Of a stretch of 64,000 nucleotides of DNA, positions 1 to 64,000 are shown one piece after another; the stretch's first letter is position 1, and every line of letters begins with the position of its first letter. The position numbers were made by a program, and so were the translations under genes. The stretch covers positions 1-64,000 of the forward strand of contig CAMLDW010000007.1 in assembly GCA_946479035.1 (NCBI GenBank), given 5' to 3'. Under the pieces are notes generated by a model. It had not been told where the DNA came from and made no database searches. It worked only from the letters and a program-made list of their open reading frames with translations. The DNA comes from an uncultured Chthonomonadaceae bacterium (GTDB lineage Bacteria; Armatimonadota; Fimbriimonadia; Fimbriimonadales; Fimbriimonadaceae).

Positions 1-795
1 CTACGGCCGTTTGAGATACGCGTACGCGTTGTGGGCGTGGATGGACTCCTCGTTCTCGACCTCGATCTCATAGCTGACGAAGCGGCCATCGGCGTCGAAG
101 GCCAGAGCGACCTCGCGCACCATGTCCTCCACGAACCGCGGGTTGTCGTACGCCTTCTCCGTCACGAACTTCTCGTCCGGGCGCTTCAAGACCGGATACA
201 GCTCGCACGAGGCCGAGCGCTCGATCATCTCAATGACCTCCTCCAGCCAGACGTGGTCCTTGGTGCGCGCGCGCACCGTCACCCAGCCGCGCTGGTTGTG
301 CGCGCCGCGCGCGGATATCTCCTTGCTGCAAGGGCAGAGCGTGGTCACCGGCACCTTGGCGTACATCTCCACTCCAAAACCGCCGTTGCACTCGGCGCTA
401 AAGCCGCACTCGTACTCCATCATGCCGCGCTTGCCCGTCACTGGGGCGTGCTTGACCATGAAGAACGGGAAGCGCACTTCGATGTGCCCGCGCTTCGCGC
501 TGAGCCGCGACTTGAGCGACTCGATCAGCTTGGGGAACGCGTTGACGTTGATCTCCTTTCCGTGCTCGTTGAGCACCTCGAGGAACCGGCTCATGTGCGT
601 GCCCTTAAAGTGGCTCGGAAGGTCCACCGTCAAAGTGAAGTCGCCGATCGTGTGCTGGCGCTCGTCGGCGCGGTCTAGCACCTCGATCGGGAACCTGACC
701 TTCCGCACTCCGACGCGGTCGATCGGGATGTTGCGGTCGTCTTTGGACGTCTGGACGTCCGGAAGCGCTTTCCCGGCCTTTTCTTCTGGTGTCAT
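1..795 (-). CDS. folE2: GTP cyclohydrolase FolE2 (type IB)
   Basis: Converts GTP to dihydroneopterin triphosphate, the first step of folate (and queuosine precursor) synthesis, in the cytoplasm. The 264-residue protein has the FolE2/COG1469 hallmarks: an N-terminal LPDVQ..RNIPIDRVGV segment and the active-site motif TTLCPCSKEIS with Cys154 and Cys156, followed by a conserved YPVLKRPDEKFVTE region. Length fits the family. I chose the ATG at 795 because it has AGGCAGGA just upstream and starts near the conserved domain; a GTG at 849 would add 18 poorly conserved residues. It lies 72 bases downstream of glcF on the same strand, so the two may be cotranscribed. The stop codon is at the very edge of the window. 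Confidence 0.93.
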   Translation of the reverse strand: MTPEEKAGKALPDVQTSKDDRNIPIDRVGVRKVRFPIEVLDRADERQHTIGDFTLTVDLPSHFKGTHMSRFLEVLNEHGKEINVNAFPKLIESLKSRLSAKRGHIEVRFPFFMVKHAPVTGKRGMMEYECGFSAECNGGFGVEMYAKVPVTTLCPCSKEISARGAHNQRGWVTVRARTKDHVWLEEVIEMIERSASCELYPVLKRPDEKFVTEKAYDNPRFVEDMVREVALAFDADGRFVSYEIEVENEESIHAHNAYAYLKRP

Positions 796-867
796 TCCTG
801 CCTGGTCCCTTGCGACGCTCCCGCCTGCTCGGTGCGGGCGGGGATGCACACTCCCCGCAGCCCGCCC

Positions 868-2091
868 TCACTCTATCCGAAGTCCGGAGAACGAGGCCTC
901 TAACAGGTCCAAAGTGTGCATCACGCGCACCTGCCTCCCGTGCTCGTCGCTAGCCTGCTGAATCCAGGACTGGCACCCTGGGTTCCCCGTGGCCAGGATT
1001 TCGGCCCCCGTGGCCTCGACGTTGGCCCACTTGCGCTCGAGCAGCCGCCGGGCGTAGCCGGGCTGGGTCAGGTTATAGACCCCCGCGCTGCCACAGCACA
1101 TGTCGCTCTCTCCTAGTTCGACCAGCTTAAGGCCGGGGACGGCGCTGAGCAACTCGCGCGGTGCGTCCTTGATGCGCTGCCCGTGCGCGAGGTGGCAGGC
1201 GTCGTGGTAGGTGGCGGTTGCTGGGACGCCGGGAGAGCCTCTTAGTGTGTCGGCCAGGCCGTGCAGTTGCAGGAACTCGGAGGCGTCGAAGACGCGGGAG
1301 GCGAACTGCCCCAAGCCGGACCCCCTCCCTAACCCTCCCCCAAGGGGGAGGGAACCGTACTCCTTCATGAAGCTGCCGCAACCGGCGGAGTCGACGATAA
1401 CAGGGAGGTCGTCGGGCAAGGCTCTGACCAGGCAGTCGGCAAGCCGCCTTGCGTCGTCGAGAAGGCCGCTGTGCGCGTGCAGCGCCCCACAGCACCCTGC
1501 GTCGCTCTTTCGCACGACGATCCCCACGCGCCGCAACAGCCGCCGCAGCGCATCGTGTACGTCGGGATAGAGCACGCGCATCACGCAGCCCTCGAGCAAA
1601 TAGACCTCGCCTTTCACCTCCGGCAGACCGCGCTCGTCGAGGTCGGGCCAAGGAACCTGGTGTGGGACGCGAGGGATCCTCGCTTCGGGCGGCTCGTCGG
1701 TGACGGCCCTGCTGACGAAACCCGGCACCTTGTCGCCCGGCCAGAACCTCGCAAGGCCCGCCTGGAAGCGGAAGGCGCGCGGGTCGCTCAGGCCGTCGAC
1801 GACGCGCTTGAGTCCCTTGCCGGCGCCAAGCTCTTCTCGCGCCTGCTCGAGGATCTGGCCGTACTCGACCCCGCTTGGGCAGGCTGGCTCGCAGGCTCGG
1901 CACCCTAGGCAGGTGTCGAAAGCGTGCCGCGTCTCCTCCCACGCGATCTTCCCCTCGTCTGCGGTCCGGGCGAGGTAGATGCGCCCGCGCGGCGACTCCG
2001 TCTCCCGCCCGGTCAGCACGAAGGTCGGGCAGGACTCCAGGCAGAACCCGCACCGGATGCACTGGCTGGTCAGGTCGGAGAGGGAGCGCAT
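868..2091 (-). CDS. glcF: Glycolate oxidase iron-sulfur subunit-like (GlcF/LutA family)
   Basis: Probable electron-transfer subunit of a glycolate or lactate oxidase. Two ferredoxin-type 4Fe-4S motifs are visible near the N-terminus (Cys11/14/17/21 and Cys61/64/67/71), followed by two cysteine-rich CCG domains, with DAGCCGALHAHSG and SDMCCGSAGVYN motifs. The 407-residue length is normal for GlcF. No GlcD/GlcE partner is in the window. Odd point: residues about 246-256 (SLPLGGGLGRGSG) are encoded by a copy of a palindromic repeat that also occurs outside genes at 54165-54193, so the linker before FASRVFDASEFL appears to have taken in a mobile repeat without breaking the frame. The family assignment is firm; the exact substrate is inferred. 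Confidence 0.85.
   Translation of the reverse strand: MRSLSDLTSQCIRCGFCLESCPTFVLTGRETESPRGRIYLARTADEGKIAWEETRHAFDTCLGCRACEPACPSGVEYGQILEQAREELGAGKGLKRVVDGLSDPRAFRFQAGLARFWPGDKVPGFVSRAVTDEPPEARIPRVPHQVPWPDLDERGLPEVKGEVYLLEGCVMRVLYPDVHDALRRLLRRVGIVVRKSDAGCCGALHAHSGLLDDARRLADCLVRALPDDLPVIVDSAGCGSFMKEYGSLPLGGGLGRGSGLGQFASRVFDASEFLQLHGLADTLRGSPGVPATATYHDACHLAHGQRIKDAPRELLSAVPGLKLVELGESDMCCGSAGVYNLTQPGYARRLLERKWANVEATGAEILATGNPGCQSWIQQASDEHGRQVRVMHTLDLLEASFSGLRIE
1327..1355. repeat. Palindromic repeat, family A, copy inside glcF
   Basis: This 29-base block is identical to 54165-54193. Its core CCCTCCCCCAAGGGGGAGGG (1333-1352) is a perfect 9+2+9 palindrome. Here it is translated in frame as part of glcF. 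Confidence 0.85.
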
Positions 2092-2130
2092 GGGGTTCGA
2101 GTCTCAGGTTACAGGAAACGGCCCATCGGT

Positions 2131-2142
2131 CAGACCGGTCTG
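2131..2142. promoter_or_regulatory. 12-base palindrome in the glcF/ribH divergent region
   Basis: CAGACCGGTCTG is a perfect palindrome lying between the start of glcF (2091) and ribH (2169), 15 bases upstream of the ribH -10 hexamer. It sits where an operator would be expected, but a 12-base palindrome alone is weak evidence. Confidence 0.3.
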
Positions 2143-2156
2143 AACGGCCATTGCGA

Positions 2157-2162
2157 GATAAT
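2157..2162 (+). promoter_or_regulatory. -10 hexamer GATAAT for ribH, leaderless arrangement
   Basis: GATAAT ends 6 bases before the GTG at 2169, so transcription would begin at or next to the start codon. No convincing -35 is seen. Confidence 0.5.
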
Positions 2163-2168
2163 CACATT

Positions 2169-2633
2169 GTGGAGACGTTGGAGCCGGGCATGGACGCCAC
2201 CGGAAAGAAGTTTGGCATCGTGGTGTGCCGGTGGAACGAGTACGTCAACCAGATGCTGCTCGAGGGCGCGCTCGACGAGCTGAAGAAGCACGGCGACCCC
2301 GAAGTGCTGGTCGTCAAGGTCCCCGGCACTTGGGAGCTTCCGCTCGCCGTGCGCGCCCTGATCGAGAGCGACAGGGCCGACGCGGTCGTCGCGCTCGGGA
2401 CGATCCTGCAAGGCGCCACGGCGCACGCCGACATGCTCGCAAGCGACGTGAGCACCGCGCTGATGCAGATGCAGATCGAGCTCAGGGCCCCGATCGCCTG
2501 GGGCATCCTGACGCCGGACACGCAGGAGCAGGCGATCGAGCGCGCCGGAATGAAGCTGGGAAACAAGGGCCGCGAGGCCGCGCTCGCAGCCATCGAGATG
2601 GCTAACGTCCTAGGCAGTTTGCGCGGTAAGTAA
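2169..2633 (+). CDS. ribH: 6,7-dimethyl-8-ribityllumazine synthase
   Basis: Penultimate enzyme of riboflavin synthesis; condenses the pyrimidinedione amine with 3,4-dihydroxybutanone 4-phosphate, normally as a pentamer or 60-mer shell. Visible family features are KFGIVVCRWNEYV near the N-terminus, PGTWELPLAV, GTILQGATAHADM and the C-terminal GNKGREAALAAIEM segment. Start choice: the GTG at 2169 gives 154 residues, the family's usual length, and includes the first beta strand (ETLEPGMDATGKK); it lies 6 bases after a GATAAT hexamer. The alternative ATG at 2190 has a GGAG 6 bases upstream but trims that strand. It is divergent from glcF. Confidence 0.93.
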   Translation: METLEPGMDATGKKFGIVVCRWNEYVNQMLLEGALDELKKHGDPEVLVVKVPGTWELPLAVRALIESDRADAVVALGTILQGATAHADMLASDVSTALMQMQIELRAPIAWGILTPDTQEQAIERAGMKLGNKGREAALAAIEMANVLGSLRGK

Positions 2634-2666
2634 CACCCAGGCCGTCAAACTGCCAGGAGACCAGAC

Positions 2667-3365
2667 ATGCTCGCTAGCCTTGCTTTCGCCCTAACGCTCC
2701 AGGTTCCCGCGAACGTCCCCTTGGACGCGGAAGTCATCTATCCCGTCATGCCGCGCATAACGCCGATCACAGGTGCTAACGGCACCAAGGTCGCGCTGGT
2801 GCAGAGCATCAACAGTGCAAACGTCGCGCTCGGCAAGACCGAGAACAGCTATGAGTCGCTCTCGCTCTACAAGAACGCGGCGAACGTGGACGGCCAGGTG
2901 GAGCTTGCCCTCGTCTTCGAGTCGTGGCGGTTCGGTTTTGGCCCAGGGATCAAGCTAGACGCCAAGTGGGCCGACGCGCCTGTCCTGCCTTCAACGACAG
3001 TGGTTGTTCCGAGCGTCCCCGAGAAGGGCCAGATGGGCACCTACACCTTGAAGTTCAACCTTCCGGTGAAGAAGCAGGCGACCTATTCCCTGAAGCTCAA
3101 GTTCGTTCTGCCGGTCGGCAAGAGCGGCGTCGACCGCGAAGAGCGGCTCGTCGGCTACAGGGTCTCGAACACCGGCCAGGTCGCACCGATCAACCAGTTC
3201 CGGTTCGCAGTGCAGTTCTCGCCGGAGACCGTGTTCGCCCCGATCGAGGCCAAGCCCAACTGGGGCTGGCAGGTCGGGCCGGACGGCGCGTACCTCAAGC
3301 TGGACGGGCGGCGTTCTGACCAGGACGCCGTGATCGTCTTTCGCTACTACCCGCCCACTTTCTGA
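2667..3365 (+). CDS. Secreted hypothetical protein
   Basis: The 232-residue product begins with a short hydrophobic signal-like segment (MLASLAFALTLQVPA) and then reads as a soluble, beta-rich domain with alternating hydrophobic strands (for example TYTLKFNLPVKKQATYSLKLKFVLP). I recognise no family. The ATG has AGGAGA 7 bases upstream. It starts 33 bases after ribH, on the same strand, and ends just before a long inverted repeat and a rho-independent terminator, so ribH and this gene may share a transcript. Function unknown; export is inferred from the N-terminus. Confidence 0.65.
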   Translation: MLASLAFALTLQVPANVPLDAEVIYPVMPRITPITGANGTKVALVQSINSANVALGKTENSYESLSLYKNAANVDGQVELALVFESWRFGFGPGIKLDAKWADAPVLPSTTVVVPSVPEKGQMGTYTLKFNLPVKKQATYSLKLKFVLPVGKSGVDREERLVGYRVSNTGQVAPINQFRFAVQFSPETVFAPIEAKPNWGWQVGPDGAYLKLDGRRSDQDAVIVFRYYPPTF

Positions 3366-3368
3366 AGA

Positions 3369-3394
3369 ATGGAGGGTCGCACTCCTGCGCGACC
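3369..3394 (+). repeat. Dispersed repeat, family B, copy 1
   Basis: Begins ATGGAGGGTCGC and matches the pattern of the copies at 3404-3435, 15072-15100 and 54066-54099. With the next copy in opposite orientation it forms one long imperfect inverted repeat. Confidence 0.6.
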
Positions 3395-3403
3395 TAATCG
3401 CGG

Positions 3404-3435
3404 CGGACCGGCCGCCCAGGAGGTCGGCCCTCCAT
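3404..3435 (-). repeat. Dispersed repeat, family B, copy 2 (inverted)
   Basis: On the minus strand this reads ATGGAGGGCCGACCTCCTGG and onward, 31 of 32 bases identical to 54066-54097. It pairs with copy 1 to give a hairpin from 3369 to 3435 immediately after the stop codon at 3365. Confidence 0.75.
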
Positions 3436-3452
3436 CGCGCGGCTTTAATGAG

Positions 3453-3490
3453 GCGAGGGCGCCCCGCTCGAGCGCCCTCGCAGTTCTTTT
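3453..3490 (+). terminator. Rho-independent terminator
   Basis: A 10-bp perfect stem (3453-3462 with 3472-3481) and 9-base loop is followed by AGTTCTTTTT. It would end transcription of the upstream hypothetical gene and possibly of the opposing gene at 3518. Confidence 0.75.
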
Positions 3491-3517
3491 TCCGGTCAGC
3501 AGACCGGCCACACAGCG

Positions 3518-3847
3518 TTACTTCTGCTTCCGGTAGACGTAGTTGTCGACCTGGAACGAGCCGTCCTCGTTCAGCGGGTACTTGCCCTTGATCGTGTTCG
3601 CCTTGACGGGCTGCCCGTCGACCTCGGTCCAACTGAGGAAGACCAGTTTGCCGTCCGTCGACCACTTGCCCTTGGAGGACGACATCGTGCCTTTGAATAC
3701 GAACGAGTCGTCGCCCTTGAAGACCCATCGGGTGTTCTTGTCCGTACCGTTCAAGAGCCAAGTGCCCACGACGTAGGACTTTGTGTAATCGGCGAGGGCC
3801 GCGGTGAACGCGACCACCGCAAAAATGACTGTTGCAAGCTTTTTCAT
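3518..3847 (-). CDS. Small secreted lipocalin-like hypothetical protein
   Basis: The 109-residue product has a clear signal peptide (MKKLATVIFAVVAFTAALA) followed by a compact beta domain: VGTWLLNGTDKNTRWVFKGDDSFVFKG, then repeated strands ending QVDNYVYRKQK. The VGTW opening and the scan of short strands look like lipocalin/META-type domains that score how a value compares with a template, but I cannot name a family. The ATG has AGGA 9 bases upstream. It stands alone, convergent with the gene at 2667. The 152 bases upstream to 3999 contain no gene and presumably its promoter, which I could not pinpoint. Confidence 0.7.
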   Translation of the reverse strand: MKKLATVIFAVVAFTAALADYTKSYVVGTWLLNGTDKNTRWVFKGDDSFVFKGTMSSSKGKWSTDGKLVFLSWTEVDGQPVKANTIKGKYPLNEDGSFQVDNYVYRKQK

Positions 3848-3999
3848 CGGGTAATTCCTGCCTCGTTCTCGAGAGCTTTGCGCCCGCGCCCAACGGCGCC
3901 GGAGCTCTACAACAGCTTCTTCCTTGGTGGAACCTTCGAAGGGCAGGTCGGGTTGCGGGTTTTGGCCCTGGCGAACCGCGGGGCCCCGCAGTCCTGCCG

Positions 4000-6147
4000 C
4001 TAGTACTTGTGCTCGCCCGGTGGCAGCTCGAGCTCTTTGTCGCCCCAGACGAGCTGGAACGGCACTGGACAGGCTATGTCGAGCCGTCCGTCCTTTAGTG
4101 AAACGACCAGGGGCCCGTCCGGGTGAGGGACCTCGGCCCGGAACGAGCGCAAGCGGCCCGGCCTCGGTGCGATGCGCGCCCTCCTCCAGCCTTCCGCCGC
4201 GCTCGTCACTCCTGCGACCAACTGGAAGAGTCCGAGCAAGGGGTGTGCAGACCAGGCGTGGCAGTCTGAGCGCGTCGGCTCCGGGTTCTCCGCAAAGGTC
4301 GTCAGACCTTGCTCGATCATCTCGTGCCACGGCCCAAGCTCGGCCAAGTAGTCCGCCGGGCGCTTGGCAAGGTGCTTGTAGTAGCTGAAGTAGTAGGTGC
4401 ACCTTGCGGAGTCGAGGAGCGCTTTGTCCGGCCAGGGGTCGGGGCACAGCCCTGCCGTCTGCTGGCAGAGCCGGAACAGGGCCGCGGCGTGCTCGCTGAC
4501 GAACTTCACGGGGTCCTGCGGGTGGTACACGAGCCCGTTCTCTGCGCGCTCGGTCTGTTCGAGCAGCTGGCGGATCGCCTCCGTTCGGCTGTGCGCGCCT
4601 TCGATCTGAGCAAGGCTCAGCTCTGCCAACCATTTGGTGAAGATGTGGATAGAGGACCGCGCCTTGCCGGGCGGTTCGCCCCACTTCCACCCGGGCACCC
4701 AGTCGGCGAAGGTCCAAAAAGCGCGCTCGGGGCTTCCTTCGATCAACCGGTCCCAAGCCTCGATCACTCGGTGCGCCTGGTCGAGGCGCAGCCGCGAGGG
4801 CGGCACGCGGTCGTAGAGCCACTGGTCGTAGAGCATGACGACCCACCAGAGGGAGAACGGCGGGATCACCTGTGCCTGTCGGCTCGGGTAGCGGCTCTGC
4901 GTCAGCCCGTCCGGCAGCGCGGACCACGCGAACTGATCGATCGCGCTGCGCTGGAGCGCGCGGTCGCGCGAGAGGTAGTAGCCGATCAGCGCCTGGATGC
5001 GCGTATCGCCCACGTACTGCAACTGCTCGTAGTAGGGGCAGTCGAAGTAGGTCTCTCCCGCGCACCTCTTCGCCGTTCGCAAGGCGACGTCCCAGACCTT
5101 TTCCGTCCCATGCGATTGGAAAGAAGCTTCGACGCGGAATGGATACCCCGTCTCGACCGACTCAATCTGGTCGACTTGGACCTCAGAGTCGGACTCGATG
5201 CGCAGGTACCTGTAGGTTCTCCACCAGAGCGGCTCAAACACCCGATCCTCGCCGTCGAGCACGATCTGGTCCTGGTATCCCCACATCTGCTTTCCTGCGA
5301 CCTTGCCGCGGTGGCCCTTTTCACCGTTTGGTGCAAACAGGGCTTCCGCGTACGTTACCGTCACCTTTGCGCCTGCGGCGCCTTGCAGCGCAAAGCGCGG
5401 GAACGCCGTCAAGAGTTCGCCATAGTCAAGCAGCAGCGCCTTCCCCTTCGACAGCTTGCAAGGTGCGAAGGGCGTGCGCGCGTCCGTCGATTCTTCGACC
5501 TCTAACGGGGGTTCCGAACGTTCGGCGTAGCCCATCGGGGGCAGGGTGCGCGGCACGAGCATCCACGGCGTCCCGCCACCGCCGCCTCCGCGAGACACGG
5601 CCTCGCAGACGACGTTCGGCGCGCGCCAGTCCAGCCCCCCCGCGCCTCCCTGCTCCCATCCCCAGCCCAGGGACCGCGCGTCCATCAGTTCCCCTGGCCC
5701 AACGTCGATGTAGAACGGCCCGACCTGGCTGTGGAGCATTTCGAACCCCCAGCCCGGTATTCGAGCGACCTCCCACCCGTCCGGCGTCGAGACCCCTTCG
5801 CCCTCCACGACCAGGCCTTGGCGAGCCGTGTGCTGCGCCATCGGCGCGTAGCGACCGAAGTGCCACACTTGCGCGACGATCCAGTTGGTCCCTTCGCGCA
5901 GGTGCTCCGCGAGGTCGTAAGTCTCATAGTGCCAGTGGTGCAGGTCGCCGCGCTGAGGCCCGAATCCAACGAACCGGCCGTTGACGAAGAGCCTGTACCT
6001 CTGGTCGGCGCTGATCTTGACCTGGAGCGCCGCGGGCTTCTTCGGCAGCGAGAACAGCCGCCGGAACACGAACACGCCCAAGTCGCCGTCCGGGTGCTGG
6101 CTAGAGCTCACCCACTTCGCGTCCCAAAAGCCTGGCGCCTGGCTCAC
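4000..6147 (-). CDS. Alpha-L-rhamnosidase-like glycoside hydrolase (GH78 type)
   Basis: Probably removes terminal alpha-L-rhamnose from plant or microbial polysaccharides or glycosides. The 715-residue protein has an N-terminal beta-sandwich typical of the family (YRLFVNGRFVGFGPQRGDLHHWHYETYDL) and an alpha/alpha-barrel with the signature FDCPYYEQLQYVGDTR; Asp369 and Glu374 fall in the acidic catalytic stretch. No signal peptide is visible, so it may act on imported sugars. The GTG start overlaps the TGA of the upstream nucleotidyltransferase (GTGA), indicating translational coupling. Substrate is inferred from the family and could be another deoxyhexose. Confidence 0.8.
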   Translation of the reverse strand: MSQAPGFWDAKWVSSSQHPDGDLGVFVFRRLFSLPKKPAALQVKISADQRYRLFVNGRFVGFGPQRGDLHHWHYETYDLAEHLREGTNWIVAQVWHFGRYAPMAQHTARQGLVVEGEGVSTPDGWEVARIPGWGFEMLHSQVGPFYIDVGPGELMDARSLGWGWEQGGAGGLDWRAPNVVCEAVSRGGGGGGTPWMLVPRTLPPMGYAERSEPPLEVEESTDARTPFAPCKLSKGKALLLDYGELLTAFPRFALQGAAGAKVTVTYAEALFAPNGEKGHRGKVAGKQMWGYQDQIVLDGEDRVFEPLWWRTYRYLRIESDSEVQVDQIESVETGYPFRVEASFQSHGTEKVWDVALRTAKRCAGETYFDCPYYEQLQYVGDTRIQALIGYYLSRDRALQRSAIDQFAWSALPDGLTQSRYPSRQAQVIPPFSLWWVVMLYDQWLYDRVPPSRLRLDQAHRVIEAWDRLIEGSPERAFWTFADWVPGWKWGEPPGKARSSIHIFTKWLAELSLAQIEGAHSRTEAIRQLLEQTERAENGLVYHPQDPVKFVSEHAAALFRLCQQTAGLCPDPWPDKALLDSARCTYYFSYYKHLAKRPADYLAELGPWHEMIEQGLTTFAENPEPTRSDCHAWSAHPLLGLFQLVAGVTSAAEGWRRARIAPRPGRLRSFRAEVPHPDGPLVVSLKDGRLDIACPVPFQLVWGDKELELPPGEHKY

Positions 6148-6911
6148 GGAGATTTCAGCCCCGCGACTATGCGCAGCTCGTCGTATGAGGCGACTTCGTC
6201 GATATCCGCCGCCATGGCAGGGTCGCAGCCGGTGACGATCACGGCCTGCCCGCCGAAGAACCGCCCGAGAAGCTCCTCCGCTTCGCGTACGGAGACGCGG
6301 CGCATGAGGTAGCGGAGAACCGTCCAGGGCCCGAGCCTGAGCAACATCCGCGCCTGGTTCTTGCGCGAGGCGGACATCTCAGCCAACAGGTCGAGCGCTT
6401 TCAAGAACGCCGCAGGCGAAGCCGCGAAGAGCGCACCAGAGACGAACGCGCCGTCGCTCAGTGCAATCGGTTGGCACGGGATGCGCGGGAACTCGGCCCG
6501 AAAGTCGCTCGCCCGGCACAGGCCCGCCGCGAGCCACCCTCTCATGCCCGGTTCAATTCTAGATTCGACCGATTCCATGAACGCGGACAAAACGGCGCCG
6601 GTCAAGAGCGGCGTGTCTGCCGGCAAGAAAAGCACGCCGTCCACTCCCGGCAGCGACTCCACCGCCTTTCGCGCGTTTTCGATCTGCGTCTCAAGCTCTG
6701 GAACGAGCCAGCCGTGGTGCACATCTCCAGCTACGTCTTCGCCGCTCACCGTAGCGCACTCGACGAGCCCTGCGTCGCGCACGGCGTCCAGCGTCCGGGC
6801 GAGGCACGAACGGCCGCCGACTACGGCGAGCGCCTTGCGGGGGGTGCCGATGGCAGAGGCGAGAGGGTCTTTAACGAGCCCCCCGGCAGCGACGACGGCG
6901 CCCCACCTCAC
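6144..6911 (-). CDS. MobA-like NTP transferase domain protein
   Basis: The 255-residue protein starts with a nucleotidyltransferase loop (WGAVVAAGG, then PRKALAVVGGRSCLARTL) and has a metal-binding style FLPADTPLLTG motif near residue 100, as in MobA, IspD and GlmU N-domains. It therefore likely transfers a nucleotide to a phosphorylated or cofactor substrate, but the substrate cannot be read from sequence. Molybdopterin guanylyltransferase is one option; no other molybdenum cofactor genes are nearby. The start is GTG at 6911 with no clear ribosome binding site. It is the first gene of a two-gene unit with the GH78 enzyme and is divergent from the secreted protease at 7062. Confidence 0.7.
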   Translation of the reverse strand: MRWGAVVAAGGLVKDPLASAIGTPRKALAVVGGRSCLARTLDAVRDAGLVECATVSGEDVAGDVHHGWLVPELETQIENARKAVESLPGVDGVLFLPADTPLLTGAVLSAFMESVESRIEPGMRGWLAAGLCRASDFRAEFPRIPCQPIALSDGAFVSGALFAASPAAFLKALDLLAEMSASRKNQARMLLRLGPWTVLRYLMRRVSVREAEELLGRFFGGQAVIVTGCDPAMAADIDEVASYDELRIVAGLKSP

Positions 6912-6979
6912 TTCGCCGCACCCTCTTCCCGCCGCCTTCCGTCCGTCATCGCCTCCCAGAGTCTATCGGATCGGGCCAC

Positions 6980-6995
6980 CCAGCAATTGTGCTGG
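6980..6995. promoter_or_regulatory. Inverted repeat in divergent intergenic region
   Basis: CCAGCA-ATTG-TGCTGG is a perfect 6+4+6 inverted repeat located between two divergent genes (6911 and 7062), upstream of the protease promoter. It could be an operator; no regulator is known. Confidence 0.35.
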
Positions 6996-7011
6996 CAGGG
7001 CCGCGCAGAAC

Positions 7012-7041
7012 TCGACAAACGCCGCGAGACTAGCGGATACT
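7012..7041 (+). promoter_or_regulatory. Candidate promoter of the secreted protease
   Basis: TCGACA (7012-7017), an 18-base spacer and GATACT (7036-7041) resemble a housekeeping sigma promoter 20 bases upstream of the ATG at 7062. Confidence 0.45.
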
Positions 7042-7061
7042 GCCGTCCTGAGAGGTTTGCT

Positions 7062-9581
7062 ATGCGTCTCAATTGGAAATTACTTGCATTTTTTGGATCA
7101 GCACTGGCAGTCGGTGCGCCCGCGCAGATTGGACCGGGACCGAGCGGCACGAGCGCTCTGGATCGGTTGCACGACACGTACCCTGAGCTTAGGGTCTCCC
7201 GGCTTGGCGCACGGGTCAGTCGGCTCTACGGCCCACCGTTCGGGTACGGCTTTACTCCGGAGCAGTCCGCATCGAGCTTTGTCGAGCAGTACGGCACCGT
7301 CTTCGATCCCGGCATGGGAAAGCTCTCGTTCGCGGGCTCGCAGCAGCTCATGGACGGCAAGTTCACCGCGGTCTATTTCAACGAGACCGTCATGGGGCTC
7401 CCCGTCATCGGCGGTGACCTGACCTTGCTAGTCAAAAACACCGTGGGCTCGCCCATCGTGCTGGCGGTCTCCAGCGTCCAGCCCGTACAACTCAGAGTGA
7501 CGCTCGGACAGATCTCGGCGGAGCAGGCCAAGGCGATCGTTCGTCGCCAGGATCCGAGCCTGTTCGCGGAGGACGCGCCCGTCATGGTCGCCTACCCCAG
7601 CGAGACCGACACCAAGTTGGCATGGACGTTTCGGATCGCCAATGGCGACCTCGCGCACCAGCGCCGTTTCACCGTTTTCGTCGACGCGAGCACCGGGCAG
7701 GTGCTGGGCCGTCGGAACGAGGTCCTCTACACAGACGTCAACGGCCATGTCGACGCGTGGGCCACTCCCGGCCTTGCTCCGAACCAGCCGAACAACCCGG
7801 CGCAGCTCATGAACCTCGCAGACGTGACGGCTCGGATCGTCAGCGGGAACTCCACGCGCACCAACGCTTCTGGCAGCTTCACGATCACGAACGGCGGCAC
7901 CGCCGCAGTCACCGTGCAGTCCGAGCTGATCGGATCATGGGTGAACGTCAACAACAACGCGGGCGCAGACGAGCTGCTCAGCCTTGGGGTGACTCCTCCT
8001 GGCCCGGCGAACTTCACTTTCAACACTCTCAAGACGGAGCCGGTCCAAGCGCAGGTAGACGGCTTTATCAACGTGCAAACGGTGCACAACTATGCCAAGT
8101 CGATCAACAGCGCGTACCCGGGGATAGACCTCGCGATCCCCTGCAACGTGAACCTCGCCAACACGTGCAACGCCTTCTACAGCAACAACACGGTCAACTT
8201 CTACGCCTCCGGCGGCGGTTGCCCCAACACGTCGTATTCGACCGTGGTCTGGCACGAGTACGGCCATTTCATCATCGCGCACGGCAACCCCAATCCGACG
8301 GGCGACTACCACGAGGGCATGGCGGACGTCAACGCCTCGATGCTCGCCAACTCATCGTGCTTGGGCCTTGACTTCTTCGGCCAAGGAACGGGCTGCCTGC
8401 GCAGCACCTACAACTCGGTCAACTACCCGTGCAGCGGTGAGGTCCACCTTTGCGGCCAGGTCATCAGCGGCGCGTTTTGGCTGACCAAGGACCAGCTAGA
8501 CATCACGATCGGCGCCGGCCCGGCGCTGACCCTCTCGCGCCAGCTCTACCTGAACAGCATCCTTCTGCATCCGGTAGGGATCACGCCGCAGATCACGATC
8601 GACGTGTTGACGCTCGACGACAACGACGGCAACATCCTCAACGGCACGCCGCACTACACTGAGATCGCGACGGGCTTTGGCGCCAAGAACCTCGACGCGC
8701 CTGACCTGACATGGCTCACGATCACACCGGTCACGGTGCCCGGCGAGTTCTGGCGGTTGCCTTCCAGCATCGCCGCTGTACCGGTCGCGGTCGACGTGCA
8801 GAACGTGGTCGGCACTCTCGATCCACTCAGCGTCCGGCTCGTCTATCGTGTGAACGGCGGGGCCTGGCAAGAGAGGCCGATGCTCAACTCGAACCCCAAC
8901 ACCGTGTTCCGATCGACGCTACCGCTATCCGTGCCAGGCACGATCATGGAATGGTACGTCAAGGCCAAGGACACCCAAAACCACGAGGTCCATTGGCCCG
9001 CGAGCGATCCCAACGTCCTGATGTTCGGGACGGCCCTGACGACCACCTTGAACGACACGTTCGAGACCAACTTGGGCTGGACCGTCGTCAACGACCCGAG
9101 CCTCTTGACGGGCGCTTGGGTGCGCGCAGACCCCAACGGCACGGCGCTCAACGGCGCCCCTGCCAACCCCGAAAACGACTCGAACGACGCGGGGGCGCAG
9201 TGCATGTTCACCGGCCAGGCCGCCGTTGGTGGCGGAGCCGGGGACCAGGACGTGGACGAGGGGCCGACGCGGCTCCTTTCGCCGGTGTTCGACCTTTCGG
9301 GAGGCAACGGCGTCATTGACTTCCAGTTCTGGTTCTTCAACGACGACGGGGACGATCCGCTCGTGATCGAGATCTCGAACAATGGCGGAGCCACTTGGAC
9401 GACGGTGAGGACCGTGATGTTCACCGGCACACAGAACGCTTGGACGAAGGGCACGATCCTGGTCGGCAACGTGATCGCGCCGACGAACAACATGCGCGTG
9501 CGCTTTTCGACGAGCGACGTTCCGAACGACTCGGTCACCGAGGCCGCAGTGGACGCGTTCCGCGTGAGAAGGCTGCAGTAA
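7062..9581 (+). CDS. Secreted zinc metalloprotease with FTP propeptide (thermolysin/fungalysin-like)
   Basis: Predicted extracellular protease of 839 residues. A signal peptide (RLNWKLLAFFGSALAVGAPAQ) is followed by a propeptide-like region with the FTP pattern (VMGLPVIGGDLTLLVKN, then ASTGQVLGRRNEVLYTDVNGHV). The catalytic core shows VVWHEYGHFII, with HEYGH at residues 398-402 as zinc ligands and general base, and EGMADV with Glu418 as the likely third ligand and Asp422, as in gluzincins. The last ~250 residues are beta-rich, probably a P-domain or carbohydrate/adhesion-type module (FDLSGGNGVIDFQFWF). A GAGAGG lies 8 bases before the ATG, supporting this start over longer versions. Many cysteines in the core suggest disulfides. 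Substrate unknown. Confidence 0.85.
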   Translation: MRLNWKLLAFFGSALAVGAPAQIGPGPSGTSALDRLHDTYPELRVSRLGARVSRLYGPPFGYGFTPEQSASSFVEQYGTVFDPGMGKLSFAGSQQLMDGKFTAVYFNETVMGLPVIGGDLTLLVKNTVGSPIVLAVSSVQPVQLRVTLGQISAEQAKAIVRRQDPSLFAEDAPVMVAYPSETDTKLAWTFRIANGDLAHQRRFTVFVDASTGQVLGRRNEVLYTDVNGHVDAWATPGLAPNQPNNPAQLMNLADVTARIVSGNSTRTNASGSFTITNGGTAAVTVQSELIGSWVNVNNNAGADELLSLGVTPPGPANFTFNTLKTEPVQAQVDGFINVQTVHNYAKSINSAYPGIDLAIPCNVNLANTCNAFYSNNTVNFYASGGGCPNTSYSTVVWHEYGHFIIAHGNPNPTGDYHEGMADVNASMLANSSCLGLDFFGQGTGCLRSTYNSVNYPCSGEVHLCGQVISGAFWLTKDQLDITIGAGPALTLSRQLYLNSILLHPVGITPQITIDVLTLDDNDGNILNGTPHYTEIATGFGAKNLDAPDLTWLTITPVTVPGEFWRLPSSIAAVPVAVDVQNVVGTLDPLSVRLVYRVNGGAWQERPMLNSNPNTVFRSTLPLSVPGTIMEWYVKAKDTQNHEVHWPASDPNVLMFGTALTTTLNDTFETNLGWTVVNDPSLLTGAWVRADPNGTALNGAPANPENDSNDAGAQCMFTGQAAVGGGAGDQDVDEGPTRLLSPVFDLSGGNGVIDFQFWFFNDDGDDPLVIEISNNGGATWTTVRTVMFTGTQNAWTKGTILVGNVIAPTNNMRVRFSTSDVPNDSVTEAAVDAFRVRRLQ

Positions 9582-9587
9582 GAGTCC

Positions 9588-9622
9588 AGGGAGTCCGGGG
9601 GAGCCAAGCCCCCGGACTCCCT
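9588..9622. terminator. Strong hairpin between protease gene and tRNA-Arg
   Basis: A perfect 14-bp stem (AGGGAGTCCGGGGG with its complement) and 7-base loop begins 6 bases after the protease stop codon. No T-run follows on either strand, so it is a terminator-like or RNA-stabilising hairpin serving the convergent genes. Confidence 0.5.
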
Positions 9623-9632
9623 GACAAAGCTA

Positions 9633-9708
9633 TGGCGCCCTCGGCCCGACTCGAACGGGCGACCAACAGCTTAGAAGGCTGCTGCTCTGTCCACTGAGCT
9701 ACGAGGGC
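9633..9708 (-). tRNA. tRNA-Arg (anticodon TCT)
   Basis: Full cloverleaf on the minus strand: acceptor stem GCCCTCG/CGAGGGC, D arm GCTC..GAGC, anticodon stem GCAGC/GCTGT with loop CTTCTAA (anticodon TCT), T arm GCCCG-TTCGAGT-CGGGC, discriminator G and an encoded CCA. It is 76 bases long. It reads AGA codons, rare in a GC-rich genome. Confidence 0.97.
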
Positions 9709-9720
9709 GCAGGGGCTTTA

Positions 9721-9726
9721 AGTGTA
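9721..9726 (-). promoter_or_regulatory. -10 hexamer TACACT for tRNA-Arg
   Basis: TACACT on the minus strand ends 12 bases upstream of the mature tRNA 5' end, within the short gap after the waaA stop codon. Confidence 0.45.
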
Positions 9727-9736
9727 CCGAAGGGCC

Positions 9737-11107
9737 TCAGTAGCCTCTGGCTTCGCGCTCGTCGAGAAGCGCGTGGACTTCGTCCAGCGTCACACCGAGC
9801 GCGCCGCGGTGCCTTTCGATCATCGTCTTGCACTGCTCCCCGATCTCGGCGCGGCACTCGGGCGAATTGAGCACGCCCAGCCAGTGCACCGTGAGCTGCG
9901 AGGACTTGACGATGCGCGTGCCCACGCCTGCGCGCTCGCACGCCTCTTGGATCGAACCGAAGTGCCCGCGGTTCGGGCCGTAGCTGACGGGAATGCCCCA
10001 CTCCAGCGGCTCGATGACGTTGTGGCCCATGCCGGTCAGTGCGCCGCCGACGTACGCCGCGGACGCAAACTTGTACGCGTAGGAGAGCTCGCCTAGGGTG
10101 TCGAGCACATAGACGTCCGCCCCGGCCTCCATCTTGGACCGTCGGCTCGCAGTCAGGCCGAACGACCTGATGATCTCGACGAGCTCTTCGGCGCGGGTCG
10201 GCCGGCGCGGCGCGATCATGAGCCGAGCGTCGAGCGTCTTGCGCACAGAAAGGAATGCTTCGAGCACGAACCGCTCCTCTTCCGCGCTGTCCGTGCTGCC
10301 AGCGGCGAGGATGGGCGCCCGGCCGACGGACGAGATCCACTTGTCGATCGCGACGGCCTTTTCGGCGTCGATCGGGATGTGGCTGAGGTCGAACTTGATG
10401 TCGCCCGTCGATTGCGCCTTCGTTCCTTTGCTCAAGAGCCCGCTCGCGTTCCGCAGGTAGGTGTCGTTCTGGAAGAACACGGCGCGAAAGCCCGCGAACA
10501 GCCATCGGTAGTACGCGCGGCCGAACCAGAAGAAGAACTTGCGGTGCCGGCACCGCCCGTTCACGAGCACGACGTCGGAGCCGTACTTCTTGTTGGCGCG
10601 CACAAAGATCGGAAAGCGGTAGCGCTCCAACATCACTACTACGTCGGGCCTCGTCACTCGAAGCCACTTGACGACGGGGACGATCCAATCGAACGGCCAA
10701 TACACCACCGACTGCGTCGGGTGCATCTTCTTGACGTGCTCTACCGTGTGGCGGTCGCGGATCGCCCAGGTCACTTTGATCTCAGGCCGCGTGCCGCGCA
10801 GCGCCTTCGTGATCTTGTCCACGATCAGGACTTCGCCAAAGCTCGCGCCGACGAGCACCACGTGCGCGCCCGGCTTGCCCAGGAGAGCGCGTGTGATCTC
10901 CGGCGTCTGAAGGTGCTGCGACCAGCGGGAGATCTCGAACTCTTCCTTGTTGGCACGGAACATCGCGCGCCGCGCGCGGTGCAGGAGGCTGAAGGGCGTC
11001 CAGAGCACCGTCACCGCGCTCCAAAGGAGCAGGGTCGGGTCGAGCCAGACGCGCGCGAACGTGTCGCTCGACGTCCTTGCCGCGTATTTCGCCTTTGTGA
11101 TGCTCAT
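9737..11107 (-). CDS. waaA: 3-deoxy-D-manno-octulosonic acid transferase-like glycosyltransferase
   Basis: Likely adds Kdo to the lipid A precursor at the inner membrane. The 456-residue protein has an N-terminal membrane-proximal hydrophobic segment (LLLWSAVTVLWTPFSLL), a GT-B fold with GASFGEVLIVDKI replacing the usual GAxSxGE motif, and the C-terminal family signature LGELSYAYKFASAAYVGGALT..GHNVIEPLEWGIPVSYGPN. A long insert of basic residues near position 190 (GRCRHRKFFFWFGRAYYRW) fits membrane contact. The presence of lpxC and lpxD later in the window supports a lipid A pathway. It is isolated from them, between tRNA-Arg and a phosphoesterase. The number of Kdo units added cannot be told. 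Confidence 0.82.
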   Translation of the reverse strand: MSITKAKYAARTSSDTFARVWLDPTLLLWSAVTVLWTPFSLLHRARRAMFRANKEEFEISRWSQHLQTPEITRALLGKPGAHVVLVGASFGEVLIVDKITKALRGTRPEIKVTWAIRDRHTVEHVKKMHPTQSVVYWPFDWIVPVVKWLRVTRPDVVVMLERYRFPIFVRANKKYGSDVVLVNGRCRHRKFFFWFGRAYYRWLFAGFRAVFFQNDTYLRNASGLLSKGTKAQSTGDIKFDLSHIPIDAEKAVAIDKWISSVGRAPILAAGSTDSAEEERFVLEAFLSVRKTLDARLMIAPRRPTRAEELVEIIRSFGLTASRRSKMEAGADVYVLDTLGELSYAYKFASAAYVGGALTGMGHNVIEPLEWGIPVSYGPNRGHFGSIQEACERAGVGTRIVKSSQLTVHWLGVLNSPECRAEIGEQCKTMIERHRGALGVTLDEVHALLDEREARGY

Positions 11108-11197
11108 ACAAGCGTCCGCACAGCCGCGCCCAGCGGACCCCAGTCATCCGTGACCGCCTGCCAAATGTACCTGAACTAGAGACGGCTACAGACGACC

Positions 11198-12010
11198 TCA
11201 AGCCTTCCGGGCCAAGGTGAGGAGAGTCGCCTCCGCAGGGCAGAAAAGCCTTGCTGGAGGCCCCGTGGTCCCGAGACCCCTCGATACATAGATCGGTACG
11301 GGGGCGCCAGGATAGAAGCCCCTCAGGTACTTCTTTCCCAAACGGCTCTTTACTGGCGCCCAGCCCCAGGGCGTCGTGAACTGCCCGCCGTGGCTGTGGC
11401 CGCTCAGCATGAGGTCGGGCCCTAGCGGCAACTGGTCCACCATGTCCGGCTCGTGCCAGAGCACCACTGTCGGGTCGCGGGGGGCGCACTGGCGGATCGC
11501 GGTGAAGGGGTCGGCCATCCCTTCGCACGCCGAATCCACGCCGACCCAGTTGACGCCCCCGACGCTCCAGCACTCGTTGCGCAAGAGCCGCACGCCGAAC
11601 GACTCGTAGATAGGGCGGAGCAGCTCGGCGTCGCCGCCGTAATAGTCGTGGTTGCCTGGCACCGCGACGCAGTTGCCCTCATATCCCTTCAAGGGCGCGA
11701 ACGCCTCGCGCAGCTTCTCCTCTACTCCTGGGTACCAGTAGGAGACGGCGTCGCCGGCGAAGGCAATCATGTCCGGGCGCTCTTCGACGAGGAACTCGAG
11801 GCAGCGCTGAGTGAGGGAGACCGTCTCTCGGTCACGAACGTGGTTGTCGGCGACGAGGCCGATGCGGTAGCCGTCGAGGTCAGTCGGCCATTCCGCCAAT
11901 CGCAAAGCGCGCCGCTCGCGGCGCAGCTTTCCTGTCTCGACGATGGCGCCGTACAACAGGAGCCCTGCGCCGGTCGCCAGAGACGCTAGAACAATCTTCT
12001 TGAAGCTCAA
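11198..12010 (-). CDS. Membrane-anchored metallophosphoesterase
   Basis: A 270-residue calcineurin-like phosphoesterase with an N-terminal membrane anchor (IVLASLATGAGLLLYGAIV). The dimetal motifs are present: GLVADNHV (D-x-H), FAGDAVSYW (GD), VPGNHDYYGG (GNHD), LWHEPDMVDQL and SGHSHGGQF (GHxH). This layout matches YkuE/LpxG-type enzymes; hydrolysis of UDP-2,3-diacylglucosamine in the lipid A pathway is one possible role given waaA next door, but this is a guess. Its 5' end overlaps the 3' end of the upstream protease gene by 131 bases, an unusually long overlap. The chosen ATG has no good ribosome binding site, consistent with coupling to the upstream gene. Confidence 0.8.
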   Translation of the reverse strand: MSFKKIVLASLATGAGLLLYGAIVETGKLRRERRALRLAEWPTDLDGYRIGLVADNHVRDRETVSLTQRCLEFLVEERPDMIAFAGDAVSYWYPGVEEKLREAFAPLKGYEGNCVAVPGNHDYYGGDAELLRPIYESFGVRLLRNECWSVGGVNWVGVDSACEGMADPFTAIRQCAPRDPTVVLWHEPDMVDQLPLGPDLMLSGHSHGGQFTTPWGWAPVKSRLGKKYLRGFYPGAPVPIYVSRGLGTTGPPARLFCPAEATLLTLARKA

Positions 12011-12839
12011 TGTGCTCAGCCGCGCTGGACACTACCTGGAAGTCGGTGGGGGCAAAGACCATCGGGCCTTGCAAGCCGCCGTTCCCGTTGATCTTCTGCA
12101 GGATCAGGTCCGCCTGCTGGCGCACGGCCAGCAAGCTCTGCGTCTCGGCAGGCGCAGGGCGCTCTACCGGGCGGTCGAGCCGCAGCGGGCCCATGATGTC
12201 GCCCTGGCGGGGCGAGTCTTCCAGTCCGAGAACATGGCCGAGCTCGTGCCCGGCCGTGTTCACCATCTGTTTGTAGTTCATCATCTGCCCGTACGGGGTG
12301 TACGTGCGGAGAAGGATGGACGCGTTGACCTTGTACTGGTATTGGTCAGAGCCGAGGTCCATTACATTGCGCGACCAGCGCGTCGTGCCTGCAGACTCCT
12401 TCCCATCGAACTTCAGTCCCTCTGTATAGTACACGACCAGGTCTGCGTCTGGGTTCTGCACGAAGCGGAACTTGATCTCGCGACCGAGCGAGTCCTCCCA
12501 GTTGACCGCGGCGTCGCGCAGCGCGGTGGCGGCGTCCTCTTTGATCTGCCAAGGCACGTTCGTCGCATCGACGTACACGGTGATATCGCGCTTGAGCAGG
12601 ATCATTTCCGCATAGGCGGTCGCTTCGTTCGCGTGTCCGTAAAGCAGCGCCTGCTGCGCGTGGTCGAGGTGGTCGTAGAGCCGGTCCTGGATGCGCGCGT
12701 CGTGCCCGCCCATCGCGCTCGCGCCCATAGAGGCTGCGACGAACGCAGCGACAAGTCCGACCTTGCTCTTAGTCCAGGCAAATACAGGCGAATACATTGA
12801 GATCGAACCGTCCCTGCGCTGCGCCAACAGCGCGCCCAT
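11880..12839 (-). CDS. Secreted metzincin-like zinc protease
   Basis: The 319-residue product has a signal segment (KSKVGLVAAFVAASMGASA) and a matrixin-like domain with HELGHVLGLED at residues 198-208 and a DIMG Met-turn just after. The third zinc ligand would be Asp208, as in HExxHxxGxxD (snapalysin-like) rather than the usual His. The ATG at 12839 is preceded by GGAAGGAG (12844-12851), the best ribosome binding site of the available starts. The last ~43 residues are arginine-rich and encoded within the overlap with the phosphoesterase gene, so they look like recent read-through rather than a conserved domain. Divergent from the oxidoreductase at 12932. Confidence 0.75.
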   Translation of the reverse strand: MGALLAQRRDGSISMYSPVFAWTKSKVGLVAAFVAASMGASAMGGHDARIQDRLYDHLDHAQQALLYGHANEATAYAEMILLKRDITVYVDATNVPWQIKEDAATALRDAAVNWEDSLGREIKFRFVQNPDADLVVYYTEGLKFDGKESAGTTRWSRNVMDLGSDQYQYKVNASILLRTYTPYGQMMNYKQMVNTAGHELGHVLGLEDSPRQGDIMGPLRLDRPVERPAPAETQSLLAVRQQADLILQKINGNGGLQGPMVFAPTDFQVVSSAAEHIELQEDCSSVSGDRRRAPVVRRHRRDRKAAPRAARFAIGGMAD

Positions 12840-12931
12840 GGGGCTCCTTCCACTGTTTCTTGCCTGGCTCATAGGTATTGTTTCGGTACAGGCGCCCGGC
12901 AACTTTACGGGGCACTAGAGGAAAAAACCAG

Positions 12932-13909
12932 ATGCAGAAGGTCAGGGTCGGTCTCGTCGGTTGTGGCGGCTTCATGCGCCACCGTCTGCACCAGATGCTC
13001 GCGGTGCCGGAGGTGGAGATCACAGCGATGGCGGACCCCGACCCGAAGCAGACCGCTGAGACGAAGACCAAGCACCCAGAGCTGGCCGCCGTACCCGAGT
13101 TCAAGGGCATCGATCAGTTGATCGCCGGGGGCGGCGTCGACGCCGTGCTGCTCGTGACCCCGCACAAGTTCCACCGCAACGAGGTCGTGGGCTCGTTCGA
13201 GGCCGGCTTGCACGTGCTGGTCGAGAAGCCGCTCGCGTGCTCGATGGAGGACGCCCAAGCCTGCCTGGCTGCGCGGGACAAGAGCGGCAAGGTGGGCGCG
13301 GTCAGCTACCAGCGGCACGGACTGCCAGAGTTCCAGTGGCTGCGAAGCGTCGTCACGGGCGGCGAGTACGGACCCGTGCTGATGATCAACTCGATGCTCA
13401 GCCAGGACTGGAAGAACTTCACTCAAGGCACGTGGCGCCAAGACCCGGACCTCTCGCAGGGCGGCATGCTCAACGACTCGGGCAGCCACATTTTCGACAT
13501 CCTCTTATGGACCACCGGGCTCAGACCGAAGGCCGTCTCCTGCATGAGCGACAATCGCGGCACGCCCGTCGAGATCGACTCTGTGACCTCGGTGCGGTTC
13601 GAGGGCGGTGCGATGGCGACGGTGTGCGTGATGGGCCACGCGTGCAAGTGGCACGAGCGCCACGTGATCACGATGGAAAACGCGATCGTCTCCTGGACCG
13701 ACGGCGCGCTCGAACTGACGCCGCGCGGCGGAGACCCTCAGGTGAAGTCGGACTGGCCGGCGGCGCAGTCGCCCGACGCGAACTTCGTAGACGCAGTGCT
13801 GGGGCGGGGCAAGGTGCTCGCGCCGTTCGAGTGCGGGATGGACGTGGTCCGCCTCACTCGTGCGTGCTACGAGTCGGCCGCAAAGGGCGGCGCTCCGGTG
13901 TCGCTCTGA
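12932..13909 (+). CDS. Gfo/Idh/MocA family oxidoreductase
   Basis: NAD(P)-dependent sugar or cyclitol dehydrogenase-like protein, 325 residues. The N-terminal Rossmann domain shows VGLVGCGGFMRHRLHQM, the middle has the conserved EKPLACS motif with the catalytic-type lysine, and the C-terminal domain has SGSHIFDILLWTTG in the usual substrate-binding position. The ATG at 12932 follows AGAGGAAA; a start at 12878 would add 18 residues before the Rossmann strand and is unlikely. It stands alone between divergent and convergent neighbours. The substrate is unknown, as is usual for this family. Confidence 0.85.
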   Translation: MQKVRVGLVGCGGFMRHRLHQMLAVPEVEITAMADPDPKQTAETKTKHPELAAVPEFKGIDQLIAGGGVDAVLLVTPHKFHRNEVVGSFEAGLHVLVEKPLACSMEDAQACLAARDKSGKVGAVSYQRHGLPEFQWLRSVVTGGEYGPVLMINSMLSQDWKNFTQGTWRQDPDLSQGGMLNDSGSHIFDILLWTTGLRPKAVSCMSDNRGTPVEIDSVTSVRFEGGAMATVCVMGHACKWHERHVITMENAIVSWTDGALELTPRGGDPQVKSDWPAAQSPDANFVDAVLGRGKVLAPFECGMDVVRLTRACYESAAKGGAPVSL

Positions 13910-13921
13910 ACGCGGGCGTGC

Positions 13922-15004
13922 TCAACCAGCGACGGCGGACTGTGACTCGGAGATCTTCCGCGCCTGCTCTTCTTGGTTGAGCGCGTCGACCATCCTTTGG
14001 ATGTCGCCGTCGAGGTACTGCGAGAGGCCGTGCAGCGTAAAACCGATGCGGTGGTCCGTGATTCTGTCCTGTGAGAAATTGTAGGTCCTGATCTTTTCTG
14101 AGCGGTCGCCGCTGCCGATCTGTACGCGCCGCAGCTCGCCGCGCTCCTTGGCCTGCCGCTGTTGCTCGGCGTCGTAGAGCCGCGCGCGCAGCACGGTCAT
14201 CGCCTTGAGCTTGTTCTGCTGCTGGCTGCGCTCGTCCTGGCACACGACGACGAGCCCAGTCGGTTTGTGCACGATGCGCACGGCGGTGTCGTTCTTCTGC
14301 ATGTGCTGCCCGCCGGCCGAGCTGCTGCGGAACGAGCTGATCTCGAGGTCGCCGTCCTTGACTTCGACGTCCACCTCCTCCGCCTCCGGCATGACGGCGA
14401 CGGTGACCGTCGACGTGTGGATGCGACCGCTCGACTCGGTCTTGGGGACGCGCTGCACACGGTGCACGCCGCTCTCGTGCTTGAGCTGGCTGTAGGCGCC
14501 GGGCGCCTCGATCGAGAAAACGACCTGCGACGAGCCGCCTATGCCGGACTCCTCGTTCGAGACGACGTCGTAGTGCCACTTGCGCCGCTCGGCGTACCGC
14601 GTGTACATGCGGAACAGGTCGGACGCGAAGAGCGCGGCCTCCTCGCCGCCCGCGGCGGCGCGGATCTCGATGATGACGCTCTTGTCGTCGTTGGGGTCCT
14701 TGGGCAGGAGCATGACTTTGAGCTTTTCTTCGAGCTGCGGAATCAGCGCCTTGGCCTGTTCGAGCTCCTTCTTCGCCTCTTCCGCGACCTCCGCATAGGC
14801 GGGGTCGCCCAGCATTTGCTCCGCGTCCGCGATCTGCTTGCGCGCCTTCTTGTGCTTTCGGATCACCTCGACCAGCGGCTCGAGCTCGGCGCGCTGCTTC
14901 CCCAGGACCGCGAGCCTCTTGGGATTGACGACGATCGCGGGGTCTTGGAGCATCTCCTCGACCTCTACGTACTTCTTCTCGATCTCGTCGAGCCTATCGA
15001 GCAT
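13922..15004 (-). CDS. prfA: Peptide chain release factor 1
   Basis: Terminates translation at UAA and UAG. The 360-residue protein has the RF1 organisation: N-terminal helical domain, codon-recognition segment [17 protein letters not shown] containing a PxT tripeptide (here P-K-T), and the [13 protein letters not shown] motif whose GGQ glutamine catalyses peptidyl-tRNA hydrolysis. Length is standard. The ATG lies 9 bases after a TACACT hexamer and lacks a ribosome binding site, so the mRNA may be leaderless or nearly so. The usual partner prmC is not adjacent. Confidence 0.97.
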
Positions 15005-15013
15005 GGACGAAGG

Positions 15014-15019
15014 AGTGTA
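15014..15019 (-). promoter_or_regulatory. -10 hexamer TACACT for prfA
   Basis: TACACT on the minus strand ends 9 bases before the prfA ATG; the intervening bases contain no ribosome binding site. Confidence 0.45.
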
Positions 15020-15071
15020 CCGACGTGAGATGTCGCAGTTCGCGAGTCATGAGTACACGGAAGGGCCATTG

Positions 15072-15100
15072 GCAGGCGCCACAGGAGCGGCGCCCTCCAT
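15072..15100 (-). repeat. Dispersed repeat, family B, copy 3
   Basis: The minus strand reads ATGGAGGGCGCCGCTCCTG and continues with a GGCGCC element. It matches the family B pattern (ATGGAGGG, then CTCCTG) more loosely than the other copies and lies 2 bases downstream of the slipin stop codon. Confidence 0.5.
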
Positions 15101-15102
15101 GC

Positions 15103-16035
15103 CTACTCCTTCCGCTCGATCGCCTTGGCGATGCCGGGGATGGTGCGCAGAGCCTCGAACACCTCCGTCGGCACGGCGAGCACGACAGTGTTGGAGGGCG
15201 AGGCGCCTAGCCCGTCGAGCGTCTGCAGGGTTCGCAGTTGCAGCGCGCCGCTGGCCTGCGACATCGTCATCGCCGCGGCGGCAAGGTTTTCGGCCGCTTC
15301 GCGGTCGCCCTCTGCCTTGGTGATGGTCGCGCGCTTTTCGCGCTCGGCGCTCGCCTGGCGCGCCATGACGCGCTTCAGGTCCTCGGGAAGCTCGATGTCC
15401 TGGATGCGGATACCAGCGACCTCGAGCCCCCAGCCGTCGATCTCGGTCTCGACCATCTCTTCCACCTTTTTACCGAGCGACTCGCGATCGGCGAGGATGC
15501 CGTCGAGCGAGGTCGAGCCGACGATGTCGCGAAGCGCGGTCTGCGCGTACTCCTGCACCGCCTCTTCAAAGTTCTGCACGCGGATGACGGCAGCGGCGGC
15601 GTCCGCGACGCGCATGAAGATGACGCCGTCGATGCGCACCGGCACGTTGTCCTTCGTGATCGCCTGGCGGTGCGGGATCTCGAGAGTCCGGATGCGCGTG
15701 TCCACCATCTTGACGGAGTCGAAGAACGGCAGGATCGGGAACATCCCCGGACCGCGCTGTCCGTGGTACTTTCCGAGCCGGAACACGAGCCCCCTCTCCC
15801 ACTCCGCCGCGATTCGCAGCGAGTTTGAGACGAGGAACGCGAACGCGACAAAGGCGCCGAGCGCGATCCCTCCGGCCATGCCGCCGGCAAGGACGTTGAA
15901 CAGGGCAAACCCGATCCCGGCGAAAAGGCAGAACAGAAGGAACGGTACGGGGTTGGAGAGCCGGACCACGTTCGAGTGGTGGTACATGTTGGGCGTCCGT
16001 GCGTTGAAGAGGTCGGGGAGTTCGGGCCTGGACAT
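15103..16035 (-). CDS. Slipin/stomatin-like SPFH (band 7) membrane protein
   Basis: A 310-residue protein with two N-terminal hydrophobic segments (PVPFLLFCLFAGIGFALFNVLAGG and IALGAFVAFAFLVSNSL) followed by an SPFH domain starting RIAAEWERGLVFRLGKYHG, then a coiled-coil stretch (RQASAEREKRATITKAEGDREAAENLA). Such proteins form oligomeric membrane scaffolds, often next to an NfeD-type protease; none is visible here, but an M50-like protease is immediately upstream on the same strand, 30 bases away. TAGGAA precedes the ATG. A role in membrane microdomain organisation or quality control is inferred from the family. Confidence 0.88.
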   Translation of the reverse strand: MSRPELPDLFNARTPNMYHHSNVVRLSNPVPFLLFCLFAGIGFALFNVLAGGMAGGIALGAFVAFAFLVSNSLRIAAEWERGLVFRLGKYHGQRGPGMFPILPFFDSVKMVDTRIRTLEIPHRQAITKDNVPVRIDGVIFMRVADAAAAVIRVQNFEEAVQEYAQTALRDIVGSTSLDGILADRESLGKKVEEMVETEIDGWGLEVAGIRIQDIELPEDLKRVMARQASAEREKRATITKAEGDREAAENLAAAAMTMSQASGALQLRTLQTLDGLGASPSNTVVLAVPTEVFEALRTIPGIAKAIERKE

Positions 16036-16065
16036 TGGGTTCCTAGCAAGAGTGTATACGGGAAG

Positions 16066-16746
16066 TCAGTCCGGTCGGTTCGACCAGGAGGCGCGAATGC
16101 CTAGGCCGATCACGGCGAGCGAGAAGGCGAGCCAGAGCAGGCTCCAGACGATCGCCGGGACGTGCGTCGCGGCCTCCATGTTCGAGGCGTCGCTGTGGCC
16201 GAGGTCGCCCGCAGCGACCCTGATGAGCACGAGAAAGGACTGGAGGGACGTCAGGCACGTCTGGACCCCCAAGAACTGTGCGGCGAACACAGCGGCGTCG
16301 CCGTTGAGCAAGAGCGCGCCCATTCCGAGCGCGACGATCCACGCCAGCCCGATGAGCACTCCGGCGGCCTCACCGCGCACGAAGAGCAGCATGCTGAGCG
16401 CCAGAAAGCCCGCCGCGACCCACAGCATCTTGCGCGCCGACTGCGCCGTCCGCGAGCCGAACACCAGGATCCCGCCGACGATGGAGCTGCCGACATAGCC
16501 CGCCGAAGAGATGAAGAACTCGCTGCCTCCGACCGTGGTCGTGAGCCCGCTGCCGTCCGGCATCACGAGGATCGTGCCCACTCCGCCGCCAGTGAGCATC
16601 GCGGCGATCGCGTGACAGAGCTCGTGGACGTGCGTGTTATAGAAGACGAGCGGGAGCAGCAGGAAGCGCAACGGCGCGACGAGCCAAAGCGCCAGAGCGG
16701 CGGCGGACGCCCACACGAGGGTCTTCTGGTGCTTCTTGAGTGCCAT
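16066..16746 (-). CDS. M50-like membrane metalloprotease
   Basis: The 226-residue integral membrane protein has about six hydrophobic segments and an HELCH zinc motif at residues 41-45 inside the second segment (VFYNTHVHELCHAIAAMLTGGG), as in M50B site-2-protease relatives. The alanine-rich helices and absence of a PDZ domain fit the short M50B group, whose substrates are unknown. AAGGA lies 9 bases upstream of the ATG. It precedes the slipin gene by 30 bases on the same strand and is divergent from the flagellar operon. Proteolytic activity is inferred from the motif alone. Confidence 0.75.
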   Translation of the reverse strand: MALKKHQKTLVWASAAALALWLVAPLRFLLLPLVFYNTHVHELCHAIAAMLTGGGVGTILVMPDGSGLTTTVGGSEFFISSAGYVGSSIVGGILVFGSRTAQSARKMLWVAAGFLALSMLLFVRGEAAGVLIGLAWIVALGMGALLLNGDAAVFAAQFLGVQTCLTSLQSFLVLIRVAAGDLGHSDASNMEAATHVPAIVWSLLWLAFSLAVIGLGIRASWSNRPD

Positions 16747-16897
16747 CGCCGAACGTCCTTGAGAGCCTACGCAAAAAGACGGGCAAGCGTTGTTCCATGC
16801 CTGGGCCCGAATCCACAGGATTTAGGCTCAAAGCTGAAGTAGATTGCCAGCTTTGTTCCCTATCGCACCTCGCATTCTTACCGATAGACAACGCAGG

Positions 16898-17617
16898 ATG
16901 CAAAGAGGTCTTTACGCCTCCGCGACAGGCATGGCGAGCGCCCAACAGCTGCTCGACGTCGTTGCGCACAACCTCGCGAACATATCCACGAACGGATACA
17001 AGCGCGAAGGCGCCGTGTTCAACGACACGCTCCAGCGCGCGATGTACGCCGACGACGGCCGGTACCTCGGCAAGCTCGGCACAGGCGGCTGGATGCAGGA
17101 CCACTACGTGGACATGGCGGTCGGCAGCATCACGACGACGGGCAACCCGCTCGACGTCGCGATCCAGGATACGAAGGGTTTCTTTGCGGTCCAGACCCCG
17201 AACGGCGTGCGCTACACGCGCGACGGCTCGTTCACGCTCGACAAGGACAAGCAGCTGACGACGCAGGACGGTCTCCCCGTCCTCGACGGCTCTGGTCGGG
17301 AGATCACTCTCCCGGTAGGGCCGGTCGAGATCGACGCGGCCGGGAACGTGAGCGTGAGCGGCCAGCAGGTCGCGAAGATCGGCGTGTACGACGGCACGGT
17401 CACGAAGATGGGCGAAGGGCTCTACCAGGGCGCTTCGATGAAGGCCATGGACGCACCGCGCCTGCAAGCGGGGGCGATCGAGGGGTCGAACGTGAACGCG
17501 ATCGAAGAGATGATCGCGATGATCCAGTTGAACAGGATCTTTGAGATGGCTCAGCGCGGAGCGCAGAGCCAGGACGACATGACGCAAAAGTTGCTGTCGA
17601 GCATCCAAGGCCGATAA
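16898..17617 (+). CDS. flgF: Flagellar basal-body rod protein (FlgF-type)
   Basis: Rod subunit of the flagellar basal body, exported by the flagellar type III system. The 239-residue protein has the conserved N-terminal rod helix (YASATGMASAQQLLDVVAHNLANISTNGYKR), a central beta domain (AVQTPNGVRYTRDGSFTLD) and the C-terminal GSNVNAIEEMIAMIQLNRIFEMAQ helix. It is shorter than the next gene's product, so I call it FlgF and the next FlgG; the two are paralogues and could be named the other way. The ATG at 16898 follows CAGG closely. It opens an eleven-gene flagellar operon; I found no sigma-28 promoter upstream. Confidence 0.85.
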   Translation: MQRGLYASATGMASAQQLLDVVAHNLANISTNGYKREGAVFNDTLQRAMYADDGRYLGKLGTGGWMQDHYVDMAVGSITTTGNPLDVAIQDTKGFFAVQTPNGVRYTRDGSFTLDKDKQLTTQDGLPVLDGSGREITLPVGPVEIDAAGNVSVSGQQVAKIGVYDGTVTKMGEGLYQGASMKAMDAPRLQAGAIEGSNVNAIEEMIAMIQLNRIFEMAQRGAQSQDDMTQKLLSSIQGR

Positions 17618-17628
17618 GAGACGCTGGA

Positions 17629-17649
17629 CCTGACCTAGGAAGGGTCAGG
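17629..17649 (+). promoter_or_regulatory. Small hairpin between flgF and flgG
   Basis: CCTGACC and GGTCAGG form a 7-bp stem with a 7-base loop 12 bases after the flgF stop codon, with no T-run. It may modulate readthrough or mRNA stability in the 111-base gap. Confidence 0.35.
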
Positions 17650-17728
17650 GGGCGCAGCGCACCGCCGAACGCGGGGCGCGGGCACGGATGGCGACGACGA
17701 CCGAGCGAAAGTGAGGTTATCGCCTAAA

Positions 17729-18517
17729 ATGATGAGAGCACTAAGCACGGCTGGGACAGGAATGATCTCCCAGCAAATGAACCTGGACACGATCGCCAAC
17801 AACCTGGCGAACGTCAACACCACCGCATTCAAGGAGCAGCGCGCGCAGTTCCAGGACCTCGTCTACCAGACCTTCCGCGCCTCGGGCGCGAACGGGGGCG
17901 GCAGCTCGAACGCGCCACAGGCGGCACAGATCGGCCTTGGCTCGCGCTTCGCGAGCAGCGCGACGAACTTTTCCCTCGGCACTTTCCAGCCCAGCGGCGA
18001 CTCGCTGCACATGGCGATCAACGGCGACGGCTTCTTCCAGGTCACGCTTCCTGACGGCTCGATCGCCTACACGCGCGACGGCTCGTTCGCGGCGGACTCG
18101 GAAGGCCAGGTCGTCACAGCCGATGGCTACCTCCTCGAGCCCAACATCATTGTCCCCACCGGCGCTAACGCGGTCAGCATTTCGCAGACGGGCGTGGTCT
18201 CCGCAGTGCTGGCAGGGCAGAACGAGCCGACGACGATCGGCAACATCCAGCTCGTCGTGTTCCCGAACCCCGCTGGACTGACGCGCATGGGCCAAAACCT
18301 GTATCGCGCGGGCGGCGGGAGCGGCTCGCCGTCCACGGTGACCCCGGGAGACCAGGGCGCGGGGACCATCAACCAGTACTTCCTCGAAGGCTCGAACGTG
18401 CAGGTCGTCGAGGAGATGGTGAACATGATCGTCGCGCAGCGCGCCTATGAGATCAACTCGAAAGCGATCCAGACCGCCGACGACATGCTCGGGACCCTCA
18501 ACAACCTCAAGAGGTAA
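17729..18517 (+). CDS. flgG: Flagellar distal rod protein FlgG
   Basis: Distal rod subunit. The 262-residue protein begins MMRALSTAGTGMISQQMNLDTIANNLANVNTTAFKEQRAQFQDLVYQ, a textbook FlgG start, followed by a core domain (INGDGFFQVTLPDG, YTRDGSFAADSEGQVVTADG) and a C-terminal EGSNVQVVEEMVNMIVAQRAYEINSKAIQTAD helix that packs with the N-terminus. I chose the ATG at 17729; a GTG at 17711 is possible but adds six residues. The core domain is closely mirrored by the N-terminal part of the next gene's product. It is followed 6 bases later by flgA. Confidence 0.95.
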   Translation: MMRALSTAGTGMISQQMNLDTIANNLANVNTTAFKEQRAQFQDLVYQTFRASGANGGGSSNAPQAAQIGLGSRFASSATNFSLGTFQPSGDSLHMAINGDGFFQVTLPDGSIAYTRDGSFAADSEGQVVTADGYLLEPNIIVPTGANAVSISQTGVVSAVLAGQNEPTTIGNIQLVVFPNPAGLTRMGQNLYRAGGGSGSPSTVTPGDQGAGTINQYFLEGSNVQVVEEMVNMIVAQRAYEINSKAIQTADDMLGTLNNLKR

Positions 18518-18523
18518 CAAACA

Positions 18524-19669
18524 ATGCTCTCGACCTTCGCAGCTCTCTTGACCCTTGCCGCGCCCAGCGTCCCAGTCTATGTGGACGGCGACGGCTACAT
18601 GCGGTTTTTGCGCGACGGCCGCACGGTCTACTCCAAGCAGACCGTTCTGACGGTCGTGGACGAAAAGCTCGCGAGCGCGGACGGGCCGCTCGTCAACCCG
18701 CGCATACAAGTCCCGGGATCGCCGGACGCGATCACAGTGACGCTGGACGGACGCGTTGTTGCGAAGTACGCCGGAAAGGACACGGAGCTCGGCCGGCTCA
18801 CGATCGCGCTCTTCCCTGACGACGTGCGCCCTGTCGTGGACAAGGGCTTCCTCGTTTCTTCCTATCGGCCGACGCTCGCCGACGCAGGCGTCGACACCGC
18901 GGGAGTCGTCCGCACCGGAAAGCCCGGCGAATCGACCGCGACGGTCACTGTGTACTCGCCCGAGACATTGGCCGGCGGTACCGGAGAGATCGAGATCAAC
19001 TTGCGCGAGAGCGTGCAGATCGAGGGCAAGGCGATCACGCTCGGTGACATAGCCGACGTTACGGCCGACGACGCGACGAAGGCGCGGCTGAACACCCTGG
19101 AAGTAGCTACGGCCCCGCCTTTGGGAGTCACCTACAAGTTCACTCAAGACCAGCTCAAGTTCCGTCTGCTTCGGTATGGCAAAGAAGTCGATCAGTACAG
19201 GTTCTCCGGCTCAGACCAGGTCACAGTGAGCCGAAAGGGCCAGGACGTCACGCAGGCGATGTTCGTGCAAGCGGCGATCCTGGCCGCACAAGAAAAACTC
19301 GGAAAGGGACTGCAGATCAGCACCAATGCGACGGGCCCTGTGTTCGTCGCTCCGATAGGCGTGCTCGACCTAGTGGGCGAGCAGGTGACGCAGGACGGCT
19401 CGCACTTGATCGTGCGCGTCGCAGTGGTCGTGGACGGAGTCCGGATCAACAGCCGCAACATCGCGCTCGAAAAGAGCGACCCGGTCTCTAAAATGCGGGT
19501 CGGCGCGACGGTGAAGGTGATCGTCCGCTCGAACCTCGCGACGGTCGAGACGACCGGAAGGATCAAGTCGATCGACCCTGCGGCGAACAGTGTGGTCGTC
19601 GTGATCGCGACGGGCGCAGAACTGACTGGCACGGCCGTCGCCGACAACACGGTCGAGGTGAAGATATGA
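18524..19669 (+). CDS. flgA: FlgA P-ring chaperone with N-terminal FlgG-like domain
   Basis: Periplasmic chaperone for P-ring (FlgI) assembly. The C-terminal ~230 residues are FlgA/SAF-like: IEINLRESVQIEGKAITLGDIADV, then VTVSRKGQDVTQAM and RINSRNIALEKSDPVSKMRVGATVKV. The 381-residue length exceeds typical FlgA. Residues about 18-130 resemble the FlgG core: YVDGDGYMRFLRDGRTVYS against AINGDGFFQVTLPDGSIAYT, GPLVNPRIQVPGSPDAITVT against GYLLEPNIIVPTGANAVSIS, and LGRLTIALFP against IGNIQLVVFP. The rod helices that flank the FlgG core are missing. A short signal segment (LSTFAALLTLAAPSVP) is present. It overlaps flgH by 4 bases (ATGA). Confidence 0.85.
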   Translation: MLSTFAALLTLAAPSVPVYVDGDGYMRFLRDGRTVYSKQTVLTVVDEKLASADGPLVNPRIQVPGSPDAITVTLDGRVVAKYAGKDTELGRLTIALFPDDVRPVVDKGFLVSSYRPTLADAGVDTAGVVRTGKPGESTATVTVYSPETLAGGTGEIEINLRESVQIEGKAITLGDIADVTADDATKARLNTLEVATAPPLGVTYKFTQDQLKFRLLRYGKEVDQYRFSGSDQVTVSRKGQDVTQAMFVQAAILAAQEKLGKGLQISTNATGPVFVAPIGVLDLVGEQVTQDGSHLIVRVAVVVDGVRINSRNIALEKSDPVSKMRVGATVKVIVRSNLATVETTGRIKSIDPAANSVVVVIATGAELTGTAVADNTVEVKI

Positions 19670-20259
19670 AACGCACGCTTCTTACCTGTGCCGCGGCTCT
19701 GATCGCAGCGGCTTCGTTCGCACAGAGCAAAGGGAACCCTGGGTCGCTGTTCGACCCGAGCGGTCGCAACGCCTTCACCGACAACGTCGCGCGGCGTGTA
19801 GGCGACCTGCTCACGATCGAGGTGGACGAAAAGACCGTCGCGAGCTTCTCTGCGACCACGCAGGCGAACAAGAACGACCAGTCTTCGATTAACGCGCAGT
19901 TCTTCAACGGGCTGCTCGACAGGCTGTTCCGCCCGATCTCGACCGGAGCAGGCAGCAAAGTGTCAGGCGACGGCAAGACCACGCAGAACAGCAACATGAC
20001 CGCGACGATGAGCGTGCTGGTGAAGCAGGTGATGCCGAACGGCAATCTCGTCATCGAGGGCCGGCGCAGCCTGATCACCAACAAGCAGACGCAGACGATC
20101 GTGCTGAGCGGCATCGTGCGCCCCGCGGACATCCGACCCGACAACTCAGTGCCCAGCTCGAGCGTCGCAGAGGCTCAGATCAAGATGGACGGCTCCGGAC
20201 TGATCTCGCAAAGGCAGCGCAAAGGGATCCTGACGCAGATCATTGACTGGCTCTTCTAA
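19666..20259 (+). CDS. flgH: Flagellar L-ring protein FlgH
   Basis: Forms the outer-membrane L ring of the flagellum, supporting a diderm envelope. The 197-residue protein has the FlgH pattern GSLFDPSGRNAFTDNVARRVGDLLTIEVDEKTVASFSATT and NLVIEGRRSLITNKQTQTIVLSGIVRPADI. The signal peptide MKRTLLTCAAALIAAASFAQ lacks a normal lipobox: its only cysteine (Cys8) is preceded by LLT and precedes the hydrophobic core. Most FlgH proteins are lipoproteins, so this one probably uses signal peptidase I or a different anchor. It overlaps flgA by 4 bases and is followed 10 bases later by flgI. Confidence 0.94.
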   Translation: MKRTLLTCAAALIAAASFAQSKGNPGSLFDPSGRNAFTDNVARRVGDLLTIEVDEKTVASFSATTQANKNDQSSINAQFFNGLLDRLFRPISTGAGSKVSGDGKTTQNSNMTATMSVLVKQVMPNGNLVIEGRRSLITNKQTQTIVLSGIVRPADIRPDNSVPSSSVAEAQIKMDGSGLISQRQRKGILTQIIDWLF

Positions 20260-20269
20260 AGGGAACGAA

Positions 20270-21481
20270 ATGAAAAGAACAATCTTTCTGATCGCACTGG
20301 CGGCCTTCGGCCTGATCGGCTACGCGCAAGAGAACACGACGACGCAGCAGAACGCCGAGGACCTGAAGAAGGCCCAGGAGCAAGAGCGCCTGCAGCACGA
20401 GGCCGAGCTAAAGCTGATCCAGGACGCTGAGAAGAACGGCATCGCGGTCCGCATGAAGGACATCGGCCGCTTCCGCGGCGTGCGGACGAACATGCTTCAG
20501 GGCTACGGCATCGTGGTCGGGCTGGCAGGCTCGGGCGACACGCAGCAGACCCCTTTCACGGCGACCCTGATCGAGAACGCGCTCAAGCGCTGGGGCACCA
20601 GCGTGGACGCCACCAAGTTCAAACCGAAGAACGTCGCTGCCGTCTCCGTGACGGCGGAGCTGCCTCCGTTCGCCGCGCCGGGCAACTCGATCGATGTGAC
20701 AGTGAGCTCGATCGGCGACGCCAAGAGCCTCGAAGGAGGGACTCTGCTGATGGCGCCGCTCTACGGGCCGAGCGACTTTGAGACGGTGATCGCGGTCGGA
20801 CAGGGCTCGATCAGTATCGGTGGCTTCAACGCCTCTTCAGGCGGGACCGACGTGCGGAAGAACCACCCGAACGTAGGGCGCATCCCTGGAGGCGCGACAG
20901 TCGAGCACAGCGTCGATACGCAAACGATCTTTGAGGGCAACAAGCTCTACTTCGAGCTCTATGACGCGGACCTGACGACGGCGCAGCGGGTCGCAGACGC
21001 GCTCGGCAAGGACATGCCTGGCTTCACCGTCACGCCGATCGACGGAGGGACGATCCAGATCCAGATCCCCGACCCGAACAGGGCGCTGCTCGCGATGAGC
21101 CAGATCGAACAGCAGACCGTGCACGCGGACGTGCAGGCAGTGGTCGTCGTCAACGAGCGCACCGGGACCGTCGTGATCGGCGGGAACGTGCGGCTTGGCC
21201 CTGCGGTCATCGCGCACGGCTCCCTGCAAGTGCGGATCGACCAGATTCCGATCATCGTGCCGAGCGTGCCGTTCAACCCCAATCCTCCCCTCGTCACGAG
21301 CCAGAACGTCATCGACGCGGGCGAGGACAAGACGCAGATCGGCGTCATACCGCCGAACGCGACCATCAACGACCTCGCGAAGATCCTGCAGACGCTGCAG
21401 GTCACCGCGCGCGACATCATCGCGATCCTGCAGGCCTTGGCCCAGCAGGGCGCGCTGAAGGCGAGGATCAAGATCCAATGA
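20270..21481 (+). CDS. flgI: Flagellar P-ring protein FlgI
   Basis: Forms the periplasmic P ring around the distal rod. The 403-residue product has a signal peptide (KRTIFLIALAAFGLIGYAQ), an extra charged segment (residues 20-55, rich in Glu, Gln and Lys) before the conserved start VRMKDIGRFRGVRTNMLQGYGIVVGLAGSGD, then FAAPGNSIDVTVSSIGDAKSLEGGTLLMAPL and NERTGTVVIGGNVRLGPAVIAHG, all diagnostic. The ATG at 20270 follows AAGGG; an upstream start at 20243 would spoil the signal peptide. Its stop overlaps the flgJ start (ATGA). Confidence 0.96.
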   Translation: MKRTIFLIALAAFGLIGYAQENTTTQQNAEDLKKAQEQERLQHEAELKLIQDAEKNGIAVRMKDIGRFRGVRTNMLQGYGIVVGLAGSGDTQQTPFTATLIENALKRWGTSVDATKFKPKNVAAVSVTAELPPFAAPGNSIDVTVSSIGDAKSLEGGTLLMAPLYGPSDFETVIAVGQGSISIGGFNASSGGTDVRKNHPNVGRIPGGATVEHSVDTQTIFEGNKLYFELYDADLTTAQRVADALGKDMPGFTVTPIDGGTIQIQIPDPNRALLAMSQIEQQTVHADVQAVVVVNERTGTVVIGGNVRLGPAVIAHGSLQVRIDQIPIIVPSVPFNPNPPLVTSQNVIDAGEDKTQIGVIPPNATINDLAKILQTLQVTARDIIAILQALAQQGALKARIKIQ

Positions 21482-21981
21482 CCACGACCAGGCTCTCGAC
21501 AGAACTGGCGACGAACGCTGGGGCCCAGACGGCAACGAAGCCGCGCCCCCAGCTCCGCGCGGACTTCCGCGAGGAGCTAGAACGGAAGCTGGAAGGCTGG
21601 CTTGGCCGACCCGGCACGCCCCAACGCGCCAAAGTCGAGGGCCTAGTCGAGGGGATGCTCGGAGAGCCAGACGCCAAGGGCGTCAGGCACTTCGATCTGA
21701 ACAAACTCGACGAACAAAAGCTGTACGAACTCCATAGGCTTGAAAAGGCGAGCGAGGACTTCGAGGCGGTCTTCGTAAAGGGCCTGCTCTCACAGATGCG
21801 GCGCTCCAGCTTTGCAGAAAAGAGCGGGCCGATGGGAGACATGGCCAAGGACTTCATGGACCAGGCGGTCGCCGAGAGCGTGAGCCGCTCGCGGGACACG
21901 ATCGGGATCGCCAAGACCGTCTTCATCGAAATGGCCCAACGGGTCGTGAACACAAAGGACTTGCAAAAGGGCAAGGACTGA
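21478..21981 (+). CDS. flgJ: FlgJ-type rod-binding protein without muramidase domain
   Basis: Rod-capping scaffold. The 167-residue protein matches only the N-terminal rod-binding domain of enterobacterial FlgJ: LEKASEDFEAVFVKGLLSQMRRSSF and GDMAKDFMDQAVAESVSRSRDTIGIAKTVFIEM. The C-terminal peptidoglycan hydrolase domain is absent, as in many non-gammaproteobacterial flagella, so another enzyme must open the cell wall. The N-terminal ~75 residues are basic and probably flexible. It overlaps flgI by 4 bases and is followed 12 bases later by flgN. Confidence 0.85.
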   Translation: MTTTRLSTELATNAGAQTATKPRPQLRADFREELERKLEGWLGRPGTPQRAKVEGLVEGMLGEPDAKGVRHFDLNKLDEQKLYELHRLEKASEDFEAVFVKGLLSQMRRSSFAEKSGPMGDMAKDFMDQAVAESVSRSRDTIGIAKTVFIEMAQRVVNTKDLQKGKD

Positions 21982-21993
21982 CCGGAGAAACAA

Positions 21994-22473
21994 ATGGCAA
22001 AGAGAACAAAGCAACTACAGACCCTGTGGTGGGACTGGCTGAGCACGGCGGAGAGGCTGCTACTCTCGCTGCACGAGCAGACCGCCGCCCTCACGCTGCG
22101 CAAAGTCGAGCGGCTGGAGCTGATCCAGCCAGAGATCGACGGCCTGCTGCACAGGATGAAAGAGATCGACGACGAGGCTGTGGCATCGGCGCGCGGGCTG
22201 GCCGAAGGACTTGGCTGTGAGCCGGACCTTCGAAGCCTCGTCGATGTGCTCGAAAAGACAGAAGCACAGGAGGTCCAGTCGATCGCGAACCGCGTGATCG
22301 TCGTCGGGCGCAACGTCCAACAGATCATCGACCGCAACCGGGCGCTGATCGAGAACGAGCTGGAGTACGTCAACGGCACTCTGGCCGTCGTCGACCGCGT
22401 CGCTCACGAACAACAGGGCCCCTACGCAGGAAGGAAGAAAGCCGCGAACCTCGTGCTGGACAACGTGGCCTAG
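21994..22473 (+). CDS. flgN: FlgN-like export chaperone
   Basis: Likely the cytoplasmic chaperone for the hook-filament junction proteins FlgK and FlgL encoded just downstream. The 159-residue product is almost entirely helical with heptad-like spacing (LSTAERLLLSLHEQTAALTLRKVERLELIQPEIDGLLHRMKEIDDE) and ends with the FlgN-type INRNRALIEN-like segment (IIDRNRALIENELEYVNGTL). CGGAGA precedes the ATG by 7 bases. Assignment rests on position, size and helical pattern more than on strong motifs. Confidence 0.8.
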   Translation: MAKRTKQLQTLWWDWLSTAERLLLSLHEQTAALTLRKVERLELIQPEIDGLLHRMKEIDDEAVASARGLAEGLGCEPDLRSLVDVLEKTEAQEVQSIANRVIVVGRNVQQIIDRNRALIENELEYVNGTLAVVDRVAHEQQGPYAGRKKAANLVLDNVA

Positions 22474-22488
22474 CCGGGAGGAAACAAG

Positions 22489-23871
22489 ATGCCAGGTGCT
22501 TTTTCAGGGATCAACATGGCGTCGAACGCCCTCCGGCTCTTCCAGAGGGCGCTGGACACGACGGGGCACAACATCGCCAACGTCAACACCCCGGGCTACT
22601 CGCGCCAGACCGTCGAGTTCAAGACCCAGGTCCCGCTGACGTTCTACAGCGAGGGATGGAAGGCGCTCGGCACGGGCGTCAACCTGAGCGCGATCGCGCG
22701 GATCCGCGACGCGTACCTCGAAGCGAGCGCACGAGACAACTCCGGAAACCTCGGCAAGTACCAGACCCTCGCCGGCGCGCTCAAACAGATCGAGGGCGCC
22801 TTCAACGAGCCCGGCGACCAAGGCATAGCTTCGGCGCTGGACCAGTTCTTCGACTCGTGGTCGGCCCTGGGATCGAACCCGAACGACGCGGCGGCGCGGA
22901 CACAGGTCCAGAACGCAGGCGCGCTGCTGACTTCGCGCGTTCGCGGCACGTGGACGCAGCTTCAGTCCTCCGCGGGGCAGCTCCAATCCTCCATGACCAC
23001 CACGCTCACGCAGGTGAACAACCTCGGCGCAAAGATCGCGGACCTCAACACGCAGATCCGCCAGTACGCCGCCTCCGGCGGCAGCCCTAACGACTTGCTC
23101 GACCAGCGCGACGCCGCCGTACGCGAGCTGAGCGGACTGGTCGACACTCAGGTGCAAACGTTCCAGGACGGCTCCTACGCCGTGTACGTCTCGAACTATC
23201 CCCTCGTGGACAGCGCGGGCGCACGGCCGATGCCGAACAACTCGTTCGATGCAAAGACGTCGACCTTCGTCGCCGACGGGATCACGTACACGGTAAAGGG
23301 TGGCGAGCTCGCGGGCCTGTTCCAGTCCTTTACGGCCGTGAACGACCAGATGGCCCAGCTCGATACGTTCGCGAACGAGCTCCGGACACAGTTCAACACC
23401 GTCCACGAGACCGGAATCGACCAGGACGGCAACACCGGCGTCGACTTCTTCAACGATGCTGCCCCGCAGACCGGGGCGATCGACTTCGACCTGGGCGCCG
23501 CAGTCAAGGCGTCACCGCGCGCGATCGCGGCGGGCACGACAGGCGCGCCGGGCGACGGCGGGCTGGCGCTCGTGTTCTCACAGATGCGCGACACCCAGTT
23601 CCTCTCCCTCGGCAACCAGAGCTTCCAGGGCTACTACTCCGCGAACGTCTCGCAGGTTGGGTCTCAAGCGGCCTACTACCAGAACGCGCTGGACACGGAG
23701 AGCGCGGTCGGTGAGCAGATCACAAACCAGGTGCAGGCGACCAGCGGGGTCTCGCTCGACGACGAAATGGCCGAAATGATGAAGTACCAGAGGTCCTACC
23801 AGGCGGCGGCCAAGGCCCTCACGGTATTCGACCAGGTGACGCAAGACCTGATCGCGATGCTACAGAGGTAG
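22489..23871 (+). CDS. flgK: Flagellar hook-associated protein 1, FlgK
   Basis: First junction protein between hook and filament. The 460-residue protein has the FlgK N-terminus (GINMASNALRLFQRALDTTGHNIANVNTPGYSRQTVEF), the helical section GDQGIASALDQFFDSWSALGSNPNDAAARTQVQNAG, and a C-terminal helix VSLDDEMAEMMKYQRSYQAAAKALTVFDQVTQDLIAML. GGGAGG lies 7 bases upstream of the ATG. The length is at the short end for FlgK, with a reduced variable domain. It is followed 14 bases later by flgL. Confidence 0.95.
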   Translation: MPGAFSGINMASNALRLFQRALDTTGHNIANVNTPGYSRQTVEFKTQVPLTFYSEGWKALGTGVNLSAIARIRDAYLEASARDNSGNLGKYQTLAGALKQIEGAFNEPGDQGIASALDQFFDSWSALGSNPNDAAARTQVQNAGALLTSRVRGTWTQLQSSAGQLQSSMTTTLTQVNNLGAKIADLNTQIRQYAASGGSPNDLLDQRDAAVRELSGLVDTQVQTFQDGSYAVYVSNYPLVDSAGARPMPNNSFDAKTSTFVADGITYTVKGGELAGLFQSFTAVNDQMAQLDTFANELRTQFNTVHETGIDQDGNTGVDFFNDAAPQTGAIDFDLGAAVKASPRAIAAGTTGAPGDGGLALVFSQMRDTQFLSLGNQSFQGYYSANVSQVGSQAAYYQNALDTESAVGEQITNQVQATSGVSLDDEMAEMMKYQRSYQAAAKALTVFDQVTQDLIAMLQR

Positions 23872-23885
23872 GCGAGGTGCACTAA

Positions 23886-24770
23886 ATGAGGGTTTCGACG
23901 AGATACCAGTACGACGTCTACACGGCTAACATCCGCGAGGCGCAGGCGAACTACTTCGCTGCGCAACAGCGCGTCACGACTGGCAAGCGGTTCAACCGCG
24001 TCAGCGAGGACCCGGTCGCAGCGATGACGGCGATCAACGCGCGCAGCCTCCGAGCGCGCCTCGAGCAGCTCAACAAGAACCTGCAGACCGCCAAGGAGTA
24101 CACGGGCACGAGCGAGAGCGTGCTCGACGATGCGAACACTGCGCTGAAGCAGGCCTATACCCTCGCGATCCAGGGCGCATCCGACGCCACGACACAAGAG
24201 TCGCGCGACGCGATGGCCGACCAGGTCGCATCGATCCAGCAGCGGATCGTGGACCTGGCCAACACGCAGGGCCTGAACGGAAAGTACATCTTTGCCGGCC
24301 AGCAGTCCTCTACCAAGCCGTTCTCCGCGACCAACGGCGTGCTCTCGTTCGCAGGCGACAATCTGCCGATCCAGGTAGAGGTGCGGCCTGCAGAGACGAT
24401 GCGCGTCAACCTCGACGGAGCCGATACCCTGTTCGGCGACATCTACGCCTCTCTGGAGAACCTGCAGAACGACCTGCGCAGCAGCGACGTCGGCAAGCTC
24501 TCTAACCAGGACGTCGCCGCGATGCGCACGGCGCTCGACCAGGTCGGCACCATGCGCGGCCTCAACGCGACCAAGCTCCAAGAGATCGGCAGGCTCGACC
24601 AGGAGGGCCAGCGCCGAATGGACGACCTGACCAAGACGATCTCAGACAACGAGGACGTCGACATGGCCGAGGCGATCACCCAGATGCAGGCGGCCGAGAC
24701 GGCCTACACCGCCTCGCTCCAGGTCGCTAGCAAAGGCTTCCAACTCAGCCTTATGGACTTCTTGCGATGA
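23886..24770 (+). CDS. flgL: Flagellar hook-associated protein 3, FlgL
   Basis: Second junction protein, flagellin-like. The 294-residue protein has a FlgL/flagellin N-terminal helix (MRVSTRYQYDVYTANIREAQANYFAAQQRVTTGKRFNRVSEDP), the NTQGLNGKYIFAGQQSSTKPF loop and a C-terminal helix with DVDMAEAITQMQAAETAYTASLQVASKGFQLSLMDFL. GAGG stands 9 bases upstream of the ATG. Its stop codon overlaps the fliW start (ATGA), linking junction synthesis to the FliW-CsrA control pair. Confidence 0.94.
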   Translation: MRVSTRYQYDVYTANIREAQANYFAAQQRVTTGKRFNRVSEDPVAAMTAINARSLRARLEQLNKNLQTAKEYTGTSESVLDDANTALKQAYTLAIQGASDATTQESRDAMADQVASIQQRIVDLANTQGLNGKYIFAGQQSSTKPFSATNGVLSFAGDNLPIQVEVRPAETMRVNLDGADTLFGDIYASLENLQNDLRSSDVGKLSNQDVAAMRTALDQVGTMRGLNATKLQEIGRLDQEGQRRMDDLTKTISDNEDVDMAEAITQMQAAETAYTASLQVASKGFQLSLMDFLR

Positions 24771-25222
24771 CACAGCTCACCACAGACACCGCGCGCTTCG
24801 GCCGCCTGACCTACACGAACCAGGACGTCGTCACCTTCGACCACGGACTGGTCGGGTTCCCGAGCCTGACTTCCTTCGTGCTCATCCAGCACAAGGAGGA
24901 CAGCCCCTACCGCTGGATGCAGAGCATCGACGACAGCGAAGTGGCCTTCTTGGTCGTGGACCCGGCGCACTGCGTCGAGGGCTACTCCCCGGAGATCCCC
25001 GAGTCTGCGGTCGAGACCGTCGGGATCAAGGACGAGACCCCCAGGCTCGTCTATACTATCGTATCGATCCCAGCCGGGAAGCCGGAGGAGATGACGATCA
25101 ACCTCGCAGGGCCGATCGTCGTCAACCTGGAAAACGGCCGCGCGAAGCAGATCGTGTTGGCGGACGAGTGCTACCCCATAAAGCACAGGGTCTTCCAGAA
25201 GAAGTCTGACAAAGCGGCGTAG
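24767..25222 (+). CDS. fliW: Flagellar assembly factor FliW
   Basis: Binds flagellin and antagonises CsrA, so that flagellin translation is matched to secretion. The 151-residue protein has the FliW pattern VVTFDHGLVGFPSLTSFVLI, FLVVDP, MTINLAGPIVVN and the terminal GRAKQIVLADECYPIKHRVF. It starts within the flgL stop codon and is followed 42 bases later by csrA, the canonical arrangement for this regulatory pair. Confidence 0.95.
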   Translation: MTQLTTDTARFGRLTYTNQDVVTFDHGLVGFPSLTSFVLIQHKEDSPYRWMQSIDDSEVAFLVVDPAHCVEGYSPEIPESAVETVGIKDETPRLVYTIVSIPAGKPEEMTINLAGPIVVNLENGRAKQIVLADECYPIKHRVFQKKSDKAA

Positions 25223-25264
25223 TCTGCGGCGGGAACGGTCGAGAGCCACGGAGGGCATACCAGC

Positions 25265-25483
25265 GTGCTGGTACTGACAAGAAAGGTCAACCAGAGCATC
25301 GTAATCGGAGACGACATCGAGGTCGTCGTCTTGGAGGTGCGCGGCGAACAGGTCCGCCTTGGCATCAAGGCGCCCCGCAACGTCGTCGTCCACCGCAAGG
25401 AGATCTACGACCAGATCCAAGAGGAGAACCAGGCGGCATCGACCGTCAATCCGGCGGACGTCCCAGACGAGAAGGGGCCTTGA
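25265..25483 (+). CDS. csrA: Carbon storage/translational regulator CsrA
   Basis: Small dimeric RNA-binding repressor that blocks ribosome access at GGA-containing leaders, here most likely of flagellin mRNA. The 72-residue protein begins [37 protein letters not shown], near-consensus CsrA, and includes the [10 protein letters not shown] helix. The start is GTG, with CGGAGG 11 bases upstream. The C-terminal ~15 residues ([15 protein letters not shown]) are a disordered tail. The stop TGA overlaps a TTG start of the next gene. Confidence 0.96.
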
Positions 25484-25947
25484 GCGAAGCGAAGGGCACC
25501 TCGTGGAAAGAGGAAGTCAGGGCCGTCTGGCCCTATGCGACTTCGGTCTCATCGCTCCTTTTCGGCGCCTGCGCGCTGGTAGGGCTCGTCTCCGCCTGGA
25601 AGTCGGGGGCCAAGGGCGCGCTTAGCTACGTCCTCGCCGTCACCGATCCCGCGTTTGCCGCGCTGGCGATGCTCGTGATCTGCGTCGCGTGCCCGGCCGT
25701 CTACTTGGGCGACCGGTTTCGCTTCCCGCACGTTCTGACGCTCCCGACTCTCTATGTCGCGGTGGTCTATGGGATCAAGTCGCTCAGCCGGAACTCGGCC
25801 GGCAGCCTCCAGCGGTACGAAGGGGCTGAGCGATCCGACTTGCTGTGGCTGGACTGGCACGTGGTCGCGCTGGCTTGGGTGGCGCTGGTGATCGTGTTCT
25901 TCGTCGTCAGCGCGCTCGCCCGGATTCCTAAGCCCGAACCGTCGTAA
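25480..25947 (+). CDS. Hypothetical four-helix membrane protein
   Basis: The 155-residue product has four predicted membrane segments: [55 protein letters not shown] and [21 protein letters not shown] recognise no family. The proposed TTG start overlaps the csrA stop (TTGA), so translation is likely coupled, although a functional link to the flagellum is not shown. Charged N-terminus ([16 protein letters not shown]) precedes the first helix. It ends 12 bases before ribF. Confidence 0.6.
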
Positions 25948-25950
25948 AAT
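25945..25950 (+). promoter_or_regulatory. -10 hexamer TAAAAT for ribF
   Basis: TAAAAT overlaps the stop codon of the preceding gene and ends 9 bases before the ribF ATG; no ribosome binding site lies between. Confidence 0.4.
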
Positions 25951-25959
25951 GGCCGTCAG

Positions 25960-26886
25960 ATGCTGGTCCACTTTGGGACTGACCTGATCGAGGCCGAGTG
26001 GGAGTCCGCCGACCTGTGCATAGGCACGTTCGACGGCGTTCACCTTGGCCACCAGGAGGTCGTTCGCACGGCGCTGACGAAGGCGCAGTCGGCCGAGCGG
26101 ACCTGCGTACTCGTGACGTTCGACCGACACCCTGCGGCTGTGCTCGCGCCCGAGCGCCGACCTCCCGCGGTCGCGACGCTCGCGCAGAACCTCGCGGTGT
26201 TCCGCTCACTCGGCGTGCCCGTGTGCGTCGTCCTGCACTTCGACGCTGCGCTCTCACAGGTCACGGCGCAGCAGTTCCTTGATGGAATCCTGGTCGGGAA
26301 GCTCCGTGCGCAGGAGGTCGTCGTCGGCCATGACTTCGCGATGGGTCGTGGGCGCGAAGGCACGGCCGAGTGGCTCGCCGCGCGCATCGCGACAACGATC
26401 GTCCCGCCGTTCATGCTGCAGGGCCGCCGCGTAAGCAGCAGCGAAGTCAGGAGGTCCGTCGCCGAGGGAGACGTCGCAAACGCTGCACGCCTGCTCGGTC
26501 GGCCGTTCGCGATCGAGGGAGTCGTGGTCGCTGGCCAAAAGCTGGGACGGCAGCTCGGTTTCCCGACGATCAACGTCATGCGCTCGATGGGCCAGGTCGT
26601 GCCTGCCGACGGGATCTACGCTGGGGTCTGCACTACCCCGTCTGGCACCTATCGCGCCGCGATCAGCCACGGGGTCCGGCCCTCGGTCGGCGGAACCCTG
26701 CGCACGCTCGAGGCGTACCTGCTGAGCTATCCTGGAGACTCGCTCTATGGCCGCGCCGTTGAACTGTCCTTCTGCGAGCGGTTGCGCGACGAGATGGATT
26801 TCAGCGACATCGAGGAGCTGAAGGTCCAGATCGCGAAGGACGTTGAAAGGACCGCTAGCGTGCCCATCCACGGGACGACGGCGTAG
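25960..26886 (+). CDS. ribF: Bifunctional riboflavin kinase/FMN adenylyltransferase
   Basis: Makes FMN and then FAD from riboflavin. The 308-residue protein has the N-terminal adenylyltransferase signature CIGTFDGVHLGHQEVV, VGHDFAMGRGREGTAEWL and VSSSEVRRSVAEGDVANAARLLGRPF, then the C-terminal kinase motif GRQLGFPTINV and DGIYAGVC. Length is standard. ribH sits elsewhere in the window (2169), so riboflavin genes are dispersed. The last residues (VERTASVPIHGTTA) extend slightly beyond the domain. Confidence 0.96.
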   Translation: MLVHFGTDLIEAEWESADLCIGTFDGVHLGHQEVVRTALTKAQSAERTCVLVTFDRHPAAVLAPERRPPAVATLAQNLAVFRSLGVPVCVVLHFDAALSQVTAQQFLDGILVGKLRAQEVVVGHDFAMGRGREGTAEWLAARIATTIVPPFMLQGRRVSSSEVRRSVAEGDVANAARLLGRPFAIEGVVVAGQKLGRQLGFPTINVMRSMGQVVPADGIYAGVCTTPSGTYRAAISHGVRPSVGGTLRTLEAYLLSYPGDSLYGRAVELSFCERLRDEMDFSDIEELKVQIAKDVERTASVPIHGTTA

Positions 26887-26910
26887 AAGGACCCAGGCGG
26901 AGGAATGTCG

Positions 26911-27387
26911 ATGAAGAAATGGATGGTGTGGTCGTTGGCAGTTGCGGTCGCCGGGCTGGCCGTGCTCTTTTTCGTCACGGCCCCAAGCGACGACCAGCTT
27001 GTCCGGCAGGCGATCGACGAGTCCACGAGGGCGAGCCGCGAAGGCAGGCCCGGAGGCGTATTGGAGTACCTCAGCCCGTACTTGGCGATCAATGCAGACC
27101 CCATGATCGACCGGAGCGACATTGCCAGAGTCGTCCGGCTCTCCAAGCCGGAGGTCAGATTTGGGCCCTACGCCCCACAGATTGATGGCGAGGCTGCCCT
27201 TGTCAGGGCCGATGTGGCCGTTAAAATGTCGTTTCAGGGCCTAAACATAGACACAACCTTCCACGGCGTCCAGGTGAAACTGACCAAGACGACGGGCGTC
27301 AGGTGGCTGTTCCTGCCTGGAAGCAAGTGGAAGATCACCGAGGTCGCCGCCCCGGATCTGGACAAATACACCGGCGGGCTCCCCTAG
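26911..27387 (+). CDS. Hypothetical membrane-anchored protein, NTF2-like fold possible
   Basis: The 158-residue protein has an N-terminal membrane anchor (KKWMVWSLAVAVAGLAVLFFVTA) and an extracytoplasmic alpha+beta domain (DDQLVRQAIDESTRASREGRPGGVLEYLSPYLAIN, then strands ending VRWLFLPGSKWKITEV). The helix-then-sheet order resembles NTF2/SnoaL-type domains, but no specific family is recognised. I chose the ATG at 26911 because GGAGG is 7 bases upstream; the ATG at 26905 is only 1 base from it. It follows ribF by 24 bases. Confidence 0.65.
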   Translation: MKKWMVWSLAVAVAGLAVLFFVTAPSDDQLVRQAIDESTRASREGRPGGVLEYLSPYLAINADPMIDRSDIARVVRLSKPEVRFGPYAPQIDGEAALVRADVAVKMSFQGLNIDTTFHGVQVKLTKTTGVRWLFLPGSKWKITEVAAPDLDKYTGGLP

Positions 27388-27417
27388 GACAAAAAGCGAA
27401 AATGCCCAAAGTGGCGT

Positions 27418-27423
27418 TATAAT
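27418..27423 (+). promoter_or_regulatory. -10 hexamer TATAAT upstream of repeat lipoprotein
   Basis: A consensus TATAAT lies 49 bases before the ATG at 27473. The -35 region is poor, and a TG pair three bases further upstream is not in the extended -10 position. Confidence 0.5.
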
Positions 27424-27472
27424 GCGTGGAGCGGCGGGCAGCACCCGCCGTGATCCGAGTGGTGATATCGAG

Positions 27473-27817
27473 ATGAAGAAGCTGATTACAATCCTTGCGC
27501 TCACGTCTATCGTGGGCGTCTTTGTGGCCGGTTGCGGCTCGTCTGACACGGGCAGCACGACAGGCGACACGACTGGCACGACTGGTACGACTGGTACGAC
27601 TGGTGCGTCGACCGCAGGCGAGACGACCGGTTCAACGACTGGTGCGACGACCTCTGGCGCTACGACCAGCGACATGGGCGCGACGGGCGGCGCAGCGACG
27701 GCTGGCGCAGCGACGGCGGGCGCGGGCACTGCAGGCGCAGCGACGGCGGGCGCAGGCACAGCAGGCGCAGCGACGGCGGGCGCAGGCACAGCAGGCGCAG
27801 CGACGGCCGGCAAGTAA
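27473..27817 (+). CDS. Low-complexity Thr/Gly/Ala repeat lipoprotein
   Basis: The 114-residue product is a predicted lipoprotein: signal MKKLITILALTSIVGVFVAGC with lipobox VAGC and Cys21. The mature part contains no ordinary domain, only Thr-Gly and Ala-Gly repeats (TTGTTGTTG, then four copies of an AGAATAGAGT-like decamer). The DNA of the second half is a 30-base tandem repeat. Codon choice inside repeats is nearly constant, which implies recent amplification. It stands alone between ribF-linked genes and an opposing gene. A surface spacer or adhesive role is only a guess. Confidence 0.7.
   Translation: MKKLITILALTSIVGVFVAGCGSSDTGSTTGDTTGTTGTTGTTGASTAGETTGSTTGATTSGATTSDMGATGGAATAGAATAGAGTAGAATAGAGTAGAATAGAGTAGAATAGK
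27701..27816 (+). repeat. 30-base tandem repeat, about 3.9 units
   Basis: Units at 27731-27760 and 27761-27790 are identical; 27701-27730 differs at about three positions and 27791-27816 is partial. Each unit encodes ten residues of the lipoprotein, so unit gain or loss keeps the frame. Confidence 0.9.
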
Positions 27818-27842
27818 ACCAACGACGGTTCTTGAGTGACAT

Positions 27843-27866
27843 GCAGGCTCCCACTTGGGAGCCTGC
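27843..27866. terminator. Hairpin between convergent genes
   Basis: A perfect 10-bp stem GCAGGCTCCC/GGGAGCCTGC with a 4-base loop lies between the lipoprotein and the SRPBCC gene. On the plus strand it is followed by AACTGTCTT, a poor T-run, so termination is plausible but not certain. Confidence 0.6.
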
Positions 27867-27873
27867 AACTGTC

Positions 27874-28323
27874 TTAAGCCTTCGTGCTCTCCGCACGGAC
27901 CTTGATCGCGTTCAGGGCCCCTTCCATGTTCTTGACCACGATCGCGTGTATGACCCTCTTTACGAGCGGGCCAAGGCCCGGCACAACGTACTCGTAATCG
28001 AGCGCGCTGTCGAATCGCGTGCCCTCGTTCTCCTGCTTGAACGACCATGTCCCTTCAAGCCGGTCGTAGTCGCCCTCAAGCTGTCGGAACTTGCACACGT
28101 GCGCGCCGTCGTCCCAAACGTCCTCTTGCCTCCAGCGGATCTTTAGTCCGAACGCCGGTACGATCCCGACCCAGTCGCTCACGATGCGCGCTCCAGCGCG
28201 CTCGACGACGGTCAACGACTTGACGTCGCTCATGAACTCGGGGAACGATTCGTTGTCCTTTGCCACGGCGTAGACGTGGGCGACCGGGGCATCGACCCAA
28301 ACGGTCGTCTCAACGGTGGGCAT
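27874..28323 (-). CDS. SRPBCC/polyketide cyclase-like (COQ10-type) protein
   Basis: A 149-residue START-like lipid-binding fold: PTVETTVWVDAPVAHVYAVAKDNESFPEFMSDVKSL opens like the COQ10/RatA group, followed by alternating strands (GTWSFKQENEGTRFDSALDYEYVVPG) and the long C-terminal helix PLVKRVIHAIVVKNMEGALNAIKVRAE. Such proteins bind hydrophobic ligands such as quinones or polyketides; the ligand here is unknown. The ATG at 28323 lies 8 bases after a TAAGAT hexamer with no ribosome binding site; longer versions to 28410 add only proline/arginine-rich residues. Confidence 0.82.
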   Translation of the reverse strand: MPTVETTVWVDAPVAHVYAVAKDNESFPEFMSDVKSLTVVERAGARIVSDWVGIVPAFGLKIRWRQEDVWDDGAHVCKFRQLEGDYDRLEGTWSFKQENEGTRFDSALDYEYVVPGLGPLVKRVIHAIVVKNMEGALNAIKVRAESTKA

Positions 28324-28331
28324 AGACGGGA

Positions 28332-28337
28332 ATCTTA
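28332..28337 (-). promoter_or_regulatory. -10 hexamer TAAGAT for the SRPBCC gene
   Basis: TAAGAT on the minus strand ends 8 bases before the ATG at 28323, a leaderless-type spacing. Confidence 0.4.
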
Positions 28338-28466
28338 CCAGCGGCCCCCGGGCTGGCACCGACGGCCCAAGGGCCCGCACCGGTATCCTCGAACGGCCCA
28401 ATCGGCCCATCCCCAGGCAACCATGGTGGACCTGAGGTACCGGGCCGGACGTTTAACTGAGTACTG

Positions 28467-29654
28467 ATGCGCCTCGGCACCCTCCTCTTGTTCGCCTTAG
28501 CGGCCAGCCCAGCGTGGTCCGCACCCCAGTCCGAACAGACTGTCGGGGGCGACTCCCAGGGTCAACAGCAGGACGCAAAGGCCGACGCTAAGCACCAAAA
28601 AGACGTCGAGAACGACAAAAAGCTGGGCGCTGACTTCTCCAAGCAGATCGAAAAAGAGGTCGAGTTCTCTAAGAACGAAGAGTATAAGGCCAGGGTCACG
28701 CGAATTGGGGACGAAGTCGCCGCGATCGCGAACAAGAGCCAGGTGCGCGTGCTTTGGGGCGACCCAAAGCTCTCGTCGTTCGACTACCACTTCTTCGTTC
28801 TTAAGGGCGACGACGTCAACGCGTTCTCCGTCCCAGGCGGGTACATCTATGTGTACGAGGGGCTCGTCCAGTTCGCGGAGTCCGACGACGAGCTGGCCGG
28901 TGTGCTGGCGCACGAGATCTCGCACGCTGCGTTCCGGCACATCGCGACGATGCAAAAGGAACAGAGCAAGCTCGACCTGCTGAGCATCGGCGCGATCCTC
29001 GCAGCGATCTGGTCGCAAAAGGACGCAGGAAAAATCCTTGTGCCGACCGGCCTCGCCATACAGGGGGTTCAAAGCGGCTGGAGCGTGAAGGCCGAGGAGG
29101 CCGCCGACTTTGGCGGCCTGCAATTCATGCTCAAGAGCAAGTACAACCCGCTCGCGATGCTCACCTTCATGGAGCGGCTCGCCTATCGCGACCGCTTCAT
29201 GCCGAACACCGACTGGGGGATCTTCCAGACCCACCCGCCCACTGACGAGCGCGCAAGGACCCTCGTCGGCGAGCTCCAAAAGTGCAACGTGCCGTTCCAC
29301 CGCAGCACAGTGACGACTTCCCTGCGCGCGGCCAATAAGATCGGCGATGGGGGGATCGAGGTCTGGTTCGGCCAAACGAAGATCCACGTCTTCAGCGGCG
29401 ACGACGCGCAGACGCGCGCAGACCGCGCTGTCGACCACCTCAACGAGTTCTTCGACGCCGTCCCCGCAATGTACGAACTACAAAAGGACGGCACGACCGT
29501 CGTCGGCGCGAACCGGAGGCTGTTCGACGTCGAGCAACAGGACGCCGAGGCAGAGGGATCCACCCTGAAAGACTCGGTGGACAAGGCGATCCAGTCGCTC
29601 AAGAAGGCGATCTTCGACCTCGGCTATCGGGTGTGGGCTTCGAAGATCGGCTGA
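28467..29654 (+). CDS. M48 family zinc metalloprotease
   Basis: A 395-residue exported or periplasmic protease of the HtpX/BepA/YcaL type. A signal peptide (RLGTLLLFALAASPAWSA) is followed by a charged helical segment (QQQDAKADAKHQKDVENDKK), then the M48 domain with FSVPGGYIYVYEGLVQFAESDDELAGVLAHEISHAAFRH; HEISH occupies residues 149-153 and the downstream EEAADFGGLQFM supplies the third ligand. A C-terminal domain follows, without recognisable TPRs. BepA-type members service outer-membrane assembly, which would fit the lpx/bam genes in this window, but this is inference. Its last 31 bases overlap the convergent gene at 29624. Confidence 0.85.
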   Translation: MRLGTLLLFALAASPAWSAPQSEQTVGGDSQGQQQDAKADAKHQKDVENDKKLGADFSKQIEKEVEFSKNEEYKARVTRIGDEVAAIANKSQVRVLWGDPKLSSFDYHFFVLKGDDVNAFSVPGGYIYVYEGLVQFAESDDELAGVLAHEISHAAFRHIATMQKEQSKLDLLSIGAILAAIWSQKDAGKILVPTGLAIQGVQSGWSVKAEEAADFGGLQFMLKSKYNPLAMLTFMERLAYRDRFMPNTDWGIFQTHPPTDERARTLVGELQKCNVPFHRSTVTTSLRAANKIGDGGIEVWFGQTKIHVFSGDDAQTRADRAVDHLNEFFDAVPAMYELQKDGTTVVGANRRLFDVEQQDAEAEGSTLKDSVDKAIQSLKKAIFDLGYRVWASKIG

Positions 29655-30841
29655 GCCAGCCGCTTGAGCGCGCGCTCAACCGCTTCCGTCACCCTAAGCG
29701 CCGTCTCCCTGCCGTTGAAGCACAGCGCCGATTCGTAACCGCCACGGTCGTAGTCCTCCGGCTCCAGCACGTATCCGATCCAGCCGTTACAGTGGCTGAT
29801 GACGACAGCGTGTGGAAAACCAAGTGTTGCCGCCAAGACCTGCACTTTTCGGCCCACAGCGGCGCTCGGCTCGCCCGGGATTCCGATCAGCAAGAGCCCA
29901 CCGGCCTGGACGATCGTCACCTCAGCCCCCAGCGGCGCAAAACGCTGGATTAGAACCTGATCGAGGGGGCTGGCGACCCCAAACTCCTTCGCGAAAGCGG
30001 GGCTCGGCACAGGCTTGTCGAGGGCGATCTTTTCCTGCACGAACGTCAGAGACGAGCCGTTTTGCCAGAGATCTATTACCCTGGCAGAACGGTAGGCGGC
30101 TTTCAGTTTTTCCACCATCGCCGCGAGGTTTTCCACCGGGTCGCCGGTCGGGTAGTCGGGCGAAACGTCGCCGAGCGCTCCCGGCACCACTAGGCCGCCG
30201 GAGTCCTTCGCATAGGCGCCCATCCAGTCGCCGCTGGTCTGGTTCCGCTTTTCGTCGTAGACCGTGCCGTGCGCAGCATAGATCGTGAGTACAGGTCTGC
30301 CACCCAAAGCTATCCAAGTCGCGGTCTTGTCGGGCTGCGCCCCTTCTCTTCGGCCGTGGTTTGCGTCGACCTCGCCCTGCCTCATCTTGAGACTGGCACC
30401 GTCCTGGGGAGCAGACGCGATCGCGTCTTTGACCGAGGACGCGAGCTTGTCCGCGTACCACTCCATCCACCGGCGGCTGAACGAGGCGATCCCCGGGACC
30501 TTGAAAGTCATCCGGTCGTTGAGCATCTGGCTGTCGGGCGCTGAGTGGGTGTGGGTCGCGACCAGCACCAGCGAGACGTCGTCAGGCATCCGCTTCTTCA
30601 CTGCAACAACGAGGCTCTCCGGTATGGTAAGCGCGTCGAAGGCGACGATCGCGACCTTCTTTCCACCGGACTCGAAGAGGACCGCGCGCGCAAAGAGCGC
30701 GTCTCCGCCCGGCTCCATCTTCTTGTCGGCGCGCTGCGTGTATCCGCCCAGCGGCAACAGTTCAGGAGGCGTGACGTCCGTCTGTGAAGTTCGGAGAGTC
30801 AGTCCGGGGCCGAGGGCGAGTGCCGCGACGACGGCGAGCAT
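29624..30841 (-). CDS. Neutral/alkaline ceramidase-like secreted protein
   Basis: The 405-residue product has a signal peptide (LAVVAALALGPGL) and the N-terminal pattern of neutral ceramidase-like proteins: DVTPPELLPLGGYTQR, then LFARAVLFESGGKKVAIVAFDALTIPESL and VLVATHTHSAPDSQM, whose His residues are typical zinc ligands. PGEPSAAVGRKV and ISHCNGWIGYVLEPEDYDRGGYE near the C-terminus also fit. Whether it cleaves ceramide is not certain; many bacterial members have unknown amide substrates. I prefer the ATG at 30841, 7 bases after TAAACT, to a TTG at 30871. It is divergent from the Ig-like membrane protein. Confidence 0.75.
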   Translation of the reverse strand: MLAVVAALALGPGLTLRTSQTDVTPPELLPLGGYTQRADKKMEPGGDALFARAVLFESGGKKVAIVAFDALTIPESLVVAVKKRMPDDVSLVLVATHTHSAPDSQMLNDRMTFKVPGIASFSRRWMEWYADKLASSVKDAIASAPQDGASLKMRQGEVDANHGRREGAQPDKTATWIALGGRPVLTIYAAHGTVYDEKRNQTSGDWMGAYAKDSGGLVVPGALGDVSPDYPTGDPVENLAAMVEKLKAAYRSARVIDLWQNGSSLTFVQEKIALDKPVPSPAFAKEFGVASPLDQVLIQRFAPLGAEVTIVQAGGLLLIGIPGEPSAAVGRKVQVLAATLGFPHAVVISHCNGWIGYVLEPEDYDRGGYESALCFNGRETALRVTEAVERALKRLAQPIFEAHTR

Positions 30842-30848
30842 TGAGCCT

Positions 30849-30854
30849 AGTTTA
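30849..30854 (-). promoter_or_regulatory. -10 hexamer TAAACT for the ceramidase-like gene
   Basis: TAAACT on the minus strand ends 7 bases before the ATG at 30841. Together with TACAAT at 30885-30890 it gives a compact divergent leaderless promoter pair. Confidence 0.45.
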
Positions 30855-30884
30855 CGGTACCGGGGACGCAACTAGGTCGTCTGC

Positions 30885-30890
30885 TACAAT
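30885..30890 (+). promoter_or_regulatory. -10 hexamer TACAAT for the Ig-like membrane protein
   Basis: TACAAT ends 7 bases before the ATG at 30898; no ribosome binding site lies between. Confidence 0.5.
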
Positions 30891-30897
30891 CCGGTCG

Positions 30898-32445
30898 ATG
30901 GGCTTTCGGGTGCATCTCGCCAGCGATTCCTACAGCGTCGAGCCTGGCGTGGCGGCCTCGGTCGGTCTGGACGTGACCAACGACGGGTCTTCGCCGATCA
31001 AGGTGGAAGTGCAGGCGGAAGGTATCGATCCTGAATGGGTCGCTATCCCCGTCCCCGTCATCGAAGTCGCCGGGGGCGAGACCGTCTCCGAGCGTCTCTA
31101 CCTAAAGCCTCCGCGCGAACCGGAGAGCCTTGCGGGCTCCTATCCGTTCGCGCTTCGCATTTCGGCTGTCGACGGCGAAGAGAAGAGGACCCTTCCCTGC
31201 TCGCTGGAAGTCAAGCCGTTCCACAACGTCAGCATCGACGTGCAGCCACGGCGCGGCCTGGTCTCGCTCGTCGCGCGGCAGACGGTGTTCCAGGTCACTG
31301 TGATGAACCTCGGTAACGTCGAGCACACTCTCAAGCTGTTCGCGACCGACCACGAGGAGATATTCTCTTACGAGTTCGACCACGAGCAGGTGACGGTCGC
31401 GCCAGGCGCCCAAAGGACGGTCGCGGTCACCGTAACGGCGAACAAACCGCCTCTGATGGCGAACGCGCGCCTGCAGCAGTTCACGGTCTCGTGCCGCAGC
31501 CTGGACGACAAGACGATCGCCACCGCGACGCACGGTCAGGTCGAGCAGCGAGCGCTCGTGCCGCCAGGCATCCTCACCCTCGGCTTGCTATTGGTCTTCA
31601 TCCTTGGCGCGTTCATCGTGCTGATGCCGAGAAAGCCGACCGTCGACACGCTCTCCGTGACTCCGGACAAGCTCTACCTCGGCGACGCGTTCACCGTTAG
31701 CTGGACCTCTTCGCACGCCAAGTCGGTGAGGATCATCGTCGACGGCGCAGACTATGAAGACCTCAGCCCGTCCGGCTCCAAGAGCTTCTCTCCAGACAAG
31801 GAAGGCGACATTCATGTCGAAGTGTTCGCGATGAACGGGCAAAGGGCCGGCGACCCAAAGACCCGCCTCGTGGCAGTGCGGCAGCGGCCAGTGCCCCCCG
31901 AACCCAGGATTCTGGAGTTCGTTATAGACCCGACCGACCTCACGGTGGACCAGACCTTCCGAGTCAGCTACCGGCTGAGCGAGTCGGTGACGGACGCGAT
32001 CCTCTACCCGACGAACCTCAAGCTCGACCCGCGCCAGGATAGCGTTGAGGTCGTCGCCAAGATAGCGGGCGAATACGACTACAAGATCGTGGCGAACAAC
32101 GCCGCCGGCCAGACGACCGAGCAGTCCGTCCACGTGAAGGTCGTCAAGGGGAGCAAGGCCTCGATCATCGTGTTCCGGTCCGACAAGGCAGTGGTCGACC
32201 CGCTGAACGGCCTGATCACGCTCGAATGGCAGACGCTCAACTCATATCGGCGCGAGCTCGTCTACGACAAAGTTACGGTCCCGCTCGATGAAGAGAGCGG
32301 AAAGCGGCAGTTCTCGATCGACCACCAGACCACCTTTACGCTGCGCGTGTGGGACGCCGACGGTGCGACCGCCGAAAAGACCGTCACCATAAGCACGGGA
32401 TTCGGCGACACCTTCCCCACCAGCACGACTTCCGGGGGAGGGTGA
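30898..32445 (+). CDS. Single-pass membrane protein with Ig-like/NEW3-type domains
   Basis: The 515-residue protein has no signal peptide. Residues 1-~215 form two Ig-like, NEW3-type repeats (VEPGVAASVGLDVTNDGSSPIKVEV, then VSLVARQTVFQVTVMNLGNVEHTLKLFA with an APGAQRTVAVTVTANKP ending). One strong membrane segment follows (LVPPGILTLGLLLVFILGAFIVLM, about residues 220-243). The remaining ~270 residues again read as Ig/Fn3-like strands (SVTPDKLYLGDAFTVSWTSSHAKSVRIIVDG). The topology is uncertain: one set of domains should be cytoplasmic. The function is unknown; a scaffolding or adhesion role would suit the repeats. It ends 2 bases before purH. Confidence 0.65.
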   Translation: MGFRVHLASDSYSVEPGVAASVGLDVTNDGSSPIKVEVQAEGIDPEWVAIPVPVIEVAGGETVSERLYLKPPREPESLAGSYPFALRISAVDGEEKRTLPCSLEVKPFHNVSIDVQPRRGLVSLVARQTVFQVTVMNLGNVEHTLKLFATDHEEIFSYEFDHEQVTVAPGAQRTVAVTVTANKPPLMANARLQQFTVSCRSLDDKTIATATHGQVEQRALVPPGILTLGLLLVFILGAFIVLMPRKPTVDTLSVTPDKLYLGDAFTVSWTSSHAKSVRIIVDGADYEDLSPSGSKSFSPDKEGDIHVEVFAMNGQRAGDPKTRLVAVRQRPVPPEPRILEFVIDPTDLTVDQTFRVSYRLSESVTDAILYPTNLKLDPRQDSVEVVAKIAGEYDYKIVANNAAGQTTEQSVHVKVVKGSKASIIVFRSDKAVVDPLNGLITLEWQTLNSYRRELVYDKVTVPLDEESGKRQFSIDHQTTFTLRVWDADGATAEKTVTISTGFGDTFPTSTTSGGG

Positions 32446-32447
32446 CT

Positions 32448-33980
32448 TTGCCTAGGGCCCTTGTCTCGGTTACCGACAAGTCCGGCGTCACCGAGTTCGC
32501 GCTCGGTCTCGTCGCACTCGGCTTTGAGATCCTGAGCACGGGCGGAACAGCAAAGACGCTTCGCGGTTCCGGAGTCGCGGTCATCGACGTGAGCGAGGTC
32601 ACCGGCTTTCCCGAGATGCTCGATGGACGGATCAAGACGCTCCACCCGCTCGTGCACGGCGGTCTGCTCGGCGATCGGCGCAACCCCGACCACGTCCGGC
32701 AGATGCGAGAAGCGGCCATCACGGGGATCGACCTGCTCTGCGTCAACCTCTACGCCTTCGAGCAGACGGTCTCCGGCGCGCACGACCTTGACCAGGCCAT
32801 CGAGAGCATCGACATCGGCGGGCCAGCGATGGTGCGCGCGGCCGCGAAGAACTGGGCGAACGTCGCGGTCGTCGTGGATCCGGCCGACTATCATAGCGTG
32901 CTTGAGGCGATCAAGAACGGCTCGATCGCCGACATGCGCCTCGCCCTGGCCGCAAAGGCGTTCCGCCACACGGCGTACTACGACTCGGTCGTCTCGCGGT
33001 ACCTCACACATGCTGCGGGCGATGAAGCCTTGACCGAAACCGTCACCGTCGGCCTTCGCAAGGCGCAAGAAATGCGCTACGGCGAGAACCCGCACCAGCG
33101 AGCCGCGCTCTACACCGACCCGCTGACCGGCGGAGGAGTCGCGCACGCAAGGCAGATCTGGGGAAAGGAGCTCAGCTACAACAACGTCCTGGACAGCGAG
33201 GCCGCGTGGGAGCTCGTGTGCGACCTGCCGCAGGGCGCGTGTGCGATCATCAAGCACGGCAACCCCTGTGGCGCCGCGGTCGGCGCGGACTTTGGGGAGA
33301 GCTATCGCCTGGCGCGCGAGTCCGACCCGGTCTCGGCCTTCGGCGGCATCGCCGCCTTCAATGGGATCGTCGGCCCAGGCGCCGCAGAGGCGATGACCGA
33401 AAAGGGCAACTTTCTCGAGGTCATCCTAGCCACATCGTTCGCAGAAGAAGCCGCGGCCATGTTCCGCGACAGGGCCGGCTGGGGCCAGTCGGTCAGGCTC
33501 CTCGAGGTCCAGCCCTCCGCCTCAAATAGCTATCTGTCGGTCAGGTCCGTGCGCGGAGGGGCGCTGGTCCAGGATTCCGACGAGGAGCCGGAGCCGAACT
33601 GGCAAGCGGTCACGAAGACGGCCCCTAGCGAGGAACAGATGAGGGCCCTCCAGCTGGCCTGGAGCATCGTCCCGCACGTCAAGTCCAACGCCATCGTCGT
33701 CTGCACGGCCACCCGGCTCCTGGGGGTCGGCGCGGGCCAGATGAACCGGGTCCAGTCGGTCCGGCTTGCCCTGGCCCAGGCGGGCGAGGGGGCCAGGGGG
33801 GCCGCCCTGGCCAGCGACGCCTTTTTCCCCTTCCCGGACAGCATCGAGACCGCAGCCCAGGCCGGGATCGGCTGCATCGTCCAGCCTGGGGGCAGCAAGA
33901 AGGACGGCGAGGTCGTGGCCGCCGCCGACCGATTGTGTATCTCCATGGTCTTTACCGGCGTCAGACACTTTAGACACTAG
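32448..33980 (+). CDS. purH: Bifunctional AICAR formyltransferase/IMP cyclohydrolase
   Basis: Catalyses the last two steps of IMP synthesis. The N-terminal MGS-like cyclohydrolase domain shows ALVSVTDKSGVTEFALGL, ILSTGGTAKTL, RIKTLHPLVHGGLLGDR and NLYAFEQTV; the C-terminal transformylase domain has RYGENPHQRAALY, IIKHGNPCGAAVG and the LSYNNVLDSEAAWELV segment. It is 510 residues, normal for PurH. The start is TTG with GGAGG 6 bases upstream. The last part of the domain contains a less conserved loop (GGALVQDSDEEPEPNWQ), also normal. No other purine genes are in the window. Confidence 0.96.
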   Translation: MPRALVSVTDKSGVTEFALGLVALGFEILSTGGTAKTLRGSGVAVIDVSEVTGFPEMLDGRIKTLHPLVHGGLLGDRRNPDHVRQMREAAITGIDLLCVNLYAFEQTVSGAHDLDQAIESIDIGGPAMVRAAAKNWANVAVVVDPADYHSVLEAIKNGSIADMRLALAAKAFRHTAYYDSVVSRYLTHAAGDEALTETVTVGLRKAQEMRYGENPHQRAALYTDPLTGGGVAHARQIWGKELSYNNVLDSEAAWELVCDLPQGACAIIKHGNPCGAAVGADFGESYRLARESDPVSAFGGIAAFNGIVGPGAAEAMTEKGNFLEVILATSFAEEAAAMFRDRAGWGQSVRLLEVQPSASNSYLSVRSVRGGALVQDSDEEPEPNWQAVTKTAPSEEQMRALQLAWSIVPHVKSNAIVVCTATRLLGVGAGQMNRVQSVRLALAQAGEGARGAALASDAFFPFPDSIETAAQAGIGCIVQPGGSKKDGEVVAAADRLCISMVFTGVRHFRH

Positions 33981-33997
33981 GCTGCATCTGCTATCAT
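33970..33997 (+). promoter_or_regulatory. Candidate promoter of the small anchored protein gene
   Basis: TTAGAC (33970-33975), a 16-base spacer and TATCAT (33992-33997) lie around the purH stop codon and 22 bases before the TTG start at 34020. Confidence 0.4.
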
Positions 33998-34019
33998 AGG
34001 GGCAGTCAGGAGCAAGGCT

Positions 34020-34322
34020 TTGAAGAACCAGAACGATCTTATCGTTGCGGGTGCGGTGGTGCTAGTCTGCATCGGCGTCTCGCTGGCGTTTATGTTTACC
34101 AAGCGCGAACCGGTCAAGCCGCCCGCGCCGCCCGTCGTAGTCACCAAGGACGCCGAGCCTTCGGCAGCCTCTGTCGTATACGCCAACAGCCTGCCGGGCG
34201 AGGGCAGCGGCGGTCCTGGCGCGCAAGCTGGTGGCGCCAGTGCTATGGCGACCCCTAGCGGCGCAATGGCTACAGGCGTAGTCGGCGGCGGCGGCGGCGG
34301 CACGTCAGCAACCGCCAAGTAA
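34020..34322 (+). CDS. Small membrane-anchored Gly/Ala-rich protein
   Basis: The 100-residue product has one N-terminal membrane segment (DLIVAGAVVLVCIGVSLAFMF) and a flexible outward tail rich in Pro, Gly and Ala (EPVKPPAPPVVVTKD, ending VVGGGGGGTSATAK). No domain is recognised. The start is TTG with AGGAG 8 bases upstream. It is followed by a clear terminator, so it forms its own short unit after purH. The low complexity makes it a weak call beyond the reading frame, promoter and terminator agreeing. Confidence 0.6.
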   Translation: MKNQNDLIVAGAVVLVCIGVSLAFMFTKREPVKPPAPPVVVTKDAEPSAASVVYANSLPGEGSGGPGAQAGGASAMATPSGAMATGVVGGGGGGTSATAK

Positions 34323-34343
34323 CGACCTCGGAAACGTTCTAAA

Positions 34344-34383
34344 GAAGCCCTGTCGGCCTGCCGCGCGCCGCGGGCTTCTTTTC
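34344..34383 (+). terminator. Rho-independent terminator
   Basis: GAAGCCC (34344-34350) pairs with GGGCTTC (34372-34378), enclosing a further GC-rich hairpin, and is followed by TTTTCC. It closes the purH/small protein unit before mreB. Confidence 0.8.
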
Positions 34384-34437
34384 CGTTTGGCAGGGCCTAA
34401 GGCGCGGGCCAAACAAACCGATGGTTAGAGTGCAAGG

Positions 34438-34475
34438 AAGCGCAACCGAGAGGTCCTCCCAAAGGACTGGCGCTT
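34438..34475 (+). promoter_or_regulatory. Nested inverted repeat in the mreB leader
   Basis: AAGCGC (34438-34443) pairs with GCGCTT (34470-34475) around an inner GTCC/GGAC hairpin (34453-34456 with 34464-34467). It lies 33 bases upstream of the mreB start and may be a structured 5' leader or protein binding site. Confidence 0.35.
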
Positions 34476-34508
34476 GCCTTCCCCGACCCTCACGGCGGAA
34501 CGCAACGC

Positions 34509-35579
34509 ATGGGTAGAAACGGCGCCCCGAACTTCTGGAAGAACATCCTACAAAAGCTGAGCCTTGACGTCGGAATCGACCTCGGAACGGCGAACACCGT
34601 CGTCTACGTCGCCGGCAAAGGCATCCAGATCCGGCAGCCGAGCGTCGTGGCCGTGGACAAGAACACCGGAAAGGTCCTCAAGGTGGGCGAAGAGGCCAAG
34701 CGCATGCTCGGGCGGACCCCCGGCAACATCGTCGCTATCCGACCGCTCAAGGACGGCGTCATCGCCGACTATGACCAGACCCTTGAGATGATCAAGGAGT
34801 TCGTCAGGATGGCGAGACGCAACCACGGGTTTGCGCTCTACAACACCGTCGTCGTCGGCATCCCCAGCGGAGTGACGGAGGTCGAGCGCGACGCCGTGCT
34901 AGACGCGTGCCGCAAAGCGGGCGCGCACAAGGCCTACGTCATCGAGGAACCGATGGCCGCCGCAATCGGCGCCGGTATGCCCGTCGGCGAGCCCGTCGGC
35001 TCGATGATCGTCGACATCGGCGGCGGCACGACCGAGGTCGCGGTCATTTCGCTCGCGGGGATCGTGCACTCGCGGTCCATCCGCATCGCCGGTGACGAGA
35101 TAGACGAGGCGATCGCCGCCTACGTCCGACGCGCCTACAACCTCTATATCGGTGAGCGCACAGCCGAACAGATCAAGATCGAGATCGGCAGCGCGTTCCC
35201 GCTCGAGCACGAGCTGACGATGCCCGTCAAGGGCCGAGACCTCGTGACCGGCCTGCCTCGCAGCGCGGAGCTGACCAGCGAAGAGATCCGCGTCGCGATC
35301 CAAGAGCCGCTCAACGAGATCGTCGAGGCCGTCAAGCTGACCTTGGAGGCCACGCCCCCTGAGCTCGCTGCCGACTGCATGAACAACGGGATCGTCCTCG
35401 CCGGCGGAGGCGCCCTCTTGCGCGGTATCGAACGCTTGATCGCCGAGGAGACCTCGATCCCCGTCCACGTCGCTCAGGACCCGCTGAGCTGCGTCGCCAT
35501 CGGCACCGGGCGGATGCTCGACATGATCCACGAGGACGCCGCCATGCGGAAGGTCCTCGAGAGGGCCTCACGCACCTGA
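34509..35579 (+). CDS. mreB: Rod shape-determining actin-like protein MreB
   Basis: Forms membrane-associated filaments that guide the elongation machinery. The 356-residue protein shows the actin-fold signatures [19 protein letters not shown] (phosphate 1), [37 protein letters not shown] (phosphate 2) and [17 protein letters not shown] (adenosine). The N-terminal 15 residues ([18 protein letters not shown]) contain an amphipathic segment suited to membrane binding. Its stop codon overlaps the start of mreC, and mreD follows, the conserved shape operon order. It implies a rod-shaped cell. Confidence 0.97.
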
Positions 35580-36379
35580 AAGAACAGAAGAAGGTCGATT
35601 GGGTCGTCGTCGCTGGGCTCTGCTTCCTTGGCTTCGTGCTCGGACAGCTCCAGACCGTTGCGAAGAACAAGGGCCACACGGACTTCGTCACCCGCGCCGT
35701 GCAGTCGGTCGAATCATGGCCCGCGGGCGAGATCAATGCCGTCCTTGCTTTTGGTCAAAACATCAGCACAGGCGTACGGGACGCGCACCGGCTGAGGCAG
35801 GAGAACGCCGAACTGCGTGCGATTGCGCAAAGCGCCGAGATATACAACGAAGCCATCGACCGTGTGCAGAAACAGATCGACGCCCTCAACGCGATGGTCG
35901 GGTACGACGCGCCTGGCCCGTTCCAAAAGGTCTTTGCAGGCGTCGTCGGCTACTTCCCCAACGAGAACCGCATCACGCTGGACAAAGGCAGCGACGACGG
36001 GATCAAGCCGCACATGCCCGTCGTCGCCGCGGGCGGGCTCGTCGGTATCGTCGAGACAGTCGACAAGAGCCGTAGCCAGGTCCTGCTCGTCACTTCGCGG
36101 GCGATCCGGGTCGCGGCAAAGATCCTCGCGCAGCCGGACGTGCCAGGCATCCTCCGCGGCGAAACGCAGAACCGGCTCGTCTTTGAACTACTTGCCTCCG
36201 ACGACGTGCACACCGGCGAGCAAGTAGTGACTTCCGGACACTCCGAAGACACGCCAGCCGGCATCTCGATCGGCATCGTGGTCGAAGTAATCGACGATCC
36301 CCAGTTCGGAACCAAGCGCGTGTTCGTCCTGCCGAACCTCCACATGGGCGCCGTCGATGAGGTGTTCGTCCTGAAATGA
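35576..36379 (+). CDS. mreC: Rod shape-determining protein MreC (probable CTG start)
   Basis: Periplasmic scaffold of the elongation complex. From the CTG at 35576 the 267-residue product begins [25 protein letters not shown], a good inner-membrane anchor, continues with a coiled coil ([33 protein letters not shown]), then the beta domain ([52 protein letters not shown]). No ATG, GTG or TTG exists in frame before the anchor; the first is a GTG at 35636 within it. CTG overlaps the mreB stop (CTGA), so coupled initiation is likely. It overlaps mreD by 4 bases. Confidence 0.88.
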
Positions 36380-36849
36380 ACAGGACGAGGCCGTACATCG
36401 TCCTGCTCCTCGCCTTCTGGATCGCAGCGGCGCTGCAACAGACTGTCGCATACAAGTTCAGCCCACCCCCCGATTTTCTGATCGTCGTCGCGCTCTCCGC
36501 AGCCGTCATGTACGAGCCGGTCGTCGCGGCCCTGCTCGGCTTCATCGCTGGCGTGCTTCACGGGGGCGTCACAGGGTCCGACACTGCGAACTTCGCGATC
36601 AGCCGCACGCTGGCCGCCTACGCCGCCGGCTACGTCAGCAGGCTCGAACTGGACGTCCGGCCCTGGTACGTAGCCCTGGTCGTCGCCGCAGGGACGGTCG
36701 TCATCCACCTGCTTATGATGATTCCGGCCCCCCCACCGACGGTCGGGAGCTACCTTCGGGATACAATCCTTGCGGCTTTGTACAACGGCGTGCTCGCCTT
36801 TCCGATATACACGGTTCTGCGTCGCTCGCTGCGCCCCACGGTGAACTAG
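36376..36849 (+). CDS. mreD: Rod shape-determining protein MreD
   Basis: Integral membrane partner of MreC in the elongation complex. The 157-residue protein has about five hydrophobic segments (PYIVLLLAFWIAAALQQTV, DFLIVVALSAAVMYEPVVAALLGFIAGVLHGG, and the pair WYVALVVAAGTVVIHLLMM / LYNGVLAFPIYTVL). Sequence motifs are weak, as usual for MreD; the call relies on the mreBC context, size, and ATGA overlap with mreC. It ends 5 bases before the dehydrogenase gene. Confidence 0.88.
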   Translation: MNRTRPYIVLLLAFWIAAALQQTVAYKFSPPPDFLIVVALSAAVMYEPVVAALLGFIAGVLHGGVTGSDTANFAISRTLAAYAAGYVSRLELDVRPWYVALVVAAGTVVIHLLMMIPAPPPTVGSYLRDTILAALYNGVLAFPIYTVLRRSLRPTVN

Positions 36850-36854
36850 CTCCG

Positions 36855-38108
36855 ATGACGACCCAAGAGAACGTCCTTGAAATGGCGCGCCGCCAGCTCG
36901 CGACGGCCGCCCGATACCTCGATCTCGACGAAGGGCTCCACAAGGCCCTCGCGCACTCCAAGAGGCAGGTCATCGTCAACTTTCCCGTCGTCATGGACAA
37001 CGGCGAGGTCCAGGTCTTCCAGGGCTTCCGGGTGCAGCACAACGCCAGCCGCGGGCCCACCAAGGGAGGCATCCGCTACCACCACCACGTCGACCTCGAC
37101 GAGACCAGCGCGCTCGCGATGTGGATGACGTGGAAGTGCGCCGTCGTGAACATCCCGTTCGGTGGAGCCAAGGGCGGTGTCCGCGTCGACGTCAAGCGAC
37201 TGAGCCGCCGCGAGCTGGAGAAGATGACGCGGCGCTTCGTGACGGAGATCACTGGCATCCTTGGCGAGCGCAGCGACATCCCCGCACCGGACATCGGCAC
37301 CAACGCCATGGTGATGTCCTGGATCATGGACACCTTCTCCATGCACGCCGGATACACGGTGCCCGGAGTCGTGACCGGCAAGCCGATCGAACTGGGCGGG
37401 TCGGAAGGGCGCGTCGAAGCGACCGGCCGTGGAGTGATCGTCTCGCTCGAAGAGGCTGCCAAGACAGTCAACCTCGACCTGAACGGCTGTACAGTCGCTG
37501 TGCAGGGGTTCGGCAACGTCGGCTCAGTCGCGGCAAGGCTCGCCGATGACATGGGCGCGAAGGTCGTAGCAGTCAGTGACGCCAAAGGGGGCATCTACAA
37601 CCCCAAGGGACTGCCGATCCATGACCTCTTCCACCGCTACAGCGGCATCGACGGCGGCATCCACAACTTCAAAGACTGCGAGAGCGTCACGAACGAAGAG
37701 CTGCTCGAGCTCGACTGCCAGGTGCTCATCCCTGCAGCCATCTCGCAGCAGTTGCACAAAGGCAACGCCGACAAGGTCAAGGCAAAAATGATCGTCGAAG
37801 GCGCGAACGGCCCGACGACCCCGGACGCTGATGAGATATTCAACGACAAGGGCGTTCTGGTCGTCCCGGACATCCTCGCCAACGCCGGAGGCGTCGTCAC
37901 CAGCTACTTCGAGTGGGTGCAGGACCTGCAGAACTTCTTCTGGGAAGAGGTCCAGGTCAACGAGAGGCTCGCCCGGATCATGCGCCACGCGTTCCACGCC
38001 GTCGACCAGACCATGCGCGCCCACAAGACCGACATGCGCACGGCAGCGATGATCATCGCCGTCAAGCGCGTCGCAGACGCCACTGTCATGCGCGGTATCT
38101 ACCCGTAG
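36855..38108 (+). CDS. gdhA: Glutamate (Glu/Leu/Phe/Val-type) dehydrogenase
   Basis: NAD(P)-dependent oxidative deaminase, most likely of glutamate. The 417-residue protein has the substrate-site motif GFRVQHNASRGPTKGGIRYH, KCAVVNIPFGGAKGGVRVD with the catalytic-type lysine, the dinucleotide fold VAVQGFGNVGSVAARLADDMGAKVVAVSDAKG, and the VEGANGPTTPDADEIFNDKGVLVVPDILANAGGV signature. Length fits the hexameric small-subunit class. It begins 5 bases after mreD with no clear ribosome binding site, so it may be the last gene of the mre unit. Coenzyme preference cannot be decided here. Confidence 0.92.
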   Translation: MTTQENVLEMARRQLATAARYLDLDEGLHKALAHSKRQVIVNFPVVMDNGEVQVFQGFRVQHNASRGPTKGGIRYHHHVDLDETSALAMWMTWKCAVVNIPFGGAKGGVRVDVKRLSRRELEKMTRRFVTEITGILGERSDIPAPDIGTNAMVMSWIMDTFSMHAGYTVPGVVTGKPIELGGSEGRVEATGRGVIVSLEEAAKTVNLDLNGCTVAVQGFGNVGSVAARLADDMGAKVVAVSDAKGGIYNPKGLPIHDLFHRYSGIDGGIHNFKDCESVTNEELLELDCQVLIPAAISQQLHKGNADKVKAKMIVEGANGPTTPDADEIFNDKGVLVVPDILANAGGVVTSYFEWVQDLQNFFWEEVQVNERLARIMRHAFHAVDQTMRAHKTDMRTAAMIIAVKRVADATVMRGIYP

Positions 38109-38126
38109 CCGTCTGGGGCGACTGGT

Positions 38127-38132
38127 ATAATC
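38127..38132 (+). promoter_or_regulatory. Extended -10 promoter of tRNA-Leu
   Basis: TGGTATAAT, an extended -10 element with consensus TATAAT at 38127-38132, ends 14 bases upstream of the tRNA 5' end. Confidence 0.7.
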
Positions 38133-38146
38133 GCTCCGCTCCCTTG

Positions 38147-38231
38147 CGCGGGTGGCGGAATTGGCAGACGCGCTACCTTGAGGTGGTAGTGCCCAAAAGG
38201 CGTGAAGGTTCGAGTCCTTTCCCGCGCACCA
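38147..38231 (+). tRNA. tRNA-Leu (anticodon GAG)
   Basis: Class II tRNA of 85 bases with acceptor GCGCGGG/CCCGCGC, anticodon stem CTACC/GGTAG and loop TTGAGGT (anticodon GAG), a short variable arm (TGCCC AAAA GGCGT), T arm with GGTTCGAGTCC and encoded CCA. It reads CTC/CTT, the main leucine codons in this GC-rich genome. Confidence 0.97.
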
Positions 38232-38255
38232 AGCTTAGTTTGCCTCTCCAGCGCG

Positions 38256-39521
38256 CTAGGCGGCGCGCCGGCCCTCAATGGCGGGCCGAGGTGCTTTGCC
38301 CGGCTCGTGCAGAAGCACGGCTTCGAACAGCCGCTCGTATTCTCCGGCCAGCTCGCTGATCGAAAACTGCCTGCGATAGGCGGCAAGGCCGTTCGCGCCC
38401 ATCGCCTCGCGCACTTCCATTGGCAAGCGGATCAACGCCCGGACGCACTCGGCCAACGACTCCGCGTTCTCCGGCTCGAACGTGAGCCCAGCGTGAGACC
38501 GCGCCATGATCTCCGACGCGTCGCCCTCGACCCCGCACAGGATCGGTCGCCCTGCCAGAAGATAAGTCTGCGTCTTAGAAGGCACAGTCAGTGCGAACAG
38601 AGGGGCCCTCTTCAGGTGCAGGATCAGCGCGTCGGCCGCCGACATGAGCGCAAACGCGCTGCGCCTCGACACCTGGCCGAAAAACCTGACGTTGGGAAGA
38701 CCGCGGCTGGCGGCCGACGACCTGAGCCGCTCCAGTTCGACACCCGCACCGACGATCGTAAACTTGACCTCAGGCAGATCGGAAAGCTTCTCTGCCGCTT
38801 CGAGCATCGTGTCCAAGCCCTGCGCAGCGCCGACGTTCCCGGCATAAACGACGTTGAACCCTTCGCTCAGCCAGCCCTCCTCCCCTCTCGCCGCGTTGTG
38901 CGCGTCCTCGTCCGCCCACTGCGGCAATACCAAGACCTTGCCCTCTTCAACGCCGCCTTGCACCAGGTGCTCCTTCATTCCCGCCGACGTCACAACGACT
39001 GCCGCCGCGCGCCTGTATAGGAACGCGCACGCCCTCTTTATCGCCCGCGTCACCCAGCTCTCTCGCACCATGCCGCTGCTCATCAGTGTCTCGGGCCACA
39101 GGTCGTGGACCTCTAGCACAAAAGGAGCGCGCTTGACCTTGCTGATCAGCCAGCCGGCGAGCGCGGTCGTCAGCGGCGGGTGGTGGATCCAAATCAGGTC
39201 CGGACTTCCGACGAGCAGCGGGCCCAAGAGCGTGGCAGCAGCGCCAAAGCTCGCATAACTGAGCGCGCGTCGCTTGACAGACCTGCTGTGGTCCGGAACC
39301 ATCGGCACTCGCACTACGCGCACGCCTTCGATCTCCTCTCGCTTCCAAATCCTCTGCCTGTATCCGTCGTACACCTTGCCGAACGGGTAGTTGGGGAACG
39401 AAGTGAGTGCGGTCGCCCTGTGACCGCGCCTCGCCATCTCGCGCGCTAGCACGGACGTGCGCGTATCGCACGGCTCCGGGCGGTAGTGCATCGAGATGAA
39501 GAGCAGTTCCATTTCTCTCAT
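38256..39521 (-). CDS. Glycosyltransferase family 4 (WbuB-like)
   Basis: Likely transfers the locus's N-acetylated deoxysugar to a lipid-linked acceptor at the cytoplasmic face. The 421-residue GT-B protein begins MELLFISMHYRPEPCDTRTSVLAREMARRGH and has PFVLEVHDLWPETL, NVVYAGNVGAAQGLDTMLEAAEKL and a C-terminal GLTFEPENAESLAECVRALI segment (the E-x7-E region of GT4). This architecture matches WbuB-type transferases that accompany the FnlABC enzymes. It is the last gene of the operon; the ATG at 39521 overlaps the preceding stop (ATGA), while a second in-frame ATG at 39512 is also possible. Confidence 0.85.
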   Translation of the reverse strand: MREMELLFISMHYRPEPCDTRTSVLAREMARRGHRATALTSFPNYPFGKVYDGYRQRIWKREEIEGVRVVRVPMVPDHSRSVKRRALSYASFGAAATLLGPLLVGSPDLIWIHHPPLTTALAGWLISKVKRAPFVLEVHDLWPETLMSSGMVRESWVTRAIKRACAFLYRRAAAVVVTSAGMKEHLVQGGVEEGKVLVLPQWADEDAHNAARGEEGWLSEGFNVVYAGNVGAAQGLDTMLEAAEKLSDLPEVKFTIVGAGVELERLRSSAASRGLPNVRFFGQVSRRSAFALMSAADALILHLKRAPLFALTVPSKTQTYLLAGRPILCGVEGDASEIMARSHAGLTFEPENAESLAECVRALIRLPMEVREAMGANGLAAYRRQFSISELAGEYERLFEAVLLHEPGKAPRPAIEGRRAA

Positions 39522-40615
39522 GCCGCAACGAGCGCGTGCCTGTGACCGACTACGATCGACGCGACCACGCTCGAGACGTTCTGTTGCAGATACTCCGCGG
39601 GAGGCTCCCAGCGAGCGCCTGACCCGACCACGGCCTTGGCGCAACGGAGGATCGACCCAGGATCGGCGCCAGAGAGGATGCCCGATCCCGCCTCCAGGCA
39701 CTCGGCCCTCTCCGTCACGTCGCGCAGCACCACGCTCGGGACTTGCAGCAGCGTCGCCTCCTCCTGCACCGTGCCGCTGTCGGTCATCACGCACAGAGCG
39801 TGGCGCTCCAAGTGCACAAAGTCGAAGAAGCCGAGCGGAGCGACGAAGCGCACGAGCGAGGACTTCGGGGTCAACAAGCCCCTCTGCACCTTGTCGGCCG
39901 TGCGAGGATGAAGGCTGACGATCACCGGCGCCCGGAACTGCTCCGCGACGAGCTCCATCCCGGCGATGATGTCCGCCAGGCGAGCCGGGTCGTCGACGTT
40001 TTCGGCGCGATGCACCGTCGCGACCACGTACCCTCCGTCCTTCAATCCGTACTGCCTCAGCGCGTCGCTCGCGTCGATCCGCGCGCTGTTCGCTTGGATC
40101 ACTTCCCAGATCGGGTTGCCCGTGACGAACGTGCGCTCCCGCGCAAACCCCTCGCGCAACAGGTTCTCCTTGCTGCGGTGCGTGTAGGGCAGCAGCACGC
40201 TGCTGCAGTGGTCGATGATGCGGCGGTTCGTCTCCTCTGGCACCCGTCCGTCGTAGCACCTGTTCCCCGCCTCCATGTGGTACACCGGGATCCCGAGGCG
40301 GGCGGCCGCAACGGCGGCAAGCCCGGAGTTCGTGTCCCCGAGAATGAGCACGCGGTCTGGCCCCTGTTCGCGCAAGAACCGCTCCGACCGCGCGATGACC
40401 TCTCCCACCTGTCCGCCAAAGCTCTCGGCACGAATCCCCCAGTGCTCGTCCGGCTGGCGCACGCCAAGCTCGCTGAAAAAGACGTCGCTCAGGTTCGGGT
40501 CGTAGTTCTGGCCCGTGTGCACGAGCACGTGCTCGCAAAGCGCGTCGAGCCGCTTGATCACCAGGCTGAGGCGGATGATCTCGGGCCGTGTGCCCAAGAC
40601 CGTCGCGACTTTCAC
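39518..40615 (-). CDS. UDP-N-acetylglucosamine 2-epimerase-like (FnlC/WbjD/WbvD-type)
   Basis: Non-hydrolysing C-2 epimerase of UDP-HexNAc. The 365-residue GT-B-like protein has VATVLGTRPEIIRLSLVIKRL, HTGQNYDPNLSDVFF, GDTNSGLAAVAAARLGIPVYHMEAGNRCYDGRVPEETNRRIIDH and VMTDSGTVQEEATLLQVPSVVLRDVTERAE, all family hallmarks. RxxDGRVPEETNR rather than the WecB form, and its neighbours, suggest it epimerises the product of the dehydratase/reductase pair (FnlC/WbjD or WbvD role) rather than making ManNAc. The GTG start overlaps the upstream stop (GTGA). Confidence 0.88.
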   Translation of the reverse strand: MKVATVLGTRPEIIRLSLVIKRLDALCEHVLVHTGQNYDPNLSDVFFSELGVRQPDEHWGIRAESFGGQVGEVIARSERFLREQGPDRVLILGDTNSGLAAVAAARLGIPVYHMEAGNRCYDGRVPEETNRRIIDHCSSVLLPYTHRSKENLLREGFARERTFVTGNPIWEVIQANSARIDASDALRQYGLKDGGYVVATVHRAENVDDPARLADIIAGMELVAEQFRAPVIVSLHPRTADKVQRGLLTPKSSLVRFVAPLGFFDFVHLERHALCVMTDSGTVQEEATLLQVPSVVLRDVTERAECLEAGSGILSGADPGSILRCAKAVVGSGARWEPPAEYLQQNVSSVVASIVVGHRHALVAA

Positions 40616-41655
40616 GCGGCGATCCTCACGAACGCGCGCCCGCCAGCCAGCGGCGCGAGCATCTCTTTGATCCCCTTCTCGTCGAGCGTTACGTGCGCCG
40701 ACGAGTACTCCTTTTCGAGCGGACGGTCTACTTGGACCGGATCGAGCTGCTCGAGCATCGGCTGAATCACATAGTAGTCGCCGCGCTTGATCGTCCGGTA
40801 GCACTCCTCTTCGGAGACCATGATCTCGTGGATCTTCTCGCCAGGACGGATGCCGGTCACCAGCACCTCCACGTCGCGCCCATCGATCAGCGCCTTGGCC
40901 AGGTCCACGATCCGCGCGGATTCGACGAGCGGCACATAGGTCTCGCCGCGCTGTCCCGTGCGAAGCGCCTCGAAGACAGTGTCCACCGCCTGATCAAGGC
41001 TGAGGAGGAACCGCGTCATGTCGCGCGTCGTGATCGTCACCGGGCCGCCGTGCTCGATCTGCTCGAGAAACAGCGGCACCACCGAACCGCGAGAGGCGAT
41101 GACGTTGCCGTACCGCACTACGTTGAACCGCGTGTCCGGGCACTCGATGTTGCCGTTGATGAACACGCGCTCCATGATCGCCTTCGTCATCCCCATGACG
41201 TTGATCGGTTTGCACGCCTTATCGGTAGAGATCCCTACGACCTGCTCGACGCCAGGGCTCTGATCGCGGATCGCGCGGACGACGTTCTGCGCGCCAAGAA
41301 TGTTGGTCTTGACCGCCTCGTCCGGGAAGATCTCGCACGTCGGTACCTGCTTTAGCGCCGAGGCGTTGATCACGATGTCCACTCCCTTGAGCGCGCGGCA
41401 CACGGAATCGTACTCGCGCACGTTGCCAATGATGAACCGGAGGACGTCCTGCCCGCGCTCGTAGATGATGTCGTGCGTCGCGTTGGCGAGGTTGCGGTAG
41501 TCGACGCGCATCTGGTGCTGCTTCGCTTCGTCGCGAGAGAACACCGTGATGCGCCGCGGCATGCCGAGCTCTCCCGTGAGCATTCTTCGCACGACGGTCT
41601 TGCCGAGGCTCCCGGTGCCGCCGGTGACGAGAACGTGTTTGTCTTGGAGGATCAT
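40612..41655 (-). CDS. UDP-N-acetylglucosamine 4,6-dehydratase/5-epimerase (FnlA/CapE/WbjB-type)
   Basis: First committed step from UDP-GlcNAc to a 6-deoxy-L-hexosamine. The 347-residue SDR has the NAD motif VLVTGGTGSLGKTVVRRML, DEAKQHQMRVDY, INASALKQVPTCEIFPDEAVKTNILGAQNV and GISTDKACKPINVMGMTKAIME, and RYGNVIASRGSVVPLF, closely following the CapE/FnlA/WbjB group. The usual catalytic YxxxK is replaced by MGMTKA, as in several members of this group. The ATG at 41655 overlaps the upstream stop (ATGA). Later residues EKIHEIMVSEEECYRTIKRGDYYVIQP are also diagnostic. Confidence 0.9.
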   Translation of the reverse strand: MILQDKHVLVTGGTGSLGKTVVRRMLTGELGMPRRITVFSRDEAKQHQMRVDYRNLANATHDIIYERGQDVLRFIIGNVREYDSVCRALKGVDIVINASALKQVPTCEIFPDEAVKTNILGAQNVVRAIRDQSPGVEQVVGISTDKACKPINVMGMTKAIMERVFINGNIECPDTRFNVVRYGNVIASRGSVVPLFLEQIEHGGPVTITTRDMTRFLLSLDQAVDTVFEALRTGQRGETYVPLVESARIVDLAKALIDGRDVEVLVTGIRPGEKIHEIMVSEEECYRTIKRGDYYVIQPMLEQLDPVQVDRPLEKEYSSAHVTLDEKGIKEMLAPLAGGRAFVRIAA

Positions 41656-42533
41656 GACGTTTTCCATTTGTCGTAAGGAGTCGGGTCGCTCGCCATTGCG
41701 GCGACCATTTGTGGCCAACCAGGGGAAACGTAGCCGGTCTCTTCTGCGAACGCGGTCCCATCCAGCGTCCTGTCGACAGCGACTGTCTCGTCCATAACAA
41801 TCTCGGCTTCAGCCCTGAATGAGAGGTTGAGCAGACCGAGCAGCGCGCTCTTGTCGATCGGCTGCGATGCGACCTGCCACAATCCGCGCAGGCCCTTGTG
41901 CTCGAGGATGACGTTTGCAACGACATTCGAGAGCTCGTCCGTCGTCACTCCACTGAACCGTGCGCGAGAATAGCCCTTCACGCGCCCGTGGCGGTTGGAT
42001 AGGAACCACTCCACCAAGCCTTGCGTCCCCGTCAGCTCGCGCCCTATGATCGAGGTCCGAAGCGTCACGGCCGTCCCGTCGCAGACTTCGCCCAGCGCCT
42101 TCGATCTTCCATAGAGGTCGCGTGCGTCGGCGGGGTCGCCCTCTCTATATCCGCCGCGCAAACCGCTAAAGACGCAGTCGGTGCTGACATGGATCAGCCG
42201 CGCCCCGTGCTTGCCGCACAGCGCGTTCAACCGGTGCGGGAAAAGCGAGTTGACTTCGATCGCGGCGACCGGGTCTTGCGCCGAAGCGTGCTGCTTCACG
42301 ATCCCGATACAGTTAACGACCGCCTGCGGGCGCACCAGCTCGATCGCCCTTTCGACCGTGGCGAGGTCCCGAGCGTCCACGCCGAGCACGGTCCTGTCCG
42401 GACAGTAGAACCCAAACCTCTGCAGGCCCGCCGGCTCTGAGCGCACCGTGACGTACGCCTCGATCGGCTCGGGCAGGCGCTGGCAGAGCTTGTGCCCCAG
42501 CATCCCCGTCCCGCCCAAAATCAGTGTCCGCAT
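41652..42533 (-). CDS. RmlD-like UDP-4-keto-deoxyhexosamine reductase
   Basis: Predicted C-4 reductase acting after the dehydratase. The 293-residue SDR has TLILGGTGMLGHKLCQRL, VNCIGIVKQ, LIHVSTDCVFSGLRGGYREGD and DLYGRSKALGEV with the YxxxK pair. It resembles RmlD and WbvR rather than CapF/FnlB, which carry an extra C-terminal cupin domain of about 100 residues that is absent here. The product may thus be a UDP-L-RhaNAc/L-QuiNAc-type rather than L-FucNAc-type sugar. A 102-base gap separates it from the upstream glycosyltransferase, the largest gap within the operon, so a secondary promoter is possible. Confidence 0.82.
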   Translation of the reverse strand: MRTLILGGTGMLGHKLCQRLPEPIEAYVTVRSEPAGLQRFGFYCPDRTVLGVDARDLATVERAIELVRPQAVVNCIGIVKQHASAQDPVAAIEVNSLFPHRLNALCGKHGARLIHVSTDCVFSGLRGGYREGDPADARDLYGRSKALGEVCDGTAVTLRTSIIGRELTGTQGLVEWFLSNRHGRVKGYSRARFSGVTTDELSNVVANVILEHKGLRGLWQVASQPIDKSALLGLLNLSFRAEAEIVMDETVAVDRTLDGTAFAEETGYVSPGWPQMVAAMASDPTPYDKWKTS

Positions 42534-42635
42534 GGTTAGCCCCGGTTAGGCCGCAAGTTGAGCCTGGGCCCAGTATTTTTATCGGGTCTTTGGCCCCCCA
42601 GCTTGACCCTTGAGGGGCCTGCGAGGGGCTTACTT

Positions 42636-44966
42636 TCAGGCTGCACGGACCCCCTCCGGGAACAAGTAGCTGCCAGCACCGCCGTGCTCTCCCTTAAGGC
42701 GCGAAGAGTAGTAGCCGCGCACGCATTGGACCGCAGCTCGGTAGCTCGCGCCGTCCATGTCCACAAACTCCTGAAGCGCCCGCGCCCACGCCGCAGGATC
42801 TTCGAGCGGGACGACCCGCCCGGCGCCGGCCGCGTCCATGTCGGACCACGGTGTGCGGTCGCTGATGACGCACGGCAGTCCCGAGGCCAGCGCCTCCGCG
42901 ATGACGTGACAGAAGTTCTCGCCGTGCGTCGAGAGCACGAACACATGGTGGCTAGAAAGAGTCTTCGGAACGACCGACTGCGGCAGCCCACCGTGCACCT
43001 TGACCGTCACGTTGGGCGGGAGCTGCGCGACCTCGCGCTGGCACTCCGCCCAGTACCGCTCGTCCTCGATCGGGCCGTAGACGTGCAGCTCTACGTCCCC
43101 CGTCAATTGACCCATCGCGCGGACCGTGAACTCGAGGTTCTTCATCCTCGATACGCGCGAAAGGAAAACAAACTTGCAATGGCCGGAGCGCTTATCTGGC
43201 CGGTCGTGGTCGCCGACATGGATCTGCGGCGCGGCCTCGCGTTCCACCGTGACCGGCACTTCGCCGATCTCCCTCGCGATGTCGCGCCTTTCGGGCTCAG
43301 CTGTCGCTTGCCACCCGAGCGAGCGGTAGAGTCCAACTCTCTTCGAAATTGCCAAGTACGCCCGCTTCCTCAGCGCTTTGATCGAAAGCGCGCCGCGCGA
43401 GAGCTCGCCCCTCGGCGCCAGCACGACGCTCTTCGCCTTTACTAGGCCGAACCACCGCAAGAGCAGCACAGCGCGCGTCATCCGCGAAAAGAAGCTGTTG
43501 AGATAGATGACGTCAGGGCGCACCGAACGCAGGACCCACAACACCTGGAACACTCCTAGCTCGTCGGGGCGCGCATAGAAAACCCGGGCCTCGTCTCGCT
43601 CGTTCCACTCCCCCGCGCGGACCGAATCGTACGGACTCTCGCTCCCAAGGTCGCGGTCGCGGGTGAAGATCATGAACTCCGACCTTCCAGCGTGGAGCGC
43701 AGCGCGGCGCGAGACCGATACCGCTGGCCCGCCTCCCTTGTAGCCCGGCAGGTAGTAGTCGACGAACGCCAAGATCTTCGTGCGCTTCGTCAAGTACGCC
43801 GAGAGCCGCTCCAAGTGCGCCTCCCACGTCTTGTTCCGCAAGACGTATTCTTGCGCGCACCGACCGATGTTGCGCCTCGATTCGTGCGGGAGCGACGCGA
43901 CGAACTCAATCGCTCTCGCAAGCGCCCTGGCCGATTCCTCTTCAAGCAAAAAGACGAACGCACCGAACTCCTCTTCGACGTGGCCCGTGCGCGTGCTCAG
44001 CAGCGGCACTCCGGTCGCCAGACACTCGACGACCTTTGAGGGGAAAACGTAGCGGTGCGTGACGAACTGCGTCGAACGCAGGTTGACGAGCAGGTCCGCG
44101 CTCCGATACGCATCGAGCACGCGCTGGTGCGTCACGCGGCCTTCAAAGCTGAGCCGTGTGTCTTTCGCCGCGTACTCTCGCACTTCCTTTTCGAGCGCGC
44201 CGCCGCCGAGCACGCTTACTCGCAGTCCCGGCGCGCTGCACAGCGGCAGAGCCTCCAGCAAGAGCCGCACCCCGTTCAGCTCGGAAAGCTGGCCCGCAAA
44301 CACGACGTGGAATCCGCCCTGGTCCGAGATCCGAGGCGAAAACGACCGCACGACGCTCTCTAGCACGCCGCCTTCCAAGACCAAGTGCCTGCGCCCGGGC
44401 GCGAAGTCGTCTACGATCGCTTTGTTGCACACGAGCAGCCCGTCCGCCTTCGCGATCAGCCTCGTCTGCAGCGCGAACTCTAGCCGCCGCATCCAGCCGT
44501 CGCTCACCACTTCGCCCGGAACGTAGATGTCGCCCACGAACGGCACAAACTCCATTCCTAGCATTCTGCAAACCGGCGCGACGAAGTACGCCGGAGGCGC
44601 GTTCAGGTTGTAACTGACCACGACCCGCCGCCGGCCCCTGTTCTTCACTCCCCACTTGAAGGTCGCCCACGCCGCAGAGAGCCCGAGCGTCACGATCTTG
44701 AGCGCGCCAAGGTTGACGTGCGCCAGCGAACGCGCTGCAAGCCCGTTCTGCATGTGCACGCTCCTCGGCAGATGAAACAGCGACTTCGATATGGGATAAG
44801 AAGGGACGGGAAAATAACAGTACACGGTCGGCCTAGGCAGCGAAGAACCCACGAGCGCGTCCAATAACCCTGTCTGAAAGAGCGAGCCGGCCGTGCTGGT
44901 CGCCGCGTTGCCGCCAGCCGCTCCACTCGGATCGAACGCGCCAAGGTAGAAGATCTCGAAGCTCAT
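42636..44966 (-). CDS. Fused double glycosyltransferase (two GT4-type domains)
   Basis: One uninterrupted 776-residue frame contains two complete GT-B glycosyltransferases. Domain 1 (about 1-400) starts FEIFYLGAFDPSGAAGGNAATST and has FHVVFAGQLSELNGVRLLLEAL and FPSKVVECLATGVPLLST. Domain 2 (about 400-776) restarts KILAFVDYYLPGYKGGGPAVSVSRRAALHAG and has KFVFLSRVSRMKNLEFTVRAM and SHHVFVLSTHGENFCHVIAEALASGLPCVIS. No stop or strong internal start separates them; a TTG near the junction could give a separate second protein. The fusion probably adds two successive sugars to one acceptor. Its ATG overlaps the upstream stop (ATGA). Confidence 0.83.
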   Translation of the reverse strand: MSFEIFYLGAFDPSGAAGGNAATSTAGSLFQTGLLDALVGSSLPRPTVYCYFPVPSYPISKSLFHLPRSVHMQNGLAARSLAHVNLGALKIVTLGLSAAWATFKWGVKNRGRRRVVVSYNLNAPPAYFVAPVCRMLGMEFVPFVGDIYVPGEVVSDGWMRRLEFALQTRLIAKADGLLVCNKAIVDDFAPGRRHLVLEGGVLESVVRSFSPRISDQGGFHVVFAGQLSELNGVRLLLEALPLCSAPGLRVSVLGGGALEKEVREYAAKDTRLSFEGRVTHQRVLDAYRSADLLVNLRSTQFVTHRYVFPSKVVECLATGVPLLSTRTGHVEEEFGAFVFLLEEESARALARAIEFVASLPHESRRNIGRCAQEYVLRNKTWEAHLERLSAYLTKRTKILAFVDYYLPGYKGGGPAVSVSRRAALHAGRSEFMIFTRDRDLGSESPYDSVRAGEWNERDEARVFYARPDELGVFQVLWVLRSVRPDVIYLNSFFSRMTRAVLLLRWFGLVKAKSVVLAPRGELSRGALSIKALRKRAYLAISKRVGLYRSLGWQATAEPERRDIAREIGEVPVTVEREAAPQIHVGDHDRPDKRSGHCKFVFLSRVSRMKNLEFTVRAMGQLTGDVELHVYGPIEDERYWAECQREVAQLPPNVTVKVHGGLPQSVVPKTLSSHHVFVLSTHGENFCHVIAEALASGLPCVISDRTPWSDMDAAGAGRVVPLEDPAAWARALQEFVDMDGASYRAAVQCVRGYYSSRLKGEHGGAGSYLFPEGVRAA

Positions 44967-46270
44967 GCCCTCTGCACCACCCGGCTCCGCGCGTGCGAAC
45001 CCGCCCGCAGACGTATTAGTCCCCACACTGCGAGCCAAGAGTAGAACGCAACGACCCCCTCGCCGTCCTGTAGCATCCGGTTCGTAGCAGGAAGATAGAA
45101 GAGCAGCGTGGCGAGCAGGGTGAACGCCACGACGGACGCAGGGCTCCTCCCGCCCAAGGCGTCGATCCACGCGAGCGCGAACAGCCTGCCCAAAAAGAAC
45201 ATCAATAGCACCGTGCCGAGGAATCCAAGGTCGTTCGCAAAGTACGGGTACGCGGTGCACCACTGCACCGGATAATTGAATCCGTCCTTCTCCGATATCT
45301 GCACAGGCAGCGACCTGGATTCAAATCCCTCGTCCTTCGTCGCGCGCGCCCAGTTGCGCGTCAAGAACATGCTGTGACCGAGTCCGTACATCGGCTGCAC
45401 GTCGCGGTCGAGCGCAAGGCTCAGCCCAAAGTAGCCGGTCGTGAAGTAGTGCATCAGCCCAAGGAACCCGGGCCGCATCTCTGCGGGAACGAAAGCTAGC
45501 ACCGGCTTGTCCTGGTCGGGGGCGCTGTGCGTCACGGGGTTGAAGCCGTAGTCCGCGGTCTGCTGCCCAATCCGACTGACGTGGGAAAACACGAAGTAAC
45601 AGGCGAACGCGACGATCGCGAACGCGCACGCAATGCTCCCGATCGCTTTCGCGCGGCGGCTCCAGAGCGTCACCCCCGCCCAGTGCGCCCCGAGCGACGC
45701 GAGCGATACCGCGATGATGAGGTCCGCTATGTCGCGCCGCTGCCCCGTGGCGATAGAGAGCAGCGCGATCACAAGGATCGACGCGACGAGCCCGATGCGC
45801 AGCCCGCGCCCCAGCCGCGACCAGTAGAAAACGCCGAGCGGCACGAGCGCGGCGAGCCAAGGCGCAAGCACGATCCGCACGTACGAAGCGAAGTTCGTCG
45901 CCCCCTCGGTGTATGCGTGCGACTCCGCGTAAGCCCGCCCTGGGTCCATAATCCCCCCCACGACGTCCGGCACCCACCGCCCGGTCTTCGCGTAGCTCGT
46001 CAGAGGGAGCGCGATCGCCGTCAACACAAGGCTCCATACCACCAGCCTCTTGTAGTCGATCGCGTTCTCCGTCGCCCTCGGCGCGCGGTGAGCGACACCG
46101 AGGTAACCGAAGAGGATCGCTACGTGGCACGCGATGACGAACGTGTACAGCCCCGATGGGTCGCGCATCGGCCACGACCACGGCCCGAACGCGAAGGCAC
46201 CGAGCGTCAGCCACAAGAACGCTTGAAGCACGACCAACGGCGCGAGCCGAGTAAACCAGCCGAACTTCAC
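44963..46270 (-). CDS. Wzy-like polysaccharide polymerase
   Basis: The 435-residue protein has about ten to twelve membrane segments and long periplasmic loops, the layout of Wzy/O-antigen polymerases, which join repeat units on the outer face of the inner membrane. Segments include LVVLQAFLWLTLGAFAFG, YTFVIACHVAILFGYLGVA and GLRIGLVASILVIALLSIATG; TGQRRDIADLIIAV and an arginine-containing loop GRAYAESHAYTEG are seen. Sequence identity within this family is low, so the call rests on topology and context between flippase and glycosyltransferase. The GTG start overlaps the upstream stop (GTGA). Confidence 0.75.
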   Translation of the reverse strand: MKFGWFTRLAPLVVLQAFLWLTLGAFAFGPWSWPMRDPSGLYTFVIACHVAILFGYLGVAHRAPRATENAIDYKRLVVWSLVLTAIALPLTSYAKTGRWVPDVVGGIMDPGRAYAESHAYTEGATNFASYVRIVLAPWLAALVPLGVFYWSRLGRGLRIGLVASILVIALLSIATGQRRDIADLIIAVSLASLGAHWAGVTLWSRRAKAIGSIACAFAIVAFACYFVFSHVSRIGQQTADYGFNPVTHSAPDQDKPVLAFVPAEMRPGFLGLMHYFTTGYFGLSLALDRDVQPMYGLGHSMFLTRNWARATKDEGFESRSLPVQISEKDGFNYPVQWCTAYPYFANDLGFLGTVLLMFFLGRLFALAWIDALGGRSPASVVAFTLLATLLFYLPATNRMLQDGEGVVAFYSWLAVWGLIRLRAGSHARSRVVQRA

Positions 46271-47778
46271 GCCGCACCTCGCAAAAACCGTGAAGTGAAC
46301 GCGCGGCGGCGTACGGCGAGGGCAGGGTCCGTCAAAAAAAGCACCGTGATCGCGAGCGCGCAAACGAGAAAACCGCTCACGACCGCAACGAGCCATCCGC
46401 CGAGCGCGCCCCAAAGTCCGATGCCGACGGCGAGGGCCAGCGGCAGTGCGCGCCAAACCCATACTTTCAATTCTCGAGCGCGTTGATCGTCGCACTCAAG
46501 CATCTTCCTCAGCCACCGCGAAGCCCACGCACCCGAGGCGAGCGCTGTGACCACCGCGCCGATCGGAAGCCCGACCGGCCCGAGCGCGCGCGCAAGACCG
46601 AACATCAGCGCCAGCCGCGCTCCGCACTCGAGCAGCAGTGCGGCGGACGCCGCCTGGTGCCGCCCGGTGGAGCGAAGAAGAGAGATCTGCATGTAGGACC
46701 AGCCGCCCGTGCCCGCGGCGAACGCGAGCGCGAGCGTCAGCGCAAAGCCCCCGTACATCACAGTGCCGACCCAGTTCGCGACCAGGGTCGCGTTTGCGGC
46801 GACGTACGCCGAGAGCAGCGAGAGCGCCGCGACGAAGTACGTCGACTCGAGCTCGCCGTACACCGTGCGCGTCCTCGGAGCGTCTCCTTCGGCGAAAAGG
46901 TGCGCAAACCCTCCGTAGGAGGCGTGGCCGATCATGTCTAGGACGCCGCGCACCAGATCCGCCACCTTGCGCGTCACTCCCAGCACCGCCGCCGCGACCG
47001 GGCCGAACGTCACCGCAGCGATCGTCACCATGCTGTTGTTCATCAGCGCATAGCCGATCCCTGCGGCGAAGAGCGGCGGGCAGTGCTTGCCTATGTCCGT
47101 CATCGCCGCGCGCGTCGGCCGCAGCGAAGAAACGATCTCGCGGTCCGTCCGCAAAACGAGAAAGGCGACCGCTCCCAAAAGCGTGACGCACGCGCGCAGC
47201 ACCAGCCCGATGGCGATCGCGACAAGCCCGTGGCCCGTCGCCAGCAGTGCCGCAGTGACGGCGAAACCGGCCACGACGCCGGCAAGCGTGAACCCCTGCA
47301 CCATGACCGTGTCCTGCAGCCCGCGCGAAAGCCCGACGACCCCATAGCCCAGCAAGGTCGCCGCCACTGCGACGCCGCACAGCCTCATCGCGTCTGCGAG
47401 CGACTGCGCCTCGGCCCCTTGCACGCCGACCCACGGCCCCACCGCGGGCGCGACCAGCCAGATGACCGCGTACATCAAGAGCGCGATGCAGCCCAGTGCG
47501 ACCAGCGAAGCGCCCAGGTGCGCGCCGATTTCGCGCATCTTCCCTTCTGCGAGGAACGCGCCCGTCCGCTGAACGAGCAAGTTTGGGATCCCGAAGTCGA
47601 ACGCGAGCATCCAAACGGTCATCTCGCCCGTCGCCAGCCACGCGCCATAGAGCCTCGGCCCGACGGCGTTTAAATAGAGAGGAAGGAGGACGAGGGACTG
47701 TAGCGCCGCGACGAGGGTCACGGCAGTGGAGCCAGCGAGGGTCGCGTACGCCGAGCGCCGTCTGCCGACTTGCGCCAT
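46267..47778 (-). CDS. Wzx-like polysaccharide flippase
   Basis: Moves lipid-linked repeat units across the inner membrane. The 503-residue product has about twelve to fourteen membrane helices and opens like the PST/MOP family: YATLAGSTAVTLVAALQSLVLLPLYLNAVGPRLYGAWLATGEMTVWMLAFDFGIPNLLVQ. MNNSMVTIAAVTFGPVAAAVLGVTRKVADL in the middle matches the second half repeat. Its start codon shares a base with the wzz stop (TAATG). The neighbour polymerase and exporter support the assignment. Confidence 0.83.
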   Translation of the reverse strand: MAQVGRRRSAYATLAGSTAVTLVAALQSLVLLPLYLNAVGPRLYGAWLATGEMTVWMLAFDFGIPNLLVQRTGAFLAEGKMREIGAHLGASLVALGCIALLMYAVIWLVAPAVGPWVGVQGAEAQSLADAMRLCGVAVAATLLGYGVVGLSRGLQDTVMVQGFTLAGVVAGFAVTAALLATGHGLVAIAIGLVLRACVTLLGAVAFLVLRTDREIVSSLRPTRAAMTDIGKHCPPLFAAGIGYALMNNSMVTIAAVTFGPVAAAVLGVTRKVADLVRGVLDMIGHASYGGFAHLFAEGDAPRTRTVYGELESTYFVAALSLLSAYVAANATLVANWVGTVMYGGFALTLALAFAAGTGGWSYMQISLLRSTGRHQAASAALLLECGARLALMFGLARALGPVGLPIGAVVTALASGAWASRWLRKMLECDDQRARELKVWVWRALPLALAVGIGLWGALGGWLVAVVSGFLVCALAITVLFLTDPALAVRRRAFTSRFLRGAA

Positions 47779-49121
47779 TATGCGGCCTCGTCGAGCTCGA
47801 TGCGCTCCTTGCCGCCCCTCTTCTTCCGCGGCCGCCCGAGCGCGCTCGCCAGCGAGACTGCCGCGAACAGACCGAGCGCGAGAGAGAGCGCCGTGTTCCT
47901 CAAGATGCTCTTATTGACCGGCTCGTCGCCCAGGTGCGGCGCGTCGAGCACCTCCCACCTGTTCGGGTCGCGGGCCTGTTGGATCGATGCGACCTGCGCC
48001 TGCTCCTGCAGTTGCTGAAGGATCACCGTGTGCGTCCCGAGCTCGCGCATCAGGCGCGTCAGCTCGCCCGCCTCTTCCGGCGCGAGCGCAGCGAGCCGTG
48101 CGACGGCCGTGATCTGCGCCTCCAGCGCGACCCGGTCCGCCATCAGCCCAGGCAGCTTCTGCGCGTCCGAGAACTGCGGGTCGATCAGCCCCTCGTGAGT
48201 CGCCTTCGCGTACTTCTCGAGCTCGCCCTGGAGCTGCGCCTTGGCGATGCGGATCTTCTCCTCGATCATCTTGATCTCTGGGGCGGTGGGCGAGAACGAG
48301 AGCTGCGCCGTGCGAAGGTCGTACTCCAAATCGGCGAGCGTCCCGCGCCACTTCTCAGTGCCGGGGAACGGCGTCGGCAGCTCTCCGCCGTCCGCCGCCA
48401 CCTTGTCGCTCCAGTCCTGCGCCTGCCTGATCTGCGAGTCCACCTTCGCGTACTGGATCTCCAGTTCGCGCAGCGTCGCCACCCAGTTCGTCGGCGTAGC
48501 GATGAGCGAGCTCTGCTTTCCGTTCCCCGAGGGCGTCAGCGTCGGCGCAGTGACCGCGTGCTGCTGGAAGTCCAGCAGCTTCGACTCACAGTCCGAGACG
48601 CTTGCCTGCTCCTGGGCGATCTTTGACTGCAGCACTTCGACGTCGTTCTGCGCGAGCGGCATGTTCAGCGAGCTGTTGATGTCCCGCAGCGCCTGTAGCC
48701 GCAGCGACACCACGTTCATCGCGAGCGAAGGGTCCTTGCTCCTTGCAGAGACAGTGATCGTGTTCTGCATCGCTTGGTCGAGCACGGTGCTCATCGTCTC
48801 GACCTCTTTGCTCCTGAGCCCGGTCGCCTTCGCGACAAAATCGAGCGTGTGTGCGCTCTCCAATATCCCCGTGTACACGCGCACCGGCGTCGGCCCGCCG
48901 AGCGCAGACGCGATCGAGCCGGTGTCGTCGCCGCTCAGCCCAAGCGCGCTCGGCTGCCGGACAGGAAAGATGATCGTCGCCTTCGCTTCCCATACTGCGG
49001 GGGCGAAGAGCGTGTACGCGACGCCAAGGCCTACAGCCAACAGCACCACGCACGCGACGAGGGGCTTGCGCTCCTTGACCGCGGCAAACAACGGCGTGGC
49101 TTCTTGGGGCTCGGTCTGCAT
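47778..49121 (-). CDS. Wzz/GumC-like chain-length determinant protein
   Basis: Inner-membrane co-polymerase that sets polymer length. The 447-residue protein has two membrane helices near its ends (PLVACVVLLAVGLGVAYTLFAPAVW and SILRNTALSLALGLFAAVSLASALG) enclosing a long periplasmic coiled-coil region (LRELEIQYAKVDSQIRQAQDW, TRLMRELGTHTVILQQLQEQAQV), ending in a basic cytoplasmic tail GRPRKKRGGKERIELDEAA. There is no Walker motif, so the BY-kinase partner found in many such systems is either absent or encoded elsewhere. One base separates it from the exporter gene's stop codon. Confidence 0.85.
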   Translation of the reverse strand: MQTEPQEATPLFAAVKERKPLVACVVLLAVGLGVAYTLFAPAVWEAKATIIFPVRQPSALGLSGDDTGSIASALGGPTPVRVYTGILESAHTLDFVAKATGLRSKEVETMSTVLDQAMQNTITVSARSKDPSLAMNVVSLRLQALRDINSSLNMPLAQNDVEVLQSKIAQEQASVSDCESKLLDFQQHAVTAPTLTPSGNGKQSSLIATPTNWVATLRELEIQYAKVDSQIRQAQDWSDKVAADGGELPTPFPGTEKWRGTLADLEYDLRTAQLSFSPTAPEIKMIEEKIRIAKAQLQGELEKYAKATHEGLIDPQFSDAQKLPGLMADRVALEAQITAVARLAALAPEEAGELTRLMRELGTHTVILQQLQEQAQVASIQQARDPNRWEVLDAPHLGDEPVNKSILRNTALSLALGLFAAVSLASALGRPRKKRGGKERIELDEAA

Positions 49122-49122
49122 G

Positions 49123-50475
49123 CTATTTCTTGATCAGGTTCTCGAAGAGCAGCGCGGCGGAGATCACTTGCACCGCGTTGGCGAGCGTGATCCCTTTCGG
49201 CTGCCCGAACAAAAGGCTGTCGCCTGGCTGTACGACTGGGTTCGATTTCACGTCGCCGCCCTTCAAATAGTCGTCTAGGTTGAACAGCGCGATCGACAGG
49301 TGCCCGTCCGCCTCTGGGTGCGCGAGGTACACGCGCCGCAAGGTGCCCCGCGAAGAGAGTCCGCCCGCCGCGGCCAGTGCGTCGGTCACGCGAGGCGTCT
49401 CGCCGTCCTTGATCAGCACTTTGCCGGCGGACGCAACGTCTCCGAGCACGTAGTAGGCGCGCTCGTTCCTCCGCACGTACACCAGGTCCCCCTGCTCTGT
49501 GTTAAAAACCTTGTCCTGTGCGGTCGCGTCGATCTGCAACAATTCGCCCTTTCGGTACACAAGGACGGTTGCGAGGGTCCCATTTGCGCTCGGCCCGCCT
49601 GCTGCGGCGACCGCCGCCATGAGCGACGTGTTCCCGCGCAGTACGAACTCGCCAGGAGCGCGCACTTCGCCCAGCACCGTCACGCGCTTCGCCTCCGATG
49701 CCTGTACCGTCACCGTGTCGCCCGATTGGAGCACGATGGACGGGGCGCTCGGGTCCTGGCGCAGCGGTGCAGTGAAAGTCTCCGGCCCGCGTCGCACTGT
49801 CACGGTCACTTCGTCCGGCTGGGTCGAGCCCGGCTCGCCCTGAGACACCCTGAAGCCGCCTGCGACGGCGATCGATTTGTAGACGTCGCTCCCGATCGGA
49901 ACCTTCACCTCGCCGGGCGCGGCGACCTGCCCCAGCACCCACACTCGCAAGAACGCGACGGGAGAAAGCGTCACGACGTCGTTCGGCCGCAGCGGAACGT
50001 CCTGCACGGCGCCTTGCAGCAGCGATGCGACGTTCACGTTTGCGAGCGGCGTGCCATCGCGGTAGAGCTGCGCCTCCATCTTGTCCGCGTCGAGTCCGAG
50101 CTCCGTGTTCGCCAGCACCTGCCGCAGCGTCAGGTCCGTCGCCATCGGCACCGGACCCTTTCCTCCGCCCGGGCCGACGACGTACACAACGTCCTGCCGA
50201 AGACCTTTGATCGAGACGAAAACTTCGGTCTCGGGAACGAACGGCCGCATCGCGCGGCGCATCTCGGCTTGCGCCTGTTCGACCGTCTTTCCTTCGAGCA
50301 CCGCGCGGAACCCCTTGCCGTACACAGCGCCGTCGCTCTGCACCGTGAACTCTCCGCCGTACGCGGACGTGACCGCCACCGTGTCGCCCGGTTTGAGCGT
50401 CAGCGGGGGCCGTTGTGCGCCTTGGTGCGCCGCCAAGGAGAACGCGAGCAGGATCGAACCCAAAACTCTCAACAT
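49123..50475 (-). CDS. Wza-like polysaccharide export protein with SLBB domains
   Basis: Periplasmic/outer-membrane export component. The 450-residue protein has a signal peptide (LRVLGSILLAFSLAAHQGAQ) without a lipobox, a Poly_export domain (LTLKPGDTVAVTSAYGGEFTVQSDGAVYGKG) and at least three SLBB repeats: LGQVAAPGEVKVPIGSDVYKS, LGEVRAPGEFVLRGNTSLMA and LGDVASAGKVLIKDGETPRV. The C-terminus ends with a helix NAVQVISAALLFENLIKK that could span or touch the outer membrane. I chose the ATG at 50475; a GTG at 50490 adds five residues. It is the first gene of the polysaccharide operon, and its promoter should lie in 50476-50617. Confidence 0.85.
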   Translation of the reverse strand: MLRVLGSILLAFSLAAHQGAQRPPLTLKPGDTVAVTSAYGGEFTVQSDGAVYGKGFRAVLEGKTVEQAQAEMRRAMRPFVPETEVFVSIKGLRQDVVYVVGPGGGKGPVPMATDLTLRQVLANTELGLDADKMEAQLYRDGTPLANVNVASLLQGAVQDVPLRPNDVVTLSPVAFLRVWVLGQVAAPGEVKVPIGSDVYKSIAVAGGFRVSQGEPGSTQPDEVTVTVRRGPETFTAPLRQDPSAPSIVLQSGDTVTVQASEAKRVTVLGEVRAPGEFVLRGNTSLMAAVAAAGGPSANGTLATVLVYRKGELLQIDATAQDKVFNTEQGDLVYVRRNERAYYVLGDVASAGKVLIKDGETPRVTDALAAAGGLSSRGTLRRVYLAHPEADGHLSIALFNLDDYLKGGDVKSNPVVQPGDSLLFGQPKGITLANAVQVISAALLFENLIKK

Positions 50476-50582
50476 GAGCGAGGTTTCCACCGTGGAACCG
50501 TGAGGCTCCTTGTCAGATTCTCGGCAGGTTCCCCCAGGTCTTTATGCTGGGAGGCCCTTCCAGGGCGCTCGGACCAGGCGTC

Positions 50583-50600
50583 CTTGAACCTGGCTTCAAG
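50583..50600 (+). promoter_or_regulatory. Inverted repeat overlapping the metF -35
   Basis: CTTGAA-CCTGGC-TTCAAG is a perfect 6+6+6 inverted repeat that contains the -35 hexamer TTGAAC. A bound regulator here would block RNA polymerase. Confidence 0.45.
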
Positions 50601-50611
50601 GGTCGTATACT
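50584..50611 (+). promoter_or_regulatory. metF promoter, leaderless
   Basis: TTGAAC (50584-50589), a 16-base spacer and TATACT (50606-50611) are followed after 6 bases by the GTG start, so the transcript likely begins at the start codon. Confidence 0.65.
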
Positions 50612-50617
50612 CGCCCC

Positions 50618-51481
50618 GTGACCGTCCGGTCTTTGCTTGAGGCGAAGGGGCCAGTCTTCTCCTTCGAATACTTCCCGCCCAAGACCGAGCAGGGGGAGCG
50701 GACGCTCATGGAGACCGTCCGATCGATGAAGTCGCTCGATCCGGGCTTCGTCTCGATCACCTGCGGCGCGGGAGGCTCTACCAGGACCAAGACGCTCGAT
50801 TGGGCGCGCCAGATCAAGCACGACATCGGAATCGAGGTCGTCGTGCACATGACCTGCCTGGGCCGCACGCGCGAGGAGCTGCGCGAGGAGCTCGCGGCGG
50901 CGCGGTTCCACGGGATCGAGAACCTTCTCGCGCTGCGCGGCGACGCGCCGCGAGGCGACCCCGCGTTCGTGCTCGCCGACGACACGTGCCGCTTCGCGAT
51001 CGACCTCATCCGCGTCATCGACGAGGACTTCCCTGCCGCTTGCGTGCTCGGCGCGTGCTACCCGGAAGGGCACGTAGACGCGACGAGCCGCGACCAGGAC
51101 ATGCAGCGGCTGAAAGAAAAGTGCGACGCCGGGCTCGACGTGCTCGTCACGCAGCTCTTCTTCGACAACGCGCACTACTTTTCGTTCGTCGAGCGCGCCC
51201 ACGCGATGGGGATCGCGCAGCCCGTGATCCCCGGCATCATGCCCGTCACGGACCTCTCGCAGGTCACGCGCTTTACTGAGATGTGCGGCGCGACGATCCC
51301 GCCATCGCTGCTCGATCGCCTGGCCGCGCACAAGGGGGACAAGGCGGCGACGCTCGAGGTCGGCGTTGAGCACGCCGCGCGCCAGTGCCGAGAACTGCTC
51401 GCCGGCGGCGCGCCCGGCGTTCACTTCTACACGCTCAACAAGTCGCCGGCCACGCGGATGGTCGTCGAGACCCTCACCTAG
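50618..51481 (+). CDS. metF: Methylenetetrahydrofolate reductase
   Basis: FAD-dependent reduction of 5,10-methylene-THF to 5-methyl-THF for methionine synthesis. The 287-residue TIM-barrel protein has FSFEYFPPKTEQGERTLMETV, FVSITCGAGGSTRTKTLDWA, NLLALRGDAPRGD and TQLFFDNAHYFSFVERA with GIMPVT, all family motifs. Length fits the bacterial enzyme. The GTG start sits 6 bases downstream of a good promoter and there is no ribosome binding site, so leaderless translation is likely. It ends on a TAG shared with the convergent GH4 gene's stop. Confidence 0.95.
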   Translation: MTVRSLLEAKGPVFSFEYFPPKTEQGERTLMETVRSMKSLDPGFVSITCGAGGSTRTKTLDWARQIKHDIGIEVVVHMTCLGRTREELREELAAARFHGIENLLALRGDAPRGDPAFVLADDTCRFAIDLIRVIDEDFPAACVLGACYPEGHVDATSRDQDMQRLKEKCDAGLDVLVTQLFFDNAHYFSFVERAHAMGIAQPVIPGIMPVTDLSQVTRFTEMCGATIPPSLLDRLAAHKGDKAATLEVGVEHAARQCRELLAGGAPGVHFYTLNKSPATRMVVETLT

Positions 51482-52776
51482 TCCATCGCTGGGATCCAGT
51501 CGCCGTGCGCGTTGAAGAGGTCGTCGCAGAGCGACCTGATCTTGTCGAGCGGAAGGTCTTGCGCGGTGTGCGGGTCGAGCATCGCCGCCTGGTAGACGTG
51601 CTCTCTCTTGTGCGTGAGGCACGCCTCGACCGTGAGCGACTGCACGTTCACGTTCGTCATGATCTGCGCGGCGAGCTGCGGCGGAAGCTTTCCGATCCGT
51701 TGCGGCTGGATTCCCTCCTTGTCCACGGCGCACGGGACCTCGACGCAGCACCCTTGCGGCAGGTTGTCGATCAGCCCGAGGTTGTCGACGTTGCCGTAGA
51801 TCACCGACCGCTCGCCCGTCTCCATCGAACGGATGATCGTCGAGCCGTACTCCACGCTGCGCTTGACCTCGAGCGGTGCGTCCGACTCCATCTTAGCGCG
51901 CAGCGCGCACCAGCCCTCGATCTGCGCCTCGCACCGACGGATGTACTCGTCGAGCGGCACGTTGAACCTCTCGATCAGCTCCGGCGAGTCGCGGCGGATG
52001 AAGTGTGGGCAGTACTCGCTGAAGTGCTCGCTCGACTCGGTGACGAAGTACCCGAGCCACTTGAGCATCTCGTATCGCACGCGGTTCGTCTCCGGCACGC
52101 GCCCCTCGTCGTACACGCGATGGATCAAAGGGTACAGGTCCTCTCCGCCGCGCTCGAAGCGAAGATAGAACGCCATGTGGTTGATCCCCGCGCACCAGTA
52201 GTCGATCTCCTCGACCGGAACGCCGATGTCGCGCGCCAGTTCCTTGGCCGTGCCCTGCACGCTGTGGCAGAGCCCGACGTTCCTGACCTTCGTCGCGCGG
52301 TTCAGCGCCCAGCAGAGCATGGCCATCGGGTTCGTGTAGTTGATCATCAGCGCACCGGGGCACAGTGCCTCCATGTCCGTCGCGATGTCGAGCAGGACCG
52401 GGACCGTACGCAGCGCGCGGAAGATCCCGCCGATCCCGAGCGTGTCGGCGATCGTCTGGCGCAGGCCGTACTTCTTCGGGACCTCAAAGTCGATGACGGT
52501 GCCGGGCTTGTATCCGGCGACCTGCACCATGACGATCACGTAGTCCGCGCCCTCGAGCGCCTCGCGCCGGTCCGTGTGCGCGGTGAGCTTCGCGCCTTTG
52601 GCGCCGGCCGCCTCGATGATCTTGCGCCCGACGACCTCGCTGGTCAAGAGGCGCTCGGGGTCGATGTCCATGAGCGCGATGTGGCTCTCTGCGAGCTCCG
52701 GGTAGCTCAGGACGTCGCCCATGAGGTTCTTGGCGAACACCGTGCTCCCCGCCCCAACCATGGCTATCTTCGGCAT
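51478..52776 (-). CDS. GH4 family glycosidase (alpha-galactosidase/alpha-glucosidase-like)
   Basis: NAD- and Mn-dependent glycosidase, 432 residues. The N-terminal Rossmann fold KIAMVGAGSTVFAKNLMGDVLSYPEL, ALMDIDPERL and VIVMVQVAGYKPGT, the TNPMAMLCWALNRAT loop, LCHSVQGTAKELA, and CAGINHMAFYLRFERGGEDLYP with the metal-binding Cys and His are diagnostic. The sequence most resembles the MelA/AglA alpha-galactosidase-type branch, whose action proceeds by oxidation at C3, but substrate stereochemistry is not proven. The ATG lies 6 bases after a CATAAT hexamer, and an array of five CTCCCGTTTT-like sites lies just upstream, pointing to sugar-responsive control. Confidence 0.9.
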   Translation of the reverse strand: MPKIAMVGAGSTVFAKNLMGDVLSYPELAESHIALMDIDPERLLTSEVVGRKIIEAAGAKGAKLTAHTDRREALEGADYVIVMVQVAGYKPGTVIDFEVPKKYGLRQTIADTLGIGGIFRALRTVPVLLDIATDMEALCPGALMINYTNPMAMLCWALNRATKVRNVGLCHSVQGTAKELARDIGVPVEEIDYWCAGINHMAFYLRFERGGEDLYPLIHRVYDEGRVPETNRVRYEMLKWLGYFVTESSEHFSEYCPHFIRRDSPELIERFNVPLDEYIRRCEAQIEGWCALRAKMESDAPLEVKRSVEYGSTIIRSMETGERSVIYGNVDNLGLIDNLPQGCCVEVPCAVDKEGIQPQRIGKLPPQLAAQIMTNVNVQSLTVEACLTHKREHVYQAAMLDPHTAQDLPLDKIRSLCDDLFNAHGDWIPAMD

Positions 52777-52782
52777 TGGCGG

Positions 52783-52788
52783 ATTATG
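52783..52788 (-). promoter_or_regulatory. -10 hexamer CATAAT for the GH4 gene
   Basis: CATAAT on the minus strand ends 6 bases before the ATG at 52776, a leaderless spacing. The phased repeat array at 52805-52870 lies directly upstream of it. Confidence 0.5.
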
Positions 52789-52804
52789 GTGTTTCGCCCT
52801 AGGG

Positions 52805-52870
52805 CTCCCGTTTTCCTCCCGTTTTCTCCCGTTATTAATTGCACTCTGACTCCCGTTTTTCTCCCGTCTT
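52805..52870. promoter_or_regulatory. Phased array of five CTCCCGTTTT-like sites
   Basis: Copies start at 52805, 52816, 52826, 52850 and 52861 (CTCCCGTTTT three times, CTCCCGTTAT and CTCCCGTCTT). Spacings of 10-11 and 24 bases place them on roughly one face of the helix. The array sits in the 264-base region between the GH4 gene and the APH gene, upstream of the GH4 -10; it looks like a cooperative operator. Nothing else recognisable is in the rest of that gap, apart from an AT-rich TTATTAATTG and a TACAAT near 52940. Confidence 0.6.
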
Positions 52871-53040
52871 CGGGGTTTTCGCCTGCTCTCTCTTCTGTTG
52901 TCAATCTGCACGTCGCTTGTCGTAACGTCTACTATATTAGTACAATCGCGGCAGCAGCTAGGTCTTAAGTCTTACCCGACCGTCAATCTCTCGATCAAGG
53001 GCCCGCGGGTTGTTGAATCGGTCGTCCATCATCTGCGGAA

Positions 53041-53967
53041 GTGCGACCGCCCTCGTCCGACGACCTCGCCCCGTTCCTGCGCAAGCACGGCCTGAACGGC
53101 GCGCTGCGCTATATCGGCGGCGGGTTCGTCAACTTTGTGTACCTGCTCGGAGACGACAAGGTGCTGCGGCTGAACAGGCCGGACCGCGGCACGGAGGACG
53201 CCTACACCGAGGCGGTGGCCGTGCCCGCTGTGCGCGCGGCGGGGATCAAGGCGCCCGAGCTGATCGTCTTCGACGACAGCAATGACGCCGCGCCGAACGT
53301 CGCGACCGTGTATGCGCGCGCGCGCGGTTTCGCGCTCGGCACGCTGCGGGTCGAGCAGTCCGAGCTTCCCTCTTTGTACCGCGAGATCGGGCGGGAGACC
53401 GCGCGGTTGCACACGCGCGTCACGCGCGTTGAGGATCCGAACGGCTGGCTCGACTACGCTGAGTACCACGACCCGGCGGCGATGATCGAGCCCGCGTTCG
53501 CCGCAGGGCGGATCGACCGCGTGAGCGGCGACTGGCTGATGAAGTGGTCCGGGCGCATCGCGCCCTTGCTCGACTTTGGTGTGAAGAAGGCCTTCACGCA
53601 CAACGACCTTCACGCGGGCAACACGATGGTGCTCTCTGGCCCACTGCGCTTGAGCGCGGTGATCGACTGGGGCGACGCTGCGTGGTTCGATCCGATGGTC
53701 GACTTCGAGACGATGCCTGTGTGGTGCGTGCCGTGGGCGCTCGAAGGGTATCGCTCGGAAGGAGGGGCCGTGGATCCGACGTTCATCGGGCGTTTGCTGT
53801 GGCACAACATCGGGACTTTGCTGGAGTGGGAGAACGACGGGGACCGCTCGCACGAGCCCGACCCTTGGGTCCCGCTCCCCGCTTCGCTGTGGGCGAACTT
53901 CGTGCGTCTGATGAGGATGGATCTGCCTTCGGAGTGGGAGCCGTGGTTGCCGGACGCGCCCGTGTGA
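53041..53967 (+). CDS. Aminoglycoside phosphotransferase-family kinase
   Basis: A 308-residue APH/choline-kinase-like protein that phosphorylates a small molecule. It has a shortened P-loop region (YIGGGFVNFVYLLGDDKVLRLNRP), the Brenner motif FTHNDLHAGNTMVLSG (catalytic Asp in HND and the N ligand) and VIDWGDAAWFDPMVDFE (the DFG equivalent). Such domains act on antibiotics, homoserine, choline or sugars; neither neighbour identifies the substrate. The start is GTG at 53041 with no clear ribosome binding site. It is convergent with alaS, separated by a repeat-rich gap. Confidence 0.82.
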   Translation: MRPPSSDDLAPFLRKHGLNGALRYIGGGFVNFVYLLGDDKVLRLNRPDRGTEDAYTEAVAVPAVRAAGIKAPELIVFDDSNDAAPNVATVYARARGFALGTLRVEQSELPSLYREIGRETARLHTRVTRVEDPNGWLDYAEYHDPAAMIEPAFAAGRIDRVSGDWLMKWSGRIAPLLDFGVKKAFTHNDLHAGNTMVLSGPLRLSAVIDWGDAAWFDPMVDFETMPVWCVPWALEGYRSEGGAVDPTFIGRLLWHNIGTLLEWENDGDRSHEPDPWVPLPASLWANFVRLMRMDLPSEWEPWLPDAPV

Positions 53968-53989
53968 GGGCGCGTTCGAGTTTTTGACC

Positions 53990-54010
53990 CCCTTCCCCAA
54001 GGGGGAGGGG
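53990..54010. repeat. Palindromic repeat, family A, divergent copy
   Basis: CCCCTTCCCC-AA-GGGGGAGGGG is an imperfect version (one mismatch in the stem) of the family A palindrome, 23 bases after the APH stop codon. Confidence 0.6.
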
Positions 54011-54065
54011 ACCGGACAGAACCCCCTCGCTGACCTTTGCGCGACGCATGGCGCCATCCCCCGGA

Positions 54066-54099
54066 ATGGAGGGCCGAGCTCCTGGGCGGCCGGTCCGCG
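54066..54099 (+). repeat. Dispersed repeat, family B, copy 4
   Basis: Begins ATGGAGGGCCGAGCTCCTGG; 31 of its first 32 bases match the inverted copy at 3404-3435. It lies in the intergenic stretch between the APH and alaS genes. Confidence 0.75.
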
Positions 54100-54164
54100 A
54101 GGATGCGCGCTGCAAGCTCGGATTCGGGAGTCGCGGCCAGACCGGGGCACCCTGGCGACCCCCA

Positions 54165-54193
54165 CCCTAACCCTCCCCCAAGGGGGAGGGAAC
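54165..54193. repeat. Palindromic repeat, family A, intergenic copy
   Basis: Identical over 29 bases to 1327-1355 within glcF; the 20-base palindrome occupies 54171-54190. It ends 4 bases before the alaS stop codon on the downstream side, where it could serve as a transcription-stopping hairpin. Confidence 0.85.
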
Positions 54194-54197
54194 GGCG

Positions 54198-57041
54198 TTA
54201 CTTGACCTGGGCGGCGAGGACTTCCTTACCCTTGAGGATCGCTTCTTCGAGCTTGGAGGGGTCTTTGCCGCCGGCGGTCGCGAAGTCAGGGCGTCCGCCG
54301 CCGCCGCCGCCGGCGACCTTGGCGACTTCGCCGACGAGCTTGCCCGCGTGCGCGCCCTTGGCCTTGGCTCCATCGCCCACTTTGCAGACGAAAGTCAGCT
54401 TTCCGTCGCTGCTGAGAGCGACGAGCGCGACGCGCGCCGGATTGCCGTCCACGAGCCGGTCGGCGACGAGCTGCGCGTCCTTCGGGTCGGCGCCGACGAG
54501 CCTTTCGACGGCGAACTCGACCGCGCCGACCATTTCCACGACGGCCTTGCTGTCGCCGCCCTGCGCGGCGAGGCGCTCGCGCTTCCTCTTTTCTTCTTTC
54601 AGCGCGTCCTGGCTTTTCTCGATCGCCTTGAGCAGGTCGCCCGGCGTCGTCTTGAGCATCGCGGCGGCCTCTTCGAGCAGTGCGCGCTGCGACTTGACCC
54701 ACTCGTACGCGCCCAGGCCGGTCACGGCCTCGATGCGCCGCACGCCGCTGGCCGCGCTCGATTCGCCCGTGACCTTGAAGAGCCCTATCTCGCCGGTGTT
54801 CTGAACGTGGATGCCGCCGCAGAGCTCGCGCGAGAACGAAGGCTCCGAAGGGCGCATGCCGCCGACCTGCACGACTCGCACGCGCTCGCCGTACTTTTCA
54901 CCGAAGAGCGCCATCGCGCCCATCTCGCGCGCGTCCTGGATCGCGAGGTCCTCATACACGTGCACGGGCTGCGCCTCGAGCACCTTTTCGTTCACCGTAC
55001 GCTCGACGCGCTCCAGCTCTTCACGGGAAAGCGCGTGGCCGTGCGTAAAGTCGAACCGCAGCCCTTCGGGCGCGACGAGCGAGCCGGCCTGCGTGACGTG
55101 CTTGCCGAGCGCCTCGCGCAGCGCGGCGTGCAGGAGGTGGGTCGCGGTGTGGTTGCGCACGACCGCCTTGCGCCGCGCCTCGTCCACGCGCGCCTCGACT
55201 TTTGTGCCGGGGTCGAGCGAGCCTTCGACGAGGTGCACGAAGACGCCGTGCTTCTTGTGCACGTCGAGCACGCGCAGCGACTCTCCGTCCTTGATGAGAA
55301 CTCCCGTGTCCGCGACCTGCCCGCCGCCCTCGGCGTAGAACGGTGACATATCCAGCGCGACGAGCGACCTGCCCTCCTCGGTCATGCGCACGCCGAGCAC
55401 GGATGCCGAGGTCCGCAATGTGTCGTAACCGACGAACGCGGTCGCGGTCTCGGTCAGCTTTTCTCCGCCCTCGACGCCGCCGTACACGCTCTCCATGCCG
55501 GAGCCGGAGCGCGAGAGCTCCTGCGCCGCCTGCATCGCCGCGAGATACCCTTCGTAGTCGACCTTGAACCCGCCTTCTTCAGCGATCTCCTTGGTCACTT
55601 CGAACGGAAAGCCGAACGTGTCGTAGAGGCGGAACGCCGACGCCCCGGCAAGCGTCTTCCCCCTCTTCAGTTTCGCCAACTCCTCCGAGAGGATCAGCGT
55701 GCCTTGGTCCAGAGTCCGCCGGAACTGCTCCTCTTCGCTGCGCAGGGTCTCTTTGATCACGTCGCGCCGCTCGTGGAGCTCGAAGTAGTGGTCGCCGAGC
55801 GCGCGCACGACGCCGTCGTACGCCTTGTGCAGGAACGGCTCACCGAAGCCGAGAGTGCGGACTCCTTTCAGTACAGCGCGGCGGATCAGGCGGCGCAGGA
55901 CGTAGCCGCGGCCCGTGTTGCTGGGCAGAACGCCGTCGGCGATGCAGAAGGAGGCGGCTCGCAGGTGGTCGGCGACGATGCGGATCGCGCGGTCGGTGTT
56001 TTCGTCCTGGCCGTACTTGGTCGCCATCGAGCGAGCTTCGCCTCTTTGGTTTCCCCCTCCCCGGCCTCTGCGCGGGTCGGACTCTGCCGATGCAGTGTCC
56101 GACGCGGCAGATCCCGCGAGCACTTCGGCACGACCAGAGGCATCTTCAACTGATTTCGCGGAGGAGGGAGGTCCGGAACAGCTCTCGATCGCCTCGATGA
56201 TCGGGACGAACGCGTCGGTCTCGTAGACCGACGAGAAGCCGCCCAGCACGGCGGCGGTGCGCTCGAGGCCCATGCCCGTGTCCACCGACTGGAACGGCAG
56301 CGGGGGCATTCCGAACTTCTCGTACCCCTTGTCGGGCCGCGAGGGCTCGCGCAGCGCGCCTTGCCACTCGAACTGGATGAACACGTCGTTCCAGATCTCG
56401 AGCCAGTGCCCCAGCGCCTCGTCGCGCATGTAGTCCTTGACCGTGTACTTGCCGCTGGGCGCGGGCGCCTTGGAGGTCCAATAGAACATCTCGGTGTTCG
56501 GCCCGCACGGGCCGGGCGGGCCGCTCGAGAAGGCGCCCGCGGGCCAGTAGTTCGTCGCCTCGCCGAGCTTGAAGATCCGCGCGTGGGGGTCGACGCCCGC
56601 CACAGAGAGGTGCGCCGCCCAGCACTCCCACGCCTCGTCGTCCTCTGCGAACACCGTGAACGAGAGCTTGTGCGGGTCGAGCGCCAGCCACTCGGAAGAG
56701 GTGAGGAACTCCCACGAGTAGGCGATCGCTTCCTTCTTGAAATAGTCGCCGAACGAGAAGTTGCCGAGCATCTCGAAGAAAGTCAGGTGGCTCGGGTTGC
56801 CGACGCTCTCGATGTCGCCAGTGCGAAGGCACTTCTGCGCGGTGATCAGGCGCTTGGAAGGCGGCGACGCCACGCCGCGGAAGTACGGCTTGAACTGCAC
56901 CATCCCCGCGCCGTTGAAGAGGAGCGACTCGTCGAGCCTTCCGGTGACGTCGTAGGGCACGAGCGACCCGGACGGGTGCTCGCTGTGGCCCTTCGTCTTG
57001 AAGAACGCGATGTACTTCTGGCGCAGTTCACGGACGTTCAT
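54198..57041 (-). CDS. alaS: Alanyl-tRNA synthetase with an in-frame insertion
   Basis: Charges tRNA-Ala. The 947-residue protein has the class II catalytic N-domain (NVRELRQKYIAFFKTKGHSEHPSGSLVPYD, SVDTGMGLERTAAVLGGFSSVYETDAF), the editing domain with HTATH (631-635) and C741-GGI-H745 zinc/editing motifs, and a C-Ala domain ending GGGRPDFATAGGKDPSKLEEAI. Residues about 291-338 (encoded at 56028-56171) are an extra segment rich in Ser, Gly and Arg, placed between IIEAIES and TKYGQDENTDRA, which normally adjoin. A TCTGCCG/CGGCAGA inverted repeat lies within it. The ATG at 57041 precedes the family's normal N-terminus. Confidence 0.97.
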   Translation of the reverse strand: MNVRELRQKYIAFFKTKGHSEHPSGSLVPYDVTGRLDESLLFNGAGMVQFKPYFRGVASPPSKRLITAQKCLRTGDIESVGNPSHLTFFEMLGNFSFGDYFKKEAIAYSWEFLTSSEWLALDPHKLSFTVFAEDDEAWECWAAHLSVAGVDPHARIFKLGEATNYWPAGAFSSGPPGPCGPNTEMFYWTSKAPAPSGKYTVKDYMRDEALGHWLEIWNDVFIQFEWQGALREPSRPDKGYEKFGMPPLPFQSVDTGMGLERTAAVLGGFSSVYETDAFVPIIEAIESCSGPPSSAKSVEDASGRAEVLAGSAASDTASAESDPRRGRGGGNQRGEARSMATKYGQDENTDRAIRIVADHLRAASFCIADGVLPSNTGRGYVLRRLIRRAVLKGVRTLGFGEPFLHKAYDGVVRALGDHYFELHERRDVIKETLRSEEEQFRRTLDQGTLILSEELAKLKRGKTLAGASAFRLYDTFGFPFEVTKEIAEEGGFKVDYEGYLAAMQAAQELSRSGSGMESVYGGVEGGEKLTETATAFVGYDTLRTSASVLGVRMTEEGRSLVALDMSPFYAEGGGQVADTGVLIKDGESLRVLDVHKKHGVFVHLVEGSLDPGTKVEARVDEARRKAVVRNHTATHLLHAALREALGKHVTQAGSLVAPEGLRFDFTHGHALSREELERVERTVNEKVLEAQPVHVYEDLAIQDAREMGAMALFGEKYGERVRVVQVGGMRPSEPSFSRELCGGIHVQNTGEIGLFKVTGESSAASGVRRIEAVTGLGAYEWVKSQRALLEEAAAMLKTTPGDLLKAIEKSQDALKEEKRKRERLAAQGGDSKAVVEMVGAVEFAVERLVGADPKDAQLVADRLVDGNPARVALVALSSDGKLTFVCKVGDGAKAKGAHAGKLVGEVAKVAGGGGGGRPDFATAGGKDPSKLEEAILKGKEVLAAQVK
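56028..56171 (-). other. Unusual 48-codon insertion in the alaS catalytic region
   Basis: The segment encodes low-complexity residues (SAKSVEDASGRAEVLAGSAA and onward to RGRGGGNQRGEARS) absent from ordinary AlaRS at this point. It contains a 7-bp inverted repeat, 56083-56089 with 56105-56111. No stop codon or frameshift is introduced. Confidence 0.6.
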
Positions 57042-57082
57042 CGGACTGCGAGAGGGTACCCGCGGGCATGGCCCGCGCCAGG

Positions 57083-57949
57083 CTATCCGCGGAACGCCTT
57101 CTGCCAGGAGTCGATCGCGCCGCCCCAGAACGCGGAGACGAGCCTCTCTTCGTGGCACGCGATCTTTCTCACGACGCGCCCGAGGCTCTTGCGCGAGGCG
57201 GTGTGGACGAACAAGAAGTCTGGAGTCACGACGACGGCGAACGGCGCGTCGCGGTCCGCGACGACGTCGGTCGCGTCCGGGTGCGCCTGCGTCACCGTGC
57301 GCCAATCGATCTCGCCGCGGTCGGACGGAGGGTTCATGGTCGGCGGCTTTGCGGGCACGGCGAACTCCAGGCGGTCAGTCGGCGAGGCGAACGCGTTCAC
57401 GAACAGCCATTTGCCGGAATCGCGCACGTAACCCCAGTCGTCGACGCTCGGCGAGCCGGGCAGACTGAGCAAGCGCGCTGCGCTCGCGTTCTTCAGGCCC
57501 TCGGCGGCCGCCTGCCCGTACCGCGCCTTGTCGCTTTCGTTGAGGTCTTGCGTCAGAGGTACGGTGGAGCCGTCTGCGGCGTACGCGCGCCGATAGAGGT
57601 GTGAGTACGGAGCCTCGCCCGGCTGCGCGGCGTCGAACTCGATCCCGATGTAGGGCTGCGCGACCCACGAGACCCTAAACTTCCCTTCGAGCGGCGAGAG
57701 ACTGCCTTCGTACTCGAGCCCCTCTTTCGTTGTGCGGAACCGGTTGACGCCGAGCTTGGCCGGCCGCAGCAGAAGGCCCTGCTTGACGTCGCTGACGTAC
57801 GCCACTCCGCGCGTGGCGACGAGAACGGTCCTCAGACCGCCTTCGGGGTCGCGCAGGCCGATCAGCACGCCTTCGTCGATCGAAGACGCTTGTTGGACGA
57901 AGAGCGCTGCTAGCAGGGCGATCACGGCGTGCTCCACAGTCTGACGCAC
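57083..57949 (-). CDS. Secreted hypothetical protein
   Basis: The 288-residue product begins with a signal-like segment (HAVIALLAALFVQQASS) and continues as a beta-rich domain (VLIGLRDPEGGLRTVLVATRGVAYVSDVKQGLLLRPAKLGVNRFRTTKEGLEYEG) and a C-terminal part with short strands and VVTPDFLFVHTASRKSL. The repeated pattern of short strands and glycines hints at a propeller-like or sensor domain, but I recognise no family. The GTG start at 57949 has no good ribosome binding site. It lies 41 bases upstream of alaS on the same strand and could be cotranscribed with it. Confidence 0.6.
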   Translation of the reverse strand: MRQTVEHAVIALLAALFVQQASSIDEGVLIGLRDPEGGLRTVLVATRGVAYVSDVKQGLLLRPAKLGVNRFRTTKEGLEYEGSLSPLEGKFRVSWVAQPYIGIEFDAAQPGEAPYSHLYRRAYAADGSTVPLTQDLNESDKARYGQAAAEGLKNASAARLLSLPGSPSVDDWGYVRDSGKWLFVNAFASPTDRLEFAVPAKPPTMNPPSDRGEIDWRTVTQAHPDATDVVADRDAPFAVVVTPDFLFVHTASRKSLGRVVRKIACHEERLVSAFWGGAIDSWQKAFRG

Positions 57950-57986
57950 TGGCGCGGGCCGCAGGTACGCTCGGGCCCTAGCCGCG

Positions 57987-58322
57987 ATGGACTATTACGA
58001 CATCTGGGTGAACCTCAAGCCGGGCACGAACGACATGGAGTTCGTCAAGAGCGTGCGCGCTTACCTCGACCACATCGTCGCCTCCGGCAGCATGAACGGG
58101 TACAGGGTTCGGCGGCGCAAGTTCGGGTTCGGGCCGGACGGGCTGGGCGAGTTCAGCATCACTTTGAGCTTTGAGAGCCTGGCCAAGCTCGACCAGGCCT
58201 TTGCGGACATCGCGCGGCGGACCGGGGTGGTCGAGGACCTGCACCGCGCGGTCTACAGCAAGGTGACCGACTTCAAGGCCGCGCTCTACCGGGACTACCC
58301 CGACTCGGTCCGGGACGCGTGA
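57987..58322 (+). CDS. Small conserved-type hypothetical (DUF6614-like)
   Basis: The 111-residue protein is compact: YYDIWVNLKPGTNDMEFVKSVRAYLDHIVASG, then YRVRRRKFGFGPDGLGEFSITLSFESLAKLDQAFADIARR and a C-terminal SKVTDFKAALYRDYPD. It resembles short dimeric alpha-beta barrel (ferredoxin-like) proteins and, from memory, the DUF6614 group; I cannot confirm that. Its stop overlaps the start of the FAD enzyme (GTGA), so the two are translated together and may act together. Confidence 0.6.
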   Translation: MDYYDIWVNLKPGTNDMEFVKSVRAYLDHIVASGSMNGYRVRRRKFGFGPDGLGEFSITLSFESLAKLDQAFADIARRTGVVEDLHRAVYSKVTDFKAALYRDYPDSVRDA

Positions 58323-59884
58323 AAGAGCCCGACCTGCTGATCGTGGGTGGCGGGACCGGGGGGTGCGCCGCGGCGCTCGCCGCGTGTTCCTTGGGCCTGC
58401 GCGTGGTGATGACGGAGCCGACCGAGTGGATCGGAGGGCAGCTGACGTCGCAGTGCGTCCCGCCGGACGAGAACCCTTGGATCGAGGAGCGCGGGGGCAG
58501 TTCGCTCAGTTACGCGCGCTTTCGCGACGGCGTTCGGGCGCAGTATCGTGGGCACGAGTCCTTGACACTGGCCGCACGGAACGACGCGCAATTGAACCCC
58601 GGTGGAGGATGGGTGAGCAAGCTGTGCCACACGCCGAACATTGCGCACCGCGTCCTGCGCGGGATGCTGCAGACGTTTGTGGATGACGGCTCGTTAGATG
58701 TTCGTCTCCGCTGGCGCGTTGTCTCAGCGCACGTCACAGGTGACCGAGTGACCGCGGTCGAGTTTAGCGACGCACACAAAAAGACGCAGACGATCCAATC
58801 GAAGTTCTTCCTTGACGCGACGGAGACCGGCGATCTGCTGCCGATGACGGGAACGGAATACGTGGTCGGTGCAGAGAGCAAGCGCGACACCGGCGAGCCG
58901 CACGCGGTGGAGGGCGATCCGGAGCCGGACAACGTGCAGGGACTGACGTGGTGCGCGATCGTCGGATACGACCCGGGCGGAGACCACACGATCGAAAAGC
59001 CGGCGCAGTACGACTTCTGGCGCCGCTATGAGCCCGAGGGATGGCCGTGCGAGCTGCTTAGTTTCAAGATGCTGCACGTGCAGCGCGGCGAATTGATCGA
59101 CTTTCCGCTCTTCGGCAACAACGGCTTCAACCTCTTTACGTACCGCCAGATCGTCGACGGCACGAAGCACACCGACGGGCGCGAGGACGCGACGGTGATG
59201 AACTGGCCGATGAACGACTACTACGTCGGCTCGATCCTAGACCAGCCTGAGGAGCGCGTCGCCGAGCACCTGGAGGCCGCGCGGCAGCTCACGCTTTCGA
59301 TGCTCTACTGGTTGCAGACTGAGGCGCCGCGCCACGACGGGGGCACCGGCTACCCGGAGCTGAGGCTGCGCCCCGATCTGGCGGGCACTGCCGACGGGCT
59401 GGCAATGGCCCCTTACATTAGGGAGTCGAGGCGGATACGTGCAAGTTTTACGCTGTGCGAGCAGCACGTATCGGCTGAGTGCAACCCGGGCCTGGATCGG
59501 GCGCCTAGCTTTGAGGACAGCGTCGGAACCGGCGCCTACCGGATCGACCTGCACCCTTCGACCAACGGCCGGGGGACCGTAGACCTCTCGTCCCTGCCGT
59601 TCGAGATCCCGCTGGGCGCGCTCGTGCCTTTGCGGGCCCAGAACCTGGTGCCCGCCTGCAAAAACATCGGCACGACGCACATCACGAACGGCTGTTATCG
59701 CCTCCACCCGGTCGAGTGGAACATCGGCGAGGCGGCGGCGTGCCTGGCCGCGCACTGTCTTCGCAGTGGCTTCACCCCGCAACAGGTCTGTGGAGACCGC
59801 GATGGCGTTCGTGAGGTGCAACGGCTGCTCGAGCAGCAGGGCGTGCCGCTCACGTGGGGCGAGCTTCCCATGCGCGCGCTCTGA
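58319..59884 (+). CDS. FAD-dependent oxidoreductase
   Basis: The 521-residue flavoprotein opens with the dinucleotide motif DLLIVGGGTGGCAAALAACSLGLRVVMTEPTEWIGGQLTSQ, continues with a second nucleotide-contacting segment KFFLDATETGDLLPMTG, and closes with the FAD-ring region PACKNIGTTHITNGCYRLHPVEWNIGEAAACLAAHCL. This is the PF12831-type FAD-dependent oxidoreductase family, common in soil and freshwater bacteria and often linked to carbohydrate loci; substrate unknown. Conserved residues RESRRI and CEQHV lie in the middle. It overlaps the small upstream gene and abuts convergent lpxC with no gap. Confidence 0.85.
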   Translation: MKEPDLLIVGGGTGGCAAALAACSLGLRVVMTEPTEWIGGQLTSQCVPPDENPWIEERGGSSLSYARFRDGVRAQYRGHESLTLAARNDAQLNPGGGWVSKLCHTPNIAHRVLRGMLQTFVDDGSLDVRLRWRVVSAHVTGDRVTAVEFSDAHKKTQTIQSKFFLDATETGDLLPMTGTEYVVGAESKRDTGEPHAVEGDPEPDNVQGLTWCAIVGYDPGGDHTIEKPAQYDFWRRYEPEGWPCELLSFKMLHVQRGELIDFPLFGNNGFNLFTYRQIVDGTKHTDGREDATVMNWPMNDYYVGSILDQPEERVAEHLEAARQLTLSMLYWLQTEAPRHDGGTGYPELRLRPDLAGTADGLAMAPYIRESRRIRASFTLCEQHVSAECNPGLDRAPSFEDSVGTGAYRIDLHPSTNGRGTVDLSSLPFEIPLGALVPLRAQNLVPACKNIGTTHITNGCYRLHPVEWNIGEAAACLAAHCLRSGFTPQQVCGDRDGVREVQRLLEQQGVPLTWGELPMRAL

Positions 59885-60691
59885 TCAAGCGAACGAGACG
59901 TGCTCTCGCAGTTTCACTGCGGCGGCGACGTTCGTGCGGTGGCCGCTGCGCTGCGCGACGACGCGCAGTAGCGTCGGGGGAACGCCGGCGAGGTAGACGT
60001 CACCGATCAGGTCGAGCAGCTTGTGCCGCGCCGGTTCGTCTTCGAACAGCACTTTGTTCTCATACCCTGCCTTGCCGATGACGAACGCGGTCGTCTCGTC
60101 GAGCCCTTTGCCAAGGCCCGCCGCTCGCACCATCTCCATCTCTTCGGCGAGCGCGAACGTCCTCGCGCGCGAGACCTCGTCCACGAACGATGAGCGCGCG
60201 AAGGAAAACTCAAAGGGCTGCGACCCGGGCCACCGCTCTCCAAGCTCGTACTCGTAGCGCCACAGGCCGTCTCCTGCAGAGACCGCGATCTTCACGTCGC
60301 CTTCGACATGGTAGACGCGCGCGAACGGGCCGTGGACCTCGCGATCGCCGATCGTGGTCAGGCCCGTTTGCAAGATGTGGTCGCAATACTCGCGCGCGGC
60401 GCCGTCCATCGCGGGCATCTCCTCGCCGTCAACCTCGACCTCCGCGTCGGTCACTCCGAGCCCGGCGAACGCGGCCATCAGGTGCTCGACCGTCGAGACC
60501 TCGCCGAGGCGCGTGCAGCGCGAGGTGTCGGTCACGTTCTCCGGCGTCGCGGCCCAGCGCGACCCTCCGCGTCGAAACCAGAGCCCCTTTTCCGACGGGT
60601 GCACGAAGGCCCTCACGGGAAGCCCCGAGTGGAGACCTCTCCCTTCAAAGACGGCCTCCTGAGTCAAGGTCTTGCGCAAGAACCTACTCAT
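59885..60691 (-). CDS. lpxC: UDP-3-O-acyl-N-acetylglucosamine deacetylase
   Basis: Committed zinc-dependent step of lipid A synthesis. The 268-residue protein shows the LpxC motifs FEGRGLHSGLPVRAFV, the VSTVEHLMAAFAGLGV helix with the zinc-binding His, EMPAMDGAA in the two-lobe fold, and FEDEPARHKLLDLIGDVYLAG carrying the catalytic HKxLDxxGD motif. Length is slightly short of the 300 usual. It is the last gene of the bamA-skp-lpxD-lpxC unit; fabZ and lpxA, often found here, are not in the window. Start overlaps the lpxD stop region by 8 bases. Confidence 0.96.
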   Translation of the reverse strand: MSRFLRKTLTQEAVFEGRGLHSGLPVRAFVHPSEKGLWFRRGGSRWAATPENVTDTSRCTRLGEVSTVEHLMAAFAGLGVTDAEVEVDGEEMPAMDGAAREYCDHILQTGLTTIGDREVHGPFARVYHVEGDVKIAVSAGDGLWRYEYELGERWPGSQPFEFSFARSSFVDEVSRARTFALAEEMEMVRAAGLGKGLDETTAFVIGKAGYENKVLFEDEPARHKLLDLIGDVYLAGVPPTLLRVVAQRSGHRTNVAAAVKLREHVSFA

Positions 60692-61724
60692 TCCGCCGCA
60701 GGGCCTCGACCTCTTCCTCGAGCTGTTTGATGCGCTTAAAGACCTCCGGAAGGCGCGCTTGCAGTGCCATGAGGCGCAGGGCGGAGCTCAATGGTAAGGG
60801 CGGCAGGCCGAGGTATTGCCCAGCATCGACGATGTCCTGGAAAACTCCGCTCCGACCGCCGATCACCACATCGTCTGTGATCGTGACGTGGTCCGAGACG
60901 GCCACGTGACCGCCGAGCGCAGCGCGGTCCCCGACGATAGAGCTTCCTCCGATTCCTACGAGCGCCGCGAGGACGCTGTCCGCGCCCACCGCGACGTTGT
61001 GACCGATCTGAACGAGGTTGTCGAGCTTCGTGCCGCTGCCGACGCGCGTGTCGCCGCACGTCGCGCGGTCGACGCAAGAGTTGGCGCCGATCTCGACTTC
61101 GTCGCCGATCACCACGCCGCCGACCTGCGGCACCTTCTGCTGGCGCTCTCCGTCCCACGCAAAACCAAACCCGTCTGCGCCCAGCACCGCGCCGGAGTGC
61201 ACCACGCAGCGCGCACCGAGCACGACGTCCTGGTACAACACCGCGTGCGGGAACACGACGCACCCTTCGCCCAAGCGGCAGTTCTCTCCGACATAGGCGA
61301 ACGGGTACACGCGGCAACCGGCGGAGACCACCGCGTCTTTTTCCACGACGGCGTACGCGCCGACGGAGGCAGACGGATCTACTCTCGCCAGCGGCGACAC
61401 GATCGCGCTCGGGTGGACTCCGGGCGGCAAGGGCAAGGGCCGCACCATCTGCGCGAGCAAGAGGCCGAACGCTGCGCGCGGGGAGTCGACGCAAACTACG
61501 GGCTTTTCGATCGCGCCCGTACCCTTACCGACGATCAGCGCACCGACTCCCGACGAGACACATCGCGCGAGGTACTTTTCGTTCTCTGCGAACGTGATCC
61601 CTTGCGGATCGTCCGACCCCGCCGGAACCGCGCGCAGCACGACGAAGTCGGCAGGGCCGCGCAGCTCGCCACCGACGAGCGAGGCGACCTGCCCTAGGGT
61701 CCAACCTTGTACTTGAGTCTCCAT
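60684..61724 (-). CDS. lpxD: UDP-3-O-acylglucosamine N-acyltransferase
   Basis: Third step of lipid A synthesis; transfers an acyl chain to the amine of UDP-3-acyl-glucosamine. The 346-residue protein has the N-terminal uridine-binding domain (WTLGQVASLVGGELRGPADFVVLRA..NEKYLARCVSSGVGALIVG) and a left-handed beta-helix of hexapeptide repeats (HPSAIVSPLARVDPSASVGAYAVVEKDAVV, VLGADGFGFAWDGERQQKVPQVGGVVIGDEVEIGANSCV), with QIGHNVAVG containing the catalytic-type His. A final helix ends ALQARLPEVFKRIKQLEEEVEALRRNE. It overlaps lpxC by 8 bases and the upstream lipoprotein gene by 31. Confidence 0.96.
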   Translation of the reverse strand: METQVQGWTLGQVASLVGGELRGPADFVVLRAVPAGSDDPQGITFAENEKYLARCVSSGVGALIVGKGTGAIEKPVVCVDSPRAAFGLLLAQMVRPLPLPPGVHPSAIVSPLARVDPSASVGAYAVVEKDAVVSAGCRVYPFAYVGENCRLGEGCVVFPHAVLYQDVVLGARCVVHSGAVLGADGFGFAWDGERQQKVPQVGGVVIGDEVEIGANSCVDRATCGDTRVGSGTKLDNLVQIGHNVAVGADSVLAALVGIGGSSIVGDRAALGGHVAVSDHVTITDDVVIGGRSGVFQDIVDAGQYLGLPPLPLSSALRLMALQARLPEVFKRIKQLEEEVEALRRNE

Positions 61725-62722
61725 TCGACAAACTGCTGCGTCACGTTCCGCCCCTTGCGCGGGTCTGTCGTCAGCCGGTAGCCATAGGCTTTGAGGAAGA
61801 CCTGGAGCTGGGCCTGGACGTCGGAGCGCGTCTCGCCCGGCGCGGCGCCTTGGCCGCTGGGCGGGACGGACACAGGCCCGGAGTTTACTGTCGAAGAGGC
61901 CCCCGGCACGGGCGCGAGCTTCGCCTCGGGGTCGAGAGCGGTGTGCTCCAGCACCGCCAGAGCGTTCGCGGCGACCGCCTCAGACTCCCTCCTGGCCCTT
62001 TCTACCGCATCCAGGCGCATCGCCGTGCCCGTCGCGGCGATCTCCCCGAGGCGCTGGGCCTTGCGCCTTTCTATCTCGGTCATGCGCGAGGAGACTTCGG
62101 CGTCGTAGGCCTTGTCGAGCGCCTCGAGATGTGCGCGGACCGCTTTGGCGGCCTCAAACCTCTTCGTGGCGGCCAGGTTCTCCGGCAGCGGCACCTTGAC
62201 GGAGTTCGGGTCAGGGTCTGGGAAGCCGACCAGCTTCACGAGGGCGTAGCGCAGCGGCTCCTCCTTCTCGGCGTGGGCCACAAAGAGGTCGTGCAGCTCT
62301 GCGAGCGCCGAGTCCACCCACTGCGCGTATGAAGCCTTGAGCGCCGTCTGCTCGGTCTGCTCGTAGAGCTTGGCCTCTTCGAGGTATGCCAGCTTCAGCC
62401 TCTCCAGCACCGACTGCGCGGCCTGCTCCTGCGCCTTTTTGTAGACGTCGAGCGCCTCTTGGGCGCGCCGCTCGGCCGAACCGATCATCAGGTCCTGCCC
62501 TGAGAGGTCTGGGATGCTCTGTTGGATCGAGTAGCCGTCCGCGCGGAACGAGCCGTCCGCCTGCGGGCGCGCGCCCTGCATCAGTTTGACCGAGCCAACG
62601 TCCACATAGACAAGTTCGGGGCCGGGAGAACACCCCCAGGCCCCGGAAAGGACAGCCAGCGCGAGGACCGCGCTACTTTTCCGCTTCCTTGATCGCGTCC
62701 GCCGTGATGTCGTTTGCTGCAT
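61694..62722 (-). CDS. Skp/OmpH-like lipoprotein
   Basis: The 342-residue product has a basic n-region and lipoprotein-type signal (RKRKSSAVLALAVLSGAWGC, Cys31 in AWGC). The mature part starts GPELVYVDVGSVKLMQGARP, resembling the VYVDxxxVxxxS opening of OmpH/Skp, followed by a long helical arm (RRAQEALDVYKKAQEQAAQSVLERLKLAYLEEAKLYEQTEQTAL, YDAEVSSRMTEIERRKAQRLGEIAA), again Skp-like, and a Pro/Ser-rich stretch before a C-terminal domain. It lies between skp and lpxD. Its ATG at 62722 overlaps skp by 50 bases. An alternative is an unrelated coiled-coil lipoprotein; identity is inferred. Confidence 0.65.
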   Translation of the reverse strand: MQQTTSRRTRSRKRKSSAVLALAVLSGAWGCSPGPELVYVDVGSVKLMQGARPQADGSFRADGYSIQQSIPDLSGQDLMIGSAERRAQEALDVYKKAQEQAAQSVLERLKLAYLEEAKLYEQTEQTALKASYAQWVDSALAELHDLFVAHAEKEEPLRYALVKLVGFPDPDPNSVKVPLPENLAATKRFEAAKAVRAHLEALDKAYDAEVSSRMTEIERRKAQRLGEIAATGTAMRLDAVERARRESEAVAANALAVLEHTALDPEAKLAPVPGASSTVNSGPVSVPPSGQGAAPGETRSDVQAQLQVFLKAYGYRLTTDPRKGRNVTQQFVEWRLKYKVGP

Positions 62723-63314
62723 AGACGACTGCAGAGGAGGAGAAGACGATCGTGTACCCCTTGGCCTTGGCGACGGTCTTGGCCGCCGTGGCCGCCCTGG
62801 CGATCGCGTCGTCTTGCGCGTCCTGTGCCAACTTGCCGAAGTCAGTCTCAAAGTCGCTCTGGAACGACGCAACGACGTCCGGCGCGGCCTGATAGAGCTT
62901 TGTGTACTCCATCAGTTGTTGTCGCTCCGCCTCGGTGGGGTTGGTCAGTTGGCTCAACCTGTCGTACTCCTTCGCGGCCGCGATCACCGACGACTTGAGC
63001 GAGTCGAGCTCTGTCTTCTCGGCGTCTGTCTTGGTGTCCTTCAGCTCCAGTTCGCGCAGCCGCCCCGCCTGTGAGACGGTGATGACGCGCTGTTGGAGGA
63101 TGAAGTTGAGCACGGCCAGGCGCGCGCTTCGTGCGGCCTCGACCTTGGTCTGGGTCTCCTTGCTGATCTTGCTGCTAAGGATGACCTGTCGCAGGTCCAC
63201 CATTCCAAACTTCTCCTTCGTGTCTTGGAAGCCGCTGCCCAACATGACCCCGGCCAGGAGTGCACTGATCAGCCAACCCGCGTAAGACGTCGTTATTCCT
63301 TTCCGTGTGCTCAT
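62673..63314 (-). CDS. skp: OmpH/Skp-family periplasmic chaperone
   Basis: Holds unfolded outer-membrane proteins in the periplasm. The 213-residue protein has a signal anchor (GWLISALLAGVMLGSGF), the OmpH start KEKFGMVDLRQVILSSKISKETQTKVEAA, two long helices forming the jellyfish arms (LRELELKDTKTDAEKTELDSLKSSVIAAAKEYDRLSQL) and the C-terminal strand segment KGYTIVFSSSAVVYAANDITADAIKEAEK. It is encoded 10 bases after bamA, the conserved order. ATG at 63314 chosen; longer versions lose the signal peptide. Confidence 0.9.
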   Translation of the reverse strand: MSTRKGITTSYAGWLISALLAGVMLGSGFQDTKEKFGMVDLRQVILSSKISKETQTKVEAARSARLAVLNFILQQRVITVSQAGRLRELELKDTKTDAEKTELDSLKSSVIAAAKEYDRLSQLTNPTEAERQQLMEYTKLYQAAPDVVASFQSDFETDFGKLAQDAQDDAIARAATAAKTVAKAKGYTIVFSSSAVVYAANDITADAIKEAEK

Positions 63315-63324
63315 GTCTGTTTTC

Positions 63325-64000
63325 CTAGAAGCTGCTCCCGAACGCGAAGTGCGTGCGGCTGCCGCCCTGCTCGTTGAACGCAAAGTCGATCCGGATCGGG
63401 CCGATCGGTGTCCTGAACGACACTCCGAGCCCGTAACCGAGGTGGAAATCCATCGAGCTCGTCTGCGTGAACGACCCGATCGCAGGGTACCCGCCCCACG
63501 CGCCGCCGTAGTCCGTAAACGCCACGACGCTGAAGTTGCTCTGGATCGGGTAGCGGTATTCGAGCGTCGTGACGAACGACTGCTTGCCCCAGAAGCGCTG
63601 GTTCTGCCACCCGCGCACGGACCCGAGCCCTCCCACGAACATCTGCTCGAAGAAAGGCACGTCGCCGGTGATGATGCCGTAGGTCGCCTTGAACGCCGTC
63701 ACCGGGCGCGCCGCGGTGATCGGCGTGTCGGGGGGCTTGGTCGGCGACCAGTATTTGCGAAACTCGAGCGTGGTGCGAAGGTAGTAGTTCGGGCCGAGGA
63801 TGCTGTCGAAGGTCGAGACCGAGCCGCCGATCTTGGTGATGTTGCTGAAGCTCGGCTCGACGACGAGGCTCATCATCTGGCCGCGGAACGGGTCGAGCGA
63901 CGGGTGTCGCGTGTCCTTGTCGACGCCGAAGCGCAGATTGAAGAGGTCGCCGTCCTGCTGCACGAACGTCGCCGTGCTCGAAGTGTCGAGGTTGATCGAC
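63325..64000 (-). CDS. bamA: BamA/Omp85 outer-membrane assembly protein, C-terminal part
   Basis: The frame continues past the window edge; 225 C-terminal residues are visible. They are an Omp85 beta barrel: alternating strands (MMSLVVEPSFSNI, YYLRTTLEFRKYW), the loop-6 signature GGLGSVRGWQNQRF (VRGW), aromatic-rich strands and a terminal Phe (FAFGSSF), the beta-signal. It inserts beta-barrel proteins into the outer membrane. It heads the leftward envelope unit bamA-skp-lipoprotein-lpxD-lpxC. A TamA or other Omp85 member is possible without the POTRA domains, but the skp/lpxD context favours BamA. Confidence 0.9.
   Translation of the reverse strand, partial: SINLDTSSTATFVQQDGDLFNLRFGVDKDTRHPSLDPFRGQMMSLVVEPSFSNITKIGGSVSTFDSILGPNYYLRTTLEFRKYWSPTKPPDTPITAARPVTAFKATYGIITGDVPFFEQMFVGGLGSVRGWQNQRFWGKQSFVTTLEYRYPIQSNFSVVAFTDYGGAWGGYPAIGSFTQTSSMDFHLGYGLGVSFRTPIGPIRIDFAFNEQGGSRTHFAFGSSF

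Follow-up and report, generated by a model that had tools for sequence, protein, structure and literature searches.

A FlgG core domain in front of the P-ring chaperone FlgA in Armatimonadota: a candidate rod-recognition module

Why should a chaperone of flagellar ring assembly carry, in front of its own body, a piece that resembles the rod? In Salmonella, P-ring assembly takes place around the distal rod, the D3 domain of FlgA is the FlgI-binding part and FlgA must switch between a closed and an open form; how FlgI is directed to the basal body and how FlgA lets it go are both described as unknown (PMC4895218). In the window (the whole stretch of 64,000 nucleotides that was analyzed), the genes follow the order flgG-flgA-flgH-flgI (Table 1), and the flgA reading frame runs, as first stated, from an ATG at 18524 to a stop at 19667-19669. 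As judged from sequence comparison and modelled fold, its product appears to be a two-module P-ring chaperone, made up of a FlgG D1 core, a flexible linker and a FlgA part. Over positions 18515-18526, flgG and flgA are separated by one TAA and two codons, with a reading frame common to both.

Table 1. Features of the flgG-flgA-flgH-flgI region (positions in the window)
Feature	Position	Strand	Remarks
flgG, distal rod protein, from whose family the extra domain derives	17711..18517	+	TIGR02488 E 6.4e-97; PF22692, PF00460, PF06429
FlgG D1 core within flgG	about 18002-18403	+	
flgA with extra N-terminal domain, 381 aa	18524..19669	+	
Hydrophobic leader (residues 1-14; no K or R)	18524..18565	+	putative signal peptide; pLDDT <50 for residues 1-10
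FlgG-core (D1) domain, residues 15-136	18566..18931	+	profiles, BLASTP, fold, shuffles
Asp31	18614..18616	+	Salmonella FlgG Asp109 by alignment, rod surface facing FlgI; hairpin turn with R27, R30, R33
Asp75	18746..18748	+	Salmonella FlgG Asp154 by alignment, rod surface facing FlgI
Flexible linker, residues 137-152	18932..18979	+	pLDDT <50 for 137-152; variable in alignment A1
FlgA part, residues 153-381	18980..19666	+	matches FlgA 3frn and 3vjp
flgH, L-ring protein	19666..20259	+	PF02107 E 2.4e-50
flgI, P-ring protein	20270..21481	+	PF02119 E 1.6e-108
Extra FlgI segment of about 40 residues (about 20-58), after the signal peptide and before the P-ring core	20327..20443	+	

Identity and extent of the extra domain

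A preliminary description had claimed that residues of about 18-130 of this FlgA correspond to the FlgG core, and the similarity was fully borne out. By BLASTP, FlgA residues 15-99 matched residues 98-186 of the window FlgG (27/89 identical, 30%; 57% positives; E 4e-10), and the local alignment of residues 14-136 with that FlgG scored 108, far beyond chance, when 2000 shuffles gave a mean of 31 (sd 5.1) and a maximum of 55. The D1 core was recovered in the window FlgA both as the middle part of TIGR02488 (residues 18-97, E 2.1e-8) and as PF22692, the D1 profile of FlgE/F/G (residues 20-80, E 2.9e-5; 24.6 bits, slightly short of the cut-off of 27), the latter being found in all 25 aligned family members at E <= 0.01. 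On the full-length FlgG model TIGR02488 the protein scores 34 bits, below the cut-off of 252.75; it is the holder of a FlgG piece, not a FlgG. In alignment A1 (25 sequences) the motifs are conserved across the whole domain, and the profile built from it retrieved FlgG chains as its top five matches among PDB sequences (E 6.6e-14 to 4.7e-12, spanning profile positions 14-167 at most), while 22 of the 25 top Foldseek matches were FlgG as well. Beyond the four motifs listed earlier, the PG..G.G motif (Salmonella FlgG 206-212) is common to FlgG and the FlgA domain, so the domain reaches approximately residue 136 and its extent was widened to about 15-136. The neighbouring FlgF gave no significant match to it (best E 0.44). 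The rod helices by which FlgG polymerises (PF00460 and PF06429), both strong in the window FlgG and already said to be missing here, returned no match in the window FlgA up to E 10. There is hardly any room for doubt that residues 15-136 represent a FlgG D1 core, as far as profiles and predicted fold can tell.

From the PF22692 score just under its cut-off and from the failure to reach the FlgA profile PF13144 (ChapFlgA), it might be argued that the similarity is due to chance, to a standard FlgA N-terminus or to faulty assembly, but the results have in practice refuted this explanation, and its probability is negligible. Thermotoga FlgA (3frn), from its residue 17 on, aligns only to window residues 155-381, and none of seven canonical FlgAs matched PF22692 up to E 1, indicating that the domain is not the standard FlgA N-terminus. 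Compared with the FlgA structures of Salmonella (3vjp/3tee) and Thermotoga (3frn), the window FlgA thus carries a FlgG core in front, and the D0 of Thermotoga FlgA (residues 17-84, PMC4895218) seems to be another domain. Compared with FlgG (6jf2, 7cbm, 8wki), the FlgA domain is devoid of rod helices and of the L-stretch.

The FlgA part itself has diverged, since PF13144 was reached by only 4 of the 25 aligned relatives at E <= 0.01 and gave no match on the window copy up to E 10. The full-length relatives P0025, P0026, P0027 and P0029 pass the PF13144 cut-off, and the last domain shows the fold of FlgA D3. The identity of residues 153-381 as FlgA rests on full-length relatives, fold and gene order.

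Distribution and descent of the fused architecture

The preliminary description had proposed looking for this architecture in other flagellar operons, and it was found there. A scan of genome contigs from all phyla, with patterns from the fused FlgA family, yielded 23 loci. The titles of 21 name Armatimonadota groups; of the other two, one is entitled a bacterium and one an archaeal MAG. The flgG gene lies immediately 5' of flgA in 23/23 loci (the flgG of L001 being incomplete at the far end), and flgH and flgI follow 3' in 22/23, the remaining locus being cut by the contig end. A search of 5.8 billion proteins, scoring the 8000 candidates that shared most words, found 27 proteins, including the window's own and near-copies; across the protein searches (two scoring only about 8000 candidates each), all of the six proteins for which an organism was given came from Armatimonadota. 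Within the scope of these searches, the fused architecture is confined to Armatimonadota. The locus titled as a Methanoregulaceae archaeon MAG (L012, JADZEW010000010.1) holds a bacterial flagellar operon; its FlgI is not separated on the FlgI tree from that of the Fimbriimonadaceae contig L011, and it is probably a mislabelled or mixed MAG.

With a profile that also matches FlgG and with at most six candidates scored per genome, 192 of 291 genomes were matched, and at least 54 of them held one match spanning both domain and core. The aligned relatives diverge down to 29% identity to the window FlgA, and identities to L054 are 22-30%. Altogether 93 loci were assembled, 68 fused and 25 canonical (57 fused and 25 canonical proteins once duplicates are removed and the window protein is left aside); these numbers are no frequency, because the sample is biased, with 23 loci from the contig scan, 30 best-scoring ones from the profile search and 40 picked by hand, with duplicates between sets. 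The genomes of L024-L093 belong to the same phylum as L002. Literature searches returned no paper describing a FlgA with a FlgG core; what we have here is a lineage-wide variant of a known P-ring chaperone, real and old, and undescribed in the literature searched.

The idea that the domain was freshly copied from the flgG just upstream did not hold up, for the FlgA domains group on one side of a branch and the FlgGs on the other (support only 35), the FlgA branches being mostly longer. On a tree that combines FlgG and FlgH with the core of FlgA (75 rows; 14 near-duplicates and five rows with fewer than two genes were left out), the starred branches force three changes of domain state, and on the FlgI tree (71 rows) two changes are needed. 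Both L073 and the pair L074 and L075, which have kept FlgA without the domain, fall inside fused groups and are therefore read as losses, and L054 (G177), adjoining the canonical side of the combined tree, may have gained its domain by transfer. On these trees, the history reads as a single gain close to the base of the lineage followed by at least two losses. Since it disappeared on two or more occasions from operons that retained FlgA, the domain is dispensable. L007, with the domain, and L074 and L075, without it, form one group with full support on the combined tree, and such related operons offer a natural comparison.

Surface of the domain and the FlgI of these loci

In Salmonella, FlgG D109, D154 and E203 form acidic patches on the rod, FlgI K63 and K95 face it, efficient P-ring formation needs these lysines together with the acidic rod surface, and the L-stretch of FlgG is also implicated, according to PMC8298488. 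We compared these sites between 48 FlgA domains and 47 FlgGs from their loci: an acidic residue occupies site 109 in 32/48 versus 37/47, site 154 in 37/48 versus 14/47, and site 203 in 0/48 versus 13/47. The mean net charge is -0.2 in the FlgA domain (range -7 to 6) as against -5.9 in FlgG (-2 versus -6 in the window), with 11.9 versus 5.5 basic residues on average. R27 (98%) and R91 (88%) are near-invariant in the FlgA domain, whereas the FlgG-invariant D117, G118, N180, G183, G188, N190, S198, G199 and G210 (Salmonella numbering) are mostly lost, for which reason the domain should not pack like a rod subunit; the loss of D117, N190, G199 and others would be unsurprising in a domain that lacks D0 and has no rod to pack into. 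Taken together, the acidic charge lost through basic gains, the near-invariant R27 and R91 and the vanished FlgG-invariant residues indicate that the fold was kept and the surface remade, which, on aligned residues, would be easier to reconcile with a module that has acquired a new binding function than with a faithful copy of the rod.

The window FlgI keeps the lysines aligned with Salmonella K63 and K95, and among 57 rows of fused-locus FlgI, duplicates included, K or R occurs at 63 in 53 and K at 95 in 43. The core motif of FlgI starts at residue 61 in the window, with a median of 62 over the 43 fused loci and of 30 over the 21 canonical ones, counting only the FlgIs matched by the start pattern (12 fused and one canonical left out) and with ORF starts placed too far upstream in some loci (L057, L060, L021). 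This pairing of a long FlgI extension with the FlgA domain may be shared descent only, as it is broken by L054, L078, L079 and L081 (fused, short extension) and by L074 and L075 (canonical, long extension).

Possible roles and the route of export

A piece of shaft protein on a ring-building helper hints at a way in which that helper could locate the shaft. We infer that the protein is exported by Sec and that its FlgA part holds FlgI through the last domain, by analogy with Salmonella; the FlgG core would then serve to recognise the rod, docking on its growing distal part, which itself consists of FlgG, with the core's conserved basic residues contacting the acidic rod surface, so that FlgI would be handed over at the distal rod and nowhere else. 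That the extra domain serves the chaperone's contact with rod or ring in some form seems rather probable, and for docking on the rod in particular we would put the probability at just under 0.4. A less acidic domain with its own R27 and R91 is what one would look for in a partner of an acidic rod, and the retention of the domain through long divergence and the conserved gene order fit docking too; against it count the losses in L073 and in L074 with L075, where FlgA was kept, the disappearance of most FlgG-invariant residues and the sparse PF13144 matches of the FlgA part.

The core could instead fold back on the FlgI bound to the same FlgA, covering its rod-facing surface and preventing premature ring closure until displaced by the rod. 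The acidic residues at the FlgI-facing sites 154 and 109 and the retained FlgI lysines, needed in Salmonella (PMC8298488), would suit such mimicry, but site 203 is never acidic, the hairpin of D31 bears three arginines, the L-stretch is absent, and an on average near-neutral domain stripped of many FlgG-invariant residues argues against a simple imitation of the acidic rod surface; we consider it unlikely. Somewhat unlikely, too, is a module for stability or spacing, with no rod-specific partner, which assists folding, shields the chaperone or adjusts its opening and closing. The two losses with FlgA kept, the mostly longer branches and the extra N-terminal domain of another kind in Thermotoga FlgA (PMC4895218) speak for it, while the core motifs and the near-invariant residues peculiar to FlgA, conserved throughout a deep lineage, speak against it, and the presence of a FlgG core in precisely this chaperone would then be a coincidence. 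A template mechanism, in which the FlgG core holds FlgI in its rod pose until the built-in piece is exchanged for the real rod, tied to a co-evolved N-terminal extension of FlgI, is distinctly improbable. As to known helpers, FlhE (PMC11247099), compared by description only, is likewise a periplasmic chaperone proposed to act in rod assembly, although the function suggested for FlhE involves the rod cap at the outer membrane. A natural chaperone with a built-in rod fragment makes FlgI sorting and FlgA release testable.

The leaders, assessed from charge and hydrophobicity, raise the thought that the protein travels with the rod subunits through the flagellar type III channel and not by Sec. 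No K or R occurs in the first 10 residues of 52/57 distinct fused FlgAs versus 6/25 canonical ones (in four of these six, L059, L060, L085 and L087, the starts look misplaced), and the leader is of the ordinary charged kind in L073, L074 and L075, whose FlgAs no longer have the domain. Nevertheless, early export signals sit in D0, which the domain does not have, with another at the C-terminal end (PMC10936197), and five fused FlgAs (L014, L035, L040, L069, L080) carry charged, Sec-like leaders; the type III route is thus very improbable. Among L001-L073, fused and canonical loci pooled, K or R is present in the leader of 56/61 distinct FlgH and 38/39 distinct FlgI proteins. The FlgA of L071 has scarcely any hydrophobic leader.
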